Under the pieces are notes generated by a model. The model was given only the letters and a program-made list of their open reading frames with translations, had not been told where the DNA came from and did not search any database. Position numbers and translations under genes: made by a program. Positions 1 through 64,000 of a stretch of 64,000 nt of DNA are shown here, in pieces. This stretch comes from Oscillospiraceae bacterium (GTDB lineage Bacteria > Bacillota > Clostridia > Oscillospirales > Oscillospiraceae), in the NCBI GenBank assembly GCA_021201735.1, contig JAJQEJ010000019.1, positions 1 through 64,000 of the forward strand, read 5' to 3'. Numbering within the stretch: the first letter of the stretch is position 1; each line of letters opens with the position of its first letter.

Positions 1-13
1 CCTATTATACCAC

Positions 14-41
14 AAAAACCTCGCCATTGGCGAGGTTTTTT
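14..41 (-). terminator. Rho-independent terminator downstream of fhs
   Basis: A 12-bp perfect stem (AAAAACCTCGCC / GGCGAGGTTTTT) with a 3-nt loop. Read on the minus strand it ends in a T run, as expected for the end of the fhs transcript. The symmetric A/T flanks mean it could also work in the other direction. Confidence 0.8.
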
Positions 42-51
42 GACAGGCTGA

Positions 52-92
52 AGCGGAGGCTGTTTCAACATAAAATTGAAACAGCCTCCGCT
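52..92. terminator. Second hairpin after fhs
   Basis: A perfect 17-bp inverted repeat (arms 52-68 and 76-92) lies between the fhs stop and the terminator at 14-41. It has no clear T tract on the minus strand, so it may protect the 3' end or act as part of a tandem terminator. On the plus strand it is followed by TTGATTATT. Confidence 0.5.
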
Positions 93-104
93 TGATTATT
101 ATGA

Positions 105-1781
105 TTAAAACAGGCCGCTGATTTTCCCGGTCTCGTCGATGTCGATCCGCTCGGCGCAGGGCACCTTTGGCAGCCCCGGCATGGTCATGATGTCCCCGGC
201 GAGCGCCACAATGAAGCCCGCGCCTGCGGAAACCTTGAGATTGCGCACAGTAACTTTAAACTCCTGCGGCGCGCCCAATAGCGCCGAGTTATCGGAAAAG
301 CTGTACTGCGTCTTCGCGACACAGACGGGGAGGCCGCCAAAGCCGAGCGCCTCCAACTGCGCCGCCTGCTTCTGCGCGGCGGGGGTCAGCTCGACACCAC
401 TGCCGTGATAAATCTTGGTCGCGATGGCATGGAGCTTTTCCGCAATGGAATCGTTCACGTCATAGGCGTAGTCAAACCGGGCGGGCGTCTCACACAGGCG
501 CACCACCTCTTCGGCGAGGGCTGTGCCGCCTTTCCCGCCCTTGCTCCAGACCTCGGAGAGGGCCACATTCACCCCCATCGCCCTGCACTTCTCTTCCACC
601 AGCCGCAGCTCCGCCGCGGTGTCGGTGTGGAATTGGTTGATGGCAACCACGGCGGGCAGGCCGAACACCTTTGTGATATTCTCCACATGCTGCAGGAGGT
701 TTGGAAGCCCCCGCTCCAGCGCCTCCAGATTCTCGTCGTTCAGCGCAGCCTTCGCAGCGCCGCCGTGGTGCTTGAGCGCGCGCACAGACGCGACGATGAC
801 AACCGCGGACGGCTGAAGCCCCGCCATGCGGCATTTGATATCGAGGAATTTCTCCGCGCCAAGATCCGCGCCGAAACCGGCCTCGGTGACGCAGTATTCG
901 CCGAGCTTTAGGGCCATGCGCGTGGCAAGCACGGAGTTGCAGCCGTGGGCGATATTGGCGAACGGGCCCCCGTGGATCATGGCGGGGGTACCCTCAAGCG
1001 TCTGCACCAAATTAGGCTTGAGCGCCTCCTTCAGGAGCGCCGCCATCGCCCCCTGCGCATTGAGCTCACCCACCGTGACAGGCTGCTCCTCTCTGGTGTA
1101 GCCGACGATGATACGCGCAAGGCGGTTTTTGAGATCTGTGATGCTCGTTGCAAGGCACAGCACCGCCATGACCTCGGACGCAACAGTAATATCAAACCCG
1201 TCCTCGCGGGGCATGCCATTGACCCGGCCGCCGATGCCGCAGACGATATTGCGCAGCTGCCGGTCGTTCATGTCGACACAGCGCTTCCATGTGATGCGGC
1301 GCACATCGATGTTCAGGCTGTTCCCCTGAAAGATGTGGTTGTCGATCATCGCCGCGAGCAGGTTGTTCGCGGCGCCGATGGCGTGGAAGTCACCGGTGAA
1401 GTGCAGGTTAATGTCCTCCATGGGTGCCACCTGCGCATAGCCGCCGCCCGCCGCGCCACCCTTCACGCCGAACACCGGCCCGAGGGACGGCTCGCGCAGC
1501 GCGACAATGGACTGCTTGCCGATTTTCCGCAGGCCGTCGGAAAGTCCGATGGTGGTGGTGGTCTTGCCCTCCCCTGCCGGGGTGGGGTTGATGGCGGTGA
1601 CCAGCACCAGCTTGCCGTTTGGTGTGCCGGCCAAGTCGTCGAGCAGGTTGTAGTCCACCTTGGCCTTGTAGTTGCCGTACTGCTCGAGCGCCTCTTCCGG
1701 CACACCGGCGGTCTTGGCAATTTCGCGGATATGCTTTAATGTGGTCTCCTGGGCAATTTCAATGTCTGATCTGTATGTCAT
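105..1781 (-). CDS. fhs: Formate--tetrahydrofolate ligase
   Basis: Makes 10-formyl-THF from formate, THF and ATP in the cytoplasm, feeding one-carbon metabolism and, where present, the methyl branch of the Wood-Ljungdahl pathway. The 558-residue product has the usual family length. It carries the P-loop variant [10 protein letters not shown] near residue 70 and the conserved [21 protein letters not shown] region, which binds nucleotide and formyl-phosphate. The start [10 protein letters not shown] follows GGGAGAAATTGAT, a better site than the upstream in-frame codon at 1796. The gene is monocistronic, with hairpins behind it and a sigma-A-like promoter in front. No other Wood-Ljungdahl gene is in view, so acetogenesis cannot be claimed. 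Confidence 0.97.
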
Positions 1782-1812
1782 ATCAATTTCTCCCACTCAG
1801 TTGTTTGTATCC

Positions 1813-1841
1813 ATATTATCATGACAGCGGGGAAATGCCAA
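1813..1841 (-). promoter_or_regulatory. Candidate sigma-A promoter of fhs
   Basis: On the minus strand, TTGGCA (1836-1841) is separated by 17 nt from TAATAT (1813-1818). This is 5/6 and 4/6 to consensus and about 30 bases upstream of the fhs start. No THF riboswitch consensus was recognised between the promoter and the gene. Confidence 0.5.
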
Positions 1842-1868
1842 CACACAATTCCTACAATTTCATCTATG

Positions 1869-1900
1869 CTACTTGCCGAGGGGGTTCCCCCTCGGCAAGT
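1869..1900. repeat. Palindrome of the CTTGCCGAGGGGG family
   Basis: A near-perfect palindrome built on CTTGCCGAGGGGG / CCCCCTCGGCAAG between two minus-strand genes. There is no T tract. Related CTTGCCGAAGGGGG-TTCCCC strings recur near 11942, 19912, 24196, 30058, 36383 and 41087, and several of these open the longer dispersed repeats. Confidence 0.6.
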
Positions 1901-1926
1901 AGTACAGGTGCCCACATGAAAACGCG

Positions 1927-4452
1927 TTAAAAGCAGTGACATCCCGGCACACACTGGCACGGATTGCAGCAGAAGAGGCAAACCTCATTGCTGCTGATCC
2001 ACTGCGCGTACAGGGTCACATCTTCCGTGAGCACAATCACGTCACCGGGCTGATAGGTGGTCCCGCTGCCGTCCGGCGCGGTATTCCAGCCGCCGAAGAT
2101 ATGATTTTCAAAGTAAATGCCGGTTTCCTGCGGCGACAGAATGACATACTCCGAACCGAATACAAGCCCCACATCGGTGAAGCTCCCCTTGCCGCCGTTT
2201 GCGTTGTAGGTGACGGTCAGCAAAATTGGCATCCACTGCGCATAGAGGATGATATCCCCCGTGACTTCAATCACCTGACCCGGAAAATATGATATCCCGC
2301 TGCCGTCCGGCGCGGTGTTCCAGCCGCCGAAGGCGTAGCCGGGACGGCTGATCCCCGCCTCCGCCGCCGTGGGGATGGTAAAGAGCGTCCCGTACGGAAT
2401 GTCCGACACGATATCACTTCCCTCGCCCCCGTTTGCGTCGAAAGTGATGGTAAAGGTGCCGGTGCCCCACTGGGCGTAGAGCGTGAGGTCGCCGGTAATC
2501 ATGATCTGCTGACCGGGCACATAGGTCGTTCCGCTGCCGTCCGGTGCGGTGTTCCAGCCGCCGAACGAGAAGCCGGGACGGCTGATGCCCGCCTCCTCCG
2601 CGCTTAAAATGGTGTACGTCGAGCCATACGGGAGGTCACTGTCGATGTGCTCCCCCGTGCCGCCGTTTGCGTTATAGATGACGCTGAAGATGCCGCCGCC
2701 CCACTGGGCGTAGAGCACCAGATTTTCCGTGATGAGGATCTGCTCGCCGGGCGCATAGCTCGTGCCGCTGCCGTCGGGTTCGGTGTTCCAGCCGCCGAAC
2801 GTAAAGCCGGGGCGGCTGATGCCCGTCTCTTCCACCGATAGAATGGTATATAGATCGCCAAAGGCCAGGCCGCTCTGCGCAAAGCTGCCCGTGCCGCCGT
2901 TCGGCTCATAGAAGACCGTAAAGCTGATGATCTCCTGGGTAGATGAATTGATATCATAGTTATTGAGGGGGCTGCTGAGCACACTGGTGGAGGCAAAGCC
3001 GATTGTGGGGGGCGTCACCTCGGGGGGGCTCTGCACCCCGTCCGCCGTGTTATTGGCGAAAAATGTATTGTCACCTGTGAGCAGGTTCTCGTATGTGATA
3101 TCCTCCGTGAAAATTCCGCCGCCCATGCCAAGCGGCGCGGTGTTATCAACGATGTAGCTCGTGCCGAGCACAGAGAGCGTCCCGCCCTCTGTCAGATAGA
3201 TACCGCCGCCGTTCGTCACGGGGCCAAACGTCGTGTCCCCGATGTTTACCATGCCGCCGTTGCCGCTCAGTGTAATATTTTCAAGCATAGCGCTGCCGGT
3301 TGCTGTAATATAGATGCCGCCGCCGTTGCCATTGGTGGTATTCCCTGTGATATCACCGCCGGTCATGGTAAAGCTGCCGTTCAGGTAAACATATACGCCG
3401 CCGGCTATTGCCCCAGACGTGTTGCCTGAAATGGAGCCCGCACTCATGGTTGCCGTGGCGCTGTTACCGAGATAGAGTCCGCCGCCGTTCGTTGCGGCTG
3501 TGTTTGCCTGAATGAGTCCGCCATGCATGACGAAGGTGGCGGATACAAACAAATAAACCCCGCCGCCGCCTGACGTGACGGTAGTATTGTTCTGGATGGT
3601 TCCTGCTTCCATCGTAAATGTGGTGCCGGTAGCGACATACACACCGCCGCCAAAGCCCCCCGCGCTGTTGCCGGTAATATCGCCGCCCAGCACCATGAGT
3701 ATATTGGTCTGTCCCGTGGCGGGATTGGTGGTATAGACACCGCCGCCGTTGGTAACTGCCACGTTATTTAGGATGCTGCCGCTCATCATAGTAAAGGACG
3801 CGCTCCCGCCGACGTAAACACCCCCGCCATTCGTTGCGGCATGGTTTTCCTCCACGATGCACGAGGCCATGGTGGCGGTAGCGCTGGAAGAGAGGAAAAT
3901 GCCGCCGCCGCCGTTTACGGTTGCGTTGTTGCTTTGTATGAGGCCGCCGGTAATGGTGAGCAGCGCGCCTGTATTGACATAAATACCGCCGCCATAGGTT
4001 GAGCTGTTGTTGAACTGCACCGTCCCGCCGGTCATCTCCATGGTGCCGCTGACGAGCACGCCGCCGCCGGTCGTGGCAAGTCCATGCTGCAAAATCGCTC
4101 CGTCGTTCAGTATCAGCGTACCTGGCGCCTGCACATTGATACAGCCGCCGATGTCCATGCCGTCAAGTGTAATGTCCTGCAACGTCAGCGTGCCGCTTAC
4201 GCCAAACAGTCGCTGACCGGATATCGTCTGTGATAGGACAACTTGATGATCCGCACTGGAGAGGAGGGTTATGATATACCCTGCCGGAACGGTGACCAAG
4301 GTGGTAAAGGCGATGTCTCCTTCGATTTCAATGGTCTCCGCCACGCCTGCGCCCACCGCGTTAATCGCGGCCTGCAATTGGGCGCTGGTGCTGCCCGACG
4401 GCAGCACAATCCGTGCGATCCCCGGCGTGCCTTCTCTGCTAATTGCAGCCAT
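1927..4452 (-). CDS. Large parallel-beta-helix / InlB-repeat protein without signal peptide
   Basis: 841 residues, function unknown. Residues about 40-480 are a right-handed beta-helix type tract with repeated GGGIY/GGGVY motifs, like polymorphic outer-membrane or pectate-lyase-like repeats. Next come four Listeria-Bacteroides (InlB B / Flg_new) repeats ending in LYAQW. The C-terminal 20 residues are strikingly Cys-rich (CLFCCNPCQC, then CHCF). The start MAAISREG is set by AAAGGAGG 11 nt upstream; upstream in-frame codons run through a terminator and lack a site. There is no Sec signal, no LPXTG and no SLH, which is odd for an adhesin-type protein. A spore-coat or exosporium role is inference, supported by a SigK-like promoter candidate. 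Confidence 0.8.
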   Translation of the reverse strand: MAAISREGTPGIARIVLPSGSTSAQLQAAINAVGAGVAETIEIEGDIAFTTLVTVPAGYIITLLSSADHQVVLSQTISGQRLFGVSGTLTLQDITLDGMDIGGCINVQAPGTLILNDGAILQHGLATTGGGVLVSGTMEMTGGTVQFNNSSTYGGGIYVNTGALLTITGGLIQSNNATVNGGGGIFLSSSATATMASCIVEENHAATNGGGVYVGGSASFTMMSGSILNNVAVTNGGGVYTTNPATGQTNILMVLGGDITGNSAGGFGGGVYVATGTTFTMEAGTIQNNTTVTSGGGGVYLFVSATFVMHGGLIQANTAATNGGGLYLGNSATATMSAGSISGNTSGAIAGGVYVYLNGSFTMTGGDITGNTTNGNGGGIYITATGSAMLENITLSGNGGMVNIGDTTFGPVTNGGGIYLTEGGTLSVLGTSYIVDNTAPLGMGGGIFTEDITYENLLTGDNTFFANNTADGVQSPPEVTPPTIGFASTSVLSSPLNNYDINSSTQEIISFTVFYEPNGGTGSFAQSGLAFGDLYTILSVEETGISRPGFTFGGWNTEPDGSGTSYAPGEQILITENLVLYAQWGGGIFSVIYNANGGTGEHIDSDLPYGSTYTILSAEEAGISRPGFSFGGWNTAPDGSGTTYVPGQQIMITGDLTLYAQWGTGTFTITFDANGGEGSDIVSDIPYGTLFTIPTAAEAGISRPGYAFGGWNTAPDGSGISYFPGQVIEVTGDIILYAQWMPILLTVTYNANGGKGSFTDVGLVFGSEYVILSPQETGIYFENHIFGGWNTAPDGSGTTYQPGDVIVLTEDVTLYAQWISSNEVCLFCCNPCQCVPGCHCF

Positions 4453-4497
4453 ACTGATAGCCGCCTCCTTTTTAGAATTTGCGCAAGGATGCTGCTT

Positions 4498-4526
4498 CAA
4501 TTTATGTCGGCGGCGGTGCTCCCGTG
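4498..4526 (-). promoter_or_regulatory. Candidate SigK-type promoter of the beta-helix protein gene
   Basis: On the minus strand, CACG (4523-4526), a 16-nt gap, then CATAAATTG (4498-4506). The SigK consensus is an AC-containing -35, N16, CATAnnnTA. One consensus base (the last A) is missed. It lies about 46 bases upstream of the start codon, just after the phoR terminator. Confidence 0.35.
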
Positions 4527-4527
4527 C

Positions 4528-4573
4528 GAAAAAAAGCCGGAACCGCGGCATTTTCCTTCTGCCGCGGTCCCGG
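4528..4573 (-). terminator. Terminator of the pst-phoU-phoBR locus
   Basis: A GC-rich stem (arms 4537-4550 and 4560-4573, built on CCGCGGCA / TGCCGCGG) followed on the minus strand by CTTTTTTTCG. It follows the phoR stop. Confidence 0.8.
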
Positions 4574-4584
4574 TAAATCATTTT

Positions 4585-5985
4585 TTATAGCAGTTCATGC
4601 TTTGGCAGTGTTATGGTGAAGCACGTACCCAGCGCGGCGTTGCTTTCCAGCGCAATGGTCCCACCGTGGCTGTCCACCACATGCTTAACGATGGCGAGCC
4701 CAAGGCCGGAGCCGCCCGCTTGCTTGCTCCTGCCGGAATCCACGCGGTAAAACCGCTCGAACACGCGGCGCTGGTGCTCCGGCGCAATGGGCTCGCCGTC
4801 GTTTCTGACCATAAACACCACATTGTCGCCCTCCTCCCGGAGCTCTACGTCAACCTGCCCTTCCGGGCGGTTATACTTCACGGCGTTTACGAGCAGGTTG
4901 CTGACCAGATCACGCAGGTTTTTTCGGTTCCCCACAAGTACGACGGGCGCAAGTGCCCGGTGCATCGTCAGCCCGCTCTGCTCCGCTATGGGCGCGACCT
5001 CATCACAGCACTCCTCGACAAGGGCGGTGAAATCCACCGCTTCCTCCGTCCCGGTCGGTTCCCCGCTCTCCATGCGGCTGATGAGGATAATGTCGCTCAC
5101 GAGCTCCGACATGCGCTCGGTCTCCATGCCGATGCGCCGCACAAGCTCGCTGCGCTGGCTCTCCTCCAGGTCAATGCCGGAGCAGAGCAGCTCGGCGCTC
5201 CCCTTGATGGAGGTGATGGGCGTTTTCAACTCATGGCTGGCGTTGGAGAAGAAATCCCGCCGCATCTTAACCGCGTTGCGCCGCTCGGTGGCGTCGGTCA
5301 TTGTGATGATCATCCCGCCTGCGCTGTCGTACCGCCCGCTCACCGCTGCAAACTCTGTCTCGATCACCTTACCGCTCACGAGGAGGTCGACCGAGGTTTT
5401 CTCCCCCGCCCGCTCCACGACCCGGTCCATGGCGTCAAGCAGCTGCATATTTCGTGTGCAGTAGATCAGATGGCGTCCGGTCACGCCCTTGTCACAGCCG
5501 AGATATGCGCACGCGCTCTGGTTGATCATGAGGACTTTTTGGCTGCCGTCCAGAAGGATGAATCCCTCTTTGACGCTGTCGAGAATGAGGCCGGTCTTGT
5601 CCTGTTCATCCTCCACGCGCGCGATATGCTCACCGATATCGGCGCTCATTGTATTGATCTTTCCCGCAAGCTCCTGCAATTCCTCGTACTGATACTCCTC
5701 CGGCTTGAGTGTGACCCTGCCGTCCTCCGCCTGCTCCAGACTGCGATTGAACGCCTGCAGGGGACTGGTCACGCCGCGCATCCACACGCCGGTCAGCAGC
5801 ACCGCAACCACAAGGGCAACCGCGGCGGCAAAAATCACCCCCGGCAGGGCTGCGCGCAGACCGGCCGGTATGCTGCCGTATGCCCGCGCCATGTGTGCCC
5901 CGTACATCACAGCGCAGAGCGCGGCACAGATCGCGAGCGCAAGCACCAGCAGCACGACTACCCTGCCAAAAATCGCCCGTCTCAA
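4585..5985 (-). CDS. phoR: PhoR-type sensor histidine kinase
   Basis: Membrane kinase of the phosphate-starvation two-component system; it phosphorylates the adjacent PhoB-type regulator. The 466 residues show TM segments at about 7-28 and 50-70, a short linker, a PAS-like sensor (about 120-215), and HisKA with the phospho-acceptor His near 251 (SNASHELKTPITS). The HATPase domain has its N box (LLVNAVKYN) and GSGLGLAIV. The very short extracytoplasmic loop (about 20 residues) fits PhoR proteins that sense Pst/PhoU status rather than a periplasmic ligand. The start overlaps the phoB stop by 4 bases (ATGA), implying translational coupling. Confidence 0.93.
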   Translation of the reverse strand: MRRAIFGRVVVLLVLALAICAALCAVMYGAHMARAYGSIPAGLRAALPGVIFAAAVALVVAVLLTGVWMRGVTSPLQAFNRSLEQAEDGRVTLKPEEYQYEELQELAGKINTMSADIGEHIARVEDEQDKTGLILDSVKEGFILLDGSQKVLMINQSACAYLGCDKGVTGRHLIYCTRNMQLLDAMDRVVERAGEKTSVDLLVSGKVIETEFAAVSGRYDSAGGMIITMTDATERRNAVKMRRDFFSNASHELKTPITSIKGSAELLCSGIDLEESQRSELVRRIGMETERMSELVSDIILISRMESGEPTGTEEAVDFTALVEECCDEVAPIAEQSGLTMHRALAPVVLVGNRKNLRDLVSNLLVNAVKYNRPEGQVDVELREEGDNVVFMVRNDGEPIAPEHQRRVFERFYRVDSGRSKQAGGSGLGLAIVKHVVDSHGGTIALESNAALGTCFTITLPKHELL

Positions 5986-6680
5986 TACGCGCCCCCGCCG
6001 TCAAAACGGTAGCCGACCCCGCGTACCGTCTTGATATAGCGGCTTTGCTCCGCGCTGTCACCCAGCTTCTGGCGCAGGGTGCCAATGTGGATATCAAGCG
6101 TCCGCGTCTCCCCGCAAAATTCGCTCCCCCAGACCTGACGGAGCAGCTCCGTGCGGGAGATCACCCGGTCGCGGTTTTCCATCAGAATCTTGAGCAGCTC
6201 ATATTCCTTCGGCGTGAGGGAAACCGGCACGCCGTCCAAAAACACCTCATGCCTGCCGGAATGCAGACACAGGCCGCCGCTTTCGAGCGCCTCCTGCGCG
6301 GAGGTGTTCTCTGTGCGGCGCAACTGCGCGCGCACCCGCGCGCACAGCTCCAGCACACTGAATGGTTTCGTCACATAATCGTCCGCACCGGCATCGAGAC
6401 CGATAATCTTATCCACCTCGGTACTCTTCGCCGTGAGCAGAATGACGGGCAACTGCGCGGTGCGCGGGTCCTGCCGTAGCCGCGCGACGGCTTCAAACCC
6501 GTCCATCCCGTCCATCATGACGTCGAAAATGACAAGTCCGGGCGGCTCACGCCGGATCTCCTCCAACGCGGAGACGGCGTCCGGAAAGCCCACGGGGGTG
6601 TATCCGTGGCTTTTGAGGGCAACTTCCAGCAGGCGGCGGATGCTCTCGTCATCTTCCGCAATGACTATTTTCCGGCCCAT
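5982..6680 (-). CDS. phoB: PhoB-type response regulator (OmpR family)
   Basis: DNA-binding regulator of the phosphate regulon. 232 residues: a receiver domain with acidic pocket EDD (9-11), phospho-acceptor Asp53 in VIFDVMMDGMDG and the switch Lys in DYVTKPFS, then an OmpR winged helix with the typical ending IKTVRGVGYRF. The ATG at 6680 is preferred over the in-frame GTG six bases upstream because AAAGGGAG sits 8 nt before the ATG but only 2 nt before the GTG. It lies between phoU and phoR on the same strand. The neighbours identify the signal as phosphate. Confidence 0.93.
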   Translation of the reverse strand: MGRKIVIAEDDESIRRLLEVALKSHGYTPVGFPDAVSALEEIRREPPGLVIFDVMMDGMDGFEAVARLRQDPRTAQLPVILLTAKSTEVDKIIGLDAGADDYVTKPFSVLELCARVRAQLRRTENTSAQEALESGGLCLHSGRHEVFLDGVPVSLTPKEYELLKILMENRDRVISRTELLRQVWGSEFCGETRTLDIHIGTLRQKLGDSAEQSRYIKTVRGVGYRFDGGGAY

Positions 6681-6704
6681 ACCCACGCTCCCTTTCCCGT
6701 AACG

Positions 6705-7367
6705 TCAGAGTATCTTCTCATTTTTGTGGATGCCGGTCAGGTAAAACTCCACCCACTCGCAGATGTTCTCCGCGTGGTCGCCGACGCGCTCCAGATATTT
6801 GATGACCATCAGGTAGTCGATTGCCTCCTCCATCTGTCCCGGCTCGTTCCCCATGCGTGTGGCGAGCATCTCGCGTATTTTGACAAAATATCCGTCCACC
6901 ACGTCGTCCACCAGGCAGGTTTCCGCCGCGAGCTCCAGATCCTCGTTTACATATGCCTTGATCGCGTTGGACGCCATGCCACAGGCCGCCTTCGCCATAT
7001 CCATGATATTTTTCTCCAGTTCCGGCGGCGCGGCGCGCTCGATGTGCAGGCTGATCTCCGAGATGTCGGCGGCGTGGTCGCCGATGCGTTCAATGTCGGT
7101 GATCATCTTGATGGCGGTGCTGATGACCCGCAGGTCCCGCGCGACCGGCTGCTGCCGGAGCAGCAGGTGCAGACACTGCTGCTCAATGCTCCGCTCCTCC
7201 TCATCAATCAGATTGTCGCCCTTAATCACTTCATGCGCCAGCTCCCTGTCGCGGGTGAACAGCGCCTGCATCGCCCTGTCAATCGCGTCGGTCACCTGCG
7301 CGCCCATGCGGACGAGCGATTCCGAGAGTTCCTCCAGCTCCATGTCAAAATTCTTTCTGTTGTTCAT
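6705..7367 (-). CDS. phoU: Phosphate-specific transport system accessory protein PhoU
   Basis: A cytoplasmic two-repeat helical bundle that links PstB activity to PhoR signalling and represses the Pho regulon when phosphate is plentiful. 220 residues, normal length, with the paired conserved E/D-rich helices (repeat 1 around DRELAHEVIKGDNLID, repeat 2 around VDDVVDGYFVKI) and the ERIGDHAADI / ERVGDHAENI metal-binding motifs, one per half. It has a strong AGGGAGG site. Placed between pstB and phoB. Confidence 0.96.
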   Translation of the reverse strand: MNNRKNFDMELEELSESLVRMGAQVTDAIDRAMQALFTRDRELAHEVIKGDNLIDEEERSIEQQCLHLLLRQQPVARDLRVISTAIKMITDIERIGDHAADISEISLHIERAAPPELEKNIMDMAKAACGMASNAIKAYVNEDLELAAETCLVDDVVDGYFVKIREMLATRMGNEPGQMEEAIDYLMVIKYLERVGDHAENICEWVEFYLTGIHKNEKIL

Positions 7368-7400
7368 TCATATCCTCCCTTCGCATCGTTACATTCTGTA

Positions 7401-8153
7401 CTAACCAAATCGTCCGGTGATATAGTCCTCCGTCCGCTTATCCTTCGGCATGGAGAACACATCGCCTGTCTCCCCCATCTCCACGAGCTCTCCCACCAGA
7501 AAAAAGGCCGTTTTGTCGGAAATGCGGGCCGCCTGCTGCATGTTGTGCGTCACGATCACGACGGTATAATCGTGCTTGAGCTCACTCATCAACTCCTCAA
7601 TTTTCATTGTGCTCGCCGGGTCGAGCGCGGAGGTCGGCTCATCCATCAATAGCACGTCGGGCGAGACGCTCAGCGCCCGCGCAATGCAGAGCCGCTGCTG
7701 CTGTCCGCCGGAGAGCCCGAGCGCGCTTTTTTTGAGCCGGTCCTTTACCTCTTCCCACAGCGCCGCCCCGCGCAGCGCGCGCTCCACAATCTCATTGAGC
7801 TCGTTCTTCTTGTGGCTGCCGTGCAGCCTCGGCCCATACGCGATATTGTCATAAATGCTCATCGGGAACGGGTTTGGCTTCTGGAACACCATCCCCACGT
7901 TTTTTCGTAGCAACGTCACGTCCACGTCGCTTGCAAAGATATTGTGGTCGTGGTACTTGACCTCGCCGTTGACCTTTACGCCATGCACCGTATCATTCAT
8001 ACGGTTGAGTGTCTTTAAAAATGTGCTCTTTCCGCAGCCGGATGGACCGATGAGCGCTGTGATCTCCCGCTCGGAGATGTTCATGTCGATCCCCTTGAGG
8101 GCCTGGAACGTGCCGTAATACAGTTGCAAATCCTTTGCCGTGATAATATCCAT
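7401..8153 (-). CDS. pstB: Phosphate ABC transporter ATP-binding protein
   Basis: ATPase subunit of the high-affinity phosphate importer. 250 residues with Walker [11 protein letters not shown]-loop region [15 protein letters not shown] (a PstB signature), ABC signature LSGGQQQR, Walker [13 protein letters not shown] and switch His in IVTHNMQQA. The ATG at 8153 follows GGTGA at 6 nt; a GTG at 8162 directly abuts the pstA stop and is the alternative start. Either way it is tightly coupled to pstA. Confidence 0.97.
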
Positions 8154-8162
8154 GCGACTCAC

Positions 8163-9029
8163 CTATGTCCTTTTCAGCCTTCTTCTTGCAAACTTCGCCG
8201 CAAAGTTTATGAGCAATACTATTATAACAAGAATTGCGGCAATTGCAAAGCCCACATCAAATTTCCCCTGCTCATACACATACACGTAGAGCGCTACGCT
8301 CAGGCTCCCGCCGCTGGTACCGAGCGCCTGCACGTAATTCGTCACGAGCGCGTAGCCTGTACCGGCTGTAAAAATCAGTGCGGCGCTCTCCCCCACCACA
8401 CGCCCGACGGCGAGGATGGCGCCGCCGATAATTCCGTCCAGACTGCTCGGCAGGATGATGGTGCGGATCATATGCCACTTGGTCGCGCCCAGCCCCAGCG
8501 CCCCCTCGCGGTACGCCAGCGGCACCGTGCGCAGCGCCTCCTGCGTGGTGCGCACCACAATGGGCAGCACCATGATCACAAGGGTGAGGGAACCGGCCAG
8601 AATGCTGTTGCCCAAACCAAGCTTCTGCCGAAAGAGCAGATACCCGAACAGGCCATATATGATGGATGGGATTCCTGTCAGCGTCTCCGTTGCAAACTCA
8701 ATAATCCGGACAAACGCCCTGTTTTGAGCGTATTCATTTAGGTAGACCGCCGCCCCGATGCCGAGCGGCAGGGCGATAATCAGGGTGGTAAAAATGATAT
8801 AGAGCGTGTTAATGATATTCGGTAAAATTCCGATGGTCTCGTTGAGTACACTGCGGGCGGTGGTCAGAAACTCCCAGGAAATGTGCCCGAGTCCCCTGTA
8901 GAAGATATAGGCGATGACAAAGACAATCAGCGCCACCGTGACGCCCGCGCAGAGATAGGTAAGCCCCCGCATGACGCCGCTGTAGGCCCGGCGCTTGCCG
9001 GACAGCCCTTTCGTAATATCCTGTTTCAT
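8163..9029 (-). CDS. pstA: Phosphate ABC transporter permease PstA
   Basis: One of two membrane subunits of the Pst importer. 288 residues with about six hydrophobic segments and the BPD_transp_1 EAA loop (EALRTVPLAYREGALGLGATKWHMI), which contacts PstB. The start overlaps the pstC stop by 4 bases. The C-terminus ends in a basic tail (KFARRRLKRT). The gene order pstS-C-A-B-phoU is the standard one. Confidence 0.96.
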   Translation of the reverse strand: MKQDITKGLSGKRRAYSGVMRGLTYLCAGVTVALIVFVIAYIFYRGLGHISWEFLTTARSVLNETIGILPNIINTLYIIFTTLIIALPLGIGAAVYLNEYAQNRAFVRIIEFATETLTGIPSIIYGLFGYLLFRQKLGLGNSILAGSLTLVIMVLPIVVRTTQEALRTVPLAYREGALGLGATKWHMIRTIILPSSLDGIIGGAILAVGRVVGESAALIFTAGTGYALVTNYVQALGTSGGSLSVALYVYVYEQGKFDVGFAIAAILVIIVLLINFAAKFARRRLKRT

Positions 9030-9892
9030 TTCTTATCCCCCCGCTTCAGGAAGACATTTAGGATGATGTTGATGATGATAATAAACACAAACAGCACCAG
9101 CGCAATGCTAAAGAGCGCCTCCCGCTGCAGTCCGGAGGCATAGGACATCTCCTTGGAAACCGCCGTCGTGAGGAATGTGACGCTCGTGAGCAGGCTCGGC
9201 ATATTCGCCACATTGCCCGCCACCATCATCACCGCCATCGCCTCGCCGATTGCCCTGCCGATCCCCAGCACGATACCCGCCGTAATCCCGCTTTTCGCCG
9301 CCGGAACGCTCACCTTGAATACCGTCTCCATCTTCGTCGCGCCGAGTGCGAGGCTCGCGTCCTCATACTCCTCGGGCACCGACAGGAGCGCGGTGCGGCT
9401 GATGCTGATGATGTTTGGCAGGATCATAACGGCAAGCACGATGATCGCCGCGAGCAGGGTGGTGCCGCTTTTGAGGTCAAAGGCCTTCATAATCCCCGGC
9501 ACGAGAATCATCATGCCAATGAGACCATAGACCACGGACGGTATCCCCGCGAGCAGCTCCACCGCCGTGTTGACAAGCCCGCCCAGCTTGGAATTTGCGA
9601 TTTTCGCCAGATACACCGCCGTCATGATGCCAATTGGCACGCCGATGATACACGCGCCGAGGGTACCGTAGACGGAGGTCAGGATAAACGGCAAAATCCC
9701 GTACATCGGGTCGGAGCCGGTACTGCGCCAGACCTGTCCGAACAGGAAGTCCACAAGGCCAATCTCCCGGATGGCCGGAACACCGCTGACCACCATGTAG
9801 ATGCTGATCGCCAGCACCGCGATAATGGTAATCAATCCGCAGATAAAAAAGATGGCGTTAATGACTTTTTCAATTCTTTTTCGTAATTTCAT
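9026..9892 (-). CDS. pstC: Phosphate ABC transporter permease PstC
   Basis: Partner permease of PstA. 288 residues, first TM at about 15-37, then the Pst-type periplasmic segment (FLFGQVWRSTGSDPMYGILP) and an EAA loop (TALLSVPEEYEDASLALGATKME). It is separated from pstS by an 83-base gap that holds a strong hairpin, which would let pstS mRNA accumulate above pstCAB mRNA. Confidence 0.96.
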   Translation of the reverse strand: MKLRKRIEKVINAIFFICGLITIIAVLAISIYMVVSGVPAIREIGLVDFLFGQVWRSTGSDPMYGILPFILTSVYGTLGACIIGVPIGIMTAVYLAKIANSKLGGLVNTAVELLAGIPSVVYGLIGMMILVPGIMKAFDLKSGTTLLAAIIVLAVMILPNIISISRTALLSVPEEYEDASLALGATKMETVFKVSVPAAKSGITAGIVLGIGRAIGEAMAVMMVAGNVANMPSLLTSVTFLTTAVSKEMSYASGLQREALFSIALVLFVFIIIINIILNVFLKRGDKK

Positions 9893-9919
9893 AGACGCTC
9901 CTCTGCCCGTAAAGCAATT

Positions 9920-9959
9920 TTGGCTATAGGGATTCCCATCGGCAAATCCCTATAGCCAA
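9920..9959 (-). terminator. Intercistronic hairpin between pstS and pstC
   Basis: A 15-bp perfect inverted repeat (TTGGCTATAGGGATT and its complement, arms 9920-9934 and 9945-9959) with a 10-nt loop. It lacks a T tract, so it more likely works as an mRNA-stabilising or attenuating element than as a full terminator. Confidence 0.6.
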
Positions 9960-9975
9960 GTCATGGAAACGATGA

Positions 9976-10845
9976 TTAGGGCTGTACCGCACCCGCCGCT
10001 TCAATCACCTCTTTTGCCTCGGGGCTGAGGGCAAAATCAATGAATGCCTGCGCCGCTTCGGAGAGGGGCGCGCTAGCGTTTGTCACGATGACGAACGGGC
10101 GCTGGATTGCATAGGTTCCGTCCAACACGGTCTCCTCCGTACAGGGAATGCCACCCACCGTGACGCTCTTGACTGTGTCGCCGACAGAGGACAGCGACGC
10201 ATAGCCGATGGCGTACTCATTGGTGGAAACCGAGCTGATGACAGCGCCGGTGGAGGTCATCTCCTGATCATACTTGCACTCCTCGGCCACGCCGACAATG
10301 CTCTCAAACCCGTCGCGCGTACCGGACCCGGCCTCGCGCCCGATCAGTGTGACGGGCATATCGCTGCCGCCCACTTCGCTCCAGTTGGTGATTTCACCCT
10401 TGAAAAGACCCGCAATCTGCTCCACGGTGAGATCTTCCACGGGGTTTGCTGTGTTGACGATCATCGCGATGCCGTCAAGCGCAACCACCGATGCGGTGAG
10501 GCCGGTCTCTGTATCCTTGAGTTCTCTGCTGCTCAGGCCGATGTCCGCTGTCCCGTCCGTTGCGGCTGTGATACCGGCGCTCGAGCCGGTGGCATCATAC
10601 GTAATGGTTACACCCGGATTGCTCGCCTCGAATACTTCCTTCAGCGCGGAAATAACGCTTTCCATTGAGGTAGAGCCGTTTGTTGAGATGGTGCCGCTGA
10701 GCGTGCTTGTCTGTTCCGAAGGGGTTGTCTCTGTTGTCCCGGCCTCTGTTGTTGCCGGTTCTGTTGTCCCAGCGCAGCCGGCAAAGAGCGTTACCGTAAG
10801 CGCTGCTGCGGCGGTCAGGCCAATGGCCCGTCCAAATCTTTTCAT
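9976..10845 (-). CDS. pstS: Phosphate-binding lipoprotein PstS
   Basis: Extracellular phosphate receptor of the importer. 289 residues. The signal peptide ends in lipobox LFAGC, followed by a Thr/Glu/Ser-rich linker (about 24-45) that sets the domain off the membrane, then a PBP-like domain with the phosphate-contact segments STNGSTSM and GREAGSGTRDGFE typical of PstS. The start MKRFGRAI follows AGGGAGAG at 9 nt; the longer in-frame start at 10920 gives a non-signal extension and is rejected. First gene of the pst operon, divergent from the SDR gene. Confidence 0.95.
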   Translation of the reverse strand: MKRFGRAIGLTAAAALTVTLFAGCAGTTEPATTEAGTTETTPSEQTSTLSGTISTNGSTSMESVISALKEVFEASNPGVTITYDATGSSAGITAATDGTADIGLSSRELKDTETGLTASVVALDGIAMIVNTANPVEDLTVEQIAGLFKGEITNWSEVGGSDMPVTLIGREAGSGTRDGFESIVGVAEECKYDQEMTSTGAVISSVSTNEYAIGYASLSSVGDTVKSVTVGGIPCTEETVLDGTYAIQRPFVIVTNASAPLSEAAQAFIDFALSPEAKEVIEAAGAVQP

Positions 10846-11067
10846 CGTTTTATTCTCTCCCTTACATAATGATTGGACTTCGGATTTATTGTAAGCAGAA
10901 ACACATTTTTCAACTACCACCTCCCATTCAAATTTATGTATGGTTTTTGTAAAGTCAGTCGTGCGATTGACATATTTTTATCAGGTATGTTAAAAAAATG
11001 ACTTTTATTGACAGACCCCCTTCCCGTAAATATAATGTGAACAGATTGAAATTGGAGGTAGAATACA
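10846..11067. promoter_or_regulatory. Divergent intergenic region pstS / SDR gene
   Basis: 222 bases between divergent genes. Towards pstS the minus strand carries TTTACA-N5-CATACA at about 10928-10944 and a TTAACA near 10986-10991, loosely like the tandem TTAACA Pho boxes known in Bacillus. I cannot confirm PhoB binding. The plus-strand promoter of the SDR gene is listed separately. Confidence 0.3.
11008..11036 (+). promoter_or_regulatory. Perfect consensus sigma-A promoter
   Basis: TTGACA (11008-11013), 17-nt spacer, TATAAT (11031-11036): a perfect match. It drives the SDR gene, whose TTG start is 31 bases downstream of the -10. Such a strong promoter suggests high basal expression or a repressor that is not recognisable here. 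Confidence 0.9.
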
Positions 11068-11793
11068 TTGGTAGATTTACATGGCATGAGCGCCCTTGTG
11101 ACGGGCGGTGCAAGCGGGCTGGGGCTCGCCATTGCAAAGGAATTTGTCGCTTGCGGCGCAAACGTCGTCATAGCCGACTATAACCCCAAGGTGACGGAGA
11201 TCGCAGCGGAAATCGGCGCAATCGGCCTTATCACAAACGTGACGAAGGAAGCGGATCTCGAGCACGCGGTGAACACCGTGGTCGAAAAATTCGGCTCCAT
11301 TGAAATCGGCGTCGCGTCCGCCGGTATCGGCGGCAAGAATTTTGACCTGATGAGCGAAACGCTGGAAAACTGGAATATGGTCAACGGCATCGACTACACC
11401 GGCGTAATGCTGACGGATAAATACGTCATCAAGCAGCTGCTCGCGCAGGGCAAGGGCGGCAGTATGATCAACATCGCGTCCATGTTCGGTCTCGTCGGCC
11501 TGGGCAGCAACATCGCCTATTCCGGCTCCAAGGCGGGGGTTGTCAACCTCTCCCGCGCGGTCGGTACCGCTTACGCCGGACAGGGCATCCGCGTCAACGC
11601 CATCTGCCCCGGCGTCATCAAGACCCCCCTCATCACTGAGGAGAACAGGGAGCTCTACAAAGACCTCCACCCCGCGCAGCGCCTCGGCGAGCCGGAAGAG
11701 GTCGCAAAACTCGTCGCCTTCCTCTGCTCGGACGATGCGCCCTTCATCAACGGCGCGGCCATCAGCATTGACGGCGGGTATACCGCAGTTTAA
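11068..11793 (+). CDS. Short-chain dehydrogenase/reductase
   Basis: A classical SDR oxidoreductase of 241 residues; substrate unknown. It has the Rossmann motif TGGASGLG (12-19), catalytic Asn106, Ser138, Tyr151 and Lys155 (YSGSK), and the C-terminal IDGGYTAV. The usual NNAG structural motif is replaced by ASAGIG (83-88). An acidic ADY after beta2 favours NAD over NADP by family knowledge. The TTG start is chosen because GGAGG lies 9 nt upstream; the first ATG (11086) would cut into the N-terminal strand. It stands alone with its own promoter and terminator, so pathway context is lacking. FabG- or glucose-dehydrogenase-like labels would be guesses. Confidence 0.9.
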   Translation: MVDLHGMSALVTGGASGLGLAIAKEFVACGANVVIADYNPKVTEIAAEIGAIGLITNVTKEADLEHAVNTVVEKFGSIEIGVASAGIGGKNFDLMSETLENWNMVNGIDYTGVMLTDKYVIKQLLAQGKGGSMINIASMFGLVGLGSNIAYSGSKAGVVNLSRAVGTAYAGQGIRVNAICPGVIKTPLITEENRELYKDLHPAQRLGEPEEVAKLVAFLCSDDAPFINGAAISIDGGYTAV

Positions 11794-11860
11794 GGACGAC
11801 AAGCGAAAGGGGCTGGAACCTGAAACGGTGATCCAGCCCCTTTCGCTTGTCCTTTTCGCT
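11794..11860 (+). terminator. Terminator of the SDR gene
   Basis: A 19-bp perfect stem (arms 11798-11816 and 11833-11851) followed by CTTTTCGCTCTTTTTC, directly after the stop codon. Confidence 0.85.
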
Positions 11861-11982
11861 CTTTTTCGGTTTGCAAATTGTGCGATCCTGTGCTACAATA
11901 CAGACGTTTGTGGTGGATGGGTTTTATGCCCTATTCTTCTTACCGAAGGGGGGAGCCCCCCCAAAGGGAAAAGAGGCATACA

Positions 11983-13422
11983 ATGAATCTTTGTTTGACC
12001 AAAATTTCACAAAACATGGCCCGCATCCTGTTTGTCCTGACCATGCTCCTGTGTGCTGCGGCCCTGCTGCTGGGCGTTACGCAGGGACAGCCTTTTCTGG
12101 AGGCATTTGGTCTTGCCATCCTGGCGCTGGTCGTCCTGCGCCTCATTTGGCGGCCCATTGTGCGGTGGCTGGCCAAACCCGGCGTCGTCAAGAGCTGGCT
12201 GATTCTGACGGCGCTGTGTTTTGTGGTCAAAATGATCTGGGTATTGGCGGTGCAGGTTCCCATAGAGGGAGATTACTCCGTATTCTGGAGCTATGCAAAC
12301 GCGTTAGCTACTGGAGACGTGATCTACGAAGGGCGCTATATCGCTCTCTTCCCGCATATTTTTGGCTATTCCAGCTTTTTAAGCTGGTTTATAAGGCTCT
12401 TTGGCTCCGGCCCCTTTGTGGCGCAAATCGTCAATGTAGGGCTCACCATCTGCTCGGGCAGTATCCTGTTTCGCCTGTGCTATAGCTGGCGGAATCTGCA
12501 ATCGGCCATCTCCGTCTATTTGCTCTGGATCACCTGCCCCTCGCAGACCATATACAACAGTCTGGTGCTCTCCGAGCCGCTCTATACCGCGCTGATGCTG
12601 GCATTTTTGCTGCTCATGACAGAGGTATCCCTGCACATGCATCAGGCAAAGCGGCCCGTCGTGCTCTGCGTCGTTGCCGGTGTCGTCGGCGGGCTGCTGC
12701 TGCGCTGGATCGACGGCACCCGCCCCATCGCCGCCATCTGGATCATCGCGCTGCTCATCTGGATTTTCTGCCTCAATCCGCACACCATAACCGCCCTGCG
12801 CACATGGCGCAGGTGGCTTCCTTTTCTCGTGCTGCTCGTCGGGGTATATCAGCTGACCGGCCCCATATGGAACGCGCAAATAACAAAGGCAATCGGGGAG
12901 GAACCGGCCAATACGCCCGGCTACAATATGCTCGTCGGGTTCAATCAGGATTCCGCTGGCCGCTGGAATCAAGAGGACAGTGACCGCCTCATGTTCTACA
13001 GTAACCAACCGGGGGCTACCGCTTCCTGGGCGCAGGAGCAAATTCTGGCGGACGCGAAGGCGCGCGCCACCACCGATGATATGAACTATCCCCACCTGTT
13101 TCGGGAGAAGCTGCGCGTCTTTTTGGGGAGCGACAACAGCAGCGTGATCTATTCCTCCGCTGTACTGGCACATACAAAACTGTTTTCCTACGCGTGCAAC
13201 GCCTTTTATTATATGAGCATACTGCTCGCCATAGCGGGCGTCATTCAGTTATGGCGAAAGAAGGAGTCTTCCACATACCTGTTGCCTCTGCTCTATACGG
13301 TGGGGCTGACCATCGCGCAAATGCTCGTGGAGGTCGCGGGGCGCTATCACTATTCGATGATCCCCATGCTCCTGCTCATCGGGCAGGCCGCCCTGTGTGA
13401 ACCAATCAAAAAAGCAAAATAG
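11983..13422 (+). CDS. Polytopic membrane protein, GT-C glycosyltransferase-like
   Basis: 479 residues with about ten hydrophobic segments. The first large loop carries an acidic motif (VPIEGDYSVFWSYANAL) in the position where GT-C enzymes (PMT/ArnT/PIG-M type) keep their catalytic acidic residue, and a SEPLYTAL motif follows in a later helix. This suggests a lipid-linked sugar-dependent glycosyltransferase working on the outer face of the membrane; donor and acceptor are unknown. The start ATG follows AAGAGG at 7 nt. A GC-rich GGGGGG-AGCCCCCC hairpin of the short repeat family lies just upstream (11947-11963). Assignment to the GT-C fold is inference from topology and one motif. Confidence 0.75.
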   Translation: MNLCLTKISQNMARILFVLTMLLCAAALLLGVTQGQPFLEAFGLAILALVVLRLIWRPIVRWLAKPGVVKSWLILTALCFVVKMIWVLAVQVPIEGDYSVFWSYANALATGDVIYEGRYIALFPHIFGYSSFLSWFIRLFGSGPFVAQIVNVGLTICSGSILFRLCYSWRNLQSAISVYLLWITCPSQTIYNSLVLSEPLYTALMLAFLLLMTEVSLHMHQAKRPVVLCVVAGVVGGLLLRWIDGTRPIAAIWIIALLIWIFCLNPHTITALRTWRRWLPFLVLLVGVYQLTGPIWNAQITKAIGEEPANTPGYNMLVGFNQDSAGRWNQEDSDRLMFYSNQPGATASWAQEQILADAKARATTDDMNYPHLFREKLRVFLGSDNSSVIYSSAVLAHTKLFSYACNAFYYMSILLAIAGVIQLWRKKESSTYLLPLLYTVGLTIAQMLVEVAGRYHYSMIPMLLLIGQAALCEPIKKAK

Positions 13423-13449
13423 CTTAGCCTTTTTCCCATAGACTCCAAG

Positions 13450-13929
13450 TCAATCCAGCAAAAAAGGAATTGCAAAGAGTGCAGCCAGGCCAAGCAGGAT
13501 AAGGGCAAGTACCAATATAACCTGCCGCGATGACATAAGTTTTAATTCCTTGATATCCTGCATCACCTGCAAGCGATAAAAAGCACCTCGCCTGTTATCC
13601 TGACATTTCAAATAGATAATGTCAACATGTGTTCCTACAAGGCCCTTTGCCTTTTCTCCGCAGGGTTTTGCTACCTCAACAGCCTGCCCGGCCTCCATAT
13701 CATAAAATTCAAACACAATCTCAAAGGTGTCTCGGGTGTCGTTGCGGGCACGGCCCGGTACTAACTTGAAATCTTTCAGTAGTGCTGACACGGCAACCCC
13801 ATTTTCACGATACTGCTTCTGCATCCGTTTATGGTGTAGCTCACTCCAGATAAACGCAACAACCAGTGCGATGGCAAAACAGACTCCCATGCCACATAGA
13901 AGATAAATAACAAACGTACCAGAATCCAT
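13450..13929 (-). CDS. Small two-TM membrane protein, DUF3592-like
   Basis: 159 residues. TM1 at about 7-28 and TM2 at about 134-156 bracket a soluble domain of about 100 residues rich in beta-type sequence (TFEIVFEFYDMEAGQAVEV, then VGTHVDIIYLK). This is the layout of DUF3592 proteins, whose role is unknown. A weak site precedes the ATG. It converges with the GT-C-like gene (28 bases between stop codons) and lies downstream of the Asp23 gene, separated by a strong terminator, so it is probably transcribed alone. Confidence 0.7.
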   Translation of the reverse strand: MDSGTFVIYLLCGMGVCFAIALVVAFIWSELHHKRMQKQYRENGVAVSALLKDFKLVPGRARNDTRDTFEIVFEFYDMEAGQAVEVAKPCGEKAKGLVGTHVDIIYLKCQDNRRGAFYRLQVMQDIKELKLMSSRQVILVLALILLGLAALFAIPFLLD

Positions 13930-13984
13930 TCAAACTACCTCTCAGCATTTTACACGACCGCCTTGTTTGCACGTCAACAAGGCG

Positions 13985-14037
13985 GAAAAATATCGATACC
14001 CTCAACGTCCGGAGCCAGCCGGACGTTGAGGGTATCG
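13985..14037 (-). terminator. Terminator of the Asp23-family gene
   Basis: A 19-bp perfect stem (arms 13994-14012 and 14019-14037) followed on the minus strand by ATATTTTTCC. Confidence 0.85.
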
Positions 14038-14068
14038 TTTTCATTGTCCCGGGTTTCCGCAAATCATC

Positions 14069-14458
14069 TCATTCAGCGCTCTTGTTCTCTTTCGGGAACA
14101 CAATCCCGGCCACGCGCACGTTGACGCACTCCACCGTCAGGCCCGTGGTATTCTCCACGGCGGAATACACCATCTCCTGCACCTTGCGGGCGACGTCCTG
14201 AATAATAAAGCCGTAATGGATAAGAACGGCAAGCTCCACGCGGATGCTGTTCTCCTCCACATAGATATGGACACCCTTGCGCAGCGCCTTTTTGCCGCCG
14301 AGCAGCTCCACCAGCTCCGTACCGAGATTGGCCGCCATCGCCGCGACGCCCTCCACCTCATCGGCGGCGGCGGCGGCAATGGATGCCAGCACCGATTCCG
14401 AGATGTGTACATTGCCAAGTTCATCGGGACGAGTGACGTACTCTTTCCCTTCCGCCAT
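14069..14458 (-). CDS. Asp23/Gls24 family envelope-stress protein
   Basis: 129 residues of the Asp23 (DUF322) family: small cytosolic, often membrane-associated proteins linked to envelope or alkaline stress in Firmicutes. Family features are the opening G-NVHISESVLASIAAAAADEVEGVA and the later VEENSIRVELAVLIHYGF and VQEMVYSAVENTTGLTVECVNVRVAGI. The ATG at 14458 has AAGGAG 10 nt upstream; an in-frame GTG at 14467 is an alternative. Exact role unknown. It sits between the SLH protease and the small membrane protein, all minus. Confidence 0.9.
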   Translation of the reverse strand: MAEGKEYVTRPDELGNVHISESVLASIAAAAADEVEGVAAMAANLGTELVELLGGKKALRKGVHIYVEENSIRVELAVLIHYGFIIQDVARKVQEMVYSAVENTTGLTVECVNVRVAGIVFPKENKSAE

Positions 14459-14544
14459 GCTCCTCACACTCCTTCCGAGATACCACTATTGTATCACAAA
14501 GGAGGAAAAATACAACTTCTTTTTCACCGGTAGACGCGGTCGCT

Positions 14545-16920
14545 TTAGAGTGACTGCGTAAATTCCACAATCCGATGGAGCATCGCCGCCACCTCAGATC
14601 GGGTGGCGCTCGCCCCCGGCGCAATCGCATCACCGCCGACGCCGCGCATCACATCAAGCTTATACAGCGTTTGTACCGCGTTTTTTGCATAATCTGCGAT
14701 ATCCGCTTCATCGGAAAAGTAGCAGTATTCCTGTGTCAGCACATAATCCAGTTGCAGGGTACCGATATACCGCACGAGCATGACGGCCAGATCCTGCCGG
14801 GAAACCGCCTGATCGGGCGCAAAGCGTCCACCCCCCACCCCGGTGACAATCCCTTCCTGCGCCGCCCACCGTACCGCGTCGCGATACCAGTCCGCGGTCA
14901 GGTCGGTAAAGGGCGTTTCCGCGCCGTCCACCTCCGGTGCACCCGCGAGACGGTAGAGCACCGTCACCGCCATACCGCGGGACATGGCGGTTGCCGGCGC
15001 AAAGGTGGTATCCGATACGCCCAGAAACAGCGCGTTTGCGTAGACAAAGGACACATCTTCATAATACCACGCCTCTACCGAAACATCGGTAAACGGCAAC
15101 GCCTGCGCGCTCTGCTCCGCCTGTGACGTCTCCGCCGCGGTTTCGGCGGCGGTGCTGCCCGTGGTTGTTTCTTCTGTTGTAGCGTCCGTGGTTGTACTGC
15201 TGCTTGAGCTGGAGCTGCTTGAGCTGGAGCCGCCGGAGCTGCTGGAACCGCCGGAGCCGCCGGAACTGGCGGCTTTCGTGGCGATCCAACTTGCGTAAAG
15301 CGATACATCGCCCGTGACGGCGGTGCTCTCCGTAAACTGGATTCCTACATCGGTATACCAGCCGCCAAAGGTATAACCCGTTCTGGTCGGCGCGGCCGGG
15401 AGCGAAATGGTGCTCCCTGTGCGCACCGAAGTCACCGTCTGATACACGGCAGCTTCACTGTAGAATGTAACGGTATAGCAAGGGGTGGTATCCACCACGT
15501 GGAGCGTCACATTGCAGGGTTCTCCCAAGTCAAACACAATGCAAACCGCATGGTCTCCGTCCGTCAGATCCTGGAGCGTGGATTGCGGCAAAATGAGGTG
15601 TGCTTCCTCCGCGGCGGTGTCCGCTGTCACCTCGTATTGTTCCGCCGTCAGCGTTGCCTCATCAAGCAGCACGCCGGTCACGCTGTTCCCGTTCAAGGTC
15701 AGGGAAATATCAACCTCGGTCTGGGTATACCTGTCAAATGTCACCTCACCATCCGCCAATGATTGGTTGGGCGCAGGTGCATACTCCGCTTCCAGAAGCT
15801 TGACAAACGCCTCAATATTGACAACGCCATAGCCATACGAGGTGTCATAACCGTCACCGGCGCTGTCGTCCATCGCGCTCCTGCTGAGCATATCCTCCAT
15901 ATCTTCCCGCGTGAGCGCCGGGTTATATTCCAGCGCGAGGGCTGCCATACCCGTCACCACAGGCGCCGCGTAGGAGGTGCCGTTTTGTCCATACCGGTAC
16001 AACGCGCCGGAGGTATACCCGAGGCTGCTGACCCCTTGCCCCGGTGCCGTCACAAACACCGAGTCATTTTTCTGCGAGGTGCCGGCGACAGTCAGGTTCT
16101 GATCCACGGAGCCTACGCCGATCACCTCGTCATAGGCCGCCGGGTACATTAAAGTCGTACCTCCGCCATTTCCAACCGCGGCAACCATAATGATCCCGGC
16201 CGCATCCGCTTGTTGAATGACTTCCTCAAACAGCTCGGACTCCCCATCGGTACCCAGGCTCATATTCAGAACATCGCACCCATCCGCGATCGCGGCCTCA
16301 ATTGCTTTCAGCACCACATCAAGCGTGGTGTCGCTGGTGGAAAACGTCCGATACGCGTTGATCTGCGCCTTTGACGCAATCCCCGCCATGCCCACACCAT
16401 TTCCTGTCTGCGCCGCGACAATACCGGCTGCAAAAGTGCCGTGGCCGGTTGTATCCGTACTGTAGGGATTGCCGTCCTCTACAAAATCCTTGCCGTCGAT
16501 GCGGTCGGCGTCCAAATCCTCATGCGCGGCATAGATTCCGGAATCAATAAACCCCACCGTGACTCCGTCACCGGTCAAGCCGATGTCAAAGGCGTAGTCC
16601 GCATCAATCGCTTGCAGATTCCACTGGTAATCAGTGTATAACGGATCGTTTGGCGCATCATACAGCGTGACGATATAATTTGGTTCTATGTACTCGACAT
16701 ATTCCTCCGGAATCGCCTGCGCCTGCTCCAGATCGGACACTGTCAGAAAGCGTGAATTCGATCCGTCGTCCAACGCGCGGGCAACCGGCGCGTCCTCCGT
16801 CAACTTCACGATATACCCGTCAAACGCAGCGGTCTCTTCCTCCGGCTCCGCCGCCGCGGCCAGCGGGGAAAAGAGTCCGACAACAAGCGTTAGAGACAGC
16901 ATCAAAGGAATTCCTTTCAT
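14545..16920 (-). CDS. SLH-anchored subtilisin-like serine protease
   Basis: 791 residues, secreted and probably bound to the secondary cell-wall polymer. Order of parts: signal peptide (1 to about 24), an I9-like pro-region, S8 catalytic domain with Asp126 (FIDSG), His160 (GHGTFAAG), oxyanion Asn251 and Ser316 (GTSYAAP). A C-terminal beta region and one InlB/Flg_new-type repeat (ending LYASW) follow, then a long Gly/Ser then Thr/Glu linker with an unbroken run of 11 Ser, and three SLH repeats ending in SRGM, SRQD and TRSE variants of the TRAE motif. The ATG at 16920 gives a clean signal peptide; its ribosome site (GGGGG) is poor. Likely a surface or nutritional protease; substrate unknown. 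Confidence 0.93.
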   Translation of the reverse strand: MKGIPLMLSLTLVVGLFSPLAAAAEPEEETAAFDGYIVKLTEDAPVARALDDGSNSRFLTVSDLEQAQAIPEEYVEYIEPNYIVTLYDAPNDPLYTDYQWNLQAIDADYAFDIGLTGDGVTVGFIDSGIYAAHEDLDADRIDGKDFVEDGNPYSTDTTGHGTFAAGIVAAQTGNGVGMAGIASKAQINAYRTFSTSDTTLDVVLKAIEAAIADGCDVLNMSLGTDGESELFEEVIQQADAAGIIMVAAVGNGGGTTLMYPAAYDEVIGVGSVDQNLTVAGTSQKNDSVFVTAPGQGVSSLGYTSGALYRYGQNGTSYAAPVVTGMAALALEYNPALTREDMEDMLSRSAMDDSAGDGYDTSYGYGVVNIEAFVKLLEAEYAPAPNQSLADGEVTFDRYTQTEVDISLTLNGNSVTGVLLDEATLTAEQYEVTADTAAEEAHLILPQSTLQDLTDGDHAVCIVFDLGEPCNVTLHVVDTTPCYTVTFYSEAAVYQTVTSVRTGSTISLPAAPTRTGYTFGGWYTDVGIQFTESTAVTGDVSLYASWIATKAASSGGSGGSSSSGGSSSSSSSSSSSTTTDATTEETTTGSTAAETAAETSQAEQSAQALPFTDVSVEAWYYEDVSFVYANALFLGVSDTTFAPATAMSRGMAVTVLYRLAGAPEVDGAETPFTDLTADWYRDAVRWAAQEGIVTGVGGGRFAPDQAVSRQDLAVMLVRYIGTLQLDYVLTQEYCYFSDEADIADYAKNAVQTLYKLDVMRGVGGDAIAPGASATRSEVAAMLHRIVEFTQSL

Positions 16921-17044
16921 AAAAACCCCCACAGTCACTTAAAATTTGACATAAGTATACCATGGGGCAGGGGGAAAAACCAGCTTTTTCTATTGGCCAA
17001 TGAAATATTTTCCGTTCCCCGGCGGTGTCCCTCGGCAAAGCGGC

Positions 17045-17087
17045 GCAGCCTAAAAAACCTCGCCCGTAGCGAGGTTTTTTAGGCTGC
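17045..17087 (-). terminator. Terminator of the spoIIIA operon
   Basis: A perfect 18-bp stem (GCAGCCTAAAAAACCTCG and complement, 17045-17062 and 17070-17087) with the T run inside the right arm, directly after spoIIIAH. The AAAACCTCGC core is shared with the terminator at 14-41. Confidence 0.9.
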
Positions 17088-17091
17088 GGTT

Positions 17092-17718
17092 TTATTCCGC
17101 TTCGATAATTTTCACCTGATTTGCCGCAAACCCGGTCTCCTCGGTGACGATCTCCGTAATCCGCGCGACATCCGCGTCGTTGAGCCCGCTCCCGCTCGCC
17201 GCAACGACGACGGAGACGCTGTTGTCCCCGATAAACGCGACGCATTCCGCATAGCCCTTGGCCGTAACCAGGTTTTCAATCTGCGCCTCAGAGACGGTAT
17301 AGCTCGCGATGGTCTGAATGGCGGTGTTGGTGTCCTGCACGGTCTGTGTGCTGACGTCCTCCCCCTCGGTGGACTGCTGGAGAATGCTCAGCGCGGACGA
17401 GCGCGCCTGCTGGCGGTTGAGGCGGGCGGTTGCAAAGTAGTCGCTCTGGCTCGCCGTGAGCACGGTGCTCCCGCTCTCGTCGGCGATGGCCTCATCCGCG
17501 GCATCCACATCACCTTCCAGCATTGTTTTCTCCGCACCGGTCTCTTCCGGGCTCGTCAGGAGCGGGTCGGTGGTGGCGCTGACGAGGGTGGACTGCCCCA
17601 AGGTTTTGCCCACGTCAGAGGTGTTGTTCTCCTCCTGATACGACCAGTTCAGGTACACCGCCACGCACACAAAGAGCACAATGGCGACCACAACGGCGTT
17701 GCGCTTCCAGATTTTCAT
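17092..17718 (-). CDS. spoIIIAH: Stage III sporulation protein AH
   Basis: Mother-cell component of the SpoIIIA-SpoIIQ channel (feeding tube). 208 residues: a single N-terminal TM (about 7-25), a low-complexity Glu/Asp/Ser spacer, and the C-terminal ring-forming domain (about 110-208), which ends in the family segment VTEETGFAANQVKIIEAE. Last gene of the operon, 33 bases after spoIIIAG and followed by a strong terminator. Confidence 0.96.
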   Translation of the reverse strand: MKIWKRNAVVVAIVLFVCVAVYLNWSYQEENNTSDVGKTLGQSTLVSATTDPLLTSPEETGAEKTMLEGDVDAADEAIADESGSTVLTASQSDYFATARLNRQQARSSALSILQQSTEGEDVSTQTVQDTNTAIQTIASYTVSEAQIENLVTAKGYAECVAFIGDNSVSVVVAASGSGLNDADVARITEIVTEETGFAANQVKIIEAE

Positions 17719-17751
17719 ATGATATTCTCCTCCTACTGAATATAAATTTCT

Positions 17752-18282
17752 TCACTGATTGCCTTTACAGATGGAAATGCGGTCTGCGCCCAGCCCCGTC
17801 AGCGCGGAAACCGCCTCGGTCAGTTTCAGGCACACGGCGGGGTTCTCCCCGCCGGGGCAGATGACCACCGCGCCGAGAAACTGCGGGGCAATCTCCTGCA
17901 CCGCCACCGCCTCCTGCGTGCTGGAGCCTTTGGAGATCGTCACGGTGCTGGTCTCCCGCTCGTACTCGTTGTCCTTTTGCTGCACATTGCTGTCCTGCGC
18001 CAGCACCGTGCGGCTGCCGCTCTGGAGCGTCAGGAGGACGCGTGTCTCGCCCGCGCCTTCGATTTTGGAGAGGGCCTCCGAGAGCTTTTGCTCCATATCA
18101 TCTACGTCAAAGGATATGCTCTCGCCAACGGCGGCAGTACTTTTTTCCGCCGCCTGTTTTTCCCCGGATGGCAGCGCGAGCAGGACAATGCCAACTAAGA
18201 TAATAAGGAGGACAAACTTGTACTTTCCCAGCTTGACGGCAATCGTCTTCCCCCACGCCGCCGCCTGTTCATTCACCTTCAT
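17752..18282 (-). CDS. spoIIIAG: Stage III sporulation protein AG
   Basis: Ring-forming subunit of the SpoIIIA transenvelope complex. 176 residues: N-terminal TM (about 23-40), linker, then the ring-building motif domain (MEQKLSEALSKIEGAGETRVLLTL). It keeps the family segment EIAPQFLGAVVICPGGENPAVCLKLTEAV. It overlaps the spoIIIAF stop by 4 bases. Confidence 0.96.
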   Translation of the reverse strand: MKVNEQAAAWGKTIAVKLGKYKFVLLIILVGIVLLALPSGEKQAAEKSTAAVGESISFDVDDMEQKLSEALSKIEGAGETRVLLTLQSGSRTVLAQDSNVQQKDNEYERETSTVTISKGSSTQEAVAVQEIAPQFLGAVVICPGGENPAVCLKLTEAVSALTGLGADRISICKGNQ

Positions 18283-18776
18283 GACCCGTCACCGTCCCCG
18301 CCATAATATTGCCGCTCGGCAGGGATGCCGAAATCGGCTGTAATCTGTGCCGTAAGCGCCGCGCGCTCCTCCCCGGTCAAGCTCCCGTGAATCTCCACAC
18401 TGTACGGAAGCGGATAGCCCTCCTCCCCGTCTTCTGTCTCTACCGCGGCGGTGCATGTGATGCCCAATTCCGCCGCCTTGTCCACAATATATGCACCCGA
18501 TTGCTCGGCTATGATACCTTTCATCAGCACAGAATTTTCCTCCTCCAGCCCGTCGCCGTAATCCGACATGGTTGCCCGGTAATCCTCCATCGCCCGCGCG
18601 AGCTCCCCCTCGTCCATGCTCACAAACGGCTGCAGGATAGCGAGCAATAAAACCAGTCCGCCCGTAAGCTTTGCGATCTTCCGTATGGTCCCGTTGGGGA
18701 TCAGCTGCTCCGCGATCGCCACGATCATCGCCGCGCACAGCACCCCAATGAGCCACGTTTTAATGAATGTCATCAT
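18279..18776 (-). CDS. spoIIIAF: Stage III sporulation protein AF
   Basis: 165 residues: two N-terminal TM helices and a C-terminal ring-building-motif-like domain (about 80-165). The start ATG at 18776 overlaps the spoIIIAE stop (ATGATGA); a longer in-frame reading to 18833 lies inside spoIIIAE and is rejected. GGAGG directly adjoins the start, so translation probably depends on coupling to spoIIIAE. Confidence 0.93.
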   Translation of the reverse strand: MMTFIKTWLIGVLCAAMIVAIAEQLIPNGTIRKIAKLTGGLVLLLAILQPFVSMDEGELARAMEDYRATMSDYGDGLEEENSVLMKGIIAEQSGAYIVDKAAELGITCTAAVETEDGEEGYPLPYSVEIHGSLTGEERAALTAQITADFGIPAERQYYGGDGDGS

Positions 18777-19882
18777 CCTCCGCTCACCGCCGTAACCGCC
18801 GTGACAAGGGAAATCAGCAGCACAAACGCGCATGCGCCCGCCATCCCCAGCACCAGCCCGAACACCCCGCCGATCTGGTCGATCAGCTTGGAGACGACCC
18901 CGTCGGAAACGGTGGCCGAGAGCGTGCCGAACAGTTTATACACCAGATAGTGAATGCCCAGCGAGAGAAAGGGCGCAAGGCAGATACAGAGGATCACGAT
19001 CATCCCGAACACCCCCACCGTATTTTTGAGCAGGCCCACGCCCACAAGCACACTCTCCGCCGCGTCGGAGAGAATGCCGCCCACGACCGGTATCATGCCC
19101 GACACAGTAAGCTTCGCCGCCTTCACCGCCGTGGCATCCACCGTCCCCGCGACCGCCCCGCTGATGGTGAGATAGCCGACGTAGACAACCAGAATCCCCG
19201 CAAGGACGGTATTCACCACCCACTTGATGAGCGTCCCGATGCGTTTTAGCCCCTCATTGCCCACCGCCGCAAAGGCGACGCAGGCGGCGATATAGGCGTA
19301 GACCAGCGGCAGCAGTAGGCGGTTGATCACGGTGATGAGCACATCGGAAAAGAGCATCGTGCAAAACTGCCGCGCCACCGCCGCACCCGGCGCGCCGCTC
19401 GCGGCGGCCGCCGCCGTCACCGCCGGAATCAGGACTTTCGAAAAATTGTCCATGTCGGCAATCGCCTGCCGTCCCAGCCCGATCAGGGAGTGGACGTCGG
19501 TCACCGCAATGGCGGTCACAGCGAGCACGCCGACGAGCTTCACCACGTCCACGCTGGCCCCCTCCGCACCGGTGCCGCTGTACATGCCGCTCGCCACCCC
19601 GCACAAAATGACCACCACCAGCATCAGCAGCCCACTGCGCAGCGCCTTTCTGAAAATCCCGAAAATCTGGTCGCTCCCCGTGTCGAGTATGTAGGAAATC
19701 CCCTCGTCTAAGCTGACGCCCTCCTCCATGTCGAATTCCGCGCCGTAATCGCCCGCCGCCTCTTCAATCCCCTGCAAATCCAGCGCGTCGGATTGGGCGG
19801 AGAGGATGTCGCCGCTCGCGTGCGCCGTGCAGAGGCCGCTTAGAAGCAGCGCCATGAGTAGCAGCATGATCCATCTTCTCAT
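18773..19882 (-). CDS. spoIIIAE: Stage III sporulation protein AE
   Basis: Polytopic core of the SpoIIIA complex. 369 residues with a cleavable-looking signal (MRRWIMLLLMALLLSGLCTAHA), an acidic luminal segment, then about seven TM helices including the conserved VAGTVDATAVKAAKLTVSGMIP region. It has a strong GGAGG site. Its upstream neighbour spoIIIAD is 425 bases away, not adjacent as in most genomes; the gap is filled by a dispersed repeat. Confidence 0.96.
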   Translation of the reverse strand: MRRWIMLLLMALLLSGLCTAHASGDILSAQSDALDLQGIEEAAGDYGAEFDMEEGVSLDEGISYILDTGSDQIFGIFRKALRSGLLMLVVVILCGVASGMYSGTGAEGASVDVVKLVGVLAVTAIAVTDVHSLIGLGRQAIADMDNFSKVLIPAVTAAAAASGAPGAAVARQFCTMLFSDVLITVINRLLLPLVYAYIAACVAFAAVGNEGLKRIGTLIKWVVNTVLAGILVVYVGYLTISGAVAGTVDATAVKAAKLTVSGMIPVVGGILSDAAESVLVGVGLLKNTVGVFGMIVILCICLAPFLSLGIHYLVYKLFGTLSATVSDGVVSKLIDQIGGVFGLVLGMAGACAFVLLISLVTAVTAVSGG

Positions 19883-19904
19883 TCGTGTTACCTCCGTTTG
19901 TACT

Positions 19905-20262
19905 GTTCTCCTTGCGAAGGGGGTTCCCCGTGCCCTTGAGATGGCTTGTTCCCAATTCTCGCTTGCTCAGCGGGAGGCAGGGGTCCCCCCTGCACCCTTT
20001 TTACGGGGGCCCGGCGGTGGTGCTTTTTTTGCAAGCGGCAAAAATTGTGAGTAGGCCCCTCGGGTTTTGCAATCAAAAGTTTATCGTCCGGCTGCCGCCC
20101 CACGACTCAGGTAGTGCCCCAAGCTGTAAGCAGCAGCCTATGAAGCAATGCCTGCATGAACCGCCACGGATGCCAACTCCGACTGATTGCCACTACTGCA
20201 TGATGACGGGGATAGCGAGCATCCGTGGCGGATTATTGGCTCAGAAAGAAAACGCAACTATA
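19905..20262 (+). repeat. Dispersed non-coding repeat, copy A (inside spoIIIA operon)
   Basis: Begins with CCTTGCGAAGGGGGTTCCCC and ends near AAACGCAACTATA. It shares with copies B-D the blocks GGGAGGCAGG-TCC, GGGCCCGGCGGTGGTGCTTTTT, AAGCGGCAAAAATT, CCCCTCGGGTTTTGCAATCAAAAG, GGCTGCCGCCCCACGACT and AGTAGTGCCCC-like text, and an inner hairpin with arms CCGCCACGGATGC (20161-20173) and GCATCCGTGGCGG. Reading frames across it are not conserved between copies, so I call it non-coding. It lies in the leader of spoIIIAE, transcribed antisense to the orientation used here. Confidence 0.85.
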
Positions 20263-20307
20263 AAACAAATTTTCCCGGTTATCCATACCCAGGGACGACG
20301 GTTGTCA

Positions 20308-20694
20308 TCACAAGAGTCCCGTGACGGTGCTGAGTACCGCGCGCAACAGCGGCAGCGCCACCAGCAGTGCCAGCACAGCGCCGGCCATCTCGGTCATGGC
20401 GGCAATCCCGCTCTCTTTCGCGTCCCGGCAGATTTCAGCGGCGACGCGGGTGATGATCGCAATGCCCACCGTCTTGAGTACCGGCGCGATGACCGCAGGG
20501 GAAATCCCCGCGAGTGTCGTCAGCTCGTCCACCACACCGCGAATCTGGCCCAGCGCGCCGAGCACAAAGCCGCAGATCACAATCGCCGCCGCGACGGCCA
20601 GCACCAAGCCGAGATCCTGCGTGGTTTTTTTGACCACCGCCGCGCACACCGCCGCCGAAATGGCAACGGCGGCAACCTTCAGCATCTCCTCCAT
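20308..20694 (-). CDS. spoIIIAD: Stage III sporulation protein AD
   Basis: 128 residues, four predicted TM helices, a membrane subunit of the SpoIIIA complex. Family landmarks: LKTVGIAIITRVAAEICRDAKESGIAAMTEMAGA. It is separated by 3 bases from spoIIIAC upstream, but its downstream neighbour spoIIIAE lies beyond the inserted repeat. Confidence 0.96.
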   Translation of the reverse strand: MEEMLKVAAVAISAAVCAAVVKKTTQDLGLVLAVAAAIVICGFVLGALGQIRGVVDELTTLAGISPAVIAPVLKTVGIAIITRVAAEICRDAKESGIAAMTEMAGAVLALLVALPLLRAVLSTVTGLL

Positions 20695-20697
20695 GGC

Positions 20698-20892
20698 TTA
20701 GAGTCCAAAGAGGTTTTTCACCAGATCAAACAGGTTGCTGATCTCCTGCACCACCATCATCAGCACCACGACCAGCGCAGCAAGGGTGGTCATGGTCGCC
20801 TGCTCGTCCCGCCCCGCGCGGATGAGCACCTGATTGAGCACCGCGACGAGAATACCAATTGCGGCAATCTTAAAAATCAAATCAACATTCAT
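20698..20892 (-). CDS. spoIIIAC: Stage III sporulation protein AC
   Basis: 64 residues with two TM helices, the normal size for this family (FKIAAIGILVAVLNQVLIRAGRDEQATM). A paralogue-like partner of SpoIIIAD in the membrane ring. Confidence 0.96.
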   Translation of the reverse strand: MNVDLIFKIAAIGILVAVLNQVLIRAGRDEQATMTTLAALVVVLMMVVQEISNLFDLVKNLFGL

Positions 20893-20932
20893 GATGACTT
20901 CTCCCCATCCGCGCTATCTTGCGGATTTTGTA

Positions 20933-21445
20933 TTATAAAAGCATAATGACGGTGAGCAGTCCCGCGGAGAGGCAGAGCATACCGTACATTTTCCCCTGCT
21001 TGGCGCGCGCCGTCTGTGCCTCGTTGATACACTGTGCGAGCTGTCCGCCCACCCGCGCGAGCGCCGCCTGCTGCCCGCCGCCGTCGTAGCGGCCGAGCAC
21101 GTCCCCCAGCTCCTCCAGCAACCTGATATCCTCCTCCTGCAGCCCGAGCTCCGTCTGCTGCAGGCCTTCCCGCCAGACCTGCCCCAAGCTGCGCTCGCCA
21201 AGGCGCTCCAGGCCCGCGCGGCAGTATGTAAAGAAGGCGGATACCTGCCCCGACATGCGCGCGGCAAGCTCGTCCAACAGCTCCGGCGTCGGCGTGAGGC
21301 GGAAGGAAAGCTCCCGCTCCATCAGGTCGAGTGCGGCGAAAAAGGCGCGCAGGGTGCGCAGGCGCACCGTCAGCGTCCGCGCCGCCGCCATGCCGATCAC
21401 CGCCGCACCGCCAATCACCAGCACCGCGCCAAGCATGTTCAGCAT
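20933..21445 (-). CDS. spoIIIAB: Stage III sporulation protein AB
   Basis: 170 residues with an N-terminal TM (about 5-22), a helical cytoplasmic or intermembrane domain and a C-terminal hydrophobic helix; related to type II/IV secretion F-type platform proteins. It overlaps the spoIIIAA stop by 7 bases. Family landmarks: LMERELSFRLTPTPELL and INEAQTARAKQGKMYG. Confidence 0.94.
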   Translation of the reverse strand: MLNMLGAVLVIGGAAVIGMAAARTLTVRLRTLRAFFAALDLMERELSFRLTPTPELLDELAARMSGQVSAFFTYCRAGLERLGERSLGQVWREGLQQTELGLQEEDIRLLEELGDVLGRYDGGGQQAALARVGGQLAQCINEAQTARAKQGKMYGMLCLSAGLLTVIMLL

Positions 21446-22386
21446 AGCCGCTCCTCCGCCTCCTCGAGCGGCACCACGGTGTACCGCCGCTCTCCCGCCG
21501 CGCGCGTGATGATCACAGCGCGCTCGAACACCCGCGCTGCCAACAGCCTGCGGTAGAGCGCCCGCCGGGACAGGTCGTCCGGATTCGCCGCGTGCGCCGT
21601 CGCGAGCAACGTCACCCCGCAGTGGGACGCCATCTCCAGCGCTGCGATATCGGAAGGGGCGGTGATCTCGTCAGCCGCGAGCACCTGCGGGTTCATCCCA
21701 CGCAGGAGCATGAGCAGCCCCTCGCCCTTCGGGCACCCCTCCATAATATCGGTGTGTCTGCCAATGGCGAGCTGCGGCTGCCCGCGGTACATCGCCGCAA
21801 GCTCTCCCCGCTCGTCCGCCACCCCAACCCTGCGGGGCGGTACGCCGTCCCCGTCGGAAACCGCACGGATGAGGTCGCGCAGGAGCGTCGTCTTGCCCAT
21901 GCCGGGTGGGGACAAAATCAGGGTACTAGGCAGGGTTCCGTCCCGACAGAGTTTGTCCAACACAGGCGCCGCCACCCCCCGCGCCTCCCGCGCGATACGC
22001 ACGGCGAGGGAGGACACCTGCCGCAGGTTGTAGACCGTCCCCTCCCGCACCACAGCGCTCCCGCAGATACCGATGCGGTGGCCGCCCTGGACGGTAAAAA
22101 AGCCGTTTCGCACCTGCTCGAGCGCCGTGTGGGCGGAGGCCTGCGTCGCCACCTCCAGCACGCGGGTTAGATCGCTCTGCCGCACCGGCTCCAGACAGTT
22201 CTCGAGCGTCCGCTCCCCCCACTCTCCCGCGAGCGTCACGGGAAAGCCACTGCGCAGGCGGATCTCCTCCACCTTGCTCTGCGCCTCTTCCCCCATTCCC
22301 TCCAGCGCGCCGCGCAGTGGGTCGGGGAGCAGCGCCGCCGCCTGACGCAGACGTGCCGCCGCGTGGGATACCCCCGCCATTTGCAT
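21439..22386 (-). CDS. spoIIIAA: Stage III sporulation protein AA (ATPase)
   Basis: Cytoplasmic ATPase thought to energise the SpoIIIA channel, related to secretion ATPases. 315 residues: KVEEIRLRSGFPV near the N-terminus, Walker A SPPGMGKTTLL, RGELAAMYRGQ, Walker B-like VLAADEI and SHCGVTLLATAHA. The start MQMAG follows GGAAGGTGAT; an open frame continues to 22677 but is not family-like and crosses the promoter region. First gene of the operon. Confidence 0.95.
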   Translation of the reverse strand: MQMAGVSHAAARLRQAAALLPDPLRGALEGMGEEAQSKVEEIRLRSGFPVTLAGEWGERTLENCLEPVRQSDLTRVLEVATQASAHTALEQVRNGFFTVQGGHRIGICGSAVVREGTVYNLRQVSSLAVRIAREARGVAAPVLDKLCRDGTLPSTLILSPPGMGKTTLLRDLIRAVSDGDGVPPRRVGVADERGELAAMYRGQPQLAIGRHTDIMEGCPKGEGLLMLLRGMNPQVLAADEITAPSDIAALEMASHCGVTLLATAHAANPDDLSRRALYRRLLAARVFERAVIITRAAGERRYTVVPLEEAEERLC

Positions 22387-22418
22387 TGGTACATCACCTT
22401 CCTCTTTTGCTATAGCCC

Positions 22419-22447
22419 ATACTATGAGTGGTTGTCCTCTTTTATGC
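22419..22447 (-). promoter_or_regulatory. Candidate SigE promoter of the spoIIIA operon
   Basis: On the minus strand, GCATAAA (22441-22447), 14 nt, CATAGTAT (22419-22426). The SigE consensus is KMATATT, N14, CATACANT. Matches are 5/7 and 6/8, and the distance to spoIIIAA implies a leader of about 26 bases. SigE control of spoIIIA is established in Bacillus; use of this site is inferred. Confidence 0.5.
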
Positions 22448-22612
22448 CATGCGGAGCTATATTGTTTACATCTACTGCTTTTTGTGCAGATAAGACAAAG
22501 AACAAAACGTGAACAATCCATTTCACCAGTTGCATTTAAACATGAAAAATGGTAACATAAATGTAGCAATGCCGGATCACCTTTCCGGCTGAAAACGAAG
22601 GAGTGAATATTT

Positions 22613-23026
22613 ATGGTACGAGTGATCATGGGTGTGAAAGGTACCGGCAAGACCAAGCAAATGATCGAGCTTATCAATTCTGCCGTTCAAAGCGAGCATG
22701 GGAATGTAGTGTGTATTGAGCGCGGCAATAAACTGACTTACGATATTAATTCGCAGATCCGCCTGATTGAATCGAGCGACTATGAGATGAGCAGCTTTGA
22801 CTTCATGAAAGGCTTCATCAGCGGCATGCACGCATCCAACTACGACATTACCCACGTTTTTATTGACAGCCTGACCAAAATTGTCGGCGTGGACCCCTCA
22901 GATCACAGTGTGGAAGTATTCCTCGACTGGCTCAACTCCTTCTCCGAAACCCACAAGCTGAAATTTACCATCACCATCAGCGGCGATATCTCCCTGGCCT
23001 CCGACGGCGTCGGCAAATATTTTTAA
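22613..23026 (+). CDS. P-loop protein of unknown function
   Basis: 137 residues. The N-terminus is a P-loop, MGVKGTGKTK (6-15), followed by an alternating alpha/beta pattern with a hydrophobic strand ending in Asp (THVFIDSLTKIV, about 86-97) as a possible Walker B, and a final strand KFTITISGDIS like sensor-1 strands of small NTPases. Such proteins are sometimes labelled PilT-like, but no PilT motif is visible. It has a strong AAGGAGTG site, its own terminator, and diverges from spoIIIAA. Role unknown. Confidence 0.8.
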   Translation: MVRVIMGVKGTGKTKQMIELINSAVQSEHGNVVCIERGNKLTYDINSQIRLIESSDYEMSSFDFMKGFISGMHASNYDITHVFIDSLTKIVGVDPSDHSVEVFLDWLNSFSETHKLKFTITISGDISLASDGVGKYF

Positions 23027-23032
23027 GGAAAA

Positions 23033-23080
23033 CAAAACAAGGCCGAAACGTTGCAATTGCAGCGTTTCGGCCTTGTTTTG
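23033..23080. terminator. Bidirectional terminator between P-loop gene and mreB
   Basis: An 18-bp perfect stem (CAAAACAAGGCCGAAACG and complement) with a 12-nt loop and A/T tracts on both sides. It lies between convergent genes and serves both. Confidence 0.9.
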
Positions 23081-23091
23081 TTTTATTATGA

Positions 23092-24120
23092 TCAGTTCAT
23101 CTGCTTCCGGCGGGAGAGGTTGATGGTACCGTCCTGCATGTCCTCCAGAGACTCCAGACTCTTGCCCGTCCCGAACGCGACGCAGGAGATGGCATCGTCG
23201 GCGACGTAGGTGTCAATGCCCGTGTGGGTTTTGATCAGCTTGTCAAAGCCCCATATCAGGCTGCCGCCGCCGGTGAGAATAATGCCGTTGTTGGAGATAT
23301 CAGCCACCAGCTCCGGCGGCGTGCGCTCGAGCACGCTGTGGATCGCCTCCAGAATCCGGGTGGTCGGCTCCTCAAATGCCTCGATCATCTCGCTTGATGT
23401 CACAGTAAATACGCGCGGCAGGCCGGTCATCAGGCAGCGGCCCTTGACCTCCACGCTCTGCTCGTCCGGCCGCTCATACACACAGCCGATCTGTATCTTC
23501 AGCTCCTCCGCAGTACGTTCACCAATCAGCACATTGTGCTTGCGGCGTATGTACTTGATAATCGCCTCGTCAAATTGATCGCCCGCAATTTTAATGGAGG
23601 TAGACTCCACAATGCCCGACAGGGAGATGACGGCAATATCCGACGTGCCGCCGCCGATGTCCACCACCATATGCCCGTCCGGCTTGGTGATGTCCACCCC
23701 CGCCCCGATGGCGGCGGCGACCGGCTCTTCAATCAGGTAGACCCTACGCGCGCCCGCCTGAATCCCCGCGTCTATGACCGCGCGCTCCTCCACCTCGCTG
23801 ATGCCGGAGGGGACGCAGATGACCACACGCGGCTTAAACAGGCGGAAGGACGTTACCTTGCGGATGAATTCCCGCAGCATCCGCTCGGTCATGTCGTAAT
23901 CGGAGATCACGCCCTCACGCAACGGGCGGATGGCGACAATGTTCCCCGGCGTCCGCCCGAGCATCTGGTGCGCCTCGGTGCCCACCTTGAGCAGCTTGCC
24001 GGAATTTTTGTCGATGGCGACCACGGACGGCTCCCGTAAGACGACGCCCTTTCCTTTTACGTAAACCAAAATGGACGCGGTGCCCAAATCAATCCCGATA
24101 TCTTTACTGAACATACCCAT
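23092..24120 (-). CDS. mreB: Rod-shape determining protein MreB/Mbl
   Basis: A bacterial actin that organises lateral cell-wall synthesis. 342 residues with actin-fold motifs: phosphate 1 DIGIDLGTASILVYVKGKG, phosphate 2 VVDIGGGTSDIAVIS, adenosine motif GIILTGGGSLIWG. The start MGMFSKD follows GAGGTG at 6 nt; a GTG nine bases upstream is the alternative. It stands alone without mreC/mreD, so the Mbl or MreBH paralogue label is equally possible. A dispersed repeat copy lies upstream. Confidence 0.95.
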   Translation of the reverse strand: MGMFSKDIGIDLGTASILVYVKGKGVVLREPSVVAIDKNSGKLLKVGTEAHQMLGRTPGNIVAIRPLREGVISDYDMTERMLREFIRKVTSFRLFKPRVVICVPSGISEVEERAVIDAGIQAGARRVYLIEEPVAAAIGAGVDITKPDGHMVVDIGGGTSDIAVISLSGIVESTSIKIAGDQFDEAIIKYIRRKHNVLIGERTAEELKIQIGCVYERPDEQSVEVKGRCLMTGLPRVFTVTSSEMIEAFEEPTTRILEAIHSVLERTPPELVADISNNGIILTGGGSLIWGFDKLIKTHTGIDTYVADDAISCVAFGTGKSLESLEDMQDGTINLSRRKQMN

Positions 24121-24189
24121 TTGCTGCACCTCTATATTTTTCCATGATCTTAATCTCTATTCTATCCATGCGGTTTTTGATTCATACCT

Positions 24190-24575
24190 TAACTTCTTGC
24201 CGAAGGGGGGGTCCCCTTGCCCTTGAGAAAGCTTGTCCTTATTTTTCGCCTACTCATTGGGAGGCAGGGTTCCACCCTGCACCCTTACGAGGAACGGGGG
24301 TCGGGCGGTGGTGCTTTTTTGGCAAGCGGCAAAAATTGCGAGCAGACCCCTCGGGTTCTGCAATCAAAAGCTTATCGTCCGGCTGCCGCCCCACGACTAA
24401 GGTAGTGCCCCAGGTCTGTGAGTAGTAGCCTATGAAGAAATACCTGCATCAACCGCCACGGATGCGGCAGTCGATTGTTGCGATTCTGCCCCACGAGGAT
24501 TGGTACGAACCGCGTCTACGAACAAACGCCAGCGGGGATAGCGATCATCTGTGGCGGATGGATGGTTGGCACAGT
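24190..24575 (+). repeat. Dispersed non-coding repeat, copy B
   Basis: Opens with TTGCCGAAGGGGGGGTCCCC and ends around GATGGTTGGCACAG. It shares the full block order with copy A, and its 3' part (CCGCCACGGATGCGGCAGTC, CAATGTTGCG-like text, TGCCCCACGA) matches copy D in inverse. It occupies most of the 504-base gap between mreB and comF. No gene is visible in this gap. Confidence 0.85.
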
Positions 24576-24633
24576 TGATGTCTACCTATTATACAGTCTG
24601 TTTTTTGTTTTTTCAACATCTTTCGAAAAAAGA

Positions 24634-25302
24634 TTACTTTTTCAGTGGCGTCATGGCCAGCGTCGCGCCGACCACCTGCGTGGCGCCGCCGGTGAGCAGC
24701 ACGCGGGCACACTCCGAAATGGTTGCGCCGGTGGTGAGCACATCGTCAATGAGCAGGAAGCGCCGGCCCTCCACCAGCGCCGGGTCAGTCAGTTCATACG
24801 CCCCCAGCACATTGGCCCGCCGCGCCGCGGCATCCGCCAGCCCGGACTGCGCGCCGGTATGCCGCGCCTTACGCAGGGACTCCACCGCGACGTCGCCGAG
24901 ATCCAGCGCCACCGCCATGGCAAGCAGCATCGCCTGGTCATAGCCCCGCTCCCTCTTGCGCTCACTGGAGAGGGGCACCCATGTGATGCGGTCGTATTCC
25001 CCCGCCAAGTGTGCGCGCACACAGTCCGCCATCAGCTTGCCGTAGGTCGTTGCATAGCCGTCCTTGCCGCTGAATTTATACCGGTGAACGGACTTGCGCA
25101 CCGCACCCTGATAGCTGAGCGGTGAAACGCACAGGGTAAAGAATTCCCCCTCCCGCTCTGCCGCCGCGCCGGGCAGGAACGGCAGCTCCTTCTCACAGGA
25201 CGGACACACGCGGTACCCGCCGCCCTCCACAATCTTGCCACAGAAGACGCATTTGGGCGGGAAGACAAAATCCAGCACACGATTCCACACGCTGTACCCC
25301 AT
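24634..25302 (-). CDS. comF: ComF family phosphoribosyltransferase-like protein
   Basis: 222 residues. An N-terminal double CxxC zinc ribbon (CVFCGKIVEGGGYRVCPSC, about 18-36), then a PRT-fold domain with the PRPP loop FLLIDDVLTTGATI near residue 190. ComF is needed for DNA uptake in Bacillus and binds helicases of transformation; in non-competent Clostridia its role is unclear. No other com gene is in the window, and recD2 is the upstream neighbour (19 bases). Confidence 0.9.
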   Translation of the reverse strand: MGYSVWNRVLDFVFPPKCVFCGKIVEGGGYRVCPSCEKELPFLPGAAAEREGEFFTLCVSPLSYQGAVRKSVHRYKFSGKDGYATTYGKLMADCVRAHLAGEYDRITWVPLSSERKRERGYDQAMLLAMAVALDLGDVAVESLRKARHTGAQSGLADAAARRANVLGAYELTDPALVEGRRFLLIDDVLTTGATISECARVLLTGGATQVVGATLAMTPLKK

Positions 25303-25321
25303 AACGGGCGCTCCTCTCTAT

Positions 25322-27535
25322 TTACTGCGATTGGGCCAAACGATAACACAACCCGGAATACCGCTTTTTCTGGCGATTGTTCGCCGTCATCCGCTCCACC
25401 ACCCGCTCGTCGCCGACCAGAATCAGCAGCTCACGCGCACGCGTGATGGACGTATAGAGGATACTGCGCGTGAGGAGCATCGGCGGCGCGTCCGCCACGG
25501 ACAGAATAACCGCGCGGTACTCGCTCCCCTGCGCCTTGTGCACCGTCACGGCATAGGCCGGCTCCAGCTCGCCGAGGAGGTCGGAGGTATACGCCACCCG
25601 CCTGCCTTCAAAGTCCACGGTCAGGCTCCCGTCCCGGCTGTCCACTGCAACGATCTGCCCGATGTCACCGTTAAACACCCCCATGCCGGAAAGCCCGCCC
25701 TCCGGCTGGTGCCACATCAGGTCGTAGTTGTTGCGCACCTGCATCACGCGGTCGCGCTCCCGAAAGACGTATTCGCCAAAGCGGTACTCGCCCCGCCCCG
25801 CTTCGGGTGGGTTGAGCGCCGCCTGCAGCGCACGGTTGAGCGCCATCGTCCCCGTCTGGCGTTTCCGCGTCGGGGAGAGCACCTGAATTTGATCGGCGGG
25901 TATGCCCATCCGCTCCGGCAGGCGCGTCTGCACCAGCTCCACAATGGTCTCCACCGCCTGTTCCGGATTGATCCGGCGGAGGAAAAAGAAATCCTTGCTC
26001 TTATTATGTAAATCCGGCATCTCGCCGCGGTTGACGCCGTGGGCGTTGCGCACAATGGCGCTCTCCGCCGCTTGGCGGAAGACCTCCGTCAGGCGCACAA
26101 CCGGCGCGATCCCGCTGCGGATGAGGTCGGAGAAGACATTGCCCGGCCCGACTGAGGGGAGCTGGTCGGCGTCCCCGACAAAGATGATGCGGCAGTCCCC
26201 CCGCAGGGCGGATAGGAGGGCCTGCGCGAGCGTTATGTCAACCATTGATGTCTCGTCCACAATCACCACGTCGGCGTCCAGCGGGTCATCCTCCCCCTTG
26301 GCAAAGGCGAGGCGTCCGCGCTGCGGGTCGTAGCGCGTTTCGAGCAGCCGGTGCAGCGTCGCGCCCTCCCGCCCGCACAGCTCACCAAGCCGCTTTGCCG
26401 CGCGCCCCGTGGGGGCGGTGAGCGCCGTGTCAAGCCCCATGCTGTCAAAGAGCGCCAGCACGGCGCGAAGACACGTTGTCTTGCCCGTGCCCGGCCCGCC
26501 GGTCAGCAGCATCACCTGCCGCCGCGCCGCGAGCTCCACCGCCTCAATCTGTTGCGGCGCATAGGTAATCCCCTGCTCCTGCTCCATGCGACGGATACTC
26601 TGCGCGAGATGCTCGGGCGGCAGGAGGAGGTTGCCGCTCATCTCGGCGATGCGGAACGCAACGTAGATCTCCGCCTGATAGAACGCACTTAAATAACAGG
26701 CTTCCTCGCCGTATACCGTGTCCTCAATGATCTCCCCGCGCGCCGCGAGCGCCTCCACGCGGTCGGAAAGCGCCTCCGGCGTTGCGGATAAGAGCTGCGC
26801 CGTCGCGTCGAGCAGCTTCCCGCGCGGCAGGAAGGTGTGGCCGTTGCCGCTGTTGTGCGCGAGCTCAAAGAGCAGTCCCGCCTCCATGCGCTCATGCGCC
26901 TCGGCGGAGATGCCCGTGGAGAGCGCCAGCAAGTCCGCCGTCTGAAACGGCACGCCGAGCTCATCATCCACCAGCAGGTAAGGATTCCCGCGTATCACCT
27001 CCAGCGCGCGTTCTCCATAGCGGCGGTAGAGCGGCATGGCGAGCGCGAGGGAGACGCTGTGCTCACCCAAAAACTCCATCAGGCGGCGCATCCCCATCCT
27101 GAGGCGAAACTCCTCGCCGATGGCGAGGGCGCGCTTGCGGTTCATCCCCTTGATCGCGGTGAGCAGCTCCGGGCGCTCCTCCAGCACCGTAAAGGTTTCG
27201 GCGCCGAACTCCTCCACAATACGGCGGGCGGTGGCGGCACCCACGCCGCGCACCGCGCCGGACGCGAGGTACTCAAATACAGCCTTCTCCCCCGTCGGCA
27301 TACGCCGCTCCACCGTCTCCGCCTTAAACTGCTCACCGTAAGCGTGGTGCCGCGTCCACTGTCCGCCGACACGCAGCTGCTCTCCGGGCATAATGCCGGG
27401 GATCGTCCCCACCACCGTGATATCTCCGCGCTCACCCGCCTCCAGCCGCAGCACCGCGTATCCGCTCTCCTCGCTCTGGTAGATGACAGTGGATACGCTG
27501 CCCTCAATGAAGTTCTGTTCTTCCCCGTTCGCCAC
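25322..27535 (-). CDS. recD2: RecD2-type ATP-dependent DNA helicase
   Basis: A 5'-3' SF1B helicase of the RecD2/TraA type, not part of a RecBCD complex. 737 residues: N-terminal OB-like and helix-hairpin-helix repeats (about 1-200), Walker A LLTGGPGTGKTTCLRAV, Walker B VVIVDETSMVD, GDADQLPSVGPGNV (motif III) and motif VI region AVTVHKAQGSEY, with the late Arg in YTSITRAREL. GTG start with GAGGTGG upstream. The long N-terminus distinguishes it from RecBCD RecD. Followed by comF in the same direction. Confidence 0.95.
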   Translation of the reverse strand: MANGEEQNFIEGSVSTVIYQSEESGYAVLRLEAGERGDITVVGTIPGIMPGEQLRVGGQWTRHHAYGEQFKAETVERRMPTGEKAVFEYLASGAVRGVGAATARRIVEEFGAETFTVLEERPELLTAIKGMNRKRALAIGEEFRLRMGMRRLMEFLGEHSVSLALAMPLYRRYGERALEVIRGNPYLLVDDELGVPFQTADLLALSTGISAEAHERMEAGLLFELAHNSGNGHTFLPRGKLLDATAQLLSATPEALSDRVEALAARGEIIEDTVYGEEACYLSAFYQAEIYVAFRIAEMSGNLLLPPEHLAQSIRRMEQEQGITYAPQQIEAVELAARRQVMLLTGGPGTGKTTCLRAVLALFDSMGLDTALTAPTGRAAKRLGELCGREGATLHRLLETRYDPQRGRLAFAKGEDDPLDADVVIVDETSMVDITLAQALLSALRGDCRIIFVGDADQLPSVGPGNVFSDLIRSGIAPVVRLTEVFRQAAESAIVRNAHGVNRGEMPDLHNKSKDFFFLRRINPEQAVETIVELVQTRLPERMGIPADQIQVLSPTRKRQTGTMALNRALQAALNPPEAGRGEYRFGEYVFRERDRVMQVRNNYDLMWHQPEGGLSGMGVFNGDIGQIVAVDSRDGSLTVDFEGRRVAYTSDLLGELEPAYAVTVHKAQGSEYRAVILSVADAPPMLLTRSILYTSITRARELLILVGDERVVERMTANNRQKKRYSGLCYRLAQSQ

Positions 27536-27562
27536 GCAACCACCTCATCCTTCGCCTCTCAT

Positions 27563-27913
27563 CTATGTAAGGTTATACTCCTTTACAATCCCTCTGACAT
27601 CCACAATCGGTCGCACAGTGACCCACGCCTCCTCTCGCGCCAGCACGTCGGCCACCGCGCGGCCGGTGGCATCCAGCCCGTCGTCGGCAATCACAACGCA
27701 CACGGGCCGGTTCTGCGTCATCTGTAGCCGCTTCACGGCACGCACCGTCTGCTCCAACCCAACGCCCGCGCCGCTTGCCGGTACCACGGCATAGACCGGC
27801 TTGCAGTGCGCGTCCTTCCACGGCGCGAGCAGGCGTCCAAATAGCATCCAGCCGAGACAAAGCAGGCCAAATGAGGATAAAAACGCCAAAACAATTTCCA
27901 AAATCGGGTTCAA
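27563..27913 (-). CDS. Conserved-looking membrane-anchored hypothetical protein
   Basis: 116 residues: an N-terminal TM (about 5-27) and a small alpha/beta domain with VYAVVPASGAGVGLEQTVRAVKRLQ and VCVVIADDGLDATGRAVADVLAREE. The strand-helix rhythm with an ADDGLD turn resembles the start of a Rossmann-like or GT-A domain, but the protein is far too short for an active transferase. An overlapping frame (27573-27923) also stays open but lacks a plausible TM or composition. It is 27 bases upstream of recD2. Function unknown. Confidence 0.6.
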   Translation of the reverse strand: MNPILEIVLAFLSSFGLLCLGWMLFGRLLAPWKDAHCKPVYAVVPASGAGVGLEQTVRAVKRLQMTQNRPVCVVIADDGLDATGRAVADVLAREEAWVTVRPIVDVRGIVKEYNLT

Positions 27914-27967
27914 AACCGTTCACCTCCGCGCCATTCTATGCCGCGTGACGGGAATCGGTCTTTTCCT

Positions 27968-28456
27968 TCACGCCAGCACAGAGGTAACCGCGCCGGTCAG
28001 AAACGTGATAATCACGCCCGCAATGAGCACTCCGCAAAAGATCGTCGGTATCGCCTTGCGCAGCGGCATGTCCAAAAAAGCCGCCACAAGCGCCCCTGTC
28101 CATGCCCCCGTCCCAGGCAGCGGGATCGCCACTAAGATGAGCAGCCCCAGATATTTATACCGGTTCACCGTGCGCCCTTTGGCGTGTGCCTTGCGCTCCA
28201 GCCGGGCAACCAGATTGCCCAGCTTGGGGATTTTTTTGCAGATCCACGCAAAGATGCGCCGGATATATACCACAATAAACGGCACCGGAATCATATTGCC
28301 CACGAGCGCACACAGCAGCGCGACCACCGGGTGCAGCCCCAGTGCCGTACCAAATGGTACGCCGCCGCGCAGCTCCACCACCGGGAGCATCGATACCAGC
28401 ACGGTAAAAATCATATGCCCGAAATTGGTGTCGGTCAGCCACTGTTCTATTTCCAA
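27968..28456 (-). CDS. Small multidrug export family membrane protein (COG2426)
   Basis: 162 residues with about four TM helices and family motifs VSMLPVVELRGGVPFG (near 15-35) and LLILVAIPLPGTGAWTGALVAAFL. The Sm_multidrug_ex label is historical; transport has little experimental support. The TTG at 28456 is chosen because GAGGAG lies 9 nt upstream; the longer reading to 28564 adds an AT-rich leader without a ribosome site. Confidence 0.85.
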   Translation of the reverse strand: MEIEQWLTDTNFGHMIFTVLVSMLPVVELRGGVPFGTALGLHPVVALLCALVGNMIPVPFIVVYIRRIFAWICKKIPKLGNLVARLERKAHAKGRTVNRYKYLGLLILVAIPLPGTGAWTGALVAAFLDMPLRKAIPTIFCGVLIAGVIITFLTGAVTSVLA

Positions 28457-28621
28457 ACAAACACGCTCCTCTATCCGTTTCCTACCGACGTATACATAGA
28501 CATTGTACCATATCCAAAGGGATGAATACATAAATATTTTATGAATTGTTGGATTGGAGCACAATTCCCTTGTCCCCCACGCGGGATGATGCTATAATAG
28601 CAAAAAAAGAGGGGGCTGTGT

Positions 28622-29293
28622 ATGATATATAAAGAGGAGTTTATTTCCTTTATGATCCGCTCCGGGGTGCTCACGTTCGGAGACTTCACCACGAAATCGG
28701 GGCGGAAGACGCCTTACTTCATCAACACCGGCAACTACAAAACCGGCGCGCAGGCGCTGTTGCTCGGCGACTATTATGCCGCCTGTATCGCGGAGCACCT
28801 GCCCACGGGCGTCACCTGTCTGTTCGGCCCCGCGTACAAAGGCATTCCGCTCGCCGTGACGGCGGCTTCCTCCCTCTACCGCGTCTATCAGCGCGATCTG
28901 CCGTACTGCTTCAACCGCAAGGAGGTCAAGGACCACGGTGAGGGCGGCTCCATTGTTGGCTACCAGCCGCAGGCCGGGGACAATGTGGTCATCGTGGAGG
29001 ACGTCGTCACCGCGGGAACCGCCGTGCGGGAGACCATCGCGCTCTTTCAGCAGGTGGCACAGGTTAACATAAAGTCACTGATCGTCTCGGTCGACCGCAT
29101 GGAACGCGGGACGCGCGACTGTTCTACGCTCGACGAACTGCGCCAGGATTACGGCATAGAGGTCTACCCCATCGTCACCGTGCGCGAAATCATCGCGCTA
29201 CTCCACAACCGCCCCGTGGACGGCAGGGTCTATATTGACGACGCGACCAAAGCGCGCATGGAAGAATACCTCGCGGAATATGGCGCGCGCTGA
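28622..29293 (+). CDS. pyrE: Orotate phosphoribosyltransferase
   Basis: Converts orotate and PRPP to OMP in pyrimidine synthesis. 223 residues. PRPP motif VVIVEDVVTAGTAVRET (near 122-138), the catalytic-loop region FNRKEVKDHGEGGSIVG, and an N-terminal SGRKTPYFINTGNYKTG-like substrate segment (here TKSGRKTPYF). It has a strong GAGGGGG site. It is the only pyr gene in the window, with radC 28 bases downstream. Confidence 0.95.
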   Translation: MIYKEEFISFMIRSGVLTFGDFTTKSGRKTPYFINTGNYKTGAQALLLGDYYAACIAEHLPTGVTCLFGPAYKGIPLAVTAASSLYRVYQRDLPYCFNRKEVKDHGEGGSIVGYQPQAGDNVVIVEDVVTAGTAVRETIALFQQVAQVNIKSLIVSVDRMERGTRDCSTLDELRQDYGIEVYPIVTVREIIALLHNRPVDGRVYIDDATKARMEEYLAEYGAR

Positions 29294-29321
29294 GAAGGCA
29301 GCCAAAGGAGGACGCACCGGC

Positions 29322-29996
29322 ATGGGAATCCACGAAGGTCACCGCAAACGCTTGAAGGAAGAATTTTTGGCCCGTCCGGACTCCTTTCCAGACCACAAGG
29401 CGCTGGAACTGCTCCTGTTCTATGCCAATCCGCGCGGGGACACCAATCCCACCGCCCACCTGCTGCTCGACCATTTCGGCTCCCTCGCCGGTGTCCTTGA
29501 CGCGACGCCGGAGGAGCTCTGCAAACTCAGTGGAATTGGGGAACACGCCGTGGTGCTGCTCAAAACGGTCAAGGAGCTGAGTGGGCGCTATCTCACGAAC
29601 CGCTCCAGCGTGGATAATATTGTGGAAACCACAAAGGACGCGTTCCATATCCTGCGCCCGTATTTTTTTGGGGCGCGCAACGAAATTGCCGTCCTGCTCT
29701 GTCTGGACGGCAAGCATAAGCTGCTCGGTGTACGCAAGGTCTACGAGGGCAACGTCAATGCGGTCGCCATTACGGCGCGGAAAGTCGCGGAGACGGCGCT
29801 CTCCCTCAACGCCTCCGCCGTCATTTTGGCCCACAACCATGTCTCAGGGCTCGCGCTTCCGTCGGTGGAGGATCGCAGCACCACTACACACCTGAAACAT
29901 ATGCTCTCGCAGTTGACCATTGCCCTGATCGATCATTTGATCTTTGTGGACGATGATATGGTGTCCCTCAGGGATAGCGGGTATTACCAGCCGTAG
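29322..29996 (+). CDS. radC: RadC family JAB-domain protein
   Basis: 224 residues: an N-terminal helix-hairpin-helix region (about 40-80, LDATPEELCKLSGIGEHAVVLLKT) and a C-terminal JAB/MPN domain with the metal motif HNHVSGLALPSVED near 178-191. The historical DNA-repair assignment of RadC has been withdrawn; the enzymatic role is unknown. AAAGGAGG about 10 nt upstream fixes the start; the longer frame from 29235 overlaps pyrE. Confidence 0.9.
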   Translation: MGIHEGHRKRLKEEFLARPDSFPDHKALELLLFYANPRGDTNPTAHLLLDHFGSLAGVLDATPEELCKLSGIGEHAVVLLKTVKELSGRYLTNRSSVDNIVETTKDAFHILRPYFFGARNEIAVLLCLDGKHKLLGVRKVYEGNVNAVAITARKVAETALSLNASAVILAHNHVSGLALPSVEDRSTTTHLKHMLSQLTIALIDHLIFVDDDMVSLRDSGYYQP

Positions 29997-30049
29997 TGGG
30001 CTTTTTTATCCGGGATGATGCCTTTGTTGGGCATTGTCCCTTTTGCTTT

Positions 30050-30082
30050 TCTTCTTTGTGAAGGGGGTTCCCCTTGCCAGAA
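30050..30082. repeat. Solo short repeat motif upstream of uvrB
   Basis: GTGAAGGGGGTTCCCCTTGCC within a CTTCTTT...AGAAG inverted context. It is the same string that opens dispersed repeat copies A-C, here without the longer body. Confidence 0.55.
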
Positions 30083-30119
30083 GAAGTACAGACACACAAA
30101 CATCGGATAAAATTAGGAC

Positions 30120-30148
30120 TTGCATAGGAACACATGTTTTGGTAAAAT
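30120..30148 (+). promoter_or_regulatory. Sigma-A-like promoter of uvrB
   Basis: TTGCAT (30120-30125), 17-nt spacer, TAAAAT (30143-30148). The spacer carries a LexA-type box, so occupancy would block polymerase. Confidence 0.65.
30128..30139. promoter_or_regulatory. LexA (DinR) box in the uvrB promoter
   Basis: GAACACATGTTT matches the Gram-positive SOS core GAAC-RNRY-GTTY exactly; the outer C and G of the 14-mer consensus are not kept. Its place between -35 and -10 of uvrB, an SOS gene in Bacillus, makes the call credible. Confidence 0.75.
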
Positions 30149-30184
30149 AGTATTATTACATTGCATCATAAGGAGGGCTGTCCC

Positions 30185-32152
30185 GTGCCAGAATTTCAAG
30201 TTGTCAGCGACTACCACCCGGCCGGCGACCAGCCCGACGCCATAGAGGCGCTGGCCTCCGGCCTGCAAAACGGTCTCGATGAACAGACCCTGCTCGGCGT
30301 GACCGGCTCCGGCAAAACCTACACCATGGCAAAGGTCATCGAGCAGGTGCAGCGCCCAACGCTGGTGCTCGCGCATAACAAGACCCTCGCAGCCCAGCTG
30401 TGCGCGGAATTCCGCGAATTTTTCCCCAACAACGCGGTGGAGTATTTCGTCTCCTACTACGACTACTACCAGCCGGAGGCTTACATCCCCCACACGGATA
30501 CCTTTATTGAAAAGGACGCCTCCATCAACGACGAGATTGAGCGCCTGCGCCACTCCGCGACCTCGGCGCTGTTCGAGCGGCGGGATGTGATTGTGGTCTC
30601 CTCCGTCTCCTGCATCTACGGTTTGGGCGACCCCATCGACTACCAAAACATGGTCATCTCCCTGCGCGTGGGACAGACGCGCAGCCGGGACGAGCTGCTC
30701 AAAAAGCTGGTGGAAATCCGCTATGAGCGCAACGATGTTTCCTTTGAGCGCAACACCTTCCGCGTGCGTGGGGATACGGTGGAGGTCTTCCCTGTCTACT
30801 CGCACAGCACCGCCATCCGCATTGAATTTTTCGGGGACGAGATCGACCGCATTTCCGAAATCAACGTCGTGACCGGCACCCCGACCCGGGTATTAAACCA
30901 CGCCGCCATCTACCCCGCCTCCCACTACGTGACGACAAAGGAGAAGATGACGGTTGCGATTGAGGATATCTATCAGGAGCTGGAGGAGCGCGTGGCCTAC
31001 TTCGAATCGCAGAACATGCTCGTCGAGGCGCAGCGCATCAAGCAGCGCACCATGTACGACGTGGAGATGATGCAGGAGCTCGGCTACTGCTCCGGCATCG
31101 AAAACTACAGCCGCGTCATCTCCGCCCGCCCGGTCGGCTCGCCGCCGCTGACCCTGCTCGACTACTTTCCGGATGATTTCATCCTGTTCATCGACGAGAG
31201 CCATGTGACGCTGCCGCAGGTGCGCGCCATGTACAACGGCGACCGCGCGCGCAAGACCACCCTCATCGACTACGGCTTTCGCCTGCCCTGCGCGTTTGAC
31301 AACCGCCCGCTCAAATTTGAGGAGTTCGAGCGCCGCGTCCGGCAGGTCGTCTACGTCTCCGCCACCCCAGGCGAATACGAGCGCACCCGCTCCGGGCAGG
31401 TCGTCGAGCTGGTCATCCGGCCCACGGGGCTGCTCGACCCCGTCATCGACGTGCGCCCGATTGAGGGGCAGATTGACGACCTGCTCGGCGAGATCAACCT
31501 GCGCAGTGAACGCGGCGAGCGCGTGCTGGTGACCACGCTGACCAAGAAAATGGCGGAGGATCTGACGGCGTACCTGCTCAATACCGGCGTCAAGGTGCGG
31601 TACATGCACCACGACATCAACACCATTGAGCGGATGGATATCCTGCGCGATCTGCGGCTCGGTACCTTCGACGTGCTGGTTGGCATCAACCTCCTGCGCG
31701 AGGGGCTCGACCTGCCGGAGGTGAGCCTTGTGGCCATTCTGGACGCCGACAAGGAGGGCTTTCTCCGCTCGGAGACCAGTCTGGTCCAGACCATCGGGCG
31801 CGCGGCGCGCAACGCGGACGGGCTTGTGATCATGTACGCCGACACCATCACGCCGTCCATGCGCCGCGCCATCGACGAGACGGCGCGGCGGCGTGAGAAG
31901 CAGGATTCCTTCAATCAGGCACACGGCATCACGCCAAAAACCATCATCAAGTCGGTGCGCGGCCTGATCGAAATCTCCAAATCGGTGGACGCCGAAGCCC
32001 CGCGCGCCGTCGGCGAGATGAGCGCAAAGGAGCGCGCCGCCGCCGTGGAGAAGCTGGAAAAGGAGATGCGCGAGGCCTCCAAACGGCTGGAATTCGAGTA
32101 TGCCGCCGTCCTGCGCGACCGCATCATCGAGCTGCGCGGACACACAAAATAA
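30185..32152 (+). CDS. uvrB: Excinuclease ABC subunit UvrB
   Basis: Damage-verifying helicase-like subunit of nucleotide excision repair. 655 residues: Walker [13 protein letters not shown], beta-hairpin region [16 protein letters not shown]-like [11 protein letters not shown], motif [11 protein letters not shown] and a C-terminal UVR domain ([26 protein letters not shown]) that contacts UvrC. The GTG start has AAGGAGG 8 nt upstream. uvrA follows 24 bases later, so the two are probably cotranscribed under LexA. Confidence 0.98.
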
Positions 32153-32176
32153 TAAACTGTACAAAGGACTGAGCCT

Positions 32177-35008
32177 ATGCTTGACCACATCCATGTAAAG
32201 GGCGCGCGCGCCAACAACTTAAAGAATATCGACATCAAAATCCCCCGCGATAAGCTCGTGGTGCTGACGGGCCTGTCCGGGTCGGGCAAGTCCTCCCTCG
32301 CCTTTGACACGATCTATGCCGAGGGACAGCGGCGGTATGTGGAGTCCCTCTCCTCCTATGCACGGCAGTTTTTGGGGCAGATGGAAAAGCCCGATGTCGA
32401 CTACATCGACGGCCTCTCCCCCGCCATCTCCATCGACCAAAAGACCACGTCGAAAAACCCACGCTCCACCGTCGGCACGGTGACGGAGATTTACGACTAC
32501 CTCCGCCTCCTCTGGGCGCGGGTGGGCACCCCGCACTGCCCGCACTGCGGCAAGGAGATTCAGCAGCAGACCATCGACCAGATAATCGACCACGTCATGG
32601 ATCTTCCCACCGGGACGCGCATTCAGGTACTCGCCCCCGTGGTGCGCGCACGCAAGGGCGAATTTGTCAAGCTCTTTGAAACCGCGCGGAAATCCGGCTA
32701 TGTGCGCTGCCGTGTGGACGGCTCGATCTACGACCTGTCCGAGGAGATCAGCCTCACCAAAAACAAGAAGCACAATGTCGAAATCGTGGTGGACCGCCTT
32801 GTCATCAAGGAGGATATTCTCCGCCGCCTGACCGACTCCGTGGAGACCGCGTCGGCACAGGCGGGCGGGCTTGTTCTCATCAACATTGTCGATGAGGACC
32901 GCGACCTGCTCTTCTCCCAAAACTACGCCTGTGAGGACTGCGGCATCTCTATTGAAGAGCTCAGCCCGCGCATGTTCTCCTTTAACAACCCCTACGGCGC
33001 GTGCCCGACCTGTTCTGGGCTGGGCGCACAGCTCAAGGTGGACCCCGCCATTGTCATCCCCAACCCCTCCCTCTCCATCCTGGACGGCGCCATTGCAGCG
33101 AGCGGCTGGAACAATATCAAAGGGGACTCCATCTCCCGGATGTACTTTGATGCGCTCTCAAAGAAGTACCACTTCAAGCTGACCACGCCGTTTTGCGAAC
33201 TGCCGGATGAGATTGTGAACCTCATCCTCTACGGCACCAAGGGTGAAAAGCTGACCCTGACCTATGAGCGTGAAAACGGACACGGCACACTGCAGCAGGC
33301 GTTCGAGGGCATCATCCCCAATCTGGAGCGGCGCAACCGCGAGACGCAGTCCGACTCCGTGCGCCGCGATTTGGAGGAGTGCATGTCGGAATCCCCCTGC
33401 CCTGACTGCCACGGACGGCGGCTCAAGCCGGAATCCCTCGCCGTGACGGTGGGCGGGCTGAACATCGACGCGTTCTGCCATATGGCGATCACGCAGGCGA
33501 TGGACTTTGTCGCAAATCTCACCCTTTCGGAACAGAAAGCCATGATTGCAGAGCAGATTTTAAAGGAGATCACCGGGCGGCTGGGCTTCCTTCAATCGGT
33601 TGGGCTGCAATACCTCACCCTCTCCCGCGCCTCCGGCACCCTCTCCGGCGGAGAGAGCCAGCGCATCCGGCTCGCGACCCAGATCGGCTCCTCCCTGATG
33701 GGCGTGCTGTATATTCTCGACGAGCCGTCCATCGGGCTGCACCAGCGGGATAATGACATGCTGCTCACCACGATGCAGGGCCTGCGCGATCTGGGCAACA
33801 CCCTGCTGGTCGTGGAGCACGACGAGGACACGATGCGCGCGGCGGATTATATTGTGGATATCGGCCCCGGCGCGGGGGTGCACGGCGGCTACGTCGTCGC
33901 GGCGGGGACAGCGCAGGAGGTGATGGATACCCCCGGCTCCATCACGGGCGACTATCTTGCAGGGCGCACAAAAATCCCCGTCCCCTCTACACGCAGGACG
34001 GGAAACGGGAAGGTGCTCACGGTGCGCGGCGCGGCGGAGAATAACCTAAAGGAGATTGACGTCTCCTTCCCTCTCGGCTCCTTTATCTGCGTCACAGGGG
34101 TTTCCGGCTCCGGCAAGTCGAGCCTCGTCAATGAAGTGCTCTACAAAAAGCTCGCGGCGGATTTAAACCGCGCAAAAACCCGCCCGGGTAAATTCCAGCG
34201 AATTGAGGGGCTGGAATATCTGGACAAGGTGATCGACATCGACCAGTCGCCCATCGGGCGCAGCCCGCGCTCCAACCCCGCGACCTACACCGGCCTTTTC
34301 AATGACATCCGCGACCTCTTCGCTTCCACCCCGGACGCCAAGGCGCGCGGGTACGGCCCCGGCCGCTTCTCCTTCAACATCCGCGGCGGGCGCTGTGAGG
34401 CATGCAGCGGAGACGGCCTGCTGAAAATTGAGATGCATTTTCTCCCCGATATCTACGTCCCCTGTGAGGTCTGCAAGGGGAAACGCTATAACCGCGAGAC
34501 GCTGGAGGTACGCTACAAGGGCAAAAACATCTATGAAGTGCTGGATATGACGGTGGCGGAGGCAATCCCCTTCTTTGAGGCCATCCCGCGCATTCACAGC
34601 CGCCTACAGACCCTGTTTGATGTGGGGCTCTCCTACGTCCGCCTCGGCCAGCCCTCCACCACCCTCTCCGGCGGAGAGGCGCAGCGCGTCAAGCTCGCCA
34701 CCGAGCTCTCCAAGCGCTCCACCGGCTCCACCATCTATATTTTGGACGAGCCCACCACCGGCCTGCACACCGCCGACGTGCATAAGCTCGTGCAGGTGCT
34801 CGACCGGCTGGTGGAGGCGGGGAATACCGTCATCGTGATTGAGCACAACCTGGACGTCATCAAAACAGCCGACTATATCATCGACCTCGGCCCCGAGGGG
34901 GGCGACGGCGGCGGTAACATCGTCTGCACCGGGACGCCCGAAGCCGTCGCCGCCTGTCCAGACTCCTACACGGGGCACTATCTCAAGGCGCTACTGGCGC
35001 AAACATAA
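32177..35008 (+). CDS. uvrA: Excinuclease ABC subunit UvrA
   Basis: Damage-recognising ABC ATPase dimer of nucleotide excision repair. 943 residues: two ABC modules (Walker [13 protein letters not shown] and [12 protein letters not shown]; signatures [14 protein letters not shown] and [14 protein letters not shown]), zinc modules CEDC...CPTC and CEACSGDG...CEVCKGKRY. Full length. The AAAGGA site is modest. Second gene of the uvrBA unit. Confidence 0.98.
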
Positions 35009-35018
35009 TCCAAAAACG

Positions 35019-35081
35019 AAACAATCCCCTGCTCCACTTGTGTGGACAGGGGATTGTCGGTATTTGAAACAAATACCGACA
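35019..35081. terminator. Overlapping hairpins after uvrA
   Basis: A 16-17-bp stem (ACAATCCCCTG arms, 35021-35057) overlaps a second stem (GTCGGTATTT / AAATACCGAC, to about 35080) in the gap between convergent uvrA and the next minus-strand gene. Only short T tracts follow, so strength is uncertain. Confidence 0.6.
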
Positions 35082-35097
35082 TGCTAAAACATCATAA

Positions 35098-35499
35098 TCA
35101 GCCGAGCGCTGTCCAGAGGTTCGACACTCTGAAACAGAACATCACCGTACTGCCGCCGCCCTGTTCTGCGCGGAATCCGTCGGAAAGGGAGAACATCTTC
35201 TCCAGCTGCTCCACAAGCGCCTTAGTCTCCAGCTCCAGATGGTGCAGCTGCATGAACACAAAGCCATGCTTTTTCTGCGGATAGGTGTGCACCGCGTTGA
35301 TGCGCAGATTAAAGCCGTGCGCACCGTCCGGGCGGCTATTCTGTGAATTGACAAACTCGGACATAACGGTCATCAGCTCAACCAGTCTGGCATATACCGC
35401 CTCGTCCAGTTTATACACGCCATCATTTTTCGCTTGTGCCTTCTTTACATCGGCATCAACATCGGCAATAAAATTCTTGCTGTTAAAATCTACTACCAT
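35098..35499 (-). CDS. Hypothetical cytoplasmic protein
   Basis: 133 residues, no signal or TM, mixed alpha/beta composition with a helical centre (LDEAVYARLVELMTVMSEFVNSQ) and a C-terminal half containing INAVHTYPQKKHGFVFMQLHHLELETKALVEQLEKMF. No family recognised. The ATG at 35499 has GGAGG 8 nt upstream and is preferred over the longer frame from 35538. It appears monocistronic, convergent with uvrA. Confidence 0.75.
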   Translation of the reverse strand: MVVDFNSKNFIADVDADVKKAQAKNDGVYKLDEAVYARLVELMTVMSEFVNSQNSRPDGAHGFNLRINAVHTYPQKKHGFVFMQLHHLELETKALVEQLEKMFSLSDGFRAEQGGGSTVMFCFRVSNLWTALG

Positions 35500-35803
35500 T
35501 TTGGTTCCCTCCACTACTAAATCAGTTTCGCATACCAAGCCGGGGAAATACCCGCAAGCCCTGCCATGCTTTGTATTTCAGATTGGATGCGGTACCCTTT
35601 CTGTTGTATCAAAGTATAGCAGACTTTATGTCCCATGTCTATTGCGTGCAAAACAAATTTTAGATAATCTTTTATCTATTTTGATGATCTTTTCTTCTAA
35701 ACGCACAAAATTAAGCAAAAGATTTGCGTAATACAGGAGAAAACCACCTGTTTTACGCATTTCAGATTCAAGACCATTTTCCTCCTGTTTGTCCCTTTTG
35801 CGG
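35500..35803. other. AT-rich gene-free stretch upstream of the hypothetical gene
   Basis: About 300 bases of lower GC than the flanks. It holds the niaR terminator-like hairpin. A 44-codon minus-strand frame starting inside that hairpin looks protein-like but has no ribosome site, so I do not call it. Confidence 0.5.
35708..35758 (-). terminator. Probable terminator of niaR
   Basis: A 12-bp stem with one mismatch (GCGTAATACAGG / CCTGTTTTACGC, arms 35726-35737 and 35747-35758) followed on the minus strand by AAATCTTTTGC, some 45 bases after the niaR stop. Confidence 0.55.
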
Positions 35804-36328
35804 CTAACCCAAAAGAAAACCCTCCCGGCGCAGCGCCTCTTTGACGCGTGCAAAGACGGCCTCATCCGGGCAGGAGACTGTGTGCAGATGGATGCCGCCG
35901 GTGAGTAGAGAGAGCGGTTTTGCCGCGCACGCCTCCACTCTTTCGAGGAAGTCCGCAACGTCATAGCGTGAATGGATATGCATTGCGCAGGTGATTTCGC
36001 CGTAGAGCGGATGCGACACCACCACGTCAGTCACCGCTCCGCCGGCGTCAACAATCACCGTCATCTCCCTGCCCATATCCTCCTGGGTGTGTGTGCAGGC
36101 AAGCCGCCGGGAAATACCTGCGCCGCCAAAGGGCGTACCCGCCACATAGCCGCGCGGGGTTGCGGTGATATCCGCCCCGCCCGCCCGCAGTAGCGCGATA
36201 TCGCCGACGATCACCTGCCGACTCACCTGAAATTCCGCCGCAAGCACCGCCGCGGACACCGGTTTGCCCGCCTGCTCCAAGTACCGGAGTACCGCGGCCC
36301 TGCGGTCCTTTGCTTCCAAGCGTTCCAA
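35804..36328 (-). CDS. niaR: NiaR-type transcriptional repressor (HTH_11 + 3H domain)
   Basis: 174 residues: an N-terminal winged helix (about 8-62, PVSAAVLAAEFQVSRQVIVGDIALLRAGG) and a 3H domain named for its conserved His residues, seen here in VSHPLYGEI, MHIHSRYDV and GGIHLHTV. NiaR (YrxA) represses NAD synthesis or niacin uptake genes when nicotinic acid is present. No niacin gene is in the window, so its target lies elsewhere. Transcribed away from the double repeat at 36.4-37 kb. Confidence 0.9.
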   Translation of the reverse strand: MERLEAKDRRAAVLRYLEQAGKPVSAAVLAAEFQVSRQVIVGDIALLRAGGADITATPRGYVAGTPFGGAGISRRLACTHTQEDMGREMTVIVDAGGAVTDVVVSHPLYGEITCAMHIHSRYDVADFLERVEACAAKPLSLLTGGIHLHTVSCPDEAVFARVKEALRREGFLLG

Positions 36329-36379
36329 ATCGCCCTGCCCCCTTTTGGCACTTGTTTTGTTGACGTGTTTTTTACCTCT

Positions 36380-36575
36380 GCGCCTTGCGGAGGGGGTTCC
36401 CCTTGCCCTATTTTTTTCGCCTACTCAGCGGGAGGCAGGATTCCACCCTGCACCCTTTTTACGGGGGCCCGGCGGCTACGGTTTTCGGAAGTTTGCACCA
36501 TCGAAAGCGCGCAGGGCTTCGAATCAGCAACCAGCAACCGCGCCAGTCCGGCTGCCGCCCCACGGCATGTCGGCT
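36380..36575 (+). repeat. Dispersed non-coding repeat, copy C (partial)
   Basis: Forward copy of the first half of the repeat: GCGGAGGGGGTTCCCC, CTCAGCGGGAGGCAGG, TTTTTACGGGGGCCCGGCGG, then CCGGCTGCCGCCCCACG, where similarity stops. It abuts copy D, which lies in the opposite orientation. Confidence 0.8.
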
Positions 36576-36589
36576 TGCAAGACTTGTTC

Positions 36590-36990
36590 ACAGTTGCGTT
36601 TTTCTCAGTGCCAACAATCCGCCACGGATACTCGCTATCCCCGCGAGCGGTTGCTCGATACAACTCATCGTGGGGCAGAATCGCAACAATCGACTGCCGC
36701 ATCCGTGACGGTTTAGGCAGGCATGTCGTCATAGGCTACTACTCACAAACATAGGGTACTACCTTAGTCGTGGGGGTAATACCCGAACTATAAATTTTTG
36801 TTTGCCGAACCCGAGGGGCCTGCTTGCGATTTTTGCCGCTCGCCAAAATAGCACCACCGCTGGACCCCCGTATCGGGGTCCGGGGTGTCCCCGGCGTCTT
36901 TCCCACCCCTTTCTACGTGGAAAGGGGTGCGCCCGCCGCGCAGGCGAAAAAGGGGGCACACCCGCAAAGGGCAGGGGGAACCCCCACCCA
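36590..36990 (-). repeat. Dispersed non-coding repeat, copy D (inverted)
   Basis: Reverse-strand copy: GTCGTGGGGG (36765-36774), the CCCGAGGGGC block, CGCATCCGTGACGG and GGCACTGAGAAAAACGCAAC in inverse order, matching copies A and B. Its 5' part adds a segment (CACCCCTTTCTACGTGGAAAGGGGTG, in two arms of a hairpin at about 36904-36929) absent from A and B. C and D together fill the 735-base gap between niaR and the LCP gene; no gene is seen there. Confidence 0.8.
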
Positions 36991-37063
36991 AAGGAGTATC
37001 AGCTAAAACTTATTTCAAAGTATACCACACCACCCCGGCATGGTAAAGCCCCGAAACACACAC

Positions 37064-38083
37064 CTACGACGCCTGCACCATATTGGTCATATCCAGCGTA
37101 ATCTCCTGCATATACGGATTGAGCAGGTCATTGATCACGGCAAGGCACTCCTCCGGATAGAGCTCATAGCACCACGACGTACCATGATAGCGCACGGACC
37201 CGTCCCCCGGCAGTGTCTCGGTCGAAATGCAGGTCGCAAAATCCAAGCCAAGCGCCGGCTCCAGAAACCAGAGAACTTCCCCCGCAGAGAGGTCGGTATT
37301 CACATACTCGGTGAGGATAGAGAAATAATTGCCCGCCTTCTGTGGATTCGACAGTGCTTTTTTCACAATTGCCGTAAGCAACGCCTGCTGCGTGCGGGTT
37401 CTGCCGATATCCGCATCGGGATACGCGTCGTAGAGGTTGCCCTTGCTGTCGTAATTTTTGCGGCAGCGCGCCACCTCCAGCACCTGCGCGCCGGTCAGGT
37501 GCTGCATACCGGCGCTGTAATGGATGTGCAGATCCTGTACGGGGTCGTCGTAGCTCATATAGACAGGCACGTCAAAGTCAATGCCGCCCACCGCGTCGAC
37601 GAGCTTGGCAAACCCCGTCATATTCGCGGTGATATAGTAATCAATGGGAACGCCGAGCATATCCGAAACGACGGCCGCCATCTCCTCCGGGCCGTCGTGA
37701 TAGACCGAGTTGATTTTGGGCGTGGAGCGCTCCACGATGGTATCTCGCGGAATGGACACAAGGCCCACCTTCTGGTTGACCGTGTCGTAGGTGCAGACCA
37801 TGATGGTGTCGGCGTTGCCGCTCTCCTGATCGCTCGCGAGCAGCAGGATTGTATAGGTGTACGGCTTGCGCGTCAAGCCGCTCTCCTGCGCGAGCACCTC
37901 GGCGTCTGCCGTGCCCTCTGTGAGCGGGGTTGTGCCCGCCGCCATCGTCGGCGGCTTTGCCGCGAGCTTATACGCGCAAAACAGCACCACGACCAGGGCG
38001 GAGCAGATGACTAACCCGCGATAAAAATATTTCCAAGCGCGTTGTATCGGCGAACAGCGCGCCTTTTTTCTTTTGCTTGACAT
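37064..38083 (-). CDS. LytR-CpsA-Psr (LCP) family protein
   Basis: 339 residues: a single N-terminal TM (about 27-46) and an extracellular LCP domain with LVSIPRDTIVE (the conserved Arg/Asp contact to lipid pyrophosphate), NMTGFAKLVDAVGGIDFDVP and the later RTRTQQALLTAIVKK. LCP enzymes attach wall teichoic acids or other glycopolymers to peptidoglycan. This fits a host whose SLH proteins need a secondary wall polymer. GTGAGG 8 nt before the ATG. The C-terminus is somewhat short but complete. Confidence 0.92.
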   Translation of the reverse strand: MSSKRKKARCSPIQRAWKYFYRGLVICSALVVVLFCAYKLAAKPPTMAAGTTPLTEGTADAEVLAQESGLTRKPYTYTILLLASDQESGNADTIMVCTYDTVNQKVGLVSIPRDTIVERSTPKINSVYHDGPEEMAAVVSDMLGVPIDYYITANMTGFAKLVDAVGGIDFDVPVYMSYDDPVQDLHIHYSAGMQHLTGAQVLEVARCRKNYDSKGNLYDAYPDADIGRTRTQQALLTAIVKKALSNPQKAGNYFSILTEYVNTDLSAGEVLWFLEPALGLDFATCISTETLPGDGSVRYHGTSWCYELYPEECLAVINDLLNPYMQEITLDMTNMVQAS

Positions 38084-38197
38084 ATGGTATTCCTCACTTG
38101 TTTTGCATTATGTTAACAAAAAACAGTATACCCGTTTTTCTGCCATAACACAAGGAGAAAGATACAAATTTTATCTTTTCGCAAGAAATAGAACCCG

Positions 38198-39484
38198 TCA
38201 ATCGTCTAACTCCGCTTTTAAAATGGCGCCGGTCACGGCGTTGATTTCATACTCATATTTGATCTTCCCCACACGGAACTCGAGTTCATAGACCTGCACC
38301 CCGTCCTCTTCGTCCTGCTTTGCCTTGCTGAAGGTGACCTCGGAAGCGCTCAGGCCCGCGTCCTTGAGGGCAATGTCCTTTGCGGCCTCCAGCCCAATGA
38401 GTGACGATACGGCGGTCACCGCTGGGGTAGACGCCGGTGCAGTGGTCGCTGTAGCGGGGGCAGCGGACGCGGCCGGGGCCTGCACCTTTATATTATTCCC
38501 CTTCTGCTCCTTCTGCAAAATCGCCCCGGTCGTGGCGTCGATCTCATACTCGTACTCCGTCCCCGCGCTCACAAACTCCAGCTCATAGACCATCTGCCCG
38601 TCGTCCGTATCGAGGCTGACCTCGTAGAAGGTGGTCGCTGCCGCGCTTAGCCCCGCATCGGCAAGGGCGATCTCTTTGACCACGTCGGTGCCCAGATACG
38701 CCGCGCTCGACGCCGTTCCCTCCGAGCTCACGCCGGCGGGGGTCTCCTGCCGCGCCTCAATGAGCAGCTTAATGTCGTTTACCTGCAGCTTTGCAAGGTT
38801 TTCCGCCGTGAGCGTGGCGTCGAGCGCCACCAGCTTCTGAATCAGCGACGCCTTTCCCTCCGAAATGCCGTACTGCTCCGCAAGGGCCTGGACAGAGGCG
38901 TCCTCCGTCACCGTCTGGCTGAGCACCGAGCCGTCCAGATTGTTGGCGCGCAACAGCTCTCCCACCCTCTGCGCCAGATGCTCCTGCAACTGTGTGGCCT
39001 TGGCCGGGTCGCTGTTTTCCACACTGATCAAAACGGAATTCGCAAGCTCGCTGATATACCCGTGTGTGAGCATGGAGCCGATGAGTGCGTTGACCGCCAC
39101 ATCCAAATCCACATTTTTCAGGTCCATCCCGTCCAGCACCACCTCCGCGTCCGCGTTCTGCGGCGTGACGGAGAGCACGCGCTCCCGCCGGTTGACCGTG
39201 AGCAGGATGCTGGGATTGACGTCCAGCGCAACGGAGGAGTCCGGCGTCAGATTCTGATAGGTATACATGCCGCCCAGCGTCAGCACCAGCACGGCAGCGG
39301 CGGCAACCACCCATGCGCGCAGCGCACGCAGGTTCGTTGTATGCCTTACCACAGGCGCTTCATACTGCGGCGCGGGCTCACGCGTCTCCCCTTTCTCTGC
39401 AACGGCTTGCAGGATACGAGGCAGCACATCGGGCGTCTCTTTTTCAATGGCGTCCGCCAGACGCATCTCCACTTGCTTTTTCAT
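38198..39484 (-). CDS. RsgI-like anti-sigma factor with two PepSY domains
   Basis: 428 residues: a cytoplasmic N-terminus (1-55), one TM (about 57-76), an RsgI-type middle domain (SSVALDVNPSILLTVNRRERVLSV, about 82-165), then two PepSY-like repeats (about 255-345 and 370-428) split by an Ala/Pro/Thr linker. The extracytoplasmic PepSY pair probably senses a ligand or protease and controls release of the sigma factor encoded 1 base upstream. Classic RsgI partners SigI; here the partner is ECF-like, which is unusual. Both PepSY units end YEYEIxAxTGAIL, as in the divergent secreted protein. Confidence 0.85.
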   Translation of the reverse strand: MKKQVEMRLADAIEKETPDVLPRILQAVAEKGETREPAPQYEAPVVRHTTNLRALRAWVVAAAAVLVLTLGGMYTYQNLTPDSSVALDVNPSILLTVNRRERVLSVTPQNADAEVVLDGMDLKNVDLDVAVNALIGSMLTHGYISELANSVLISVENSDPAKATQLQEHLAQRVGELLRANNLDGSVLSQTVTEDASVQALAEQYGISEGKASLIQKLVALDATLTAENLAKLQVNDIKLLIEARQETPAGVSSEGTASSAAYLGTDVVKEIALADAGLSAAATTFYEVSLDTDDGQMVYELEFVSAGTEYEYEIDATTGAILQKEQKGNNIKVQAPAASAAPATATTAPASTPAVTAVSSLIGLEAAKDIALKDAGLSASEVTFSKAKQDEEDGVQVYELEFRVGKIKYEYEINAVTGAILKAELDD

Positions 39485-39485
39485 G

Positions 39486-40070
39486 TCACTCCCCCTCCTT
39501 TAACGCCAATTTCAGCTTTGCAAGCGCCCGGCGGTATTTTGAGAGCACCGTCGAAAGCGGCAGCTCCAGCACCTCTGCAATCTCTCTGTGCTTGAGGCCG
39601 GAGAGCGCGTGCAGCACCACAATCTCCCGCTCCTCCTCCGCGAGGGCGTCGAGCGCAGTCTGGATGAGCATCCGGTTGAGCCGGTCGCCGATGACGTCCT
39701 CGCCCGTGAGCGAGTCCGCCTGCTCAATGAGGCTAAAGTGCTGCCGCTCCTTGTCGCGCAGCTTCATCAGCGACAGGTTGCGGGTGATGGTTAAAATCCA
39801 CGCCATCGGCTTACCCTGCGGATGGTACATTGCCGCGGCGTCCCAGATACGGAGGTAGACATCCTGCAGGACGTCCTCCGCGCTCTGCCAGTTGTGTAAA
39901 ATGGAGAGCGCAAAGCCAAACACGGCGGCCTTCGTCTGCAGATAAAGCGCCTCCAGCGCCCCCGTGTCTCCGTCGGAGATGCGCAGGATCAAGTGCTCAT
40001 CCACCTCCAGCGTCTGTGCGCGTTTGCGCCGCTTCGTCTCCTCCGCTGAGACAGTTGTCATCAAAAACAT
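39486..40070 (-). CDS. ECF-type RNA polymerase sigma factor
   Basis: 194 residues: region 2 (about 37-105, AVFGFALSILHNWQSAEDVLQDVYLRIWD and TRNLSLMKLRDK) and region 4 (about 135-188, LDALAEEEREIVVLHALSGLKHREIAEVLELPLSTVLSKYRRAL). No region 3. GGTGGAGG 7 nt before the ATG. It directly precedes its presumed anti-sigma gene and diverges from a PepSY protein gene, probably its own regulon member. Confidence 0.92.
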   Translation of the reverse strand: MFLMTTVSAEETKRRKRAQTLEVDEHLILRISDGDTGALEALYLQTKAAVFGFALSILHNWQSAEDVLQDVYLRIWDAAAMYHPQGKPMAWILTITRNLSLMKLRDKERQHFSLIEQADSLTGEDVIGDRLNRMLIQTALDALAEEEREIVVLHALSGLKHREIAEVLELPLSTVLSKYRRALAKLKLALKEGE

Positions 40071-40221
40071 AGTGTAGCCTCCACCCTCCGATTAGATAAT
40101 GTATCAACGACACAATTTATTGCATCAAAAAATTTTTTCATTGCATGCAATAAAACACATCTGCCCCGCATTAGTCTTAGTGAAAAGCGGAATCAACCGC
40201 AACAACAGAAAGGACTGAAAC
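40071..40221. promoter_or_regulatory. Divergent control region with outward-facing ATGCAATAAA elements
   Basis: ATGCAATAAA occurs at 40145-40154 on the plus strand and at 40116-40125 on the minus strand, each pointing to its own gene. Copies of one -35-like element upstream of both the sigma operon and the PepSY gene would fit promoters used by the encoded sigma factor; alternatively the pair is one inverted-repeat operator with a 19-bp spacer. Confidence 0.45.
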
Positions 40222-41025
40222 ATGATGTTTACAACAACAAAGAAAAGAGGGGCCCTGCTCCTCGCCCTCGCCCTTGCTGTCACGCTTATCCTGAGCCTGT
40301 TCACCATCTCCTCCGCCGCGCGCCCGGTCACGAGCCTGACGGCCGAGCAGGCGGCGACAGCCGCCATCACCAACGCGGGACTGACGGAGGCCAAGGTCAC
40401 CATTGCCGAAATTGAGCTCTATAACACGCAGGGTGTTTCCCGCTACGGCGTTGTCTTCCTGACCGATACCACCCGGTATAAATATGAAATCGACGCCAAC
40501 ACCGGCGCGGTGCTCGCCCAATACACAAACGCCATCTCCTACCGCAGCACCGACACTGCGACCTATCTCACAATGGAGCAAGCCCTCTCCTATGCCCTGA
40601 CGGACGCCGGTCTCACCCGCGGCGCGGTTACCGTCACGGACGTCTCGCTCGACAGTGAAAACGGCGTACGGGTCTATGATCTGGAATTCCTCTCCGACAC
40701 GGCAAAGTACGACTATGAGATCAATGCCGTCACCGGTGCTGTTGTGAAGAAAGAAGTCAAGACCATACAGACCGCCACAACTGGCACCACCACCGGCACC
40801 ACAACCACAACCGGCACCCTGATCACCGCCGATGAGGCCAAGGAGATCGCCCTGAACCACGCGGGCGTTGCCGCGAGCAACGTGACGAAAATAAAAGCAG
40901 AGCTTGACCGGGACGACGGCATGACCATCTATGATGTGGAATTCAAAGCCTCCACCGGCCTAAAGTATGAATATGAGATCAACGCCGCGACCGGCAGTAT
41001 CGTCTCATTCGAAATTGACGACTAA
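40222..41025 (+). CDS. Secreted PepSY-repeat protein
   Basis: 267 residues: signal peptide (1 to about 33, LLLALALAVTLILSLFTISSA), then three PepSY-like repeats at about 40-105, 112-178 and 200-267, each ending in a Y-x-YEI-x-A-x-TGA/S-I/V strand, with a Thr/Gly linker before the third. PepSY domains are thought to modulate proteases or bind ligands outside the cell. Diverges from the ECF sigma/anti-sigma pair, whose anti-sigma carries the same domain, so it may compete for or report the same signal. Confidence 0.85.
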   Translation: MMFTTTKKRGALLLALALAVTLILSLFTISSAARPVTSLTAEQAATAAITNAGLTEAKVTIAEIELYNTQGVSRYGVVFLTDTTRYKYEIDANTGAVLAQYTNAISYRSTDTATYLTMEQALSYALTDAGLTRGAVTVTDVSLDSENGVRVYDLEFLSDTAKYDYEINAVTGAVVKKEVKTIQTATTGTTTGTTTTTGTLITADEAKEIALNHAGVAASNVTKIKAELDRDDGMTIYDVEFKASTGLKYEYEINAATGSIVSFEIDD

Positions 41026-41038
41026 TCCTTGCGTCATT

Positions 41039-41070
41039 CCCCGCCTCCATACTATGGGGGCGGGGTTTTT
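41039..41070 (+). terminator. Terminator of the PepSY gene
   Basis: A 12-bp stem (CCCCGCCTCCAT / ATGGGGGCGGGG) with a 3-nt loop and TTTTT. Confidence 0.9.
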
Positions 41071-41085
41071 GATTGATCTTTCCTT

Positions 41086-41113
41086 CTTGCCGAATGGTTT
41101 CCCATCGGCATTA
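41086..41113. repeat. Solo short repeat motif, degenerate
   Basis: CTTGCCGAATGGTTTCCCATCGGCA, in two half-sites around TTTCC, is a degenerate member of the CTTGCCGAAGGGGGTTCCCC family, between the PepSY and SASP genes. Confidence 0.4.
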
Positions 41114-41167
41114 TCTATAAAAGTATACCATATTAATTCACATTTCACAATATGCGAGCAAAACAAT

Positions 41168-41195
41168 GGGGCTGCCCTGAACTCAGGGCAGCCCC
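41168..41195 (-). terminator. Terminator of the SASP gene
   Basis: A 13-bp perfect stem (GGGGCTGCCCTGA and complement), 2-nt loop, followed on the minus strand by ATTGTTTTGC. Confidence 0.85.
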
Positions 41196-41214
41196 ACAGA
41201 CCGTTTCATCGGTC

Positions 41215-41409
41215 TTACTTCATGCCGTTCTCGTAAGCCTGAATCATTTTCTTGACCATCTGGCCGCCGACAGAGCCCGCCTCGCGGGAAGTCAGGTCGC
41301 CGTTATAGCCCTGCTTCAGGTTCACGCCAACCTCGTTGGCAGCTTCCATCTTAAACTTGTTGAGCGCCTCACGAGCGTTGGGCACTACAGGCTGATTGCT
41401 AGTAGACAT
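41215..41409 (-). CDS. Alpha/beta-type small acid-soluble spore protein
   Basis: 64 residues. Saturates spore DNA and protects it against UV and heat; degraded by GPR on germination. Family features: KFKMEAANEVGV around the GPR cleavage site, and TSREAGSVGGQMVKKMIQ. AAGGAGA site. Monocistronic, with its own terminator. Confirms that the organism makes endospores. Confidence 0.96.
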   Translation of the reverse strand: MSTSNQPVVPNAREALNKFKMEAANEVGVNLKQGYNGDLTSREAGSVGGQMVKKMIQAYENGMK

Positions 41410-41463
41410 AATCTTACATCTCCTTCGAATTGATCAAAATGTGTGGATTAAAGAATCCAGACC

Positions 41464-41492
41464 TAGCATTGCCTGTGCAAACCATTCTATAC
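41464..41492 (-). promoter_or_regulatory. Candidate SigG promoter of the SASP gene
   Basis: On the minus strand, GTATA (41488-41492), 17 nt, AATGCTA (41464-41470). The SigG consensus is GHATR, N17-18, CATNNTA, so one -10 base differs. SASP genes are SigG targets in Bacillus. Confidence 0.45.
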
Positions 41493-41542
41493 GAAAAATC
41501 CGCCGCCAATTCTTTCCGAAAAAATAATTTTTAACATTTCCG

Positions 41543-42367
41543 TTATGCAATGATCGTGATCTCTCTGGTTTCTGTGTTGACATAATACTCTCCCGTATCG
41601 GTGACAATACGCCATGCGGGCACCAGCGTGTTCGGCTGGGCGGTCTGCACCAGATAGCCGCTCGACATGGTCTGTATCTCGGCGCACACACTGATTGCGC
41701 CGCTGTTAATCCCGGCAAAAAACGTGACGAGCGCCGTCGCGGCGGACATGGATACGCTGTTTCCTGTTTGCGACGGGGTGCCATCGAGATACGTGCCGTC
41801 AATGCCCTGCAGCTGGTGGTCACCATAGGAGAAAACAATGCGGTTAGAATAGACGGGAATGCCGTTCCACGTCTGGCAGTACGTCAGCTCTGTGCGCGCC
41901 TCCGTCTGCGTCACGCGCTCCAGCGTCGCCGCAATACCGAGTTTCTCCAGACACTGCGCCGCATGCACCTCGACCGTCTCGCCGTCCAGCGGCAGTCCGT
42001 CGTCAGAAAAGGTAAAGGAAAATTTACCTGTGCTGAAAAAATCCGCATTCCCCGCGTCTCCCAGATAGCTTGCGCTGATGCCGCTCACATTATCCTGTTT
42101 TTCCGCACCGCCCAAAAGGCTCACTGCCATCGCGTCCTCCCTGTCGCGCGCGCGGGTGATCTCCAGCGCGGCAAAGGGGATATCCGCGGGGAGATTTTCC
42201 GGGAGGAAAGATATCCCGTTTTTTTCCAAAATCGCAATCACCTGCTGCTTGCTCTCCTCCGCATGCTGGAGCTCAGAGCCCTCCCGCTGCACCACCAGCA
42301 CAACCAGAAACGCGTTGAGCAGCAGCAGGATGACGATGATGATTGATTTGAGTTTAGACCATTCCAT
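41543..42367 (-). CDS. yycI: Two-component system regulatory protein YycI
   Basis: 274 residues: an N-terminal TM (about 6-26) and an extracellular YycH/YycI-type fold. In Bacillus YycI and YycH bind WalK in the membrane and restrain it. The opening MEWSKLKSIIIVILLLLNAFLV is characteristic. Last gene of the wal operon, 3 bases after yycH. No clear terminator after it. Confidence 0.9.
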   Translation of the reverse strand: MEWSKLKSIIIVILLLLNAFLVVLVVQREGSELQHAEESKQQVIAILEKNGISFLPENLPADIPFAALEITRARDREDAMAVSLLGGAEKQDNVSGISASYLGDAGNADFFSTGKFSFTFSDDGLPLDGETVEVHAAQCLEKLGIAATLERVTQTEARTELTYCQTWNGIPVYSNRIVFSYGDHQLQGIDGTYLDGTPSQTGNSVSMSAATALVTFFAGINSGAISVCAEIQTMSSGYLVQTAQPNTLVPAWRIVTDTGEYYVNTETREITIIA

Positions 42368-42370
42368 ACC

Positions 42371-43747
42371 TTATATCCTATCCGCGTATGATCGCGCGAC
42401 CCAGCCTGCGTTCGTCGTGCCGGTACCGCTGTCCTCATGCGAGAGCACCAGCTCTTTGCCCTCCTGCCCCAGCGCGCGCATCGCCGCCGCCGCCTGTTCC
42501 TCCCGCATGACCACCGTCGTCTCGCCCGTGTCCTCATAGGTGCGGAAGCGGAGTGTAAAGGACATAATTTTGCCGTCCTGAATGGAAAAGCGCGCCGCGT
42601 CCCCGCCATCTGTAAAGTACACCGGCGCGCCGCCGATCACATAGCCGTAGCGCACCTCATATTGCCCCGGCGCGTGCTCCTCCACACCGATGAGATAGAG
42701 CTCTGCCGCGCCGCTCATTGTGCCCACCGTCGCCTGCGCCAGTGCGTAGGTGTGCTCCACCAGATCGGCGTACCCGCCTCCCTCCAGCGGGTAGCGCGCC
42801 TCCTCCTCGCCGCTCGTGAAGGTGACTGTCCCGTCCGCGCCAAAGCGCAGTGCGTCCGCCCCGTCACGCACCACAATGCCGTTTTGCACGGTATACTCCG
42901 AGCTGACCTGCGGCTGGAACTGCACCGCGCGCTGCAGCTGCCTGATCTGCGCTTCGTCCTCCACACTCAGCGGTGTACTGCTATTGTAAATATGCGGCGT
43001 CACCGTCTCTGGCGTCAGCAGCACGTAGGCACCCAGCGCGCTGTATTCCGCGTCGGCGCCGAATTCGTAGACAAACGACGCCCCGTTGGGGGTGTAGGCG
43101 GCGAGCAGATTTTCCATATGCCCGGAATAAGATAGGCCTGTCTCACAGGCATAATATATGCCGTCCGTATCATTACAATAGTAGAGGCAGACGGTATCCT
43201 GCGTCTCGTCGCGCGCAAGCGCAAGCCGCCGCGTCTCTCCCTGCGGGATGGCTCCGCCGCCGTCCTCCGCCTCAAGCCAGCTGAGCAGCGCGTCCAGCGG
43301 CACCGCCTCCAGAAGCTGCGTGTAGACCCCCTGCCGCTCCAGCGCGGCGCGCCACGCCTCCTCCGTAATCTCCGTCTCGCTCGTTGCCGTGGAGAGCGCC
43401 CCTTGCAATAGCTCGCGAAAGCGGGTGAAGAAGTTATTGCGCTCGTCGGCGTCATAGCGCGCGCCATAACGGCCGTCCGTGGTGTTGACCGCAACCGCCA
43501 CAGGGCAGACCGCGGCGGCGGCATCGGTGCTGTCCCCCGCCGTCGTGTCCGTCTGTTCCTTCCTGAAAAACATCTGTGTGATGCCGTTTAACAGCGTATC
43601 CCCGCCGAGTCCGCCGTCGAATATCCCGACCCGCGTCGTGAGGTACACGGCGGACGCCACCAGAAGGATGATCACGGCGTTCTTGCCCCACGCGAGCACC
43701 TTGCCCCGCCGCGTGCGCGCGGGGCGCGATTCAGCTCTGTTCGTCAT
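42371..43747 (-). CDS. yycH: WalK-associated regulator YycH
   Basis: 458 residues: a basic cytoplasmic N-terminus, one TM (about 24-41) and a long extracellular part. Sequence conservation in this family is low, so the call rests on topology, length and its place between walK and yycI. It overlaps the walK stop by 17 bases. Acts with YycI to tune WalK. Confidence 0.8.
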   Translation of the reverse strand: MTNRAESRPARTRRGKVLAWGKNAVIILLVASAVYLTTRVGIFDGGLGGDTLLNGITQMFFRKEQTDTTAGDSTDAAAAVCPVAVAVNTTDGRYGARYDADERNNFFTRFRELLQGALSTATSETEITEEAWRAALERQGVYTQLLEAVPLDALLSWLEAEDGGGAIPQGETRRLALARDETQDTVCLYYCNDTDGIYYACETGLSYSGHMENLLAAYTPNGASFVYEFGADAEYSALGAYVLLTPETVTPHIYNSSTPLSVEDEAQIRQLQRAVQFQPQVSSEYTVQNGIVVRDGADALRFGADGTVTFTSGEEEARYPLEGGGYADLVEHTYALAQATVGTMSGAAELYLIGVEEHAPGQYEVRYGYVIGGAPVYFTDGGDAARFSIQDGKIMSFTLRFRTYEDTGETTVVMREEQAAAAMRALGQEGKELVLSHEDSGTGTTNAGWVARSYADRI

Positions 43748-45563
43748 GGCGCGGCCCTTCTATCAGCAGCTGAATGCGGATGCTCAGCCCCGGCTCCTGC
43801 TTGTCCACAAGTTCAAGGATTCCCTGATGCCGGTCGATGATCTCCTTGGCGATGGAGAGGCCCAGCCCCGTCCCGCCCGACTGTCTTGAGCGCGCCTTGT
43901 CCACGCGGTAAAAACGGTCGAAAATCCGCTCGCGATCCTCTTGCGGAATGCCGATTCCGTTGTCGGAAACCATCATCCAGACCCAGTCCGCGCGGTGGCC
44001 GACCGTGAGCGCAATTTTACCGCCGTCGGGTGTGTACTTCATCGCGTTAGACACCACATTCACCATCACCTGCACAATCCGCTCCCTATCGCCAATAATC
44101 TCCGGCATGTTATCCTCGTATTCCAGCGTCATCGTGTGCCCGTGCCGCTGCATCTCTATGAGCGTCGCCTTGTAGACGTCCCGCACCGCATCGGCAAAGG
44201 AGAAGCGGGCGAGCTTGAGCTCGCTGTACCCCGAATCAAAGCGGGAGAGGGTGAGCAGATCCTGCACGATGTTGGTCATGCGGTCGGACTCGTTTAGAAT
44301 AACGCCGAGGAAGCCCTGCTCCGTCTCGCGCGGCAGTTCGCCGCTGTTTTCGGCGAGGGTCTCGGCGTAGGAGCGGATGTTCGTAAGAGGCGTGCGCAGC
44401 TCGTGCGAGACGTTGGCGACGAATTCCCGCCGCATGTTTTCCGTCTTGTACTGCTCGGTCACGTCGTGGATGACCGCCATCACGCCGCGCATCCGCTCCT
44501 TGTCAAACGGAACCATCACAAGCTCCAGATTGTGCCCGTTTACCTCTTTTCTCCCGTCCAGATATTCGGACTGTACAATGTCCAGCACACTCTGGAAGGG
44601 GGCGATATCACCAAAGAGCGTGTCGTAATTTTCCACCCCGCCGATGGGAATTTTCCGGCCGAGCATCCCCTCCGCCGCGGGGTTCGCATGGATCACCGCG
44701 CCGTCGCGGGAGAAGGCGACCACGCCGTCCTTCATATACAGGAAGAGGGTGTCGAGCTTATTGCGCTCATTTTCTTCCTTGCGCAGCGTCTCCTGTAGAC
44801 GCTGCGCCATGGAGTTAAACGTCTTGGTGAGCACGCCAATTTCGTCCTTTGCCGATACCTCCAGCTTGTGGGAAAAATCTCCTCCTGCAACCCGCTCGGC
44901 CCCCTCGGTCAGGCGCTCAATGGGGGTGGTGAGCGTTTTGGAGAGCAAAAAGGACAACAGCACCGATATGGCAACCCCGAACAGCAGCGCACCCATAATG
45001 AGCGTGATAAACTCCTGATTCAGACTGTTGACCGTCTCCTTGCTGTCCACAATGTAGACAATATACGGGGTACTCCCCCGCGTAATCCAAAACGCCATAT
45101 CCATGTATGACGCGGAGAGATCACTCTCCGTCCCCGATTCCCCACTCAGCGCGGCGGAGAGATTTGGGGTAATGTCCATCACTTTCCCGATGTATTCGCT
45201 CTCCTCGTCGGAGGAGGCGAGACACACGCCGTCTTTCCCGTCGAGCACATAGTACCAGCGGCTGCGGTTGTCCACGCCCAGCGTGCGGGTGTAGGAGTCG
45301 AGCACGCCCGCCAGCATCTGCGCACCGTCCTCCTCCCCCTCCTCCGCGGTACTCAGGTCGGTGACAAACGTGACGTCGGTAAAGGCCTCCGCCATCTGGT
45401 TGTGGAACACATTTAAATAATACCCCACCACGGAATTGATCAGAAACGCCCCCACAACGACCATCAGCGAGACGATCAGCAACGTCATGATGAGCATCAG
45501 CTTCATATGTAAACTGCGAAACACTCTCCCGTAACTCCCTTCCGCGCCAGCCTCAGTATTCAT
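43731..45563 (-). CDS. walK: Cell-wall sensor histidine kinase WalK
   Basis: 610 residues: TM1 (about 22-44), an extracellular Cache/PAS-like domain (about 45-185), TM2 (about 187-207), HAMP, a cytoplasmic PAS (LDTLFLYMKDGVVAFSRDGAVIHANPAAEGML), HisKA with the acceptor His in FVANVSHELRTPLTNIRSY and HATPase with NVVSNAMKYT and GTGLGLSIAKEI. Controls cell-wall hydrolase genes with WalR. Ten bases after walR; the weak AGGATT site suggests coupled translation. A later Met (20) is an alternative start. Confidence 0.94.
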   Translation of the reverse strand: MNTEAGAEGSYGRVFRSLHMKLMLIMTLLIVSLMVVVGAFLINSVVGYYLNVFHNQMAEAFTDVTFVTDLSTAEEGEEDGAQMLAGVLDSYTRTLGVDNRSRWYYVLDGKDGVCLASSDEESEYIGKVMDITPNLSAALSGESGTESDLSASYMDMAFWITRGSTPYIVYIVDSKETVNSLNQEFITLIMGALLFGVAISVLLSFLLSKTLTTPIERLTEGAERVAGGDFSHKLEVSAKDEIGVLTKTFNSMAQRLQETLRKEENERNKLDTLFLYMKDGVVAFSRDGAVIHANPAAEGMLGRKIPIGGVENYDTLFGDIAPFQSVLDIVQSEYLDGRKEVNGHNLELVMVPFDKERMRGVMAVIHDVTEQYKTENMRREFVANVSHELRTPLTNIRSYAETLAENSGELPRETEQGFLGVILNESDRMTNIVQDLLTLSRFDSGYSELKLARFSFADAVRDVYKATLIEMQRHGHTMTLEYEDNMPEIIGDRERIVQVMVNVVSNAMKYTPDGGKIALTVGHRADWVWMMVSDNGIGIPQEDRERIFDRFYRVDKARSRQSGGTGLGLSIAKEIIDRHQGILELVDKQEPGLSIRIQLLIEGPRHDEQS

Positions 45564-45572
45564 ATCTGAATC

Positions 45573-46283
45573 CTAAACCTGAAACAGGTACCCCATCCCG
45601 CGCCGCGTGAGAATAAACTGCGGCTGTGCGGGGTCGTCCTCGACCTTCTCGCGCAAACGCCGCACGGCGACGTCGACCGCCCGGACATCGCCGACGTAGC
45701 CCTCGTAATTCCATACCCGCTCCATCAGCACCTCGCGGGAAAAGACCTTCCCCGGCGACGCGCTAAGGAAATACAGCAGCTCATACTCCCGCTGCGTGAG
45801 GTCGAGCGCCTTGTCATCCTTATACACCATCATCAGGGCGGAATCGAAGCGGAACCGCCCCAAAACCTGCCGCTCCGGCGACGATTCGTCCGCAGACTGC
45901 GCGGCGCTCTCCGCCATACCGGTGCGGCGGATGTTCGCCTTCACCCGCGCCAGAAGCTCCCGCATGGAAAACGGCTTTGTCATATAGTCGTCCGCGCCGA
46001 CCTCCAGCCCGAAGACCTTGTCGGTCTCCTCCTCCCGCGCCGTGAGCATGATGACGGGCGTGCAGTTGTTCTGCGCGCGCAGGGCGCGGCACACATCAAA
46101 GCCGTTCCTGCTCGGCAGCATGATGTCCAGCAGGATCAGATCCGGGTTTTTTGCGAGCGCCAGCTGCAGCCCCGTGTCACCGTCATACGCCACCAGTATC
46201 TCGTATCCCTCTTTTTCCAGATTAAACGTGAGGATATCCACAATGTTCTTTTCATCCTCGACAATCAGAATCTGCTTACGCAA
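45573..46283 (-). CDS. walR: Response regulator WalR (OmpR family)
   Basis: 236 residues: receiver domain with EDE (10-12) and phospho-acceptor Asp54 in LILLDIMLPSRNGFD, switch Lys in DDYMTKPFS, and an OmpR-type winged helix ending QFILTRRGMGYLFQV. TTG start with GGGAGG 9 nt upstream. First gene of walRK-yycHI. An Ala/Ser-rich spacer between the domains (about 125-145) is a little longer than usual. Confidence 0.94.
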   Translation of the reverse strand: MRKQILIVEDEKNIVDILTFNLEKEGYEILVAYDGDTGLQLALAKNPDLILLDIMLPSRNGFDVCRALRAQNNCTPVIMLTAREEETDKVFGLEVGADDYMTKPFSMRELLARVKANIRRTGMAESAAQSADESSPERQVLGRFRFDSALMMVYKDDKALDLTQREYELLYFLSASPGKVFSREVLMERVWNYEGYVGDVRAVDVAVRRLREKVEDDPAQPQFILTRRGMGYLFQV

Positions 46284-46485
46284 TATGGTTTACCTCCCAG
46301 ATAAATTGAGCCGGTTGATCCTAACAAAATTATTTCTATTGTAACATAATTCATCACAATGCGCTACTATCAAGTTTTCCAATCCCGGTAATCTTTACAG
46401 ATATCCAAAAGTCAGCATCTGCATTATAATAGTATGCAAGTTTCTTTAGAGTGTTTGCTCAAATGTAGTGTGAGGAGGCCAACAT

Positions 46486-47022
46486 ATGACCATTCAGCCT
46501 ATCGGGCCGGGTAGTATCGCATTTTACATCTCCGCCGCCGATCTGAAGACGCAAGGTATCGTACCGCAGAAGCTCACCACGGAGAAGGCGCGCACCTTTG
46601 CCCGCGCCGCGCTGCTCGACGCAGGTATCCCGCTCGACGGTGCCATTGAAATAGAAGCGTATCCAGAAGTCAGCGGCGTGCTGATTTTTGCAAGCGTCAA
46701 GCAGCAGGCGCGCAGCTGGTTTTGTTTTCCCGATTTTGAGGATCTGCTCCGCGCCGCGTATGCCATTGACACGCCGCCCCAGGAGGCTGCGCTTTTCTGG
46801 TTTGACGATGCGTACTGGCTCTCGCTCCCGAGCGAGTTTGAGCGCCTTACGGCCCGTCTGTCCGAATTTGGCAGAGAACAGACGCAGGCCCCATTTCTCG
46901 AGAGCAGTCTTGCCGAGTATGGCAGAACAGTTCTGGAGGAAAACGCCCTCGCCCGTCTGCGCGAGAGCTTCCCGCGGGAATCGGGTGCGGAAACGACGCG
47001 TCAGACTGTAGACAAAAGGTGA
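46486..47022 (+). CDS. MecA-like adaptor protein (N-terminal similarity)
   Basis: 178 residues. The opening IQPIGPGSIAFYISAADLKTQGI resembles the MecA N-terminal substrate-binding domain, which targets proteins to ClpC. The C-terminal half (about 85-178) is acidic and helical but I cannot match it clearly to the MecA ClpC-binding domain. Strong GAGGAGG site. A TATAAT lies at about 46424. Monocistronic, followed by a long inverted repeat. Confident as a gene, less so as a true MecA. Confidence 0.7.
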   Translation: MTIQPIGPGSIAFYISAADLKTQGIVPQKLTTEKARTFARAALLDAGIPLDGAIEIEAYPEVSGVLIFASVKQQARSWFCFPDFEDLLRAAYAIDTPPQEAALFWFDDAYWLSLPSEFERLTARLSEFGREQTQAPFLESSLAEYGRTVLEENALARLRESFPRESGAETTRQTVDKR

Positions 47023-47073
47023 CGGCTTGCAAGTCGGAAAGGAAGAAAGAGTGAAAGACTAGCTCTCAGGCAA

Positions 47074-47129
47074 TGTCAAGAGTATTTTTACAATAATATC
47101 ACGGTTTTATTGTAAAAATACTCTTGACA
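47074..47129. terminator. 22-bp perfect inverted repeat before smpB
   Basis: Arms 47074-47095 and 47108-47129, 12-nt loop, AT-rich. It may end the MecA-like transcript. The right arm finishes in TTGACA and a TATAAT follows at 47137-47142, but the 7-nt gap is too short for a normal promoter, so an operator or dual function is possible. Confidence 0.55.
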
Positions 47130-47195
47130 AGTGTGCTATAATCAGGTTGGAAGCATTTTCTGTTTCCACTCCGGCACCGAACAGGAGGTGACTCC

Positions 47196-47666
47196 ATGCC
47201 ACAGCGCGGCATCAAAATTATCGCAAAAAACAGCAAGGCGTATCACGACTATTTTATCGAAGACAAACTGGAAGCGGGCATGGAGCTCTTCGGCACGGAG
47301 GTCAAGTCCATCCGCAGTGGGAAGGTCAATCTCAAGGATTCCTATTGTATCGTTAAGAACGGGGAAGCGCATGTCCACGGCATGCATGTGAGTCCCTATG
47401 AGCAGGGGAACATCTTTAATAAGGACCCCATCCGGCCCCGCCGCCTGCTGCTGCACAAGCGGGAGATCACCAAGCTGTACGCCGCCGTGAAGCAGGACGG
47501 GTACGCCATTGTACCGCTCGCTGTCTATTTTAGCGGCTCTCACGTCAAGCTGGAAATCGGGCTTGCCAAAGGCAAAAAGCTCTACGACAAGCGCGCGACC
47601 GCCGCCGCTAAGGACGCGAAACGGGAGATGGACCGTACCCTCAAGCAGCGCAGCCGGTCGGAATGA
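47196..47666 (+). CDS. smpB: tmRNA-binding protein SmpB
   Basis: 156 residues. Binds the tRNA-like part of tmRNA and the ribosome during trans-translation. Landmarks: IAKNSKAYHDYFIEDKLEAGMELFGTEVKS, and the basic C-terminal tail LAKGKKLYDKRATAAAKDAKREMDR, which reads the empty A site. AGGAGGTGA 5 nt upstream. Its partner ssrA lies 0.6 kb downstream, with a cyclophilin gene between. Confidence 0.97.
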   Translation: MPQRGIKIIAKNSKAYHDYFIEDKLEAGMELFGTEVKSIRSGKVNLKDSYCIVKNGEAHVHGMHVSPYEQGNIFNKDPIRPRRLLLHKREITKLYAAVKQDGYAIVPLAVYFSGSHVKLEIGLAKGKKLYDKRATAAAKDAKREMDRTLKQRSRSE

Positions 47667-47699
47667 TCAAAAATATAAAAAATCCAGGAGGTCAACCAT

Positions 47700-48221
47700 A
47701 TGGCACAGAATCCTATCGTTACGTTTGAAATGGAAAACGGCGGCAAGATGGCCGCGGAGCTCTACCCCGACGTTGCGCCCAATACAGTCAACAGCTTTCT
47801 CTCCCTCGCGCGCTCCGGCTATTATGACGGCCTGATTTTTCACCGCGTCATCCCCGGCTTTATGATTCAGGGCGGCTGTCCGCTCGGCACAGGCACCGGG
47901 GGCCCCGGCTACAACATCAAGGGCGAGTTTTCCAGCAACGGCTTCCCGAACGGCCTGCGCCACGAGCGCGGCGTGCTGTCCATGGCGCGCACCATGTCGC
48001 CAAACTCCGCCGGCGGGCAGTTTTTCATCATGGTCGAGGATGCACCCCATCTCGACGGTGAGTACGCCGCCTTCGGCAAAGTCATTGAAGGGATGGATAC
48101 CGCCGACGCCATCGTCGCGACCAAGCGCGACGGGATGGATAAGCCGGTCACCGACCAGCGGATCAAATCAGTTACCGTAGAGACGTTCGGCGAAGATTAT
48201 GAGGAGCCGGAGAAGCTCTGA
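47700..48221 (+). CDS. Cyclophilin-type peptidyl-prolyl cis-trans isomerase
   Basis: 173 residues, no signal peptide, so cytoplasmic. Catalytic and binding motifs: FHRVIPGFMIQGG (Arg and Phe of the active site), SMARTMSPNSAGGQFFIM and GEYAAFGKVIEGMD. Assists protein folding. CAGGAGGTC upstream; 33 bases after smpB, so possibly cotranscribed. Confidence 0.95.
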   Translation: MAQNPIVTFEMENGGKMAAELYPDVAPNTVNSFLSLARSGYYDGLIFHRVIPGFMIQGGCPLGTGTGGPGYNIKGEFSSNGFPNGLRHERGVLSMARTMSPNSAGGQFFIMVEDAPHLDGEYAAFGKVIEGMDTADAIVATKRDGMDKPVTDQRIKSVTVETFGEDYEEPEKL

Positions 48222-48252
48222 TACGCAAGTAATTCCGGTCAACTCCCCCATT

Positions 48253-48279
48253 CGGGCGGTATGTATCTATATCCGCCCG
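48253..48279. other. Short hairpin before ssrA
   Basis: CGGGCGGT / ATCCGCCCG arms just upstream of the mature tmRNA 5' end. It could be a terminator of the cyclophilin transcript without a T tract, or part of the ssrA precursor. Confidence 0.4.
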
Positions 48280-48285
48280 CAATCT

Positions 48286-48633
48286 GGGGGCGCACTGGTT
48301 TCGACGGGGATGTGGAGCTGCGGATAGCGGGCGGATGCGCCTATCATCCAAAAAATGGGCAAACTTTATAAATTAAAGAACGACGATAACGTAGTTCTCG
48401 CTGCAGCTTAATGCAGCCGTCCTGCCCGGAAGGACCACGAGCCGGGTTTGGGCGTCGCTTAGTGGTGCCCGTGTGTGCGCAAAGCTTTGAGCGCACCATG
48501 AACAATGAAGCTACCAACCCCCGGAGTGTGACGGTTCACGCCGGGGCGCGGGAATGTAAATAACCGTCTGCGCCCGGAGAAGTCCTCAAGGAAGCGTTCT
48601 CGGACAGGGGTTCGACTCCCCTCGCCTCCACCA
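48286..48633 (+). ncRNA. ssrA: Transfer-messenger RNA
   Basis: Rescues stalled ribosomes with SmpB. The 5' end GGGGGCGCACTGGTTTCGAC contains the conserved TGGTTTCGACGGGG, and the 3' end TTCGACTCCCCTCGCCTCCA-CCA gives the T loop and encodes CCA. GGGGGCG pairs with CGCCTCC as acceptor stem. The tag frame ends NDDNVVLAAA-stop (to 48412). In that frame the codons before Asn are GGC AAA CTT TAT AAA TTA AAG; there is no obvious GCN resume codon next to the tag, so the exact first residue is uncertain. About 348 nt. Confidence 0.95.
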
Positions 48634-48636
48634 GAT

Positions 48637-48673
48637 AAAAGCCTTGTACCACAGTCGGTACAAGGCTTTTTTA
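48637..48673 (+). terminator. Terminator of ssrA
   Basis: A 14-bp perfect stem (AAAAGCCTTGTACC / GGTACAAGGCTTTT) followed by TTAT, four bases after the CCA end. Confidence 0.9.
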
Positions 48674-48708
48674 TATTCGGCTTAACCCGCTTAATAACCC
48701 ACTTTTTC

Positions 48709-48888
48709 CTATCGTCCCTCCATATCCCCCCTGACCAGCTCCAAAATGTAGGCATTCAGGCTCATGCCCTTTGCTTGGGCGTGGGCCTTTATTTTGTCGC
48801 GGTCGCCTTTGGGGACGCGAATTTTGATATCATCCAACTTGCCTAAATATTTCTCAATAGATTCCCGGCGCGCATCAGACAACGGCAT
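48709..48888 (-). CDS. Ribbon-helix-helix (Arc/CopG-like) regulator, RHH-1
   Basis: 59 residues. IKIRVPKGDRDKIKAHAQAKGMSLNAYILELVRGDME reads as an RHH DNA-binding fold (beta strand with alternating Ile/Arg/Pro, two helices, MSLNAYI turn). CAAAGGAGG 7 nt before the ATG at 48888; the upstream in-frame extension runs into the operators. Three palindromic sites lie upstream, so autoregulation is likely. No toxin-like partner lies next to it, so it is not a clear antitoxin. Related to RHH-2 at 50881. Confidence 0.8.
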   Translation of the reverse strand: MPLSDARRESIEKYLGKLDDIKIRVPKGDRDKIKAHAQAKGMSLNAYILELVRGDMEGR

Positions 48889-48929
48889 GTCATCGCCTCC
48901 TTTGGTTGCATTATACCATAAGCCGCATT

Positions 48930-49007
48930 GCATGGGTACATACAATATAGACAAATGTATGGGTGCATATTCGTTCATCTTGCCAATTGTTTTGTATGGG
49001 TACATAC
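48930..49007. promoter_or_regulatory. Triple operator of RHH-1: GTATGGGTACATAC sites
   Basis: Three copies: GCATGGGTACATAC (48930-48943), GTATGGGTGCATAT (48957-48970), GTATGGGTACATAC (48994-49007). Each is a GTATG/CATAC half-site pair around a 4-bp spacer, with centres 27 and 37 bp apart. Site 1 overlaps the presumed -35 of RHH-1 (its TATAAT lies at about 48911-48916 on the minus strand). Site 3 fills the spacer of a plus-strand promoter. Confidence 0.75.
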
Positions 49008-49015
49008 TGTATAAT
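48988..49015 (+). promoter_or_regulatory. Plus-strand promoter overlapped by operator site 3
   Basis: TTGTTT (48988-48993), 16-nt spacer, TATAAT (49010-49015). The spacer is exactly operator site 3, so the RHH protein could repress it. It is followed by a second, stronger promoter before the coiled-coil gene. Confidence 0.45.
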
Positions 49016-49053
49016 AATAAATGTCAGGAGGGGAAACCCACCGACACAGCACC

Positions 49054-49083
49054 TTGACAACCGAATATCCGACACCGTATAAT
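49054..49083 (+). promoter_or_regulatory. Consensus promoter of coiled-coil gene 1, split by an inverted repeat
   Basis: TTGACA (49054-49059), 18-nt spacer, TATAAT (49078-49083). The spacer is made of the left 19-bp arm (49060-49078) that recurs inverted after the gene. Confidence 0.75.
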
Positions 49084-49351
49084 ATGGACAAGGAGTGATT
49101 CCAATGAGCAATGAAGAAAAAATCCTAGAACTTCTTTCTCGCATGGACGAGCGTATATCAAGCATAGAATCCAACATGGCAACAAAAGCCGATGTCACAG
49201 CCATTAACGAAAGGTTAGACTGTTTGGAAGACAGCCAAGAAGAAACCCGCAGCGGAGTAAACCGCCTGCTGGAGTGGGCAGACAAATGTGGATACGTGAT
49301 TAAGTTCCCCCTGCCAGAAATTTAAACAGGAGACGGTGCCGGATATTCGGT
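49060..49351. repeat. 19-bp inverted repeats flanking coiled-coil gene 1
   Basis: Left arm ACCGAATATCCGACACCGT (49060-49078) and right arm ACGGTGCCGGATATTCGGT (49333-49351), 18 of 19 bases complementary. The left arm starts right after the -35 box; the right arm forms the terminator hairpin. The whole gene lies between them. Confidence 0.7.
49104..49325 (+). CDS. Small coiled-coil protein 1
   Basis: 73 residues, function unknown. NEEKILELLSRMDERISSIESNMATKADVTAINERLDCLEDSQEETRS is a heptad-type coiled coil; the short C-terminus (LLEWADKCGYVIKFPLPEI) is not. AAGGAG 8 nt before the ATG, strong promoter and terminator. Its opening NEEKILELL-M repeats in the product at 51216 (NNEEKILEMLAQM). Located divergent from RHH-1. 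Confidence 0.75.
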   Translation: MSNEEKILELLSRMDERISSIESNMATKADVTAINERLDCLEDSQEETRSGVNRLLEWADKCGYVIKFPLPEI

Positions 49352-49362
49352 GCCGTCTTTTT
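49332..49362 (+). terminator. Terminator of coiled-coil gene 1
   Basis: A 10-bp stem with two G-U pairs (GACGGTGCCG / CGGTGCCGTC), 6-nt loop, TTTTTCTTTTTC. The stem coincides with the right inverted-repeat arm. Confidence 0.8.
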
Positions 49363-49371
49363 CTTTTTCAG

Positions 49372-49411
49372 CAAAAAAAGAGTAGCGGGCCCCACTAAAG
49401 CGCCGCTACTC
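49372..49411 (-). terminator. Terminator of the antirepressor gene
   Basis: GAGTAGCGG / CCGCTACTC stem (49380-49388, 49403-49411), followed on the minus strand by seven T. Confidence 0.75.
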
Positions 49412-49522
49412 AAACCCGAAAAGGTGAGCCGGGAGCCTTACCCCGGCCACCTTGATTATAACAAGGTAGGGCAGAAAAATCAAGGAGGATGTGAAGTGAG
49501 ACTGACCGCGTGAGATGCAATG

Positions 49523-50299
49523 TCACGCACCAACGCCGCCCTTCAAGGCGGACGGGTATAGCAGTCGTAGCGTCTCGCGTCCTTTTGGGGTAATCAGGGT
49601 CTGCGTGCCACTCCACTCTGTTTTCTCGTTTAGGCATTCCTTGATCTCGAACAAACCAGACTCTACATATTGCTGGTACGGCATCAGCTTCCCGCGCTTA
49701 TCGCGATAGACATACTTCCGCTCCAGAAGAAAACCGACAAAGCACTTGGGGCCAACATTCAGTTGCTTTGCGGTCTCTCTGAAATTGGTAAGTAAGTTTC
49801 GGTCTACCAACTCGTCAAAATAATCTGCCTTTGGTGCCATGATCTGGTTGTCCACCGTCAGCGCGGAATTGGCAACCTCCAGCGCCTTACGCTTGTTCTG
49901 CTCATCTTTTAGTGCCGTGGCAATCTGGATGATGGTGTCCGGGTTAAGTAATGCCGCCTCCAGTGTCTCAGGTGTCATGTATGCGCCATGCTTGCGGATG
50001 GCGGGGAGGACTTCCGATGTGACCCACTTCCGAAACGGCTTGGCTTCCGGTTTGTCTGAGCGGAGAATGACATTGTAGAGGCCGCTTTCACTGATGATGT
50101 ACATTTCGCGCTCCTGACCACCTGACACGAATTTGGTTCGGGTCAGCTCATCGGCGTCCAGCCGTTCGGCTGTTTTGTTTGTATCAGAAAGCCCCAACGC
50201 CACACACACATCTTTGAGAACAAACCATGGTTCACCGGCCTTCTGGATGGTGCGAATTTCGTTGTTTTCGTAGTTAAAAATCTGCATTTCGTTACTCAT
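49523..50299 (-). CDS. Phage antirepressor (BRO-N plus KilAC)
   Basis: 258 residues. The N-terminal BRO domain (about 5-105: IRTIQKAGEPWFVLKDVCVALGL, ISESGLYNVILRSDKPEAKPFRKWVTSEVLPAIRKHGAY) and a C-terminal KilAC-type DNA-binding domain (about 140-255) make a typical phage antirepressor. GAGGAGGTGA upstream. No repressor, integrase or structural phage gene is in view, so this is probably a remnant or part of a small mobile island. The 49412-49522 stretch before its terminator holds only another hairpin. Confidence 0.92.
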   Translation of the reverse strand: MSNEMQIFNYENNEIRTIQKAGEPWFVLKDVCVALGLSDTNKTAERLDADELTRTKFVSGGQEREMYIISESGLYNVILRSDKPEAKPFRKWVTSEVLPAIRKHGAYMTPETLEAALLNPDTIIQIATALKDEQNKRKALEVANSALTVDNQIMAPKADYFDELVDRNLLTNFRETAKQLNVGPKCFVGFLLERKYVYRDKRGKLMPYQQYVESGLFEIKECLNEKTEWSGTQTLITPKGRETLRLLYPSALKGGVGA

Positions 50300-50534
50300 A
50301 ATAATTCACCTCCTCTCTGCTCACGTTCCAGTTGTCAGGAATCCCGCGCTTGTACCTTGGGCTGGCCTTGACCGCTTTATACTGGACTTGGCGCGCCGAC
50401 TGCGCCGCTTCTCCGTCCAGCAGGTATCCTGTCTGGTTATTTAATTTGGAGGAACCACCACGCGCCTTTAACTTTGCCGTGGGTGTTCGGGGTTGCTTTT
50501 TGCAGGGGAAGCGGCTATAATGGAGACATACCAT
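50292..50534 (-). CDS. Possible small protein coupled to the antirepressor
   Basis: 80-codon frame. Its last codons (…VNYYE-stop) contain the antirepressor ribosome site and overlap its start by 8 bases, which suggests coupled translation. There is no good site before its own ATG and no family match, and the true start may lie further inside. Basic N-terminal half. Confidence 0.35.
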   Translation of the reverse strand: MVCLHYSRFPCKKQPRTPTAKLKARGGSSKLNNQTGYLLDGEAAQSARQVQYKAVKASPRYKRGIPDNWNVSREEVNYYE

Positions 50535-50578
50535 TTTTAATGGTACCGGGTTTGATGTTATCTCCCCCGGCTGCGGTA

Positions 50579-50668
50579 TTAACCTCTCAGGGCTTCAACC
50601 GCACTGTGCAAGACCTTACAGGGCTTGCCGTTGGCATACCAGATGCCGTCACGTTTGACCAGTGTCAT
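50579..50668 (-). CDS. 29-residue protein upstream of the antirepressor
   Basis: Encodes MTLVKRDGIWYANGKPCKVL followed by nine more residues (ending EALRG). AAGGGAG lies 7 nt before the ATG, an ideal spacing. The DGIWYANGKPCK pattern (aromatic strand, turn, strand) reads like a small phage or mobile-element protein. On the same strand as the antirepressor and probably its operon mate. Too short for ordinary gene finders. Confidence 0.5.
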   Translation of the reverse strand: MTLVKRDGIWYANGKPCKVLHSAVEALRG

Positions 50669-50759
50669 GGTGTGTCTCCCTTCTGCCGTCTCGGTCTGTC
50701 CACCGGGGCGGCGGTTTTATTGTCGGCGGGTCTCCCCTGCTGACAATGTTATTATAGCC

Positions 50760-50837
50760 TATCTGTATACAGATAGCAATTGGCGTAATCCACAAACATC
50801 TGCATACAGCTTTGTCTATTTTATCTGTACACAGACA
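50760..50837. promoter_or_regulatory. Triple operator of RHH-2: ATCTGTATACAGAT sites
   Basis: TATCTGTATACAGATA (50760-50775, perfect palindrome), CATCTGCATACAGC (50797-50810) and TATCTGTACACAGACA (50822-50837). Core centres are 37 and 25 bp apart, close to the 37/27 spacing of the RHH-1 operators, and the nearest site is about 51 bases from the start codon against 48 for RHH-1. A TATAAT at 50854-50859 has site 3 over its -35. Confidence 0.75.
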
Positions 50838-50880
50838 TCTCTTTGTATGCTACTATAATCAAAGGGAAGGAGGACGGAAA

Positions 50881-51099
50881 GTGTCACCAAAATCCCAGCA
50901 GCAGCGTGAGGCGGCGGAGAAGTACCTAAAAGAAAAAGTGGAAACGATTGCAGTGCGTGTTCCCAAAGGGAAAAAGGATGTTATCGTAGCCCATGCAGCC
51001 AAGCACGATGGAAGCGTAAACGCGTTCATGAATAGGGCTGTAGAAAAAACAATGGAACTTGATAACTCCGCCACAGATGAAAACCCGGAGGCTAAGTAG
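50881..51099 (+). CDS. Ribbon-helix-helix regulator, RHH-2
   Basis: 72 residues. TIAVRVPKGKKDVIVAHAAKHDGSVNAFMNRAVEKTMEL is an RHH fold aligned along its length with RHH-1 (IKIRVPKGDRDKIKAHAQAKGMSLNAYI), preceded by the shared REA/S-EKYL helix. GTG start with GGAGG 7 nt upstream. Same operator architecture as RHH-1 but a different palindrome, suggesting two insulated paralogues. Confidence 0.8.
   Translation: MSPKSQQQREAAEKYLKEKVETIAVRVPKGKKDVIVAHAAKHDGSVNAFMNRAVEKTMELDNSATDENPEAK
51066..51094 (+). other. 3' end of RHH-2 with no separate signal
   Basis: Coding tail rich in Asn/Glu codons (NSATDENPEAK); no terminator is visible between RHH-2 and the promoter of the next gene, so some read-through is possible. 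Confidence 0.3.
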
Positions 51100-51165
51100 T
51101 CCTTAGTCTCTGGGTTTTCCTCAACTGCCAACCGGGCGATATAATGGAATACCTCCCGGAAGAAC

Positions 51166-51194
51166 TTGACTAACCCAACCCGTCTCCGTATAAT
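51166..51194 (+). promoter_or_regulatory. Consensus promoter of coiled-coil gene 2
   Basis: TTGACT (51166-51171), 17-nt spacer, TATAAT (51189-51194), 22 bases before AAAGAGGTGA and the ATG at 51216. It contains no inverted-repeat arm, unlike the promoter of coiled-coil gene 1. Confidence 0.8.
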
Positions 51195-51215
51195 AACAGA
51201 AAGAGGTGACGCACC

Positions 51216-51572
51216 ATGAACAATGAAGAAAAAATCTTGGAAATGCTTGCCCAGATGCAGACCACCATGGTTACAAAAGATGAACTGGCGGCAATGGAAA
51301 AACGCATCCTTACCGAAACAAACCACAACATGAAAGTCCTGCTCGATTTGGAAGTCCAGCCCCGATTGAAGATACTTGCAGAAGGAATTATGGACATACA
51401 AGAAAAGCTTGTGCCCCGCTCTCGTGTGGATGAACTGGATGTCAATGGCAATCTAAAAATGCACAAAAAGGGCGGGGAAAAAATGTACAAAAGCGGCATC
51501 AGGGATTTGCCTTATCAAACAGGGTATTGTTGGCCTGCACTTTCTGCTTCATGTACTCCTTGCGCTCTTTGA
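51216..51572 (+). pseudogene. Small coiled-coil protein 2, truncated by an IS21 element
   Basis: The native part (residues 1 to about 75) opens NNEEKILEMLAQMQTTMVTKDEL, like coiled-coil protein 1, and continues as a long helix (…RLKILAEGIMDIQEKLVPRSRVDELD). From base 51440 the frame runs into the insertion element and ends after about 43 foreign residues. No continuation of the coiled coil is visible beyond the other end of the element, so the 3' part is lost. The N-terminal domain may still be made. Confidence 0.75.
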
Positions 51573-52296
51573 GCCTGTAACTGTCACCCTTGATATGGAT
51601 GACGGTACAGTGATGTAGGACACGGTCAAGGATGGCGGAAGCGATGGTGACATCGGCGAATATGTCGTTCCACTGAGAAAAGGTCTTGTTGCTTGTGAAG
51701 ATGGTAGAGGCTTTCTCATAGCGCCTTGCAATAAGCTGGAAGAAGAGATTTGCGCCCTGCATATCCATAGGCAGGTATCCAATCTCGTCAATGATGAGCA
51801 GTTTGTAACGAGCCAACGCCTTGAGTTTATCCGGCAGGCGGTTCTCGAAATGAGCCTTCTTCATCTGCTCAATGAGGGTATGGCAGTTGATGTAGTAAGT
51901 AGAAAACCTGTGGCTTGCCGTCTCCATGCCGAGGGCAGTGGCAAGATGGGTCTTGCCAACGCCTGGAGGGCCGAGAAAGACAATGTTCTCTGTGTTTTCT
52001 AGGAAGCGCATGGTTCGCAGTTCCTCAATCTGGCGTTCATCAATAGAGGGTTGGAAGCTGAAATCGAACTCAGCGAAGCCTTTTTTCATGGGGAAGCCGG
52101 ACATCTGAATTTGTTTTTCAATAGCCCTGCGGTTCTTGTTTTTTGCTTCCTCCGAAAAGATGTAGTCGAGGATTTCCACAACATTGGTGTTCTCCTTGAG
52201 CGCCCTTTCGAGATAGTTATCCAATATCTCAAGGGTGTTTTTCATTTTAAGACGCTCAAGATTTTCCCGCAGCCTTTCGTAGGTAAATTCGCTCAT
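51499..52296 (-). CDS. istB: IS21-family ATP-binding helper protein IstB
   Basis: 265 residues. AAA+ ATPase that remodels target DNA for the IstA transposase. Walker A GPPGVGKTHLATAL, Walker B LLIIDEIGYLP, DnaA-like arrangement. The start overlaps the istA stop by 4 bases, allowing coupled translation. Complete. Confidence 0.96.
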   Translation of the reverse strand: MSEFTYERLRENLERLKMKNTLEILDNYLERALKENTNVVEILDYIFSEEAKNKNRRAIEKQIQMSGFPMKKGFAEFDFSFQPSIDERQIEELRTMRFLENTENIVFLGPPGVGKTHLATALGMETASHRFSTYYINCHTLIEQMKKAHFENRLPDKLKALARYKLLIIDEIGYLPMDMQGANLFFQLIARRYEKASTIFTSNKTFSQWNDIFADVTIASAILDRVLHHCTVIHIKGDSYRLKERKEYMKQKVQANNTLFDKANP

Positions 52297-53495
52297 AAGG
52301 CCACCTCATCATAGACAGACAGATCGTGGATTTGAACGGGTTTGTCGAATATATCCGCATCATCCAACAGGGTGTTCTCTACATCGAAAGACTGCTTCAC
52401 CGTAAGCCGATGGTAATGAATGGGGTTGACCACCATGTCTTTCTTCTGGTAGGATATTCGATGGACGGCGACCTGCTTGCCTTCGTGGTAGACTGCGAGC
52501 GTGTTGCCCAAAGCCACGACTGCCACATCGCGTCCGGTGTATTCTGCTGGTACAGAATACTGATTACCGCCGTACGAGATGAGGCAGTCTTTTTGTACAC
52601 GCCGCAGATTAATTTTGTCGATGATGTATTCACGAATGAGAGGATTGAGCCTCTCTTTTTTCATGCGTTCAAAGGGTATTTCCCCAGTCGTGCCATGCTC
52701 CTTGGCATTGACCTTGTTACACCAAGCAATAGCTTGTCCGTTCAGGTCATCTAGGGATTTGTACTTGACACCCACCATAAAGTTGTCCCTGACATACCGC
52801 ACAGTGCGTTCTATCTTGCCTTTTGTCTGACCACGATACGGACGGCACAGAACCGGCTTGAAGCCGTAGAACCCGGCAAAATCTTCGAACTGGCGGTTTA
52901 GCGTGCTCTCCTCCTGTTTCATCAGCCGCTTGATGACAACCTGTTTCATATTGTCATACAGAATTTCTTCCGGATAGCCATTATAGTACCGGAAAGCGTT
53001 CACATGGCAGCGAATCAGTGTGTCGGTGCTCATATCCGTCACAAACTCGATGTATCTCATGCGGGAAAAACCCAGGATCATCAGGAAACAGTATAGTTTC
53101 TTTTCCTCGCCATTTTCGCGCACCCTGTAATCCTCGAAAAATGCCCAATCTACCTGTGCCTGAAGCCCAGGCATTGTCTCAAAACGCACTGTCGCCTGTT
53201 CGTTGAGCTGTTCCTTCTTCCCACGAACATAGTGCTTGACCACGCTGTAGCTGCCGTCGAAGCCCTGTTCCTTTAGCTTCTCCCATATTCGCATGGCACT
53301 GTATGGCGCTTCCTCCAGCCACATTGTTATCTGCGCTTTGTATGGGTCGAGTTTTGACGGCTTTGAGTCTGTCAGAACGTATTCCGGCCGGCTCTCGCTC
53401 TCGGCGTATTTCTTGGCCGTCCGCCGGTCAATGTTATACTTCCTCCCGATTTCGCTGTAGCTTAGTCCTTTTTGATGGTCTGTTCTGATTTCCAT
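52293..53495 (-). CDS. istA: IS21-family transposase IstA
   Basis: 400 residues. N-terminal HTH (GLSYSEIGRKYNIDRRTAKKYAE), RNase H-like DDE core with Asp in QVDWAFFEDY, Asp in ILYDNMKQVV and Glu in TKGKIERTVRYV, then the C-terminal beta domain. The ATG at 53495 is chosen from GAGGAG 8 nt upstream; an earlier ATG at 53513 lacks such a site. Confidence 0.95.
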   Translation of the reverse strand: MEIRTDHQKGLSYSEIGRKYNIDRRTAKKYAESESRPEYVLTDSKPSKLDPYKAQITMWLEEAPYSAMRIWEKLKEQGFDGSYSVVKHYVRGKKEQLNEQATVRFETMPGLQAQVDWAFFEDYRVRENGEEKKLYCFLMILGFSRMRYIEFVTDMSTDTLIRCHVNAFRYYNGYPEEILYDNMKQVVIKRLMKQEESTLNRQFEDFAGFYGFKPVLCRPYRGQTKGKIERTVRYVRDNFMVGVKYKSLDDLNGQAIAWCNKVNAKEHGTTGEIPFERMKKERLNPLIREYIIDKINLRRVQKDCLISYGGNQYSVPAEYTGRDVAVVALGNTLAVYHEGKQVAVHRISYQKKDMVVNPIHYHRLTVKQSFDVENTLLDDADIFDKPVQIHDLSVYDEVAL

Positions 53496-53633
53496 CCAGA
53501 TTGCTCCTCTCATTTTTTCACCCTTTCCGGTGTCCTGCCGCACCGGAAATAGTGTATCATTATGCTTTCCGAGAAGCCATATCTGTACATTTTTTAATTG
53601 CCACTTTTGTTCATTTTATCACTGACACTGACA

Positions 53634-53731
53634 TGTCATACCCACAAAAGGCTGTCTTAAAAATATTGAGGCAGATGACGGATTATGATATAATCAAAAC
53701 ACGCAGAAATATGCAGAAATGAGATGTTGCC
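53634..53731. other. Junction between IS21 element and next gene
   Basis: 98 bases with no continuation of the interrupted coiled-coil gene. It holds GATATAATC at about 53688-53696 as a possible -10 of the following gene. Confidence 0.4.
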
Positions 53732-55189
53732 ATGAAGAAGACTCTTTGTTCCATATTGTGCATAATGCTTGTTTTGATGCTGTCATCGTTTGTAAAGGTC
53801 AGTATAGACTCATCTGAAAATATGAATCCGTCAGCTTTTACTGAGCCCAACAACAACAAAGAGGAGAAACAGACATATAGCTCGCATCTTGAGGTCACAA
53901 TTGCAGAGCACTTTCCTTCCTTCACATTTGACATTGAAAAAGTCGGAGAGGAAGATGCTAAATGGAATGTTTATCAAATTTCTATCGCTTGCCCGGAGGA
54001 GCCTGATTTAATTTCGCAGACCTTCGAATTATCCAGCCCGTTCGAAAGCGGGTTGAGTGGAGTTCTATCCTTTGTCGATATTGATTGTGATGGATATCTC
54101 GATATAGAACTCGTAAATTATCGAGGGGCGGCTAACATTGGGCGGGAATATTATCGTTGGGATAGTCATTCAAATGAATATGAGGAGGCTCCTTTTTTTG
54201 AAATGGGAGGAGTTGACTATGAGATATTCTCCGATACAAGACAGATTATTGTAACTACGCACTCAAGTGCTTCGACGTACAGCAGAGTTCTATATCAGCT
54301 TATTGATGGTGAATATCTCGAACTACGCACTGAATATGCGCAGGTAATTGCTGATGACGATCAATATAAATTTGAAGTACATATCCTCAGTGAGCAAGGT
54401 GAACTATATTCTGAAACACTTTCACAGGAAGAATATTTCGGCACAAGGAATAACGATGAAAGCGGCCTCGTAAGGGAACATTTTTTGCGATTCGGCAGTG
54501 CTGAACCAAATGAGCGATTTGATGTGACCATCGAAACCTATGTCTGTGACAATGCAAATCCAGACGCAAACATATCCATTGAATATTTACAGATTGATGG
54601 GCTGCTAGATACAGAAAAGCAGCAGCGTATCAATCAGATACTATATGAACGTGTCCTTGATTTTCAAGGTGCATATGAGTGTAATCCTGATGACCTATAT
54701 GACCTTTCCGGATTGATGGAATATGATGTTGACGCAGAATATACCGCTTATGGAAGCATTCTCAGCGTCCGCTACAGTCTTTCTTTCTGGCATACGATAG
54801 CTGCGCATCCGTCGACATACTTGTATACAATGGTAATAGATGTAAGAACAGGTGAAGCACTTATACTTTCAGATCTCCTGATTCTAAATGATGCCTTTGA
54901 GGAAATGTTCAATGAGGACAAAATAGCCCTGACTAGGGTAGTAGAAGTGCCAACAGAGATATATGAGAATTTTTATGCTGAATTACATGACAGTATTATA
55001 GCTGGATATTCTAGTAAAAGCGGATTTTATCTCACAACGAATACAATCGGATTTGTCTTCGATGTGCCCCATGCTGTCGGAGATTATTGGACTTTTGAAA
55101 TTGCTTATGACGACATCTCCGATTTTCTTAACCCAGACGTTCAAGGGCTTATCGTGCATAAGTCCAGCGTCGATATTGGGAATTGCTGA
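53732..55189 (+). CDS. Secreted protein with C-terminal DUF3298/PdaC-like domain
   Basis: 485 residues, GC content visibly lower than the core genes. Signal peptide (1 to about 22), an N-terminal half with VDIDCDGYLDIELVNYRG (an Asp-rich FG-GAP/XAC2610-like loop, about 115-135) and a C-terminal half (about 260-480) with TAYGSILSVRYSLSFW…YTMVIDVRTGEALILSDLL, which matches the DUF4163/DUF3298 pattern seen in RsiV and PdaC. No catalytic domain is attached, so a sensing or binding role is more likely than deacetylation. Function unknown. Located just right of the IS21 element. Confidence 0.75.
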   Translation: MKKTLCSILCIMLVLMLSSFVKVSIDSSENMNPSAFTEPNNNKEEKQTYSSHLEVTIAEHFPSFTFDIEKVGEEDAKWNVYQISIACPEEPDLISQTFELSSPFESGLSGVLSFVDIDCDGYLDIELVNYRGAANIGREYYRWDSHSNEYEEAPFFEMGGVDYEIFSDTRQIIVTTHSSASTYSRVLYQLIDGEYLELRTEYAQVIADDDQYKFEVHILSEQGELYSETLSQEEYFGTRNNDESGLVREHFLRFGSAEPNERFDVTIETYVCDNANPDANISIEYLQIDGLLDTEKQQRINQILYERVLDFQGAYECNPDDLYDLSGLMEYDVDAEYTAYGSILSVRYSLSFWHTIAAHPSTYLYTMVIDVRTGEALILSDLLILNDAFEEMFNEDKIALTRVVEVPTEIYENFYAELHDSIIAGYSSKSGFYLTTNTIGFVFDVPHAVGDYWTFEIAYDDISDFLNPDVQGLIVHKSSVDIGNC

Positions 55190-55199
55190 AGACAAAGTG
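55186..55199 (+). repeat. Left 14-bp direct repeat flanking the HEPN module
   Basis: CTGAAGACAAAGTG overlaps the stop codon of the DUF3298-like gene; the identical string occurs at 56824-56837. Confidence 0.4.
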
Positions 55200-55218
55200 G
55201 AATACAGGACGGGCGGTC

Positions 55219-55347
55219 ATGCCGAGAAATTCTGTACTTGAGGCCGTATTGGTTAAAAATCCAAATTTCGATGATTTGGATGCTTTATCGATGGCGATCA
55301 CCTCTGCATCTTTTTTATTCGGTTATGCCAGTTATAAAAACCGTTAA
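55219..55347 (+). CDS. Possible 42-residue protein
   Basis: Encodes MPRNSVLEAVLVKNPNFDDL followed by 22 residues ending in GYASYKNR. No clear ribosome site (GGACGGGCGG), and its stop lies inside the terminator stem that follows. It may be the 3' remnant of a larger gene. Confidence 0.3.
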   Translation: MPRNSVLEAVLVKNPNFDDLDALSMAITSASFLFGYASYKNR

Positions 55348-55369
55348 CCGCTATTGGTTGGCGGTTTTT
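55336..55369 (+). terminator. Terminator upstream of the HEPN gene
   Basis: AAAAACCGTTAACC / GGTTGGCGGTTTTT stem with two G-U pairs and TTTTTATCTC. Confidence 0.8.
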
Positions 55370-55506
55370 ATCTCTTAATCGTATGCATTGACTTTTATGT
55401 CCTTATTTTGTTGAATTTCACTTCATTCAAATTTTAACAAAATATATTAAAAAGCAATACTCTTTGAGATATAATATACGTAAAATGCTTTAATATTGAG
55501 AATTAG

Positions 55507-56673
55507 GTGAGGAAAATTATACAGGAAAATTATAAAATTGAGATGCTATTAAAAATAGAAAATAAAGAAAGAAGTGTTTTTACTCAGTGCGATAAAATAG
55601 TAAATACATTAAATTTAAATGATAAATTGAATATATACCAAGACGGAACGCAATGCAAAATTCGACTTGGCAGAAATATTTTCGACTTTTTAATAATAAT
55701 GGAACCCAGCGGAGATATTTTCTCTCTCACAATTACAGCTGTTATGGATGCCCTTGATCATTTGGTTCTTTCAGGTATTCTCGAAGGTTTAACAAGTGTT
55801 GTTAGAGAGATCAAAATAACTATTTTAGAGAATTTTAAAAATTGTAGTTATGAAATACTTTGGGATGATGTCGGTATATATTATGCTACCATGGCGTTCC
55901 CAATGATCATTAAAATAGAAAACTTAATGAGGAAACTTATAACAAAGTTTATGCTCGTTCCAGCTGGCATAGAGTTTTTTAATAATATTCCTAGTGATAT
56001 AAATGTTCGTGATCGCAAAGATGATGATAGTGGATGCTTACATAACATAGATTTTATTGATTTGAGCAATTATATTTTTAAAGCACGCCCCCTAAAAAGT
56101 ACAGAAAGTTTAATAAGTATAATTAATAGTCTAAATGACAACACTTTACCAGAAAATATAAATTTAATGGACTATCAATATAACAGTTACTGGAATCGAT
56201 ATTTTAAAGATATTATTCAAAATTGTTCAGACACGGATGGCGAGGTAATAAAAAAACAGTGGGAGACTCTTTATAAGTTGCGTTGTAAAATTGCTCACAG
56301 TAGGTTTTTAAGTTTAGATGAATATGATAAAATTAAAGAGATTTGCCTCAAGTTAAATAATATTTTCACCTCTGCACTTGATAAATTAGGTAACATTGCT
56401 CTATCTTTAGAGAGCAAAGAATCTATATCAGAAGATATTTTTAAAGAAATTGATGGTGAGAACTGGTCAGATAAATTATATGGAATTATTGTTGAAAACT
56501 TTGATGACGAATTTACACTAAAAGAAATTTATGCTTATGAACCAATATTAAAGGCGCAATACCCGGATAATAATACAATTCAGGCATCAATCAGACGCAA
56601 CCTTCAAAAACTCAGAAATAATGGAAGAATTGTTTTTTTAGATAATGGAAGATATAAAATTAAAAAATCTTGA
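55507..56673 (+). CDS. HEPN (Swt1/ApeA-like) protein with DRP-type winged helix; candidate defence RNase
   Basis: 388 residues, the most AT-rich gene of the window. A central region (IENLMRKLITKFM, about 140-152) resembles the start of Swt1-type HEPN domains. WETLYKLRCKIAHSRFLSLDEYDKI (about 258-282) carries the Rx4H motif (Arg-Cys-Lys-Ile-Ala-His) of HEPN ribonucleases, with the usual Asn replaced by Cys. The C-terminus (about 335-388, EFTLKEIYAYEPILKAQYPDNNTIQASIRRNLQKLRNNGRI) matches the DRP/DpnI-type winged helix. An RNase guided or gated by a DNA-binding domain is inferred. The GTG start is uncertain: upstream GAGAATTAG is weak. Confidence 0.75.
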   Translation: MRKIIQENYKIEMLLKIENKERSVFTQCDKIVNTLNLNDKLNIYQDGTQCKIRLGRNIFDFLIIMEPSGDIFSLTITAVMDALDHLVLSGILEGLTSVVREIKITILENFKNCSYEILWDDVGIYYATMAFPMIIKIENLMRKLITKFMLVPAGIEFFNNIPSDINVRDRKDDDSGCLHNIDFIDLSNYIFKARPLKSTESLISIINSLNDNTLPENINLMDYQYNSYWNRYFKDIIQNCSDTDGEVIKKQWETLYKLRCKIAHSRFLSLDEYDKIKEICLKLNNIFTSALDKLGNIALSLESKESISEDIFKEIDGENWSDKLYGIIVENFDDEFTLKEIYAYEPILKAQYPDNNTIQASIRRNLQKLRNNGRIVFLDNGRYKIKKS

Positions 56674-57038
56674 CAATGCAGTTGCCACTTTGCTAATCAG
56701 AGTTATAATCACACTGTTACAGCAAAGCCCCCTACAAAGTGAAAATATAATTTTGTTTTTGGTGCGGTGTGGTCCACCATAATTAGGTAAATCCATGTAA
56801 CCACTGAGATTACAGGGCTCAGACTGAAGACAAAGTGTTCTTTTTATGAGGAGCTTTTCTAGAGAAACTGGCACATTTTCTTGCAAATTGACACTTTGTT
56901 AACAGGTCCCTTATTGTACGTTATCAATAGACTGGTGCGGACTGCTGTGATATAATCATAAAAGACTTACCAATACCTTAATGCATATTAAAAGCTGAAC
57001 GTCAGCTTTAGCGAAAAAAACGTGGAGGTATCATAGCT
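56674..57038. other. Gene-free stretch with degenerate IS-end-like repeats
   Basis: GTTGCCACTTTGCTAATCAG near 56684 and ATTGACACTTTGTTAACAG near 56886 are similar to each other and to ATTGCCACTTTTGTTCA in the right end of the IS21 element. This may be a relic of a related element. No reading frame is convincing. The right CTGAAGACAAAGTG lies here (56824). Confidence 0.35.
56824..56837 (+). repeat. Right 14-bp direct repeat flanking the HEPN module
   Basis: Identical to the string at 55186-55199. The two bracket 1.6 kb that contains the HEPN gene and its upstream terminator. Confidence 0.4.
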
Positions 57039-57431
57039 ATGGCACTTGATCTTGTGGGATGGAATGTTGTTTTGGATTCCGATCATGCGGAAAATCTGTC
57101 TGCATTTTACGAAAGGTTGCTGGGCTGGACACGGTTTAAAGGCGAAGAATATACAGTTCTGGTAAATATAGAACAAAAAGGACTTCCGACTTGGATTACC
57201 TTTCAACAAGTAGATGATTATGTACCGCCCGTTTGGCCTGCGACACTGGATAAGCAACAGCAGATGGCGCATTTAGACTTTCATGTCGCGGATGTGGAAG
57301 ACGGCGTGAAGTATGCCCTGTCGTGTGGCGCAACCATGTCTGAAATCCAATTCGATGATCGTTGGCGCGTAATGCTTGACCCTGCGGGACATCCGTTCTG
57401 CATACTGCCTACAGTCACGCCCTGGATGTAA
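57039..57431 (+). CDS. VOC (glyoxalase/bleomycin-resistance) superfamily protein
   Basis: 130 residues with two beta-alpha-beta-beta-beta units: LDLVGWNVVLDSDHAENLSAFYERLLGW and MAHLDFHVADVEDGVKYALSCGA, ending RVMLDPAGHPFCILP. The pattern DPAGHPFCI is common in VOC proteins annotated as glyoxalase-like. Metal ligands are not certain (His in HLDFHV, the late Asp/His). Substrate unknown. GGAGG 10 nt upstream. Confidence 0.9.
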   Translation: MALDLVGWNVVLDSDHAENLSAFYERLLGWTRFKGEEYTVLVNIEQKGLPTWITFQQVDDYVPPVWPATLDKQQQMAHLDFHVADVEDGVKYALSCGATMSEIQFDDRWRVMLDPAGHPFCILPTVTPWM

Positions 57432-57537
57432 GAAATTTAAGTTTGCCAAATTCCAGTTTATCGGCTTTCGTAGCAAACGGCTGATTAATTGGCCATTTGC
57501 TGACATGTACAAATTAACCAGTTGCACCAAACGCAAA

Positions 57538-57592
57538 TAATCCGAACCCTTCACGACAGATTGTTCCTGTTGGTGAAGGGTTCGGATTTTTG
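57538..57592 (+). terminator. Terminator between VOC and Cna-B genes
   Basis: A 16-bp stem (AATCCGAACCCTTCAC and complement), loop of about 19 nt, followed by TTTTTG on the plus strand. The genes are convergent. Confidence 0.8.
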
Positions 57593-57612
57593 TTGTATCT
57601 GAAAATGGCGTT

Positions 57613-59208
57613 CTATGGACTGCCCATATCAATACTGGCCGTTGCGATGAGTTCTATTCGGCTGACTACGCTCGCTCTTACCGTATTTTGTATGGTACCC
57701 GTTGCGTCAAGGTTCGCCAGCACGCTAAAGGTCAGCGTCTCGGTTACACCGCCACCAATATTGCCAACATAGACAGTAAGTGTAGTCGTTGCGCTATCAA
57801 AGGTATACTGTCCCTGGCCGGTCCCCATCGAAATGAGTGCGCCATTGAGCGCTACTGTATCCGGTATGAACGTAACATCCGCGGGAAGAGCGTCTGTGAT
57901 AACTACACTGGGCCAAAAGGAATCCGGGCTTCCTGCATTGCCTGCGCGAACGATAAACTGGAGCGTATCCCCCGGCAAATAAATCGAGGATCCCGGGGTG
58001 CTCAGGTTTGCAATACTCTTGGTTAAAAACGGATCATAATCGGGCAAAACCGTGGTAGGCACTTCAATGCTGGGTAGTTTGCCCGGTTCCGTCTGGATGG
58101 CGGTTAGAATATCCCCTACAACGAGCTCTTCATCGGCAGGGACGTCCACAGACCAAGTTCCGTCCGGTTCAACCGTAGTGGTCAATTCTGTACCGTCCGG
58201 CAATGTGACCACAACTTCAGACCCCGGTACTCCAGTCCCGGTAATGACGGTATCTCCCTCATAAATGAAATCGAATACAGGCGGATCGCTGATTAATATT
58301 GGAATATTTGCGATTGCAAAGTCGCTGATGGATAGGCCGTTTATCGTAATCGCGCCATCCGCCGCAACAACCACCTGATACACATTGCTGTTAGGCTCGT
58401 AGCCAGGAGACGCAACGGTCTCGGTAAGTTGATACGTTCCGGCCGGGAGAACGCCGAAATTTACCAAACCATCTGTGCCGGAAACAATTGTGTTAATTAC
58501 TGTACCGTTCTGCGTGAGGGCAAAGGTGGCTCCGACCACGGGCAGCCCTGTTGACTCATCCAGTTTCAGAAAAGAGAGTTCCTGTTCGTTTAGTGGAATA
58601 TTGCTCAGGATAAAGCCGTTTGCAGGCTGCCCCATGATCGTAATGCTTCCGTTTTGACTGACGATAACCACTAAACTTTGCGTGTCCATCTGAAAACCCG
58701 GGGGCGGGGTGATTTCTACCAGATCGTATGTCCCAGGCGACAGGTCGGTAAATGTGACCTGACCCGTTGCATTAGACACCGTGCGGGCAATCTCTGATGA
58801 TCCCATATACAGCGCATATACCGCTCCGGCAAGTGGCATGCTGTTTTCAGCATTCACCTTGATCGCCGTGAAAGAAAACGAAATCGGTGTGTTGCGAATC
58901 ACGAGCTGGGGCGTGAAGACACCGTCAACAAATATGCGTCCACAAACATCTGCAAATAGATTATAAGTTGTGTCATTTGGAAGATAGTTGGGCGGAGTGC
59001 TTAGCTCCTGTAACACGAAGGCTATGCATGGAGGTATATAAAACACTAAATCTCCGTTCGCGTCCGTCGTGCCGCTGCATATAAGATTGTTACAGGAAGT
59101 GAGTCCAAAAACAACGCCGGATATTCCAGCCCCTGATACGCTGTCAATTTTTCGAATAGAAAGAGGAATACATTTGCTGATACTACAACAAGTTTGATTG
59201 TATTTCAT
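57613..59208 (-). CDS. Cna-B/SpaA repeat protein with DUF11-like end, no signal peptide
   Basis: 531 residues. N-terminus MKYNQTCCSISKCIPLSIRK is Cys-rich and not a Sec signal. Three SpaA/Cna-B collagen-binding-B type repeats follow (about 18-100, 105-205, 212-305, e.g. AGAVYALYMGSSEIA…LSPGTYDLVEITPPPGF), then an Ig-like segment (VITGTGVPGSEVVVTLPDG, about 318-375) and a DUF11-type domain (about 390-525). There is no LPXTG or SLH. AAAGGTAA 7 nt before the ATG. Such proteins are normally surface-exposed; here the missing signal and a mother-cell-like promoter suggest a spore-surface protein. This is inference. Confidence 0.85.
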   Translation of the reverse strand: MKYNQTCCSISKCIPLSIRKIDSVSGAGISGVVFGLTSCNNLICSGTTDANGDLVFYIPPCIAFVLQELSTPPNYLPNDTTYNLFADVCGRIFVDGVFTPQLVIRNTPISFSFTAIKVNAENSMPLAGAVYALYMGSSEIARTVSNATGQVTFTDLSPGTYDLVEITPPPGFQMDTQSLVVIVSQNGSITIMGQPANGFILSNIPLNEQELSFLKLDESTGLPVVGATFALTQNGTVINTIVSGTDGLVNFGVLPAGTYQLTETVASPGYEPNSNVYQVVVAADGAITINGLSISDFAIANIPILISDPPVFDFIYEGDTVITGTGVPGSEVVVTLPDGTELTTTVEPDGTWSVDVPADEELVVGDILTAIQTEPGKLPSIEVPTTVLPDYDPFLTKSIANLSTPGSSIYLPGDTLQFIVRAGNAGSPDSFWPSVVITDALPADVTFIPDTVALNGALISMGTGQGQYTFDSATTTLTVYVGNIGGGVTETLTFSVLANLDATGTIQNTVRASVVSRIELIATASIDMGSP

Positions 59209-59255
59209 AGCGAATTACCTTTCTTAATCTAGACCTTACATAGAGCTCGCTACTA

Positions 59256-59264
59256 TAGTATATG
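59256..59264 (-). promoter_or_regulatory. Candidate SigE/SigK -10 of the Cna-B gene
   Basis: CATATACTA on the minus strand fits CATAnnnTA (SigK) exactly and, read as CATATACT, 7 of 8 bases of the SigE -10. The -35 region (TCAATCA, 14 nt upstream) is a poor match. About 48 bases before the start codon. Confidence 0.4.
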
Positions 59265-59442
59265 AGACAGATGTATTCTGATTGAATGATAACGTACCAT
59301 GAGGCAATTTTAGTTGCAATCTTCCATTCTGGACCGTTCCAGGCTGTTTTTCTTGACCCGTTATAGCGATATATAGTATAATACATAGTAAATACTCAAA
59401 AGAGATAGAAAATGGCATAAAAGTAGATGGGAGGGTGATGGA

Positions 59443-62400
59443 ATGCGGACAAAAAAATATACCAGTTGGATTTGTATCTCTCTGGCAATCATCATGCTGA
59501 TTGGTTGTTTTCCTGTGCAAATCGCGGCGGCAAGCGGGACTACGCATCTCATTAAATTTAAAAGCGGCACCGCAGAAGACGGGGTGACAAGCAAGGTGGT
59601 GTATACCAGTGAAGTAACCTATGGCGATCTGATTGGCGCGCCCACCACCGACGTGCTGTGGTCATTTGAATGGCCGGCCGACAAAGAAATCACCGGCTGG
59701 TATTTAGAGGGGGATGCCGCCAAAACCGCTTTGGATTTCAGCACGCTCACCTGTACCGGGGATATGACCTTTCTCCCCATTTACGGGGACTGCACAACCT
59801 GTTACGTGTTCTTCGCGTCGGATGGGCTGAGCACCACCATGAAAAAAGTGCCAAAGGGTGACCGGGTCAGCGAGCCCGCCGACCCGGTCAGGGAGGGATA
59901 TACCTTCCAATATTGGTCTCTCGACGGCACAACTGCGTTTTCATTTACGACACCCATCACCTCCCACACGACACTGCGCGCGGTATGGGAGGCGCAGGAA
60001 GTATCCTTTAAGGTCATGTTTTATGTGGAGAAGGCCGATATGGACGCCGATGGCACCCCCGGCGATTTTTCAGAGTATATTTTTGCCGAAACCCATGTCC
60101 TCAAGGGAACCGCAGGGGAAAACACGAACCTTACGAAGGAAACGCTCTCGTCCTACGGGCTTGACGCATACTTTAACGGAACAACAACAGCAGATACAGG
60201 GCTAAAATATATGGAGTTTCAGGAGGCCTTTAATAAAGAGATCGCCGGTGATGGTACCACGGTCATAAGCGCCTTTTTGCTGCGCAAGACTTACGAAATC
60301 TGCTATGATATTAACAACCATTATAGCACTTATTTAATCACAGACACCCGCTATGGCATGATCATTGACGGAGAGACCTATACATCCGTCGACAATCCCG
60401 TCTATACCACCAAGGTGAAGATAGGCAACCAGTTTAATGGCCCAAACACAGAAACGGAGTTCTTTGCCCCGACCCCAAATGATGACTACAGAGTCCTGCA
60501 CTGGTATACTGATCCCAACATGGCCGGGCATATCTGGTTTTATAGTACGACCCTTTTCCCGACCACCGGTTTGTCACCTAACTTTGTCAGCGCGGACGGA
60601 CAAACAGAAGCCTATACATTTGGGGCATATTGGGGCAATGGCGCGATAGCGATCCCAACGCGGGAATGGTATGAGCCGCTTGCGTCGGATTCGGGCGGGA
60701 TCACCATAAATATTCCTGATGATACCACCACATACCATGCGGATATTGCGGGGCAGACCTTTCAGTACAACCCGAAGTATGACTTTACTTCTTATGGTGC
60801 GGAATCATTAAAAGAGGCCCGTGCCGGATTTAGCCCATTGTGCGTATCCCCTTATTATTCCGGCTATGCTACCGCACAGGACTTTATCTATCAGAGCAAC
60901 GACGAGGACGATGTGGAATTTTACACTTACCCGACTGCTGACACATATAAAGTTCTAAGCTTATTCTATGCACGCAACAGCTATGACCTGATTTTTGATG
61001 TGCAGACCAGCGAAACGCAGACGACGGACTATTCGTCAAAATCCATCAAATATGAGGCCCCGCTGGAAGCGCAAAAACCGGACGATCCCGTGCGTTCCGG
61101 CTATGAATTCCTGGGCTGGTATGAAAATGTGGATTTTGAGACGCCGTACGATTTCTCAACCGGTACCATGCCCGCAAGCAATTTGACGCTATTTGCCAAG
61201 TGGCGTGAAATCGTGCCGGAATACAAGGTGAATTTTTACGACTATTACGGCGGTACGATCCTCAACACAGAGACCGTGAGAGAGGGGGAAATGACGCCGG
61301 AACAGGCATATTACGTTTTGGGAACAAGCTACGCGCTCGGTACGTTTTCCGGCTGGCGGTATCATATCGAGGGTGCCATTGGTGTCTCAAGCGAATTCTC
61401 CTTCACACTGCCTGTTTTTGAGGATATGGACGTCTACGCGAGCTGGAATCCAGGCTATTTTAACGTCACATATCTCTTAGGCAGCGGCTCAGGTACCACT
61501 CCTGTCGACAGCGACAATTACGCGCCGGGCACCTCTGCGCGGGTCGCGAGCGGCACGGGCATCACCGGCAGCGGCGGGAGCACATTTATCGGCTGGAAGG
61601 ATCAGGACGGCAACAGCTATGACCCCGACAGCCTCGCGGCCATAACCCGCGATCTGGTTCTGACGGCGCAGTATAAAACCTCGGGCGGTGGCGGTACGTC
61701 AACCACAACCTATAAAGTTACCTATTCCGCCAACGGCGGCAGCGGGACGCTGACCGACCCGAACAGCCCCTATCACTCCGGCGCGACCGTAACCGTCCTT
61801 TCTCCAGGGAGCAACATCACGCCACAGAGCGGATATGCGTTTGTACGCTGGAACACGGCAGCGGACGGAACCGGAACCGATTATCAGGCGGATGATACCT
61901 TTATCATTACGAAAAACACCACGCTGTATGCCCAGTGGAAAGAGGCCGAGGACTGCTATATCTACTATGACGCGAACGGTGGCACAGGGACTCTTGCCGA
62001 TGGGAATAACCCCTATCAGACCGGTGACAGCGTGACCATCCTCACGCCCACCGGGTCCATCAGCAGGAGCGGCTACGGCTTTCTCAGCTGGAACACCCAG
62101 TCTGACGGCAGCGGCACCAGCTATGCGGCATACAGCACCCTCGTCATACAGGCGGACACGACCCTCTATGCCCAGTGGCAAAGGTATAACGGCGGTTCGG
62201 ACGGGGGCATCACAGACATCATTGACCCCATGCCCCCGCTGGGAGAGTGGGAGCTGAATCTGGACGACCATTATGCCTATCTCATTGGATACCCGGATGA
62301 CACGGTGCGACCCAATGCCAATGTCTCCAGAGAGGAATCGGCGACGATTTTCTTCCGCCTTCTGACGGACGACACCAGAGACGAGCTTTTGAGCAAGTCG

Positions 62401-62931
62401 AACAGCTTCGGCGATGTTGCGTCAAATCGCTGGTCCAACACCGCAATCTCCACGCTTGCCGCCGCCGGGGTTCTATCCGGACGTCCGGACGGCACCTTTG
62501 ACCCCGCCGGGTATATCACCCGCGCGGAATTCGCAACCCTGGCCGCCGGATTCGATGAGCGGGATATTGACATTACGCTCACCTATTCGGATACCGCCGG
62601 GCATTGGGCGGAGGAAGCGATCAGCAGGGCCACCGCGCTCGGCTGGATTCAGGGCAGGTCGGACGGCACCTTTGGCCCAGATGAATACATCACGCGCGCA
62701 GAGGTGGCAACCTTTGTGAACCGCATGCTCTTGCGGCTCATTGAAGATGAATCGGCCTTCCTGCCGGGCATGAAGGTCTGGCCCGACAACAGCGACACGA
62801 GCCAGTGGTACTATCTGGTGATGCAGGAGGCGACCAATTCTCATCTCTTCGAGCGGGTTTCGGACGATAGCAACTATGAAATTTGGCTTTCGTTGATTGA
62901 CGATCCGGATTGGCTCCAGTATGAGGTGTAA
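59443..62931 (+). CDS. Large SLH-domain surface protein with InlB-type repeats
   Basis: 1162 residues. Signal sequence with an internal LIGC, which could be a lipobox, then AAAS (about 25-31), a normal signal peptidase site. At least five InlB B/Flg_new-type repeats follow (e.g. VREGYTFQYW, DPVRSGYEFLGWYENVDFETPYDF, and two late ones ending LYAQW), with a unique region at about 200-520. Three C-terminal SLH repeats carry SREE, TRAE and TRAE motifs. GGAGGGTGA site. Likely S-layer-associated adhesin or structural protein. The late repeats closely match those of the signal-less protein at 1927-4452. Confidence 0.92.
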   Translation: MRTKKYTSWICISLAIIMLIGCFPVQIAAASGTTHLIKFKSGTAEDGVTSKVVYTSEVTYGDLIGAPTTDVLWSFEWPADKEITGWYLEGDAAKTALDFSTLTCTGDMTFLPIYGDCTTCYVFFASDGLSTTMKKVPKGDRVSEPADPVREGYTFQYWSLDGTTAFSFTTPITSHTTLRAVWEAQEVSFKVMFYVEKADMDADGTPGDFSEYIFAETHVLKGTAGENTNLTKETLSSYGLDAYFNGTTTADTGLKYMEFQEAFNKEIAGDGTTVISAFLLRKTYEICYDINNHYSTYLITDTRYGMIIDGETYTSVDNPVYTTKVKIGNQFNGPNTETEFFAPTPNDDYRVLHWYTDPNMAGHIWFYSTTLFPTTGLSPNFVSADGQTEAYTFGAYWGNGAIAIPTREWYEPLASDSGGITINIPDDTTTYHADIAGQTFQYNPKYDFTSYGAESLKEARAGFSPLCVSPYYSGYATAQDFIYQSNDEDDVEFYTYPTADTYKVLSLFYARNSYDLIFDVQTSETQTTDYSSKSIKYEAPLEAQKPDDPVRSGYEFLGWYENVDFETPYDFSTGTMPASNLTLFAKWREIVPEYKVNFYDYYGGTILNTETVREGEMTPEQAYYVLGTSYALGTFSGWRYHIEGAIGVSSEFSFTLPVFEDMDVYASWNPGYFNVTYLLGSGSGTTPVDSDNYAPGTSARVASGTGITGSGGSTFIGWKDQDGNSYDPDSLAAITRDLVLTAQYKTSGGGGTSTTTYKVTYSANGGSGTLTDPNSPYHSGATVTVLSPGSNITPQSGYAFVRWNTAADGTGTDYQADDTFIITKNTTLYAQWKEAEDCYIYYDANGGTGTLADGNNPYQTGDSVTILTPTGSISRSGYGFLSWNTQSDGSGTSYAAYSTLVIQADTTLYAQWQRYNGGSDGGITDIIDPMPPLGEWELNLDDHYAYLIGYPDDTVRPNANVSREESATIFFRLLTDDTRDELLSKSNSFGDVASNRWSNTAISTLAAAGVLSGRPDGTFDPAGYITRAEFATLAAGFDERDIDITLTYSDTAGHWAEEAISRATALGWIQGRSDGTFGPDEYITRAEVATFVNRMLLRLIEDESAFLPGMKVWPDNSDTSQWYYLVMQEATNSHLFERVSDDSNYEIWLSLIDDPDWLQYEV

Positions 62932-62950
62932 TATATACACAATAAAAAAT

Positions 62951-62998
62951 TAGGGCTGACGCCACGGAATCCTTGAGATTCCGTGGCGTCAGCCCTTC
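62951..62998. terminator. Terminator between SLH gene and MFS gene
   Basis: A 20-bp perfect stem (arms 62952-62971 and 62977-62996) with 5-nt loop. The minus strand continues AATTTTTTATT, good for the MFS gene; the plus-strand tail is weak. Confidence 0.85.
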
Positions 62999-63012
62999 CT
63001 ATTGATATCCGC

Positions 63013-64000
63013 TTACGGGTTGGCGCTTTCCTGCGCTTGCACCTCTTCTACCGGTTTGTCCCCGCTCTTACCAACAGACCAGACCACAAAAATGCCGACG
63101 ACACACGCAACGATAAATATGGCATACGCGCCGGTATATCCGTTGGTGATGGATATGGCAAAGCTCATCAGCGCGAACGCACAGCTGCGCACGATGGTAC
63201 AGAGCGGCATAATGAGGCGGTTTGCAATGAGGTAGTCCTTCCGCCCATACACCGTCCCGATCATGGAAGGCACCAGGTTCCCAATGCCGCCAATTCCTAT
63301 GCCGACGATGACAATGGCGATCATGGTTACCACGTGGCTTTGTCCCACCATGAGCAGAATCAGCGCGAGGATGTACCAGCAGCCGTAGATCACGCTGGTC
63401 TTTCTGGTGCCGAATTTTTGATCCAGCCAGCCCCAGCAGTAGCTGCCAAAGATACCGCAGAGGGCGGCCCCGGTCAGCATAGAGAGCGCGGTGGTCTGTT
63501 CATAACCAATGGACATCAGCCGTGGAACCAGTCGGCTCACAATGCCCACCGTTGTCATCCACATGAGGCCAAGGCCGATGCCGATGGCCCAGGCACGCCT
63601 GTCGCGCATCACCGTGCGCGCCGTCATGGCGGTTCTGGAATCAAACGCCTGCTTGCTCTTTGCAATTTCCTCCGAGGTCATCTGAAGATTATCCGGCGCA
63701 CAGCCCACCGCCTCCGGGCTATCTTTGACCCAGAACAGGCTGAGTACACCGAACACCACCAAGATGATGGCGACAATCATGTAGGTAGCGGCGGGGCCGA
63801 CCATGCCGATCAGCGCGGCGACCAGCGCGACAAACGTCGCCGTACAAAGCGGCATACCCATACTGGCCCAGCCCAGCGCCAGCCCCTTTTTGGTGGGGAA
63901 CCAGATATTCATCAGGGTATTGGGTACTACGGAGAGCAAAATGCTCCCGGCAAAAAACTGCACCAGAATGGACGCAACGGCGAAAACCGGCCAGCTGGAT
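63013..64000 (-). CDS. MFS transporter, OFA/oxalate-formate antiporter-like, 5' end outside window
   Basis: Open to the window edge; the visible 329 residues hold about nine TM helices. The conserved central loop with SPEAVGCAPDNLQMTSEEIAKSK and helix text WFPTKKGLALGWASMG fit the OFA-type branch of the major facilitator family. Substrate unknown; organic acids are typical. An internal GTG at 63963 could mislead, but codons upstream (…SSWPVFAVASIL) continue the membrane pattern, so the real start lies beyond 64000. Confidence 0.85.
   Translation of the reverse strand, partial: SSWPVFAVASILVQFFAGSILLSVVPNTLMNIWFPTKKGLALGWASMGMPLCTATFVALVAALIGMVGPAATYMIVAIILVVFGVLSLFWVKDSPEAVGCAPDNLQMTSEEIAKSKQAFDSRTAMTARTVMRDRRAWAIGIGLGLMWMTTVGIVSRLVPRLMSIGYEQTTALSMLTGAALCGIFGSYCWGWLDQKFGTRKTSVIYGCWYILALILLMVGQSHVVTMIAIVIVGIGIGGIGNLVPSMIGTVYGRKDYLIANRLIMPLCTIVRSCAFALMSFAISITNGYTGAYAIFIVACVVGIFVVWSVGKSGDKPVEEVQAQESANP

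Follow-up and report, generated by a model that had tools for sequence, protein, structure and literature searches.

In the window (i.e. the whole stretch of 64,000 nucleotides that was analysed), one open reading frame encodes a protein whose chain begins with an alpha/beta domain, continues with a HEPN core and ends in a DpnI-type winged helix (Table 1). A search of its own genome found the frame in one copy and without internal stop, and the alignment with homologues suggests that the true start is either the GTG or lies a few codons 3' of it. With a GC content of 28.9%, compared to 55.8% for the whole window, and with the next lowest 1.17-kb stretch outside the gene at 39.6% in a scan of the window, the frame is clearly lower in GC than its neighbours, as the initial annotation had claimed, and the foreign origin proposed there is supported; the gene was probably acquired horizontally. 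The promoter-like site, a consensus match only, lies 31 bp 5' of the GTG and suggests that the gene may be transcribed from a promoter of its own.

Table 1. Features of the fusion gene, its protein and its flanks (positions in the window).
Feature	Position	Strand	Basis or detail
IS21-family element	51439-53634		IstB 51499-52296 (-), IstA 52293-53543 (-)
Terminator-like hairpin, between 5' neighbour gene and fusion gene	55346..55366	+	Pattern scan
Promoter-like site TTAAAA-17-TATAAT	55447..55475	+	Pattern scan, 10/12 matches
HEPN-DpnI_C fusion gene	55507..56673	+	GTG start, 388 aa; ORF list, own-genome search, alignment with L044-L046
N-terminal alpha/beta domain, residues 1-120	55507..55866	+	Secondary structure of the AlphaFold2 model
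HEPN core, residues 121-300	55867..56406	+	50-sequence family, HEPN_Swt1 profile alignment in relatives, helical model
ENLMR, residues 138-142, first conserved HEPN helix	55918..55932	+	E138 and R142 invariant
RCKIAH, residues 259-264, Rx4H motif	56281..56298	+	R259 and H264 invariant
DpnI_C winged-helix domain, residues 318-386	56458..56664	+	Pfam, PDB sequence match, VIA-align to 4esj
Recognition-helix motif SIRRNLQ, residues 361-367	56587..56607	+	Ungapped alignment to DpnI (KIRQQLQ)
Deleted remnant of multicopy IS	56820..56909	.	Directly 3' of the gene; left end CAGACTGAAGACAAAGTG + 75-bp right-end fragment

The gene stands between that of an XAC2610-family protein, which ends at 55189, and one at 57039 that is glyoxalase-like (by eye). 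No partner gene adjoins it in this neighbourhood, and among its surroundings in the window no gene of BREX or of another defence system was recognised. Of the accessory island in which it had been placed, what stands is the IS21-family element upstream and the other IS remnants nearby, but not the company of a second defence gene adjoining it. The arms of the IS21-family element are inverted (51439-51505 / 53568-53634), and its end is repeated on at least seven other contigs, which means that the element is multicopy. The remnant directly downstream of the gene has a 96% match to an IS end that lies beside a transposase-like reading frame on another contig (C43), and the 13-mer TGAAGACAAAGTG has 20 copies in the genome, versus 0 for its reversed control.

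The HEPN gene lies between two copies of TGAAGACAAAGTG (55187-55199 and 56825-56837) that point the same way; the upstream copy overlaps a stop codon and is without an IS body. Eleven other copies that were examined read CAGAC-TGAAGACAAAGTG-GTTGAAATC and lie mostly at contig ends and directly 3' of palindromic hairpins, a pattern that looks as if an IS were targeting terminator hairpins. Further downstream, a repeat of ~75-150 bp (57448-57598, with a hairpin at 57536-57591) recurs with 78-80% identity on at least four other contigs, and the frame at 59443-62931 encodes a protein of 1162 residues with InlB/Flg_new-like beta-repeat segments and C-terminal SLH-like repeats (by eye), a probable surface protein. 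In an empty-site comparison, the one same-genus genome used (77% complete) matched only a 55-bp repeat.

The C-terminal part of the protein is settled as a DpnI winged helix, both in fold and in family. Pfam DpnI_C (PF17726) matches residues 328-384 with an E-value of 1.9e-15 and 57.2 bits (gathering cut-off 23 bits), phmmer against the PDB matches DpnI (4esj) ungapped over 70 residues, and the AlphaFold2 model (built with 43 relatives; mean pLDDT 85) superposes on residues 180-254 of DpnI with a Z of 12.7 and an rmsd of 2.3 over 75 aligned residues (VIA-align), which confirms the DRP/DpnI-type winged helix that had been read from the sequence at the outset. The Pfam and PADLOC matches of the query are, in fact, confined to residues 328-385, and neither of the two recognised a DNase family elsewhere in the chain. 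That the protein is a DpnI-like restriction enzyme was rejected, as the winged helix alone matches. When the whole protein was compared by Foldseek, no match reached E <= 0.001; DpnI came first (2.4e-3), again over the winged helix, and the N-terminal domain has ferredoxin-like structural matches with Z up to 8.7, which are not decisive. Matches to a phage tail chaperone (Pfam, E 0.009) and to an integrin (PDB, E 0.06) were treated as chance.

The ungapped alignment places K229, R231, Q232 and Q235 of DpnI at S361, R363, R364 and Q367, i.e. KIRQQLQ of DpnI reads SIRRNLQ in the query. The same motif is present in all four fusions that were found (the window gene and those of three other Clostridia, L044, L045 and L046), with R231 and Q235 kept as R363 and Q367, K229 replaced by serine and Q232 by arginine, while KIRQQLQ is present in every DpnI-like enzyme of the same phylum/family whose motif was recovered. 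The key residues of the winged helix are reported to be K229, R231 and Q235 in DpnI and K197, R199 and Q200 in HHPV4I (PMC10101028), and K229 and R231 of DpnI are reported as key also in PMC4117772. Replacement of the K229 equivalent of HHPV4I by alanine kept the m6A dependence and loosened the sequence context, and the activity of the R and Q mutants was lost (PMC10101028). With K229 and Q232 replaced, the residue set of a DpnI-type Gm6ATC reader is incomplete in all four fusions, and because of this change of motif Gm6ATC specificity is not to be assumed. Within the fusion clade the winged helix (55-74% identity) is about as conserved as the HEPN core (61-74%), which points to selection on both. 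As judged from the sequence, the winged helix probably binds DNA, its specificity has probably shifted from that of DpnI, and it may not be a methylation reader.

The query alone matched no HEPN model in sequence searches: with Pfam HEPN_Swt1 (PF18731; gathering cut-off 27.5 bits) there was no match at E up to 1, and none in its own genome. A relative found by tblastn in a Nostoc plasmid is, however, annotated as 'HEPN domain-containing protein'. Starting from four sequences, the collection grew to 26 loci from viral contigs plus 39 from genome contigs, with the stretches ENLMRK and TKFML serving as baits for collecting relatives and the RxxxxH region left out. In an alignment of 50 sequences E138, R142, R259 and H264 are invariant (50/50); because the bait peptides did not contain the RxxxxH region, its conservation is not built in, and that of ENLMR is so in part, since this stretch was among the baits. 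HEPN_Swt1 matches 38 of the 50 relatives at E <= 0.01 and, where coordinates are given, the best matches fall on the core (~ residues 118-260 of L056; the RxxxxH region of L044, a weak match of 17.5 bits). The Swt1-like HEPN motif RCKIAH (Rx4H), with which the initial annotation began, is thereby upheld.

Structurally, the core is predicted to be helical (pLDDT 84). The top rows of VIA-align with the core alone include HEPN-MNT (8xeh, Z 6.4), Csm6 (6tug, Z 6.2) and MntA-HepT (6m6u, Z 5.9), all below the noise line of the tool for helical bundles, for which, as it warns, such Z may mean just a common arrangement. With the HEPN part alone, Foldseek returned no significant match, and in the PDB the HEPN profile found only chance matches to coiled coils. 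By homology and motif, the core is a HEPN domain, with which the predicted fold agrees weakly.

The family to which the protein belongs follows a plan of a fixed N-terminal domain and HEPN core with a variable C-terminus. Clustering of the C-termini (n = 50) gave a second HEPN-like domain in 33 cases, a REase-like domain in 6, DpnI_C in 4 and single cases in 7. Many of the second HEPN-like domains have RNxxVH-like motifs, and there are weak HepT-like/DUF4145 matches. The REase-like C-termini were not confirmed by Pfam above cut-off, their E-x-K motif being kept in two (L020 and L069) and lost in four (L022, L028, L079 and L080). The PADLOC model PDC-M34B matches 47 of the 50 relatives at E <= 0.01, and the query not at E up to 10; PDC candidates were found through their embedding in known systems, and most are without validation (PMC12988326).

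In a maximum-likelihood tree of the N-terminal and HEPN region (49 rows) the four fusions form one clade (100/100), which is joined by a starred branch (95/85) with six Bacillota members, mostly with a second HEPN-like domain. The DpnI winged helix occupies the position that the second HEPN-like domain has in most relatives, and the simplest reading would be that it replaced that domain once. In another branch (L050, L058 and L061) a winged-helix-like end aligns to the DpnI_C set with an hhalign probability of 55% and E 1.2e-4 (one comparison), which is suggestive of a separate acquisition. These three and L075 consist of the HEPN core, a second HEPN-like domain and a winged-helix-like third domain, which may be a distant DpnI_C relative. 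The HEPN-DpnI_C fusion itself is rare, with four members found, and it was absent from the viral contigs and the phage collection searched; three relatives searched for in E. coli genomes were not found.

The wider family is clearly linked to defence and to prophages. The Nostoc relative (L002) sits between brxC and pglX, another (L066) lies beside type IIG methylase/restriction genes and GajA, and yet another (L081) has a helicase and a type IIG enzyme as neighbours, while in Persicobacter (plasmid CP012855, 4805-6900; L003) a relative is found directly 3' of what is, by eye, the gene of a Dam-type DNA adenine methylase. That plasmid is phage-like, with terminase-like and capsid-region-like genes (by eye). 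The 111 neighbours at 22 viral loci include 13 repressors, 10 integrases, 9 CII-like and 6 Cox-like genes. A PADLOC tally of neighbours matched 188 models, versus 86 in a same-sized control that itself held a strong PtuA (Septu) match; this tally is suggestive but crude, and the defence link is therefore argued from the named loci.

The four fusions, on the other hand, are solo genes with unrelated and mostly housekeeping flanks (by eye): ketol-acid reductoisomerase and sodium symporter genes near L044, a fumarate-hydratase-like gene and a dehydrogenase near L045, and ABC transporter and cell-wall genes near L046. No conserved adjacent antitoxin and no shared neighbour were found in the four loci. 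The defence-island enrichment expected of homologues in the initial annotation thus holds for the wider family (BREX, type IIG/Gabija and prophage loci), but not for the fusions. As for the methylases of the hosts, a D12 (Dam-type) methylase was not found in the genome of the window, nor in two of the three other fusion hosts, the third (that of L044) having one; the genome of the window has two N6/N4-type methylases of unassigned specificity.

HEPN defence candidates, BREX HEPN effectors, giant HEPN-wHTH proteins and winged helix-DNase fusions are already known. With PDC-M34B / Swt1-like HEPN proteins (PF18731) the query has the N-terminal region and the HEPN core in common, but it falls below both models and ends in DpnI_C, where a second HEPN-like domain is usual. 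With DpnI and the wH-fusion endonucleases (type IIM / type IV) it shares the C-terminal winged helix, whereas their effector is PD-(D/E)XK, HNH, GIY-YIG or PLD and that of the query a HEPN RNase-type domain. Winged helices of the DpnI type are readers of m6A that occur in fusions with several kinds of nuclease, usually with no methylase next to them, and the partners of the known ones are domains that cut DNA or NTPase domains (PMC11037411); neither 'HEPN' nor 'RNase' occurs in the main text of that paper. HEPN Rx4H proteins such as Tha are infection-triggered RNases (PMC11087260). Tha (from a S. aureus prophage) has the idea of a HEPN Rx4H RNase with a separate sensing region in common with the query, and its prophage setting with the wider family, but it is activated by a tail protein and no DNA-binding domain is described for it (PMC11087260), the likeness drawn here being one of idea and setting. 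Stand-alone HEPN effectors in BREX and BREX-related loci have been described (PMC12839542), which is the setting of the Nostoc relative, whereas the window gene has no recognised BREX genes nearby. A HEPN domain of the Swt1/Abi2 class with a C-terminal wHTH recognising invading DNA was proposed by Anantharaman et al. in 2013 (PMC3710099). Giant HEPN-helicase-Vsr-wHTH proteins of the MTES_1575 type, however, combine a helicase and a DNase in many domains, whereas the window protein is a minimal HEPN + DpnI_C. This minimal pairing was absent from the open-licence literature examined, and an earlier mention elsewhere is possible.

The explanation that we favour, with a probability of roughly 0.45, is that of a single-gene abortive-infection HEPN RNase, in which recognition of foreign, probably modified DNA by the winged helix allows the HEPN dimer active site to form. 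The protein would be kept inactive in the uninfected cell, and the winged helix would bind foreign DNA by certain of its features, of which modified adenines outside the Gm6ATC context are the most likely. This binding would bring two chains together or rearrange them into the HEPN dimer active site, which would then cleave RNA (tRNA, mRNA or rRNA) and halt both cell and phage; the lack of a second HEPN-like domain in the clade would fit an active dimer made from two chains. The sequence suggests that, as proposed in the initial annotation, one protein encoded by a single gene may couple DNA sensing to RNA cleavage in defence. It is a more tentative, and on the whole rather doubtful, proposition that the winged helix with its altered recognition helix detects modified foreign DNA in the form of non-GATC or relaxed-context m6A and so switches on the HEPN RNase.

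For the RNase speak the intact RxxxxH, invariant in 50/50, and the HEPN_Swt1 matches in 38/50. For a modification-dependent trigger speak the fusion loci without a conserved antitoxin (if the unmodified DNA of the host were read, the host would be poisoned) and the own genome without a D12 methylase. The position of the fusions outside defence islands, the weak fold match (best Z 6.4) and the rarity of the fusion count against the favoured explanation, which is further weakened by the replacement of K229 and Q232, by the D12 methylase in the host of L044 and by the query itself being below the HEPN_Swt1 and PDC-M34B thresholds.

The main rival to DNA sensing is that the fast-evolving N-terminal domain of a HEPN abortive-infection RNase senses a phage protein or another signal, with the winged helix only holding the protein on DNA or making protein contacts. 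Within the fusion clade, conservation is lowest in the N-terminal domain (35-64% identity, versus 61-74% for the HEPN core), as expected in an arms race, and most relatives have no DNA-reading C-terminus, which means that the family works without one; moreover, the DNA-contact motif differs from that of DpnI, and the trigger of Tha-1 is a tail protein (PMC11087260). This explanation is nevertheless unlikely, with a winged helix that equals the HEPN core in conservation and has kept R363 and Q367, and with a second branch that also seems to be winged-helix-ended, which suggests that DNA reading is useful. It is less probable still that the protein is a self-regulating toxin, in which the winged helix acts as a repressor at its own promoter or keeps the HEPN domain attached to the chromosome, in a TA-like manner, without a phage trigger. 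The promoter-like site upstream and the solo gene would agree with this, as would the common occurrence of HEPN toxins in toxin-antitoxin systems (PMC3710099), but an adjacent antitoxin gene is not conserved in the four fusions, and a repeat search found no palindrome in the promoter region besides the terminator-like hairpin.

A single gene of strongly atypical GC among IS remnants could also be a foreign gene in decay that has lost its function in this host. This is distinctly improbable, as the frame is full-length, all invariant residues are kept, and the HEPN core and winged helix are about equally conserved with respect to the relatives. DpnI-type wH domains occur mostly in modification-dependent restriction enzymes, most of which are without an adjacent methylase (PMC11037411), and the protein could accordingly bind modified sites and in this way restrict DNA or plasmids that enter the cell, with HEPN as a dimerising scaffold instead of an RNase. 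However, no DNase domain was recognised in the chain and the whole family has kept the RNase motif, which makes such restriction very improbable.

If the more tentative proposition (i.e. a HEPN RNase switched on by modified foreign DNA) is true, the cell would respond to modified DNA by cleaving RNA and shutting itself down, and not by the cutting of DNA. A DpnI-type winged helix joined to an RNase would extend type IV restriction to cell-wide RNA cleavage. The protein would also provide a system for the switching of a HEPN dimer by DNA binding, simple in that it has one chain with two mutable sites (H264 and R363) and natural relatives with different C-terminal modules.
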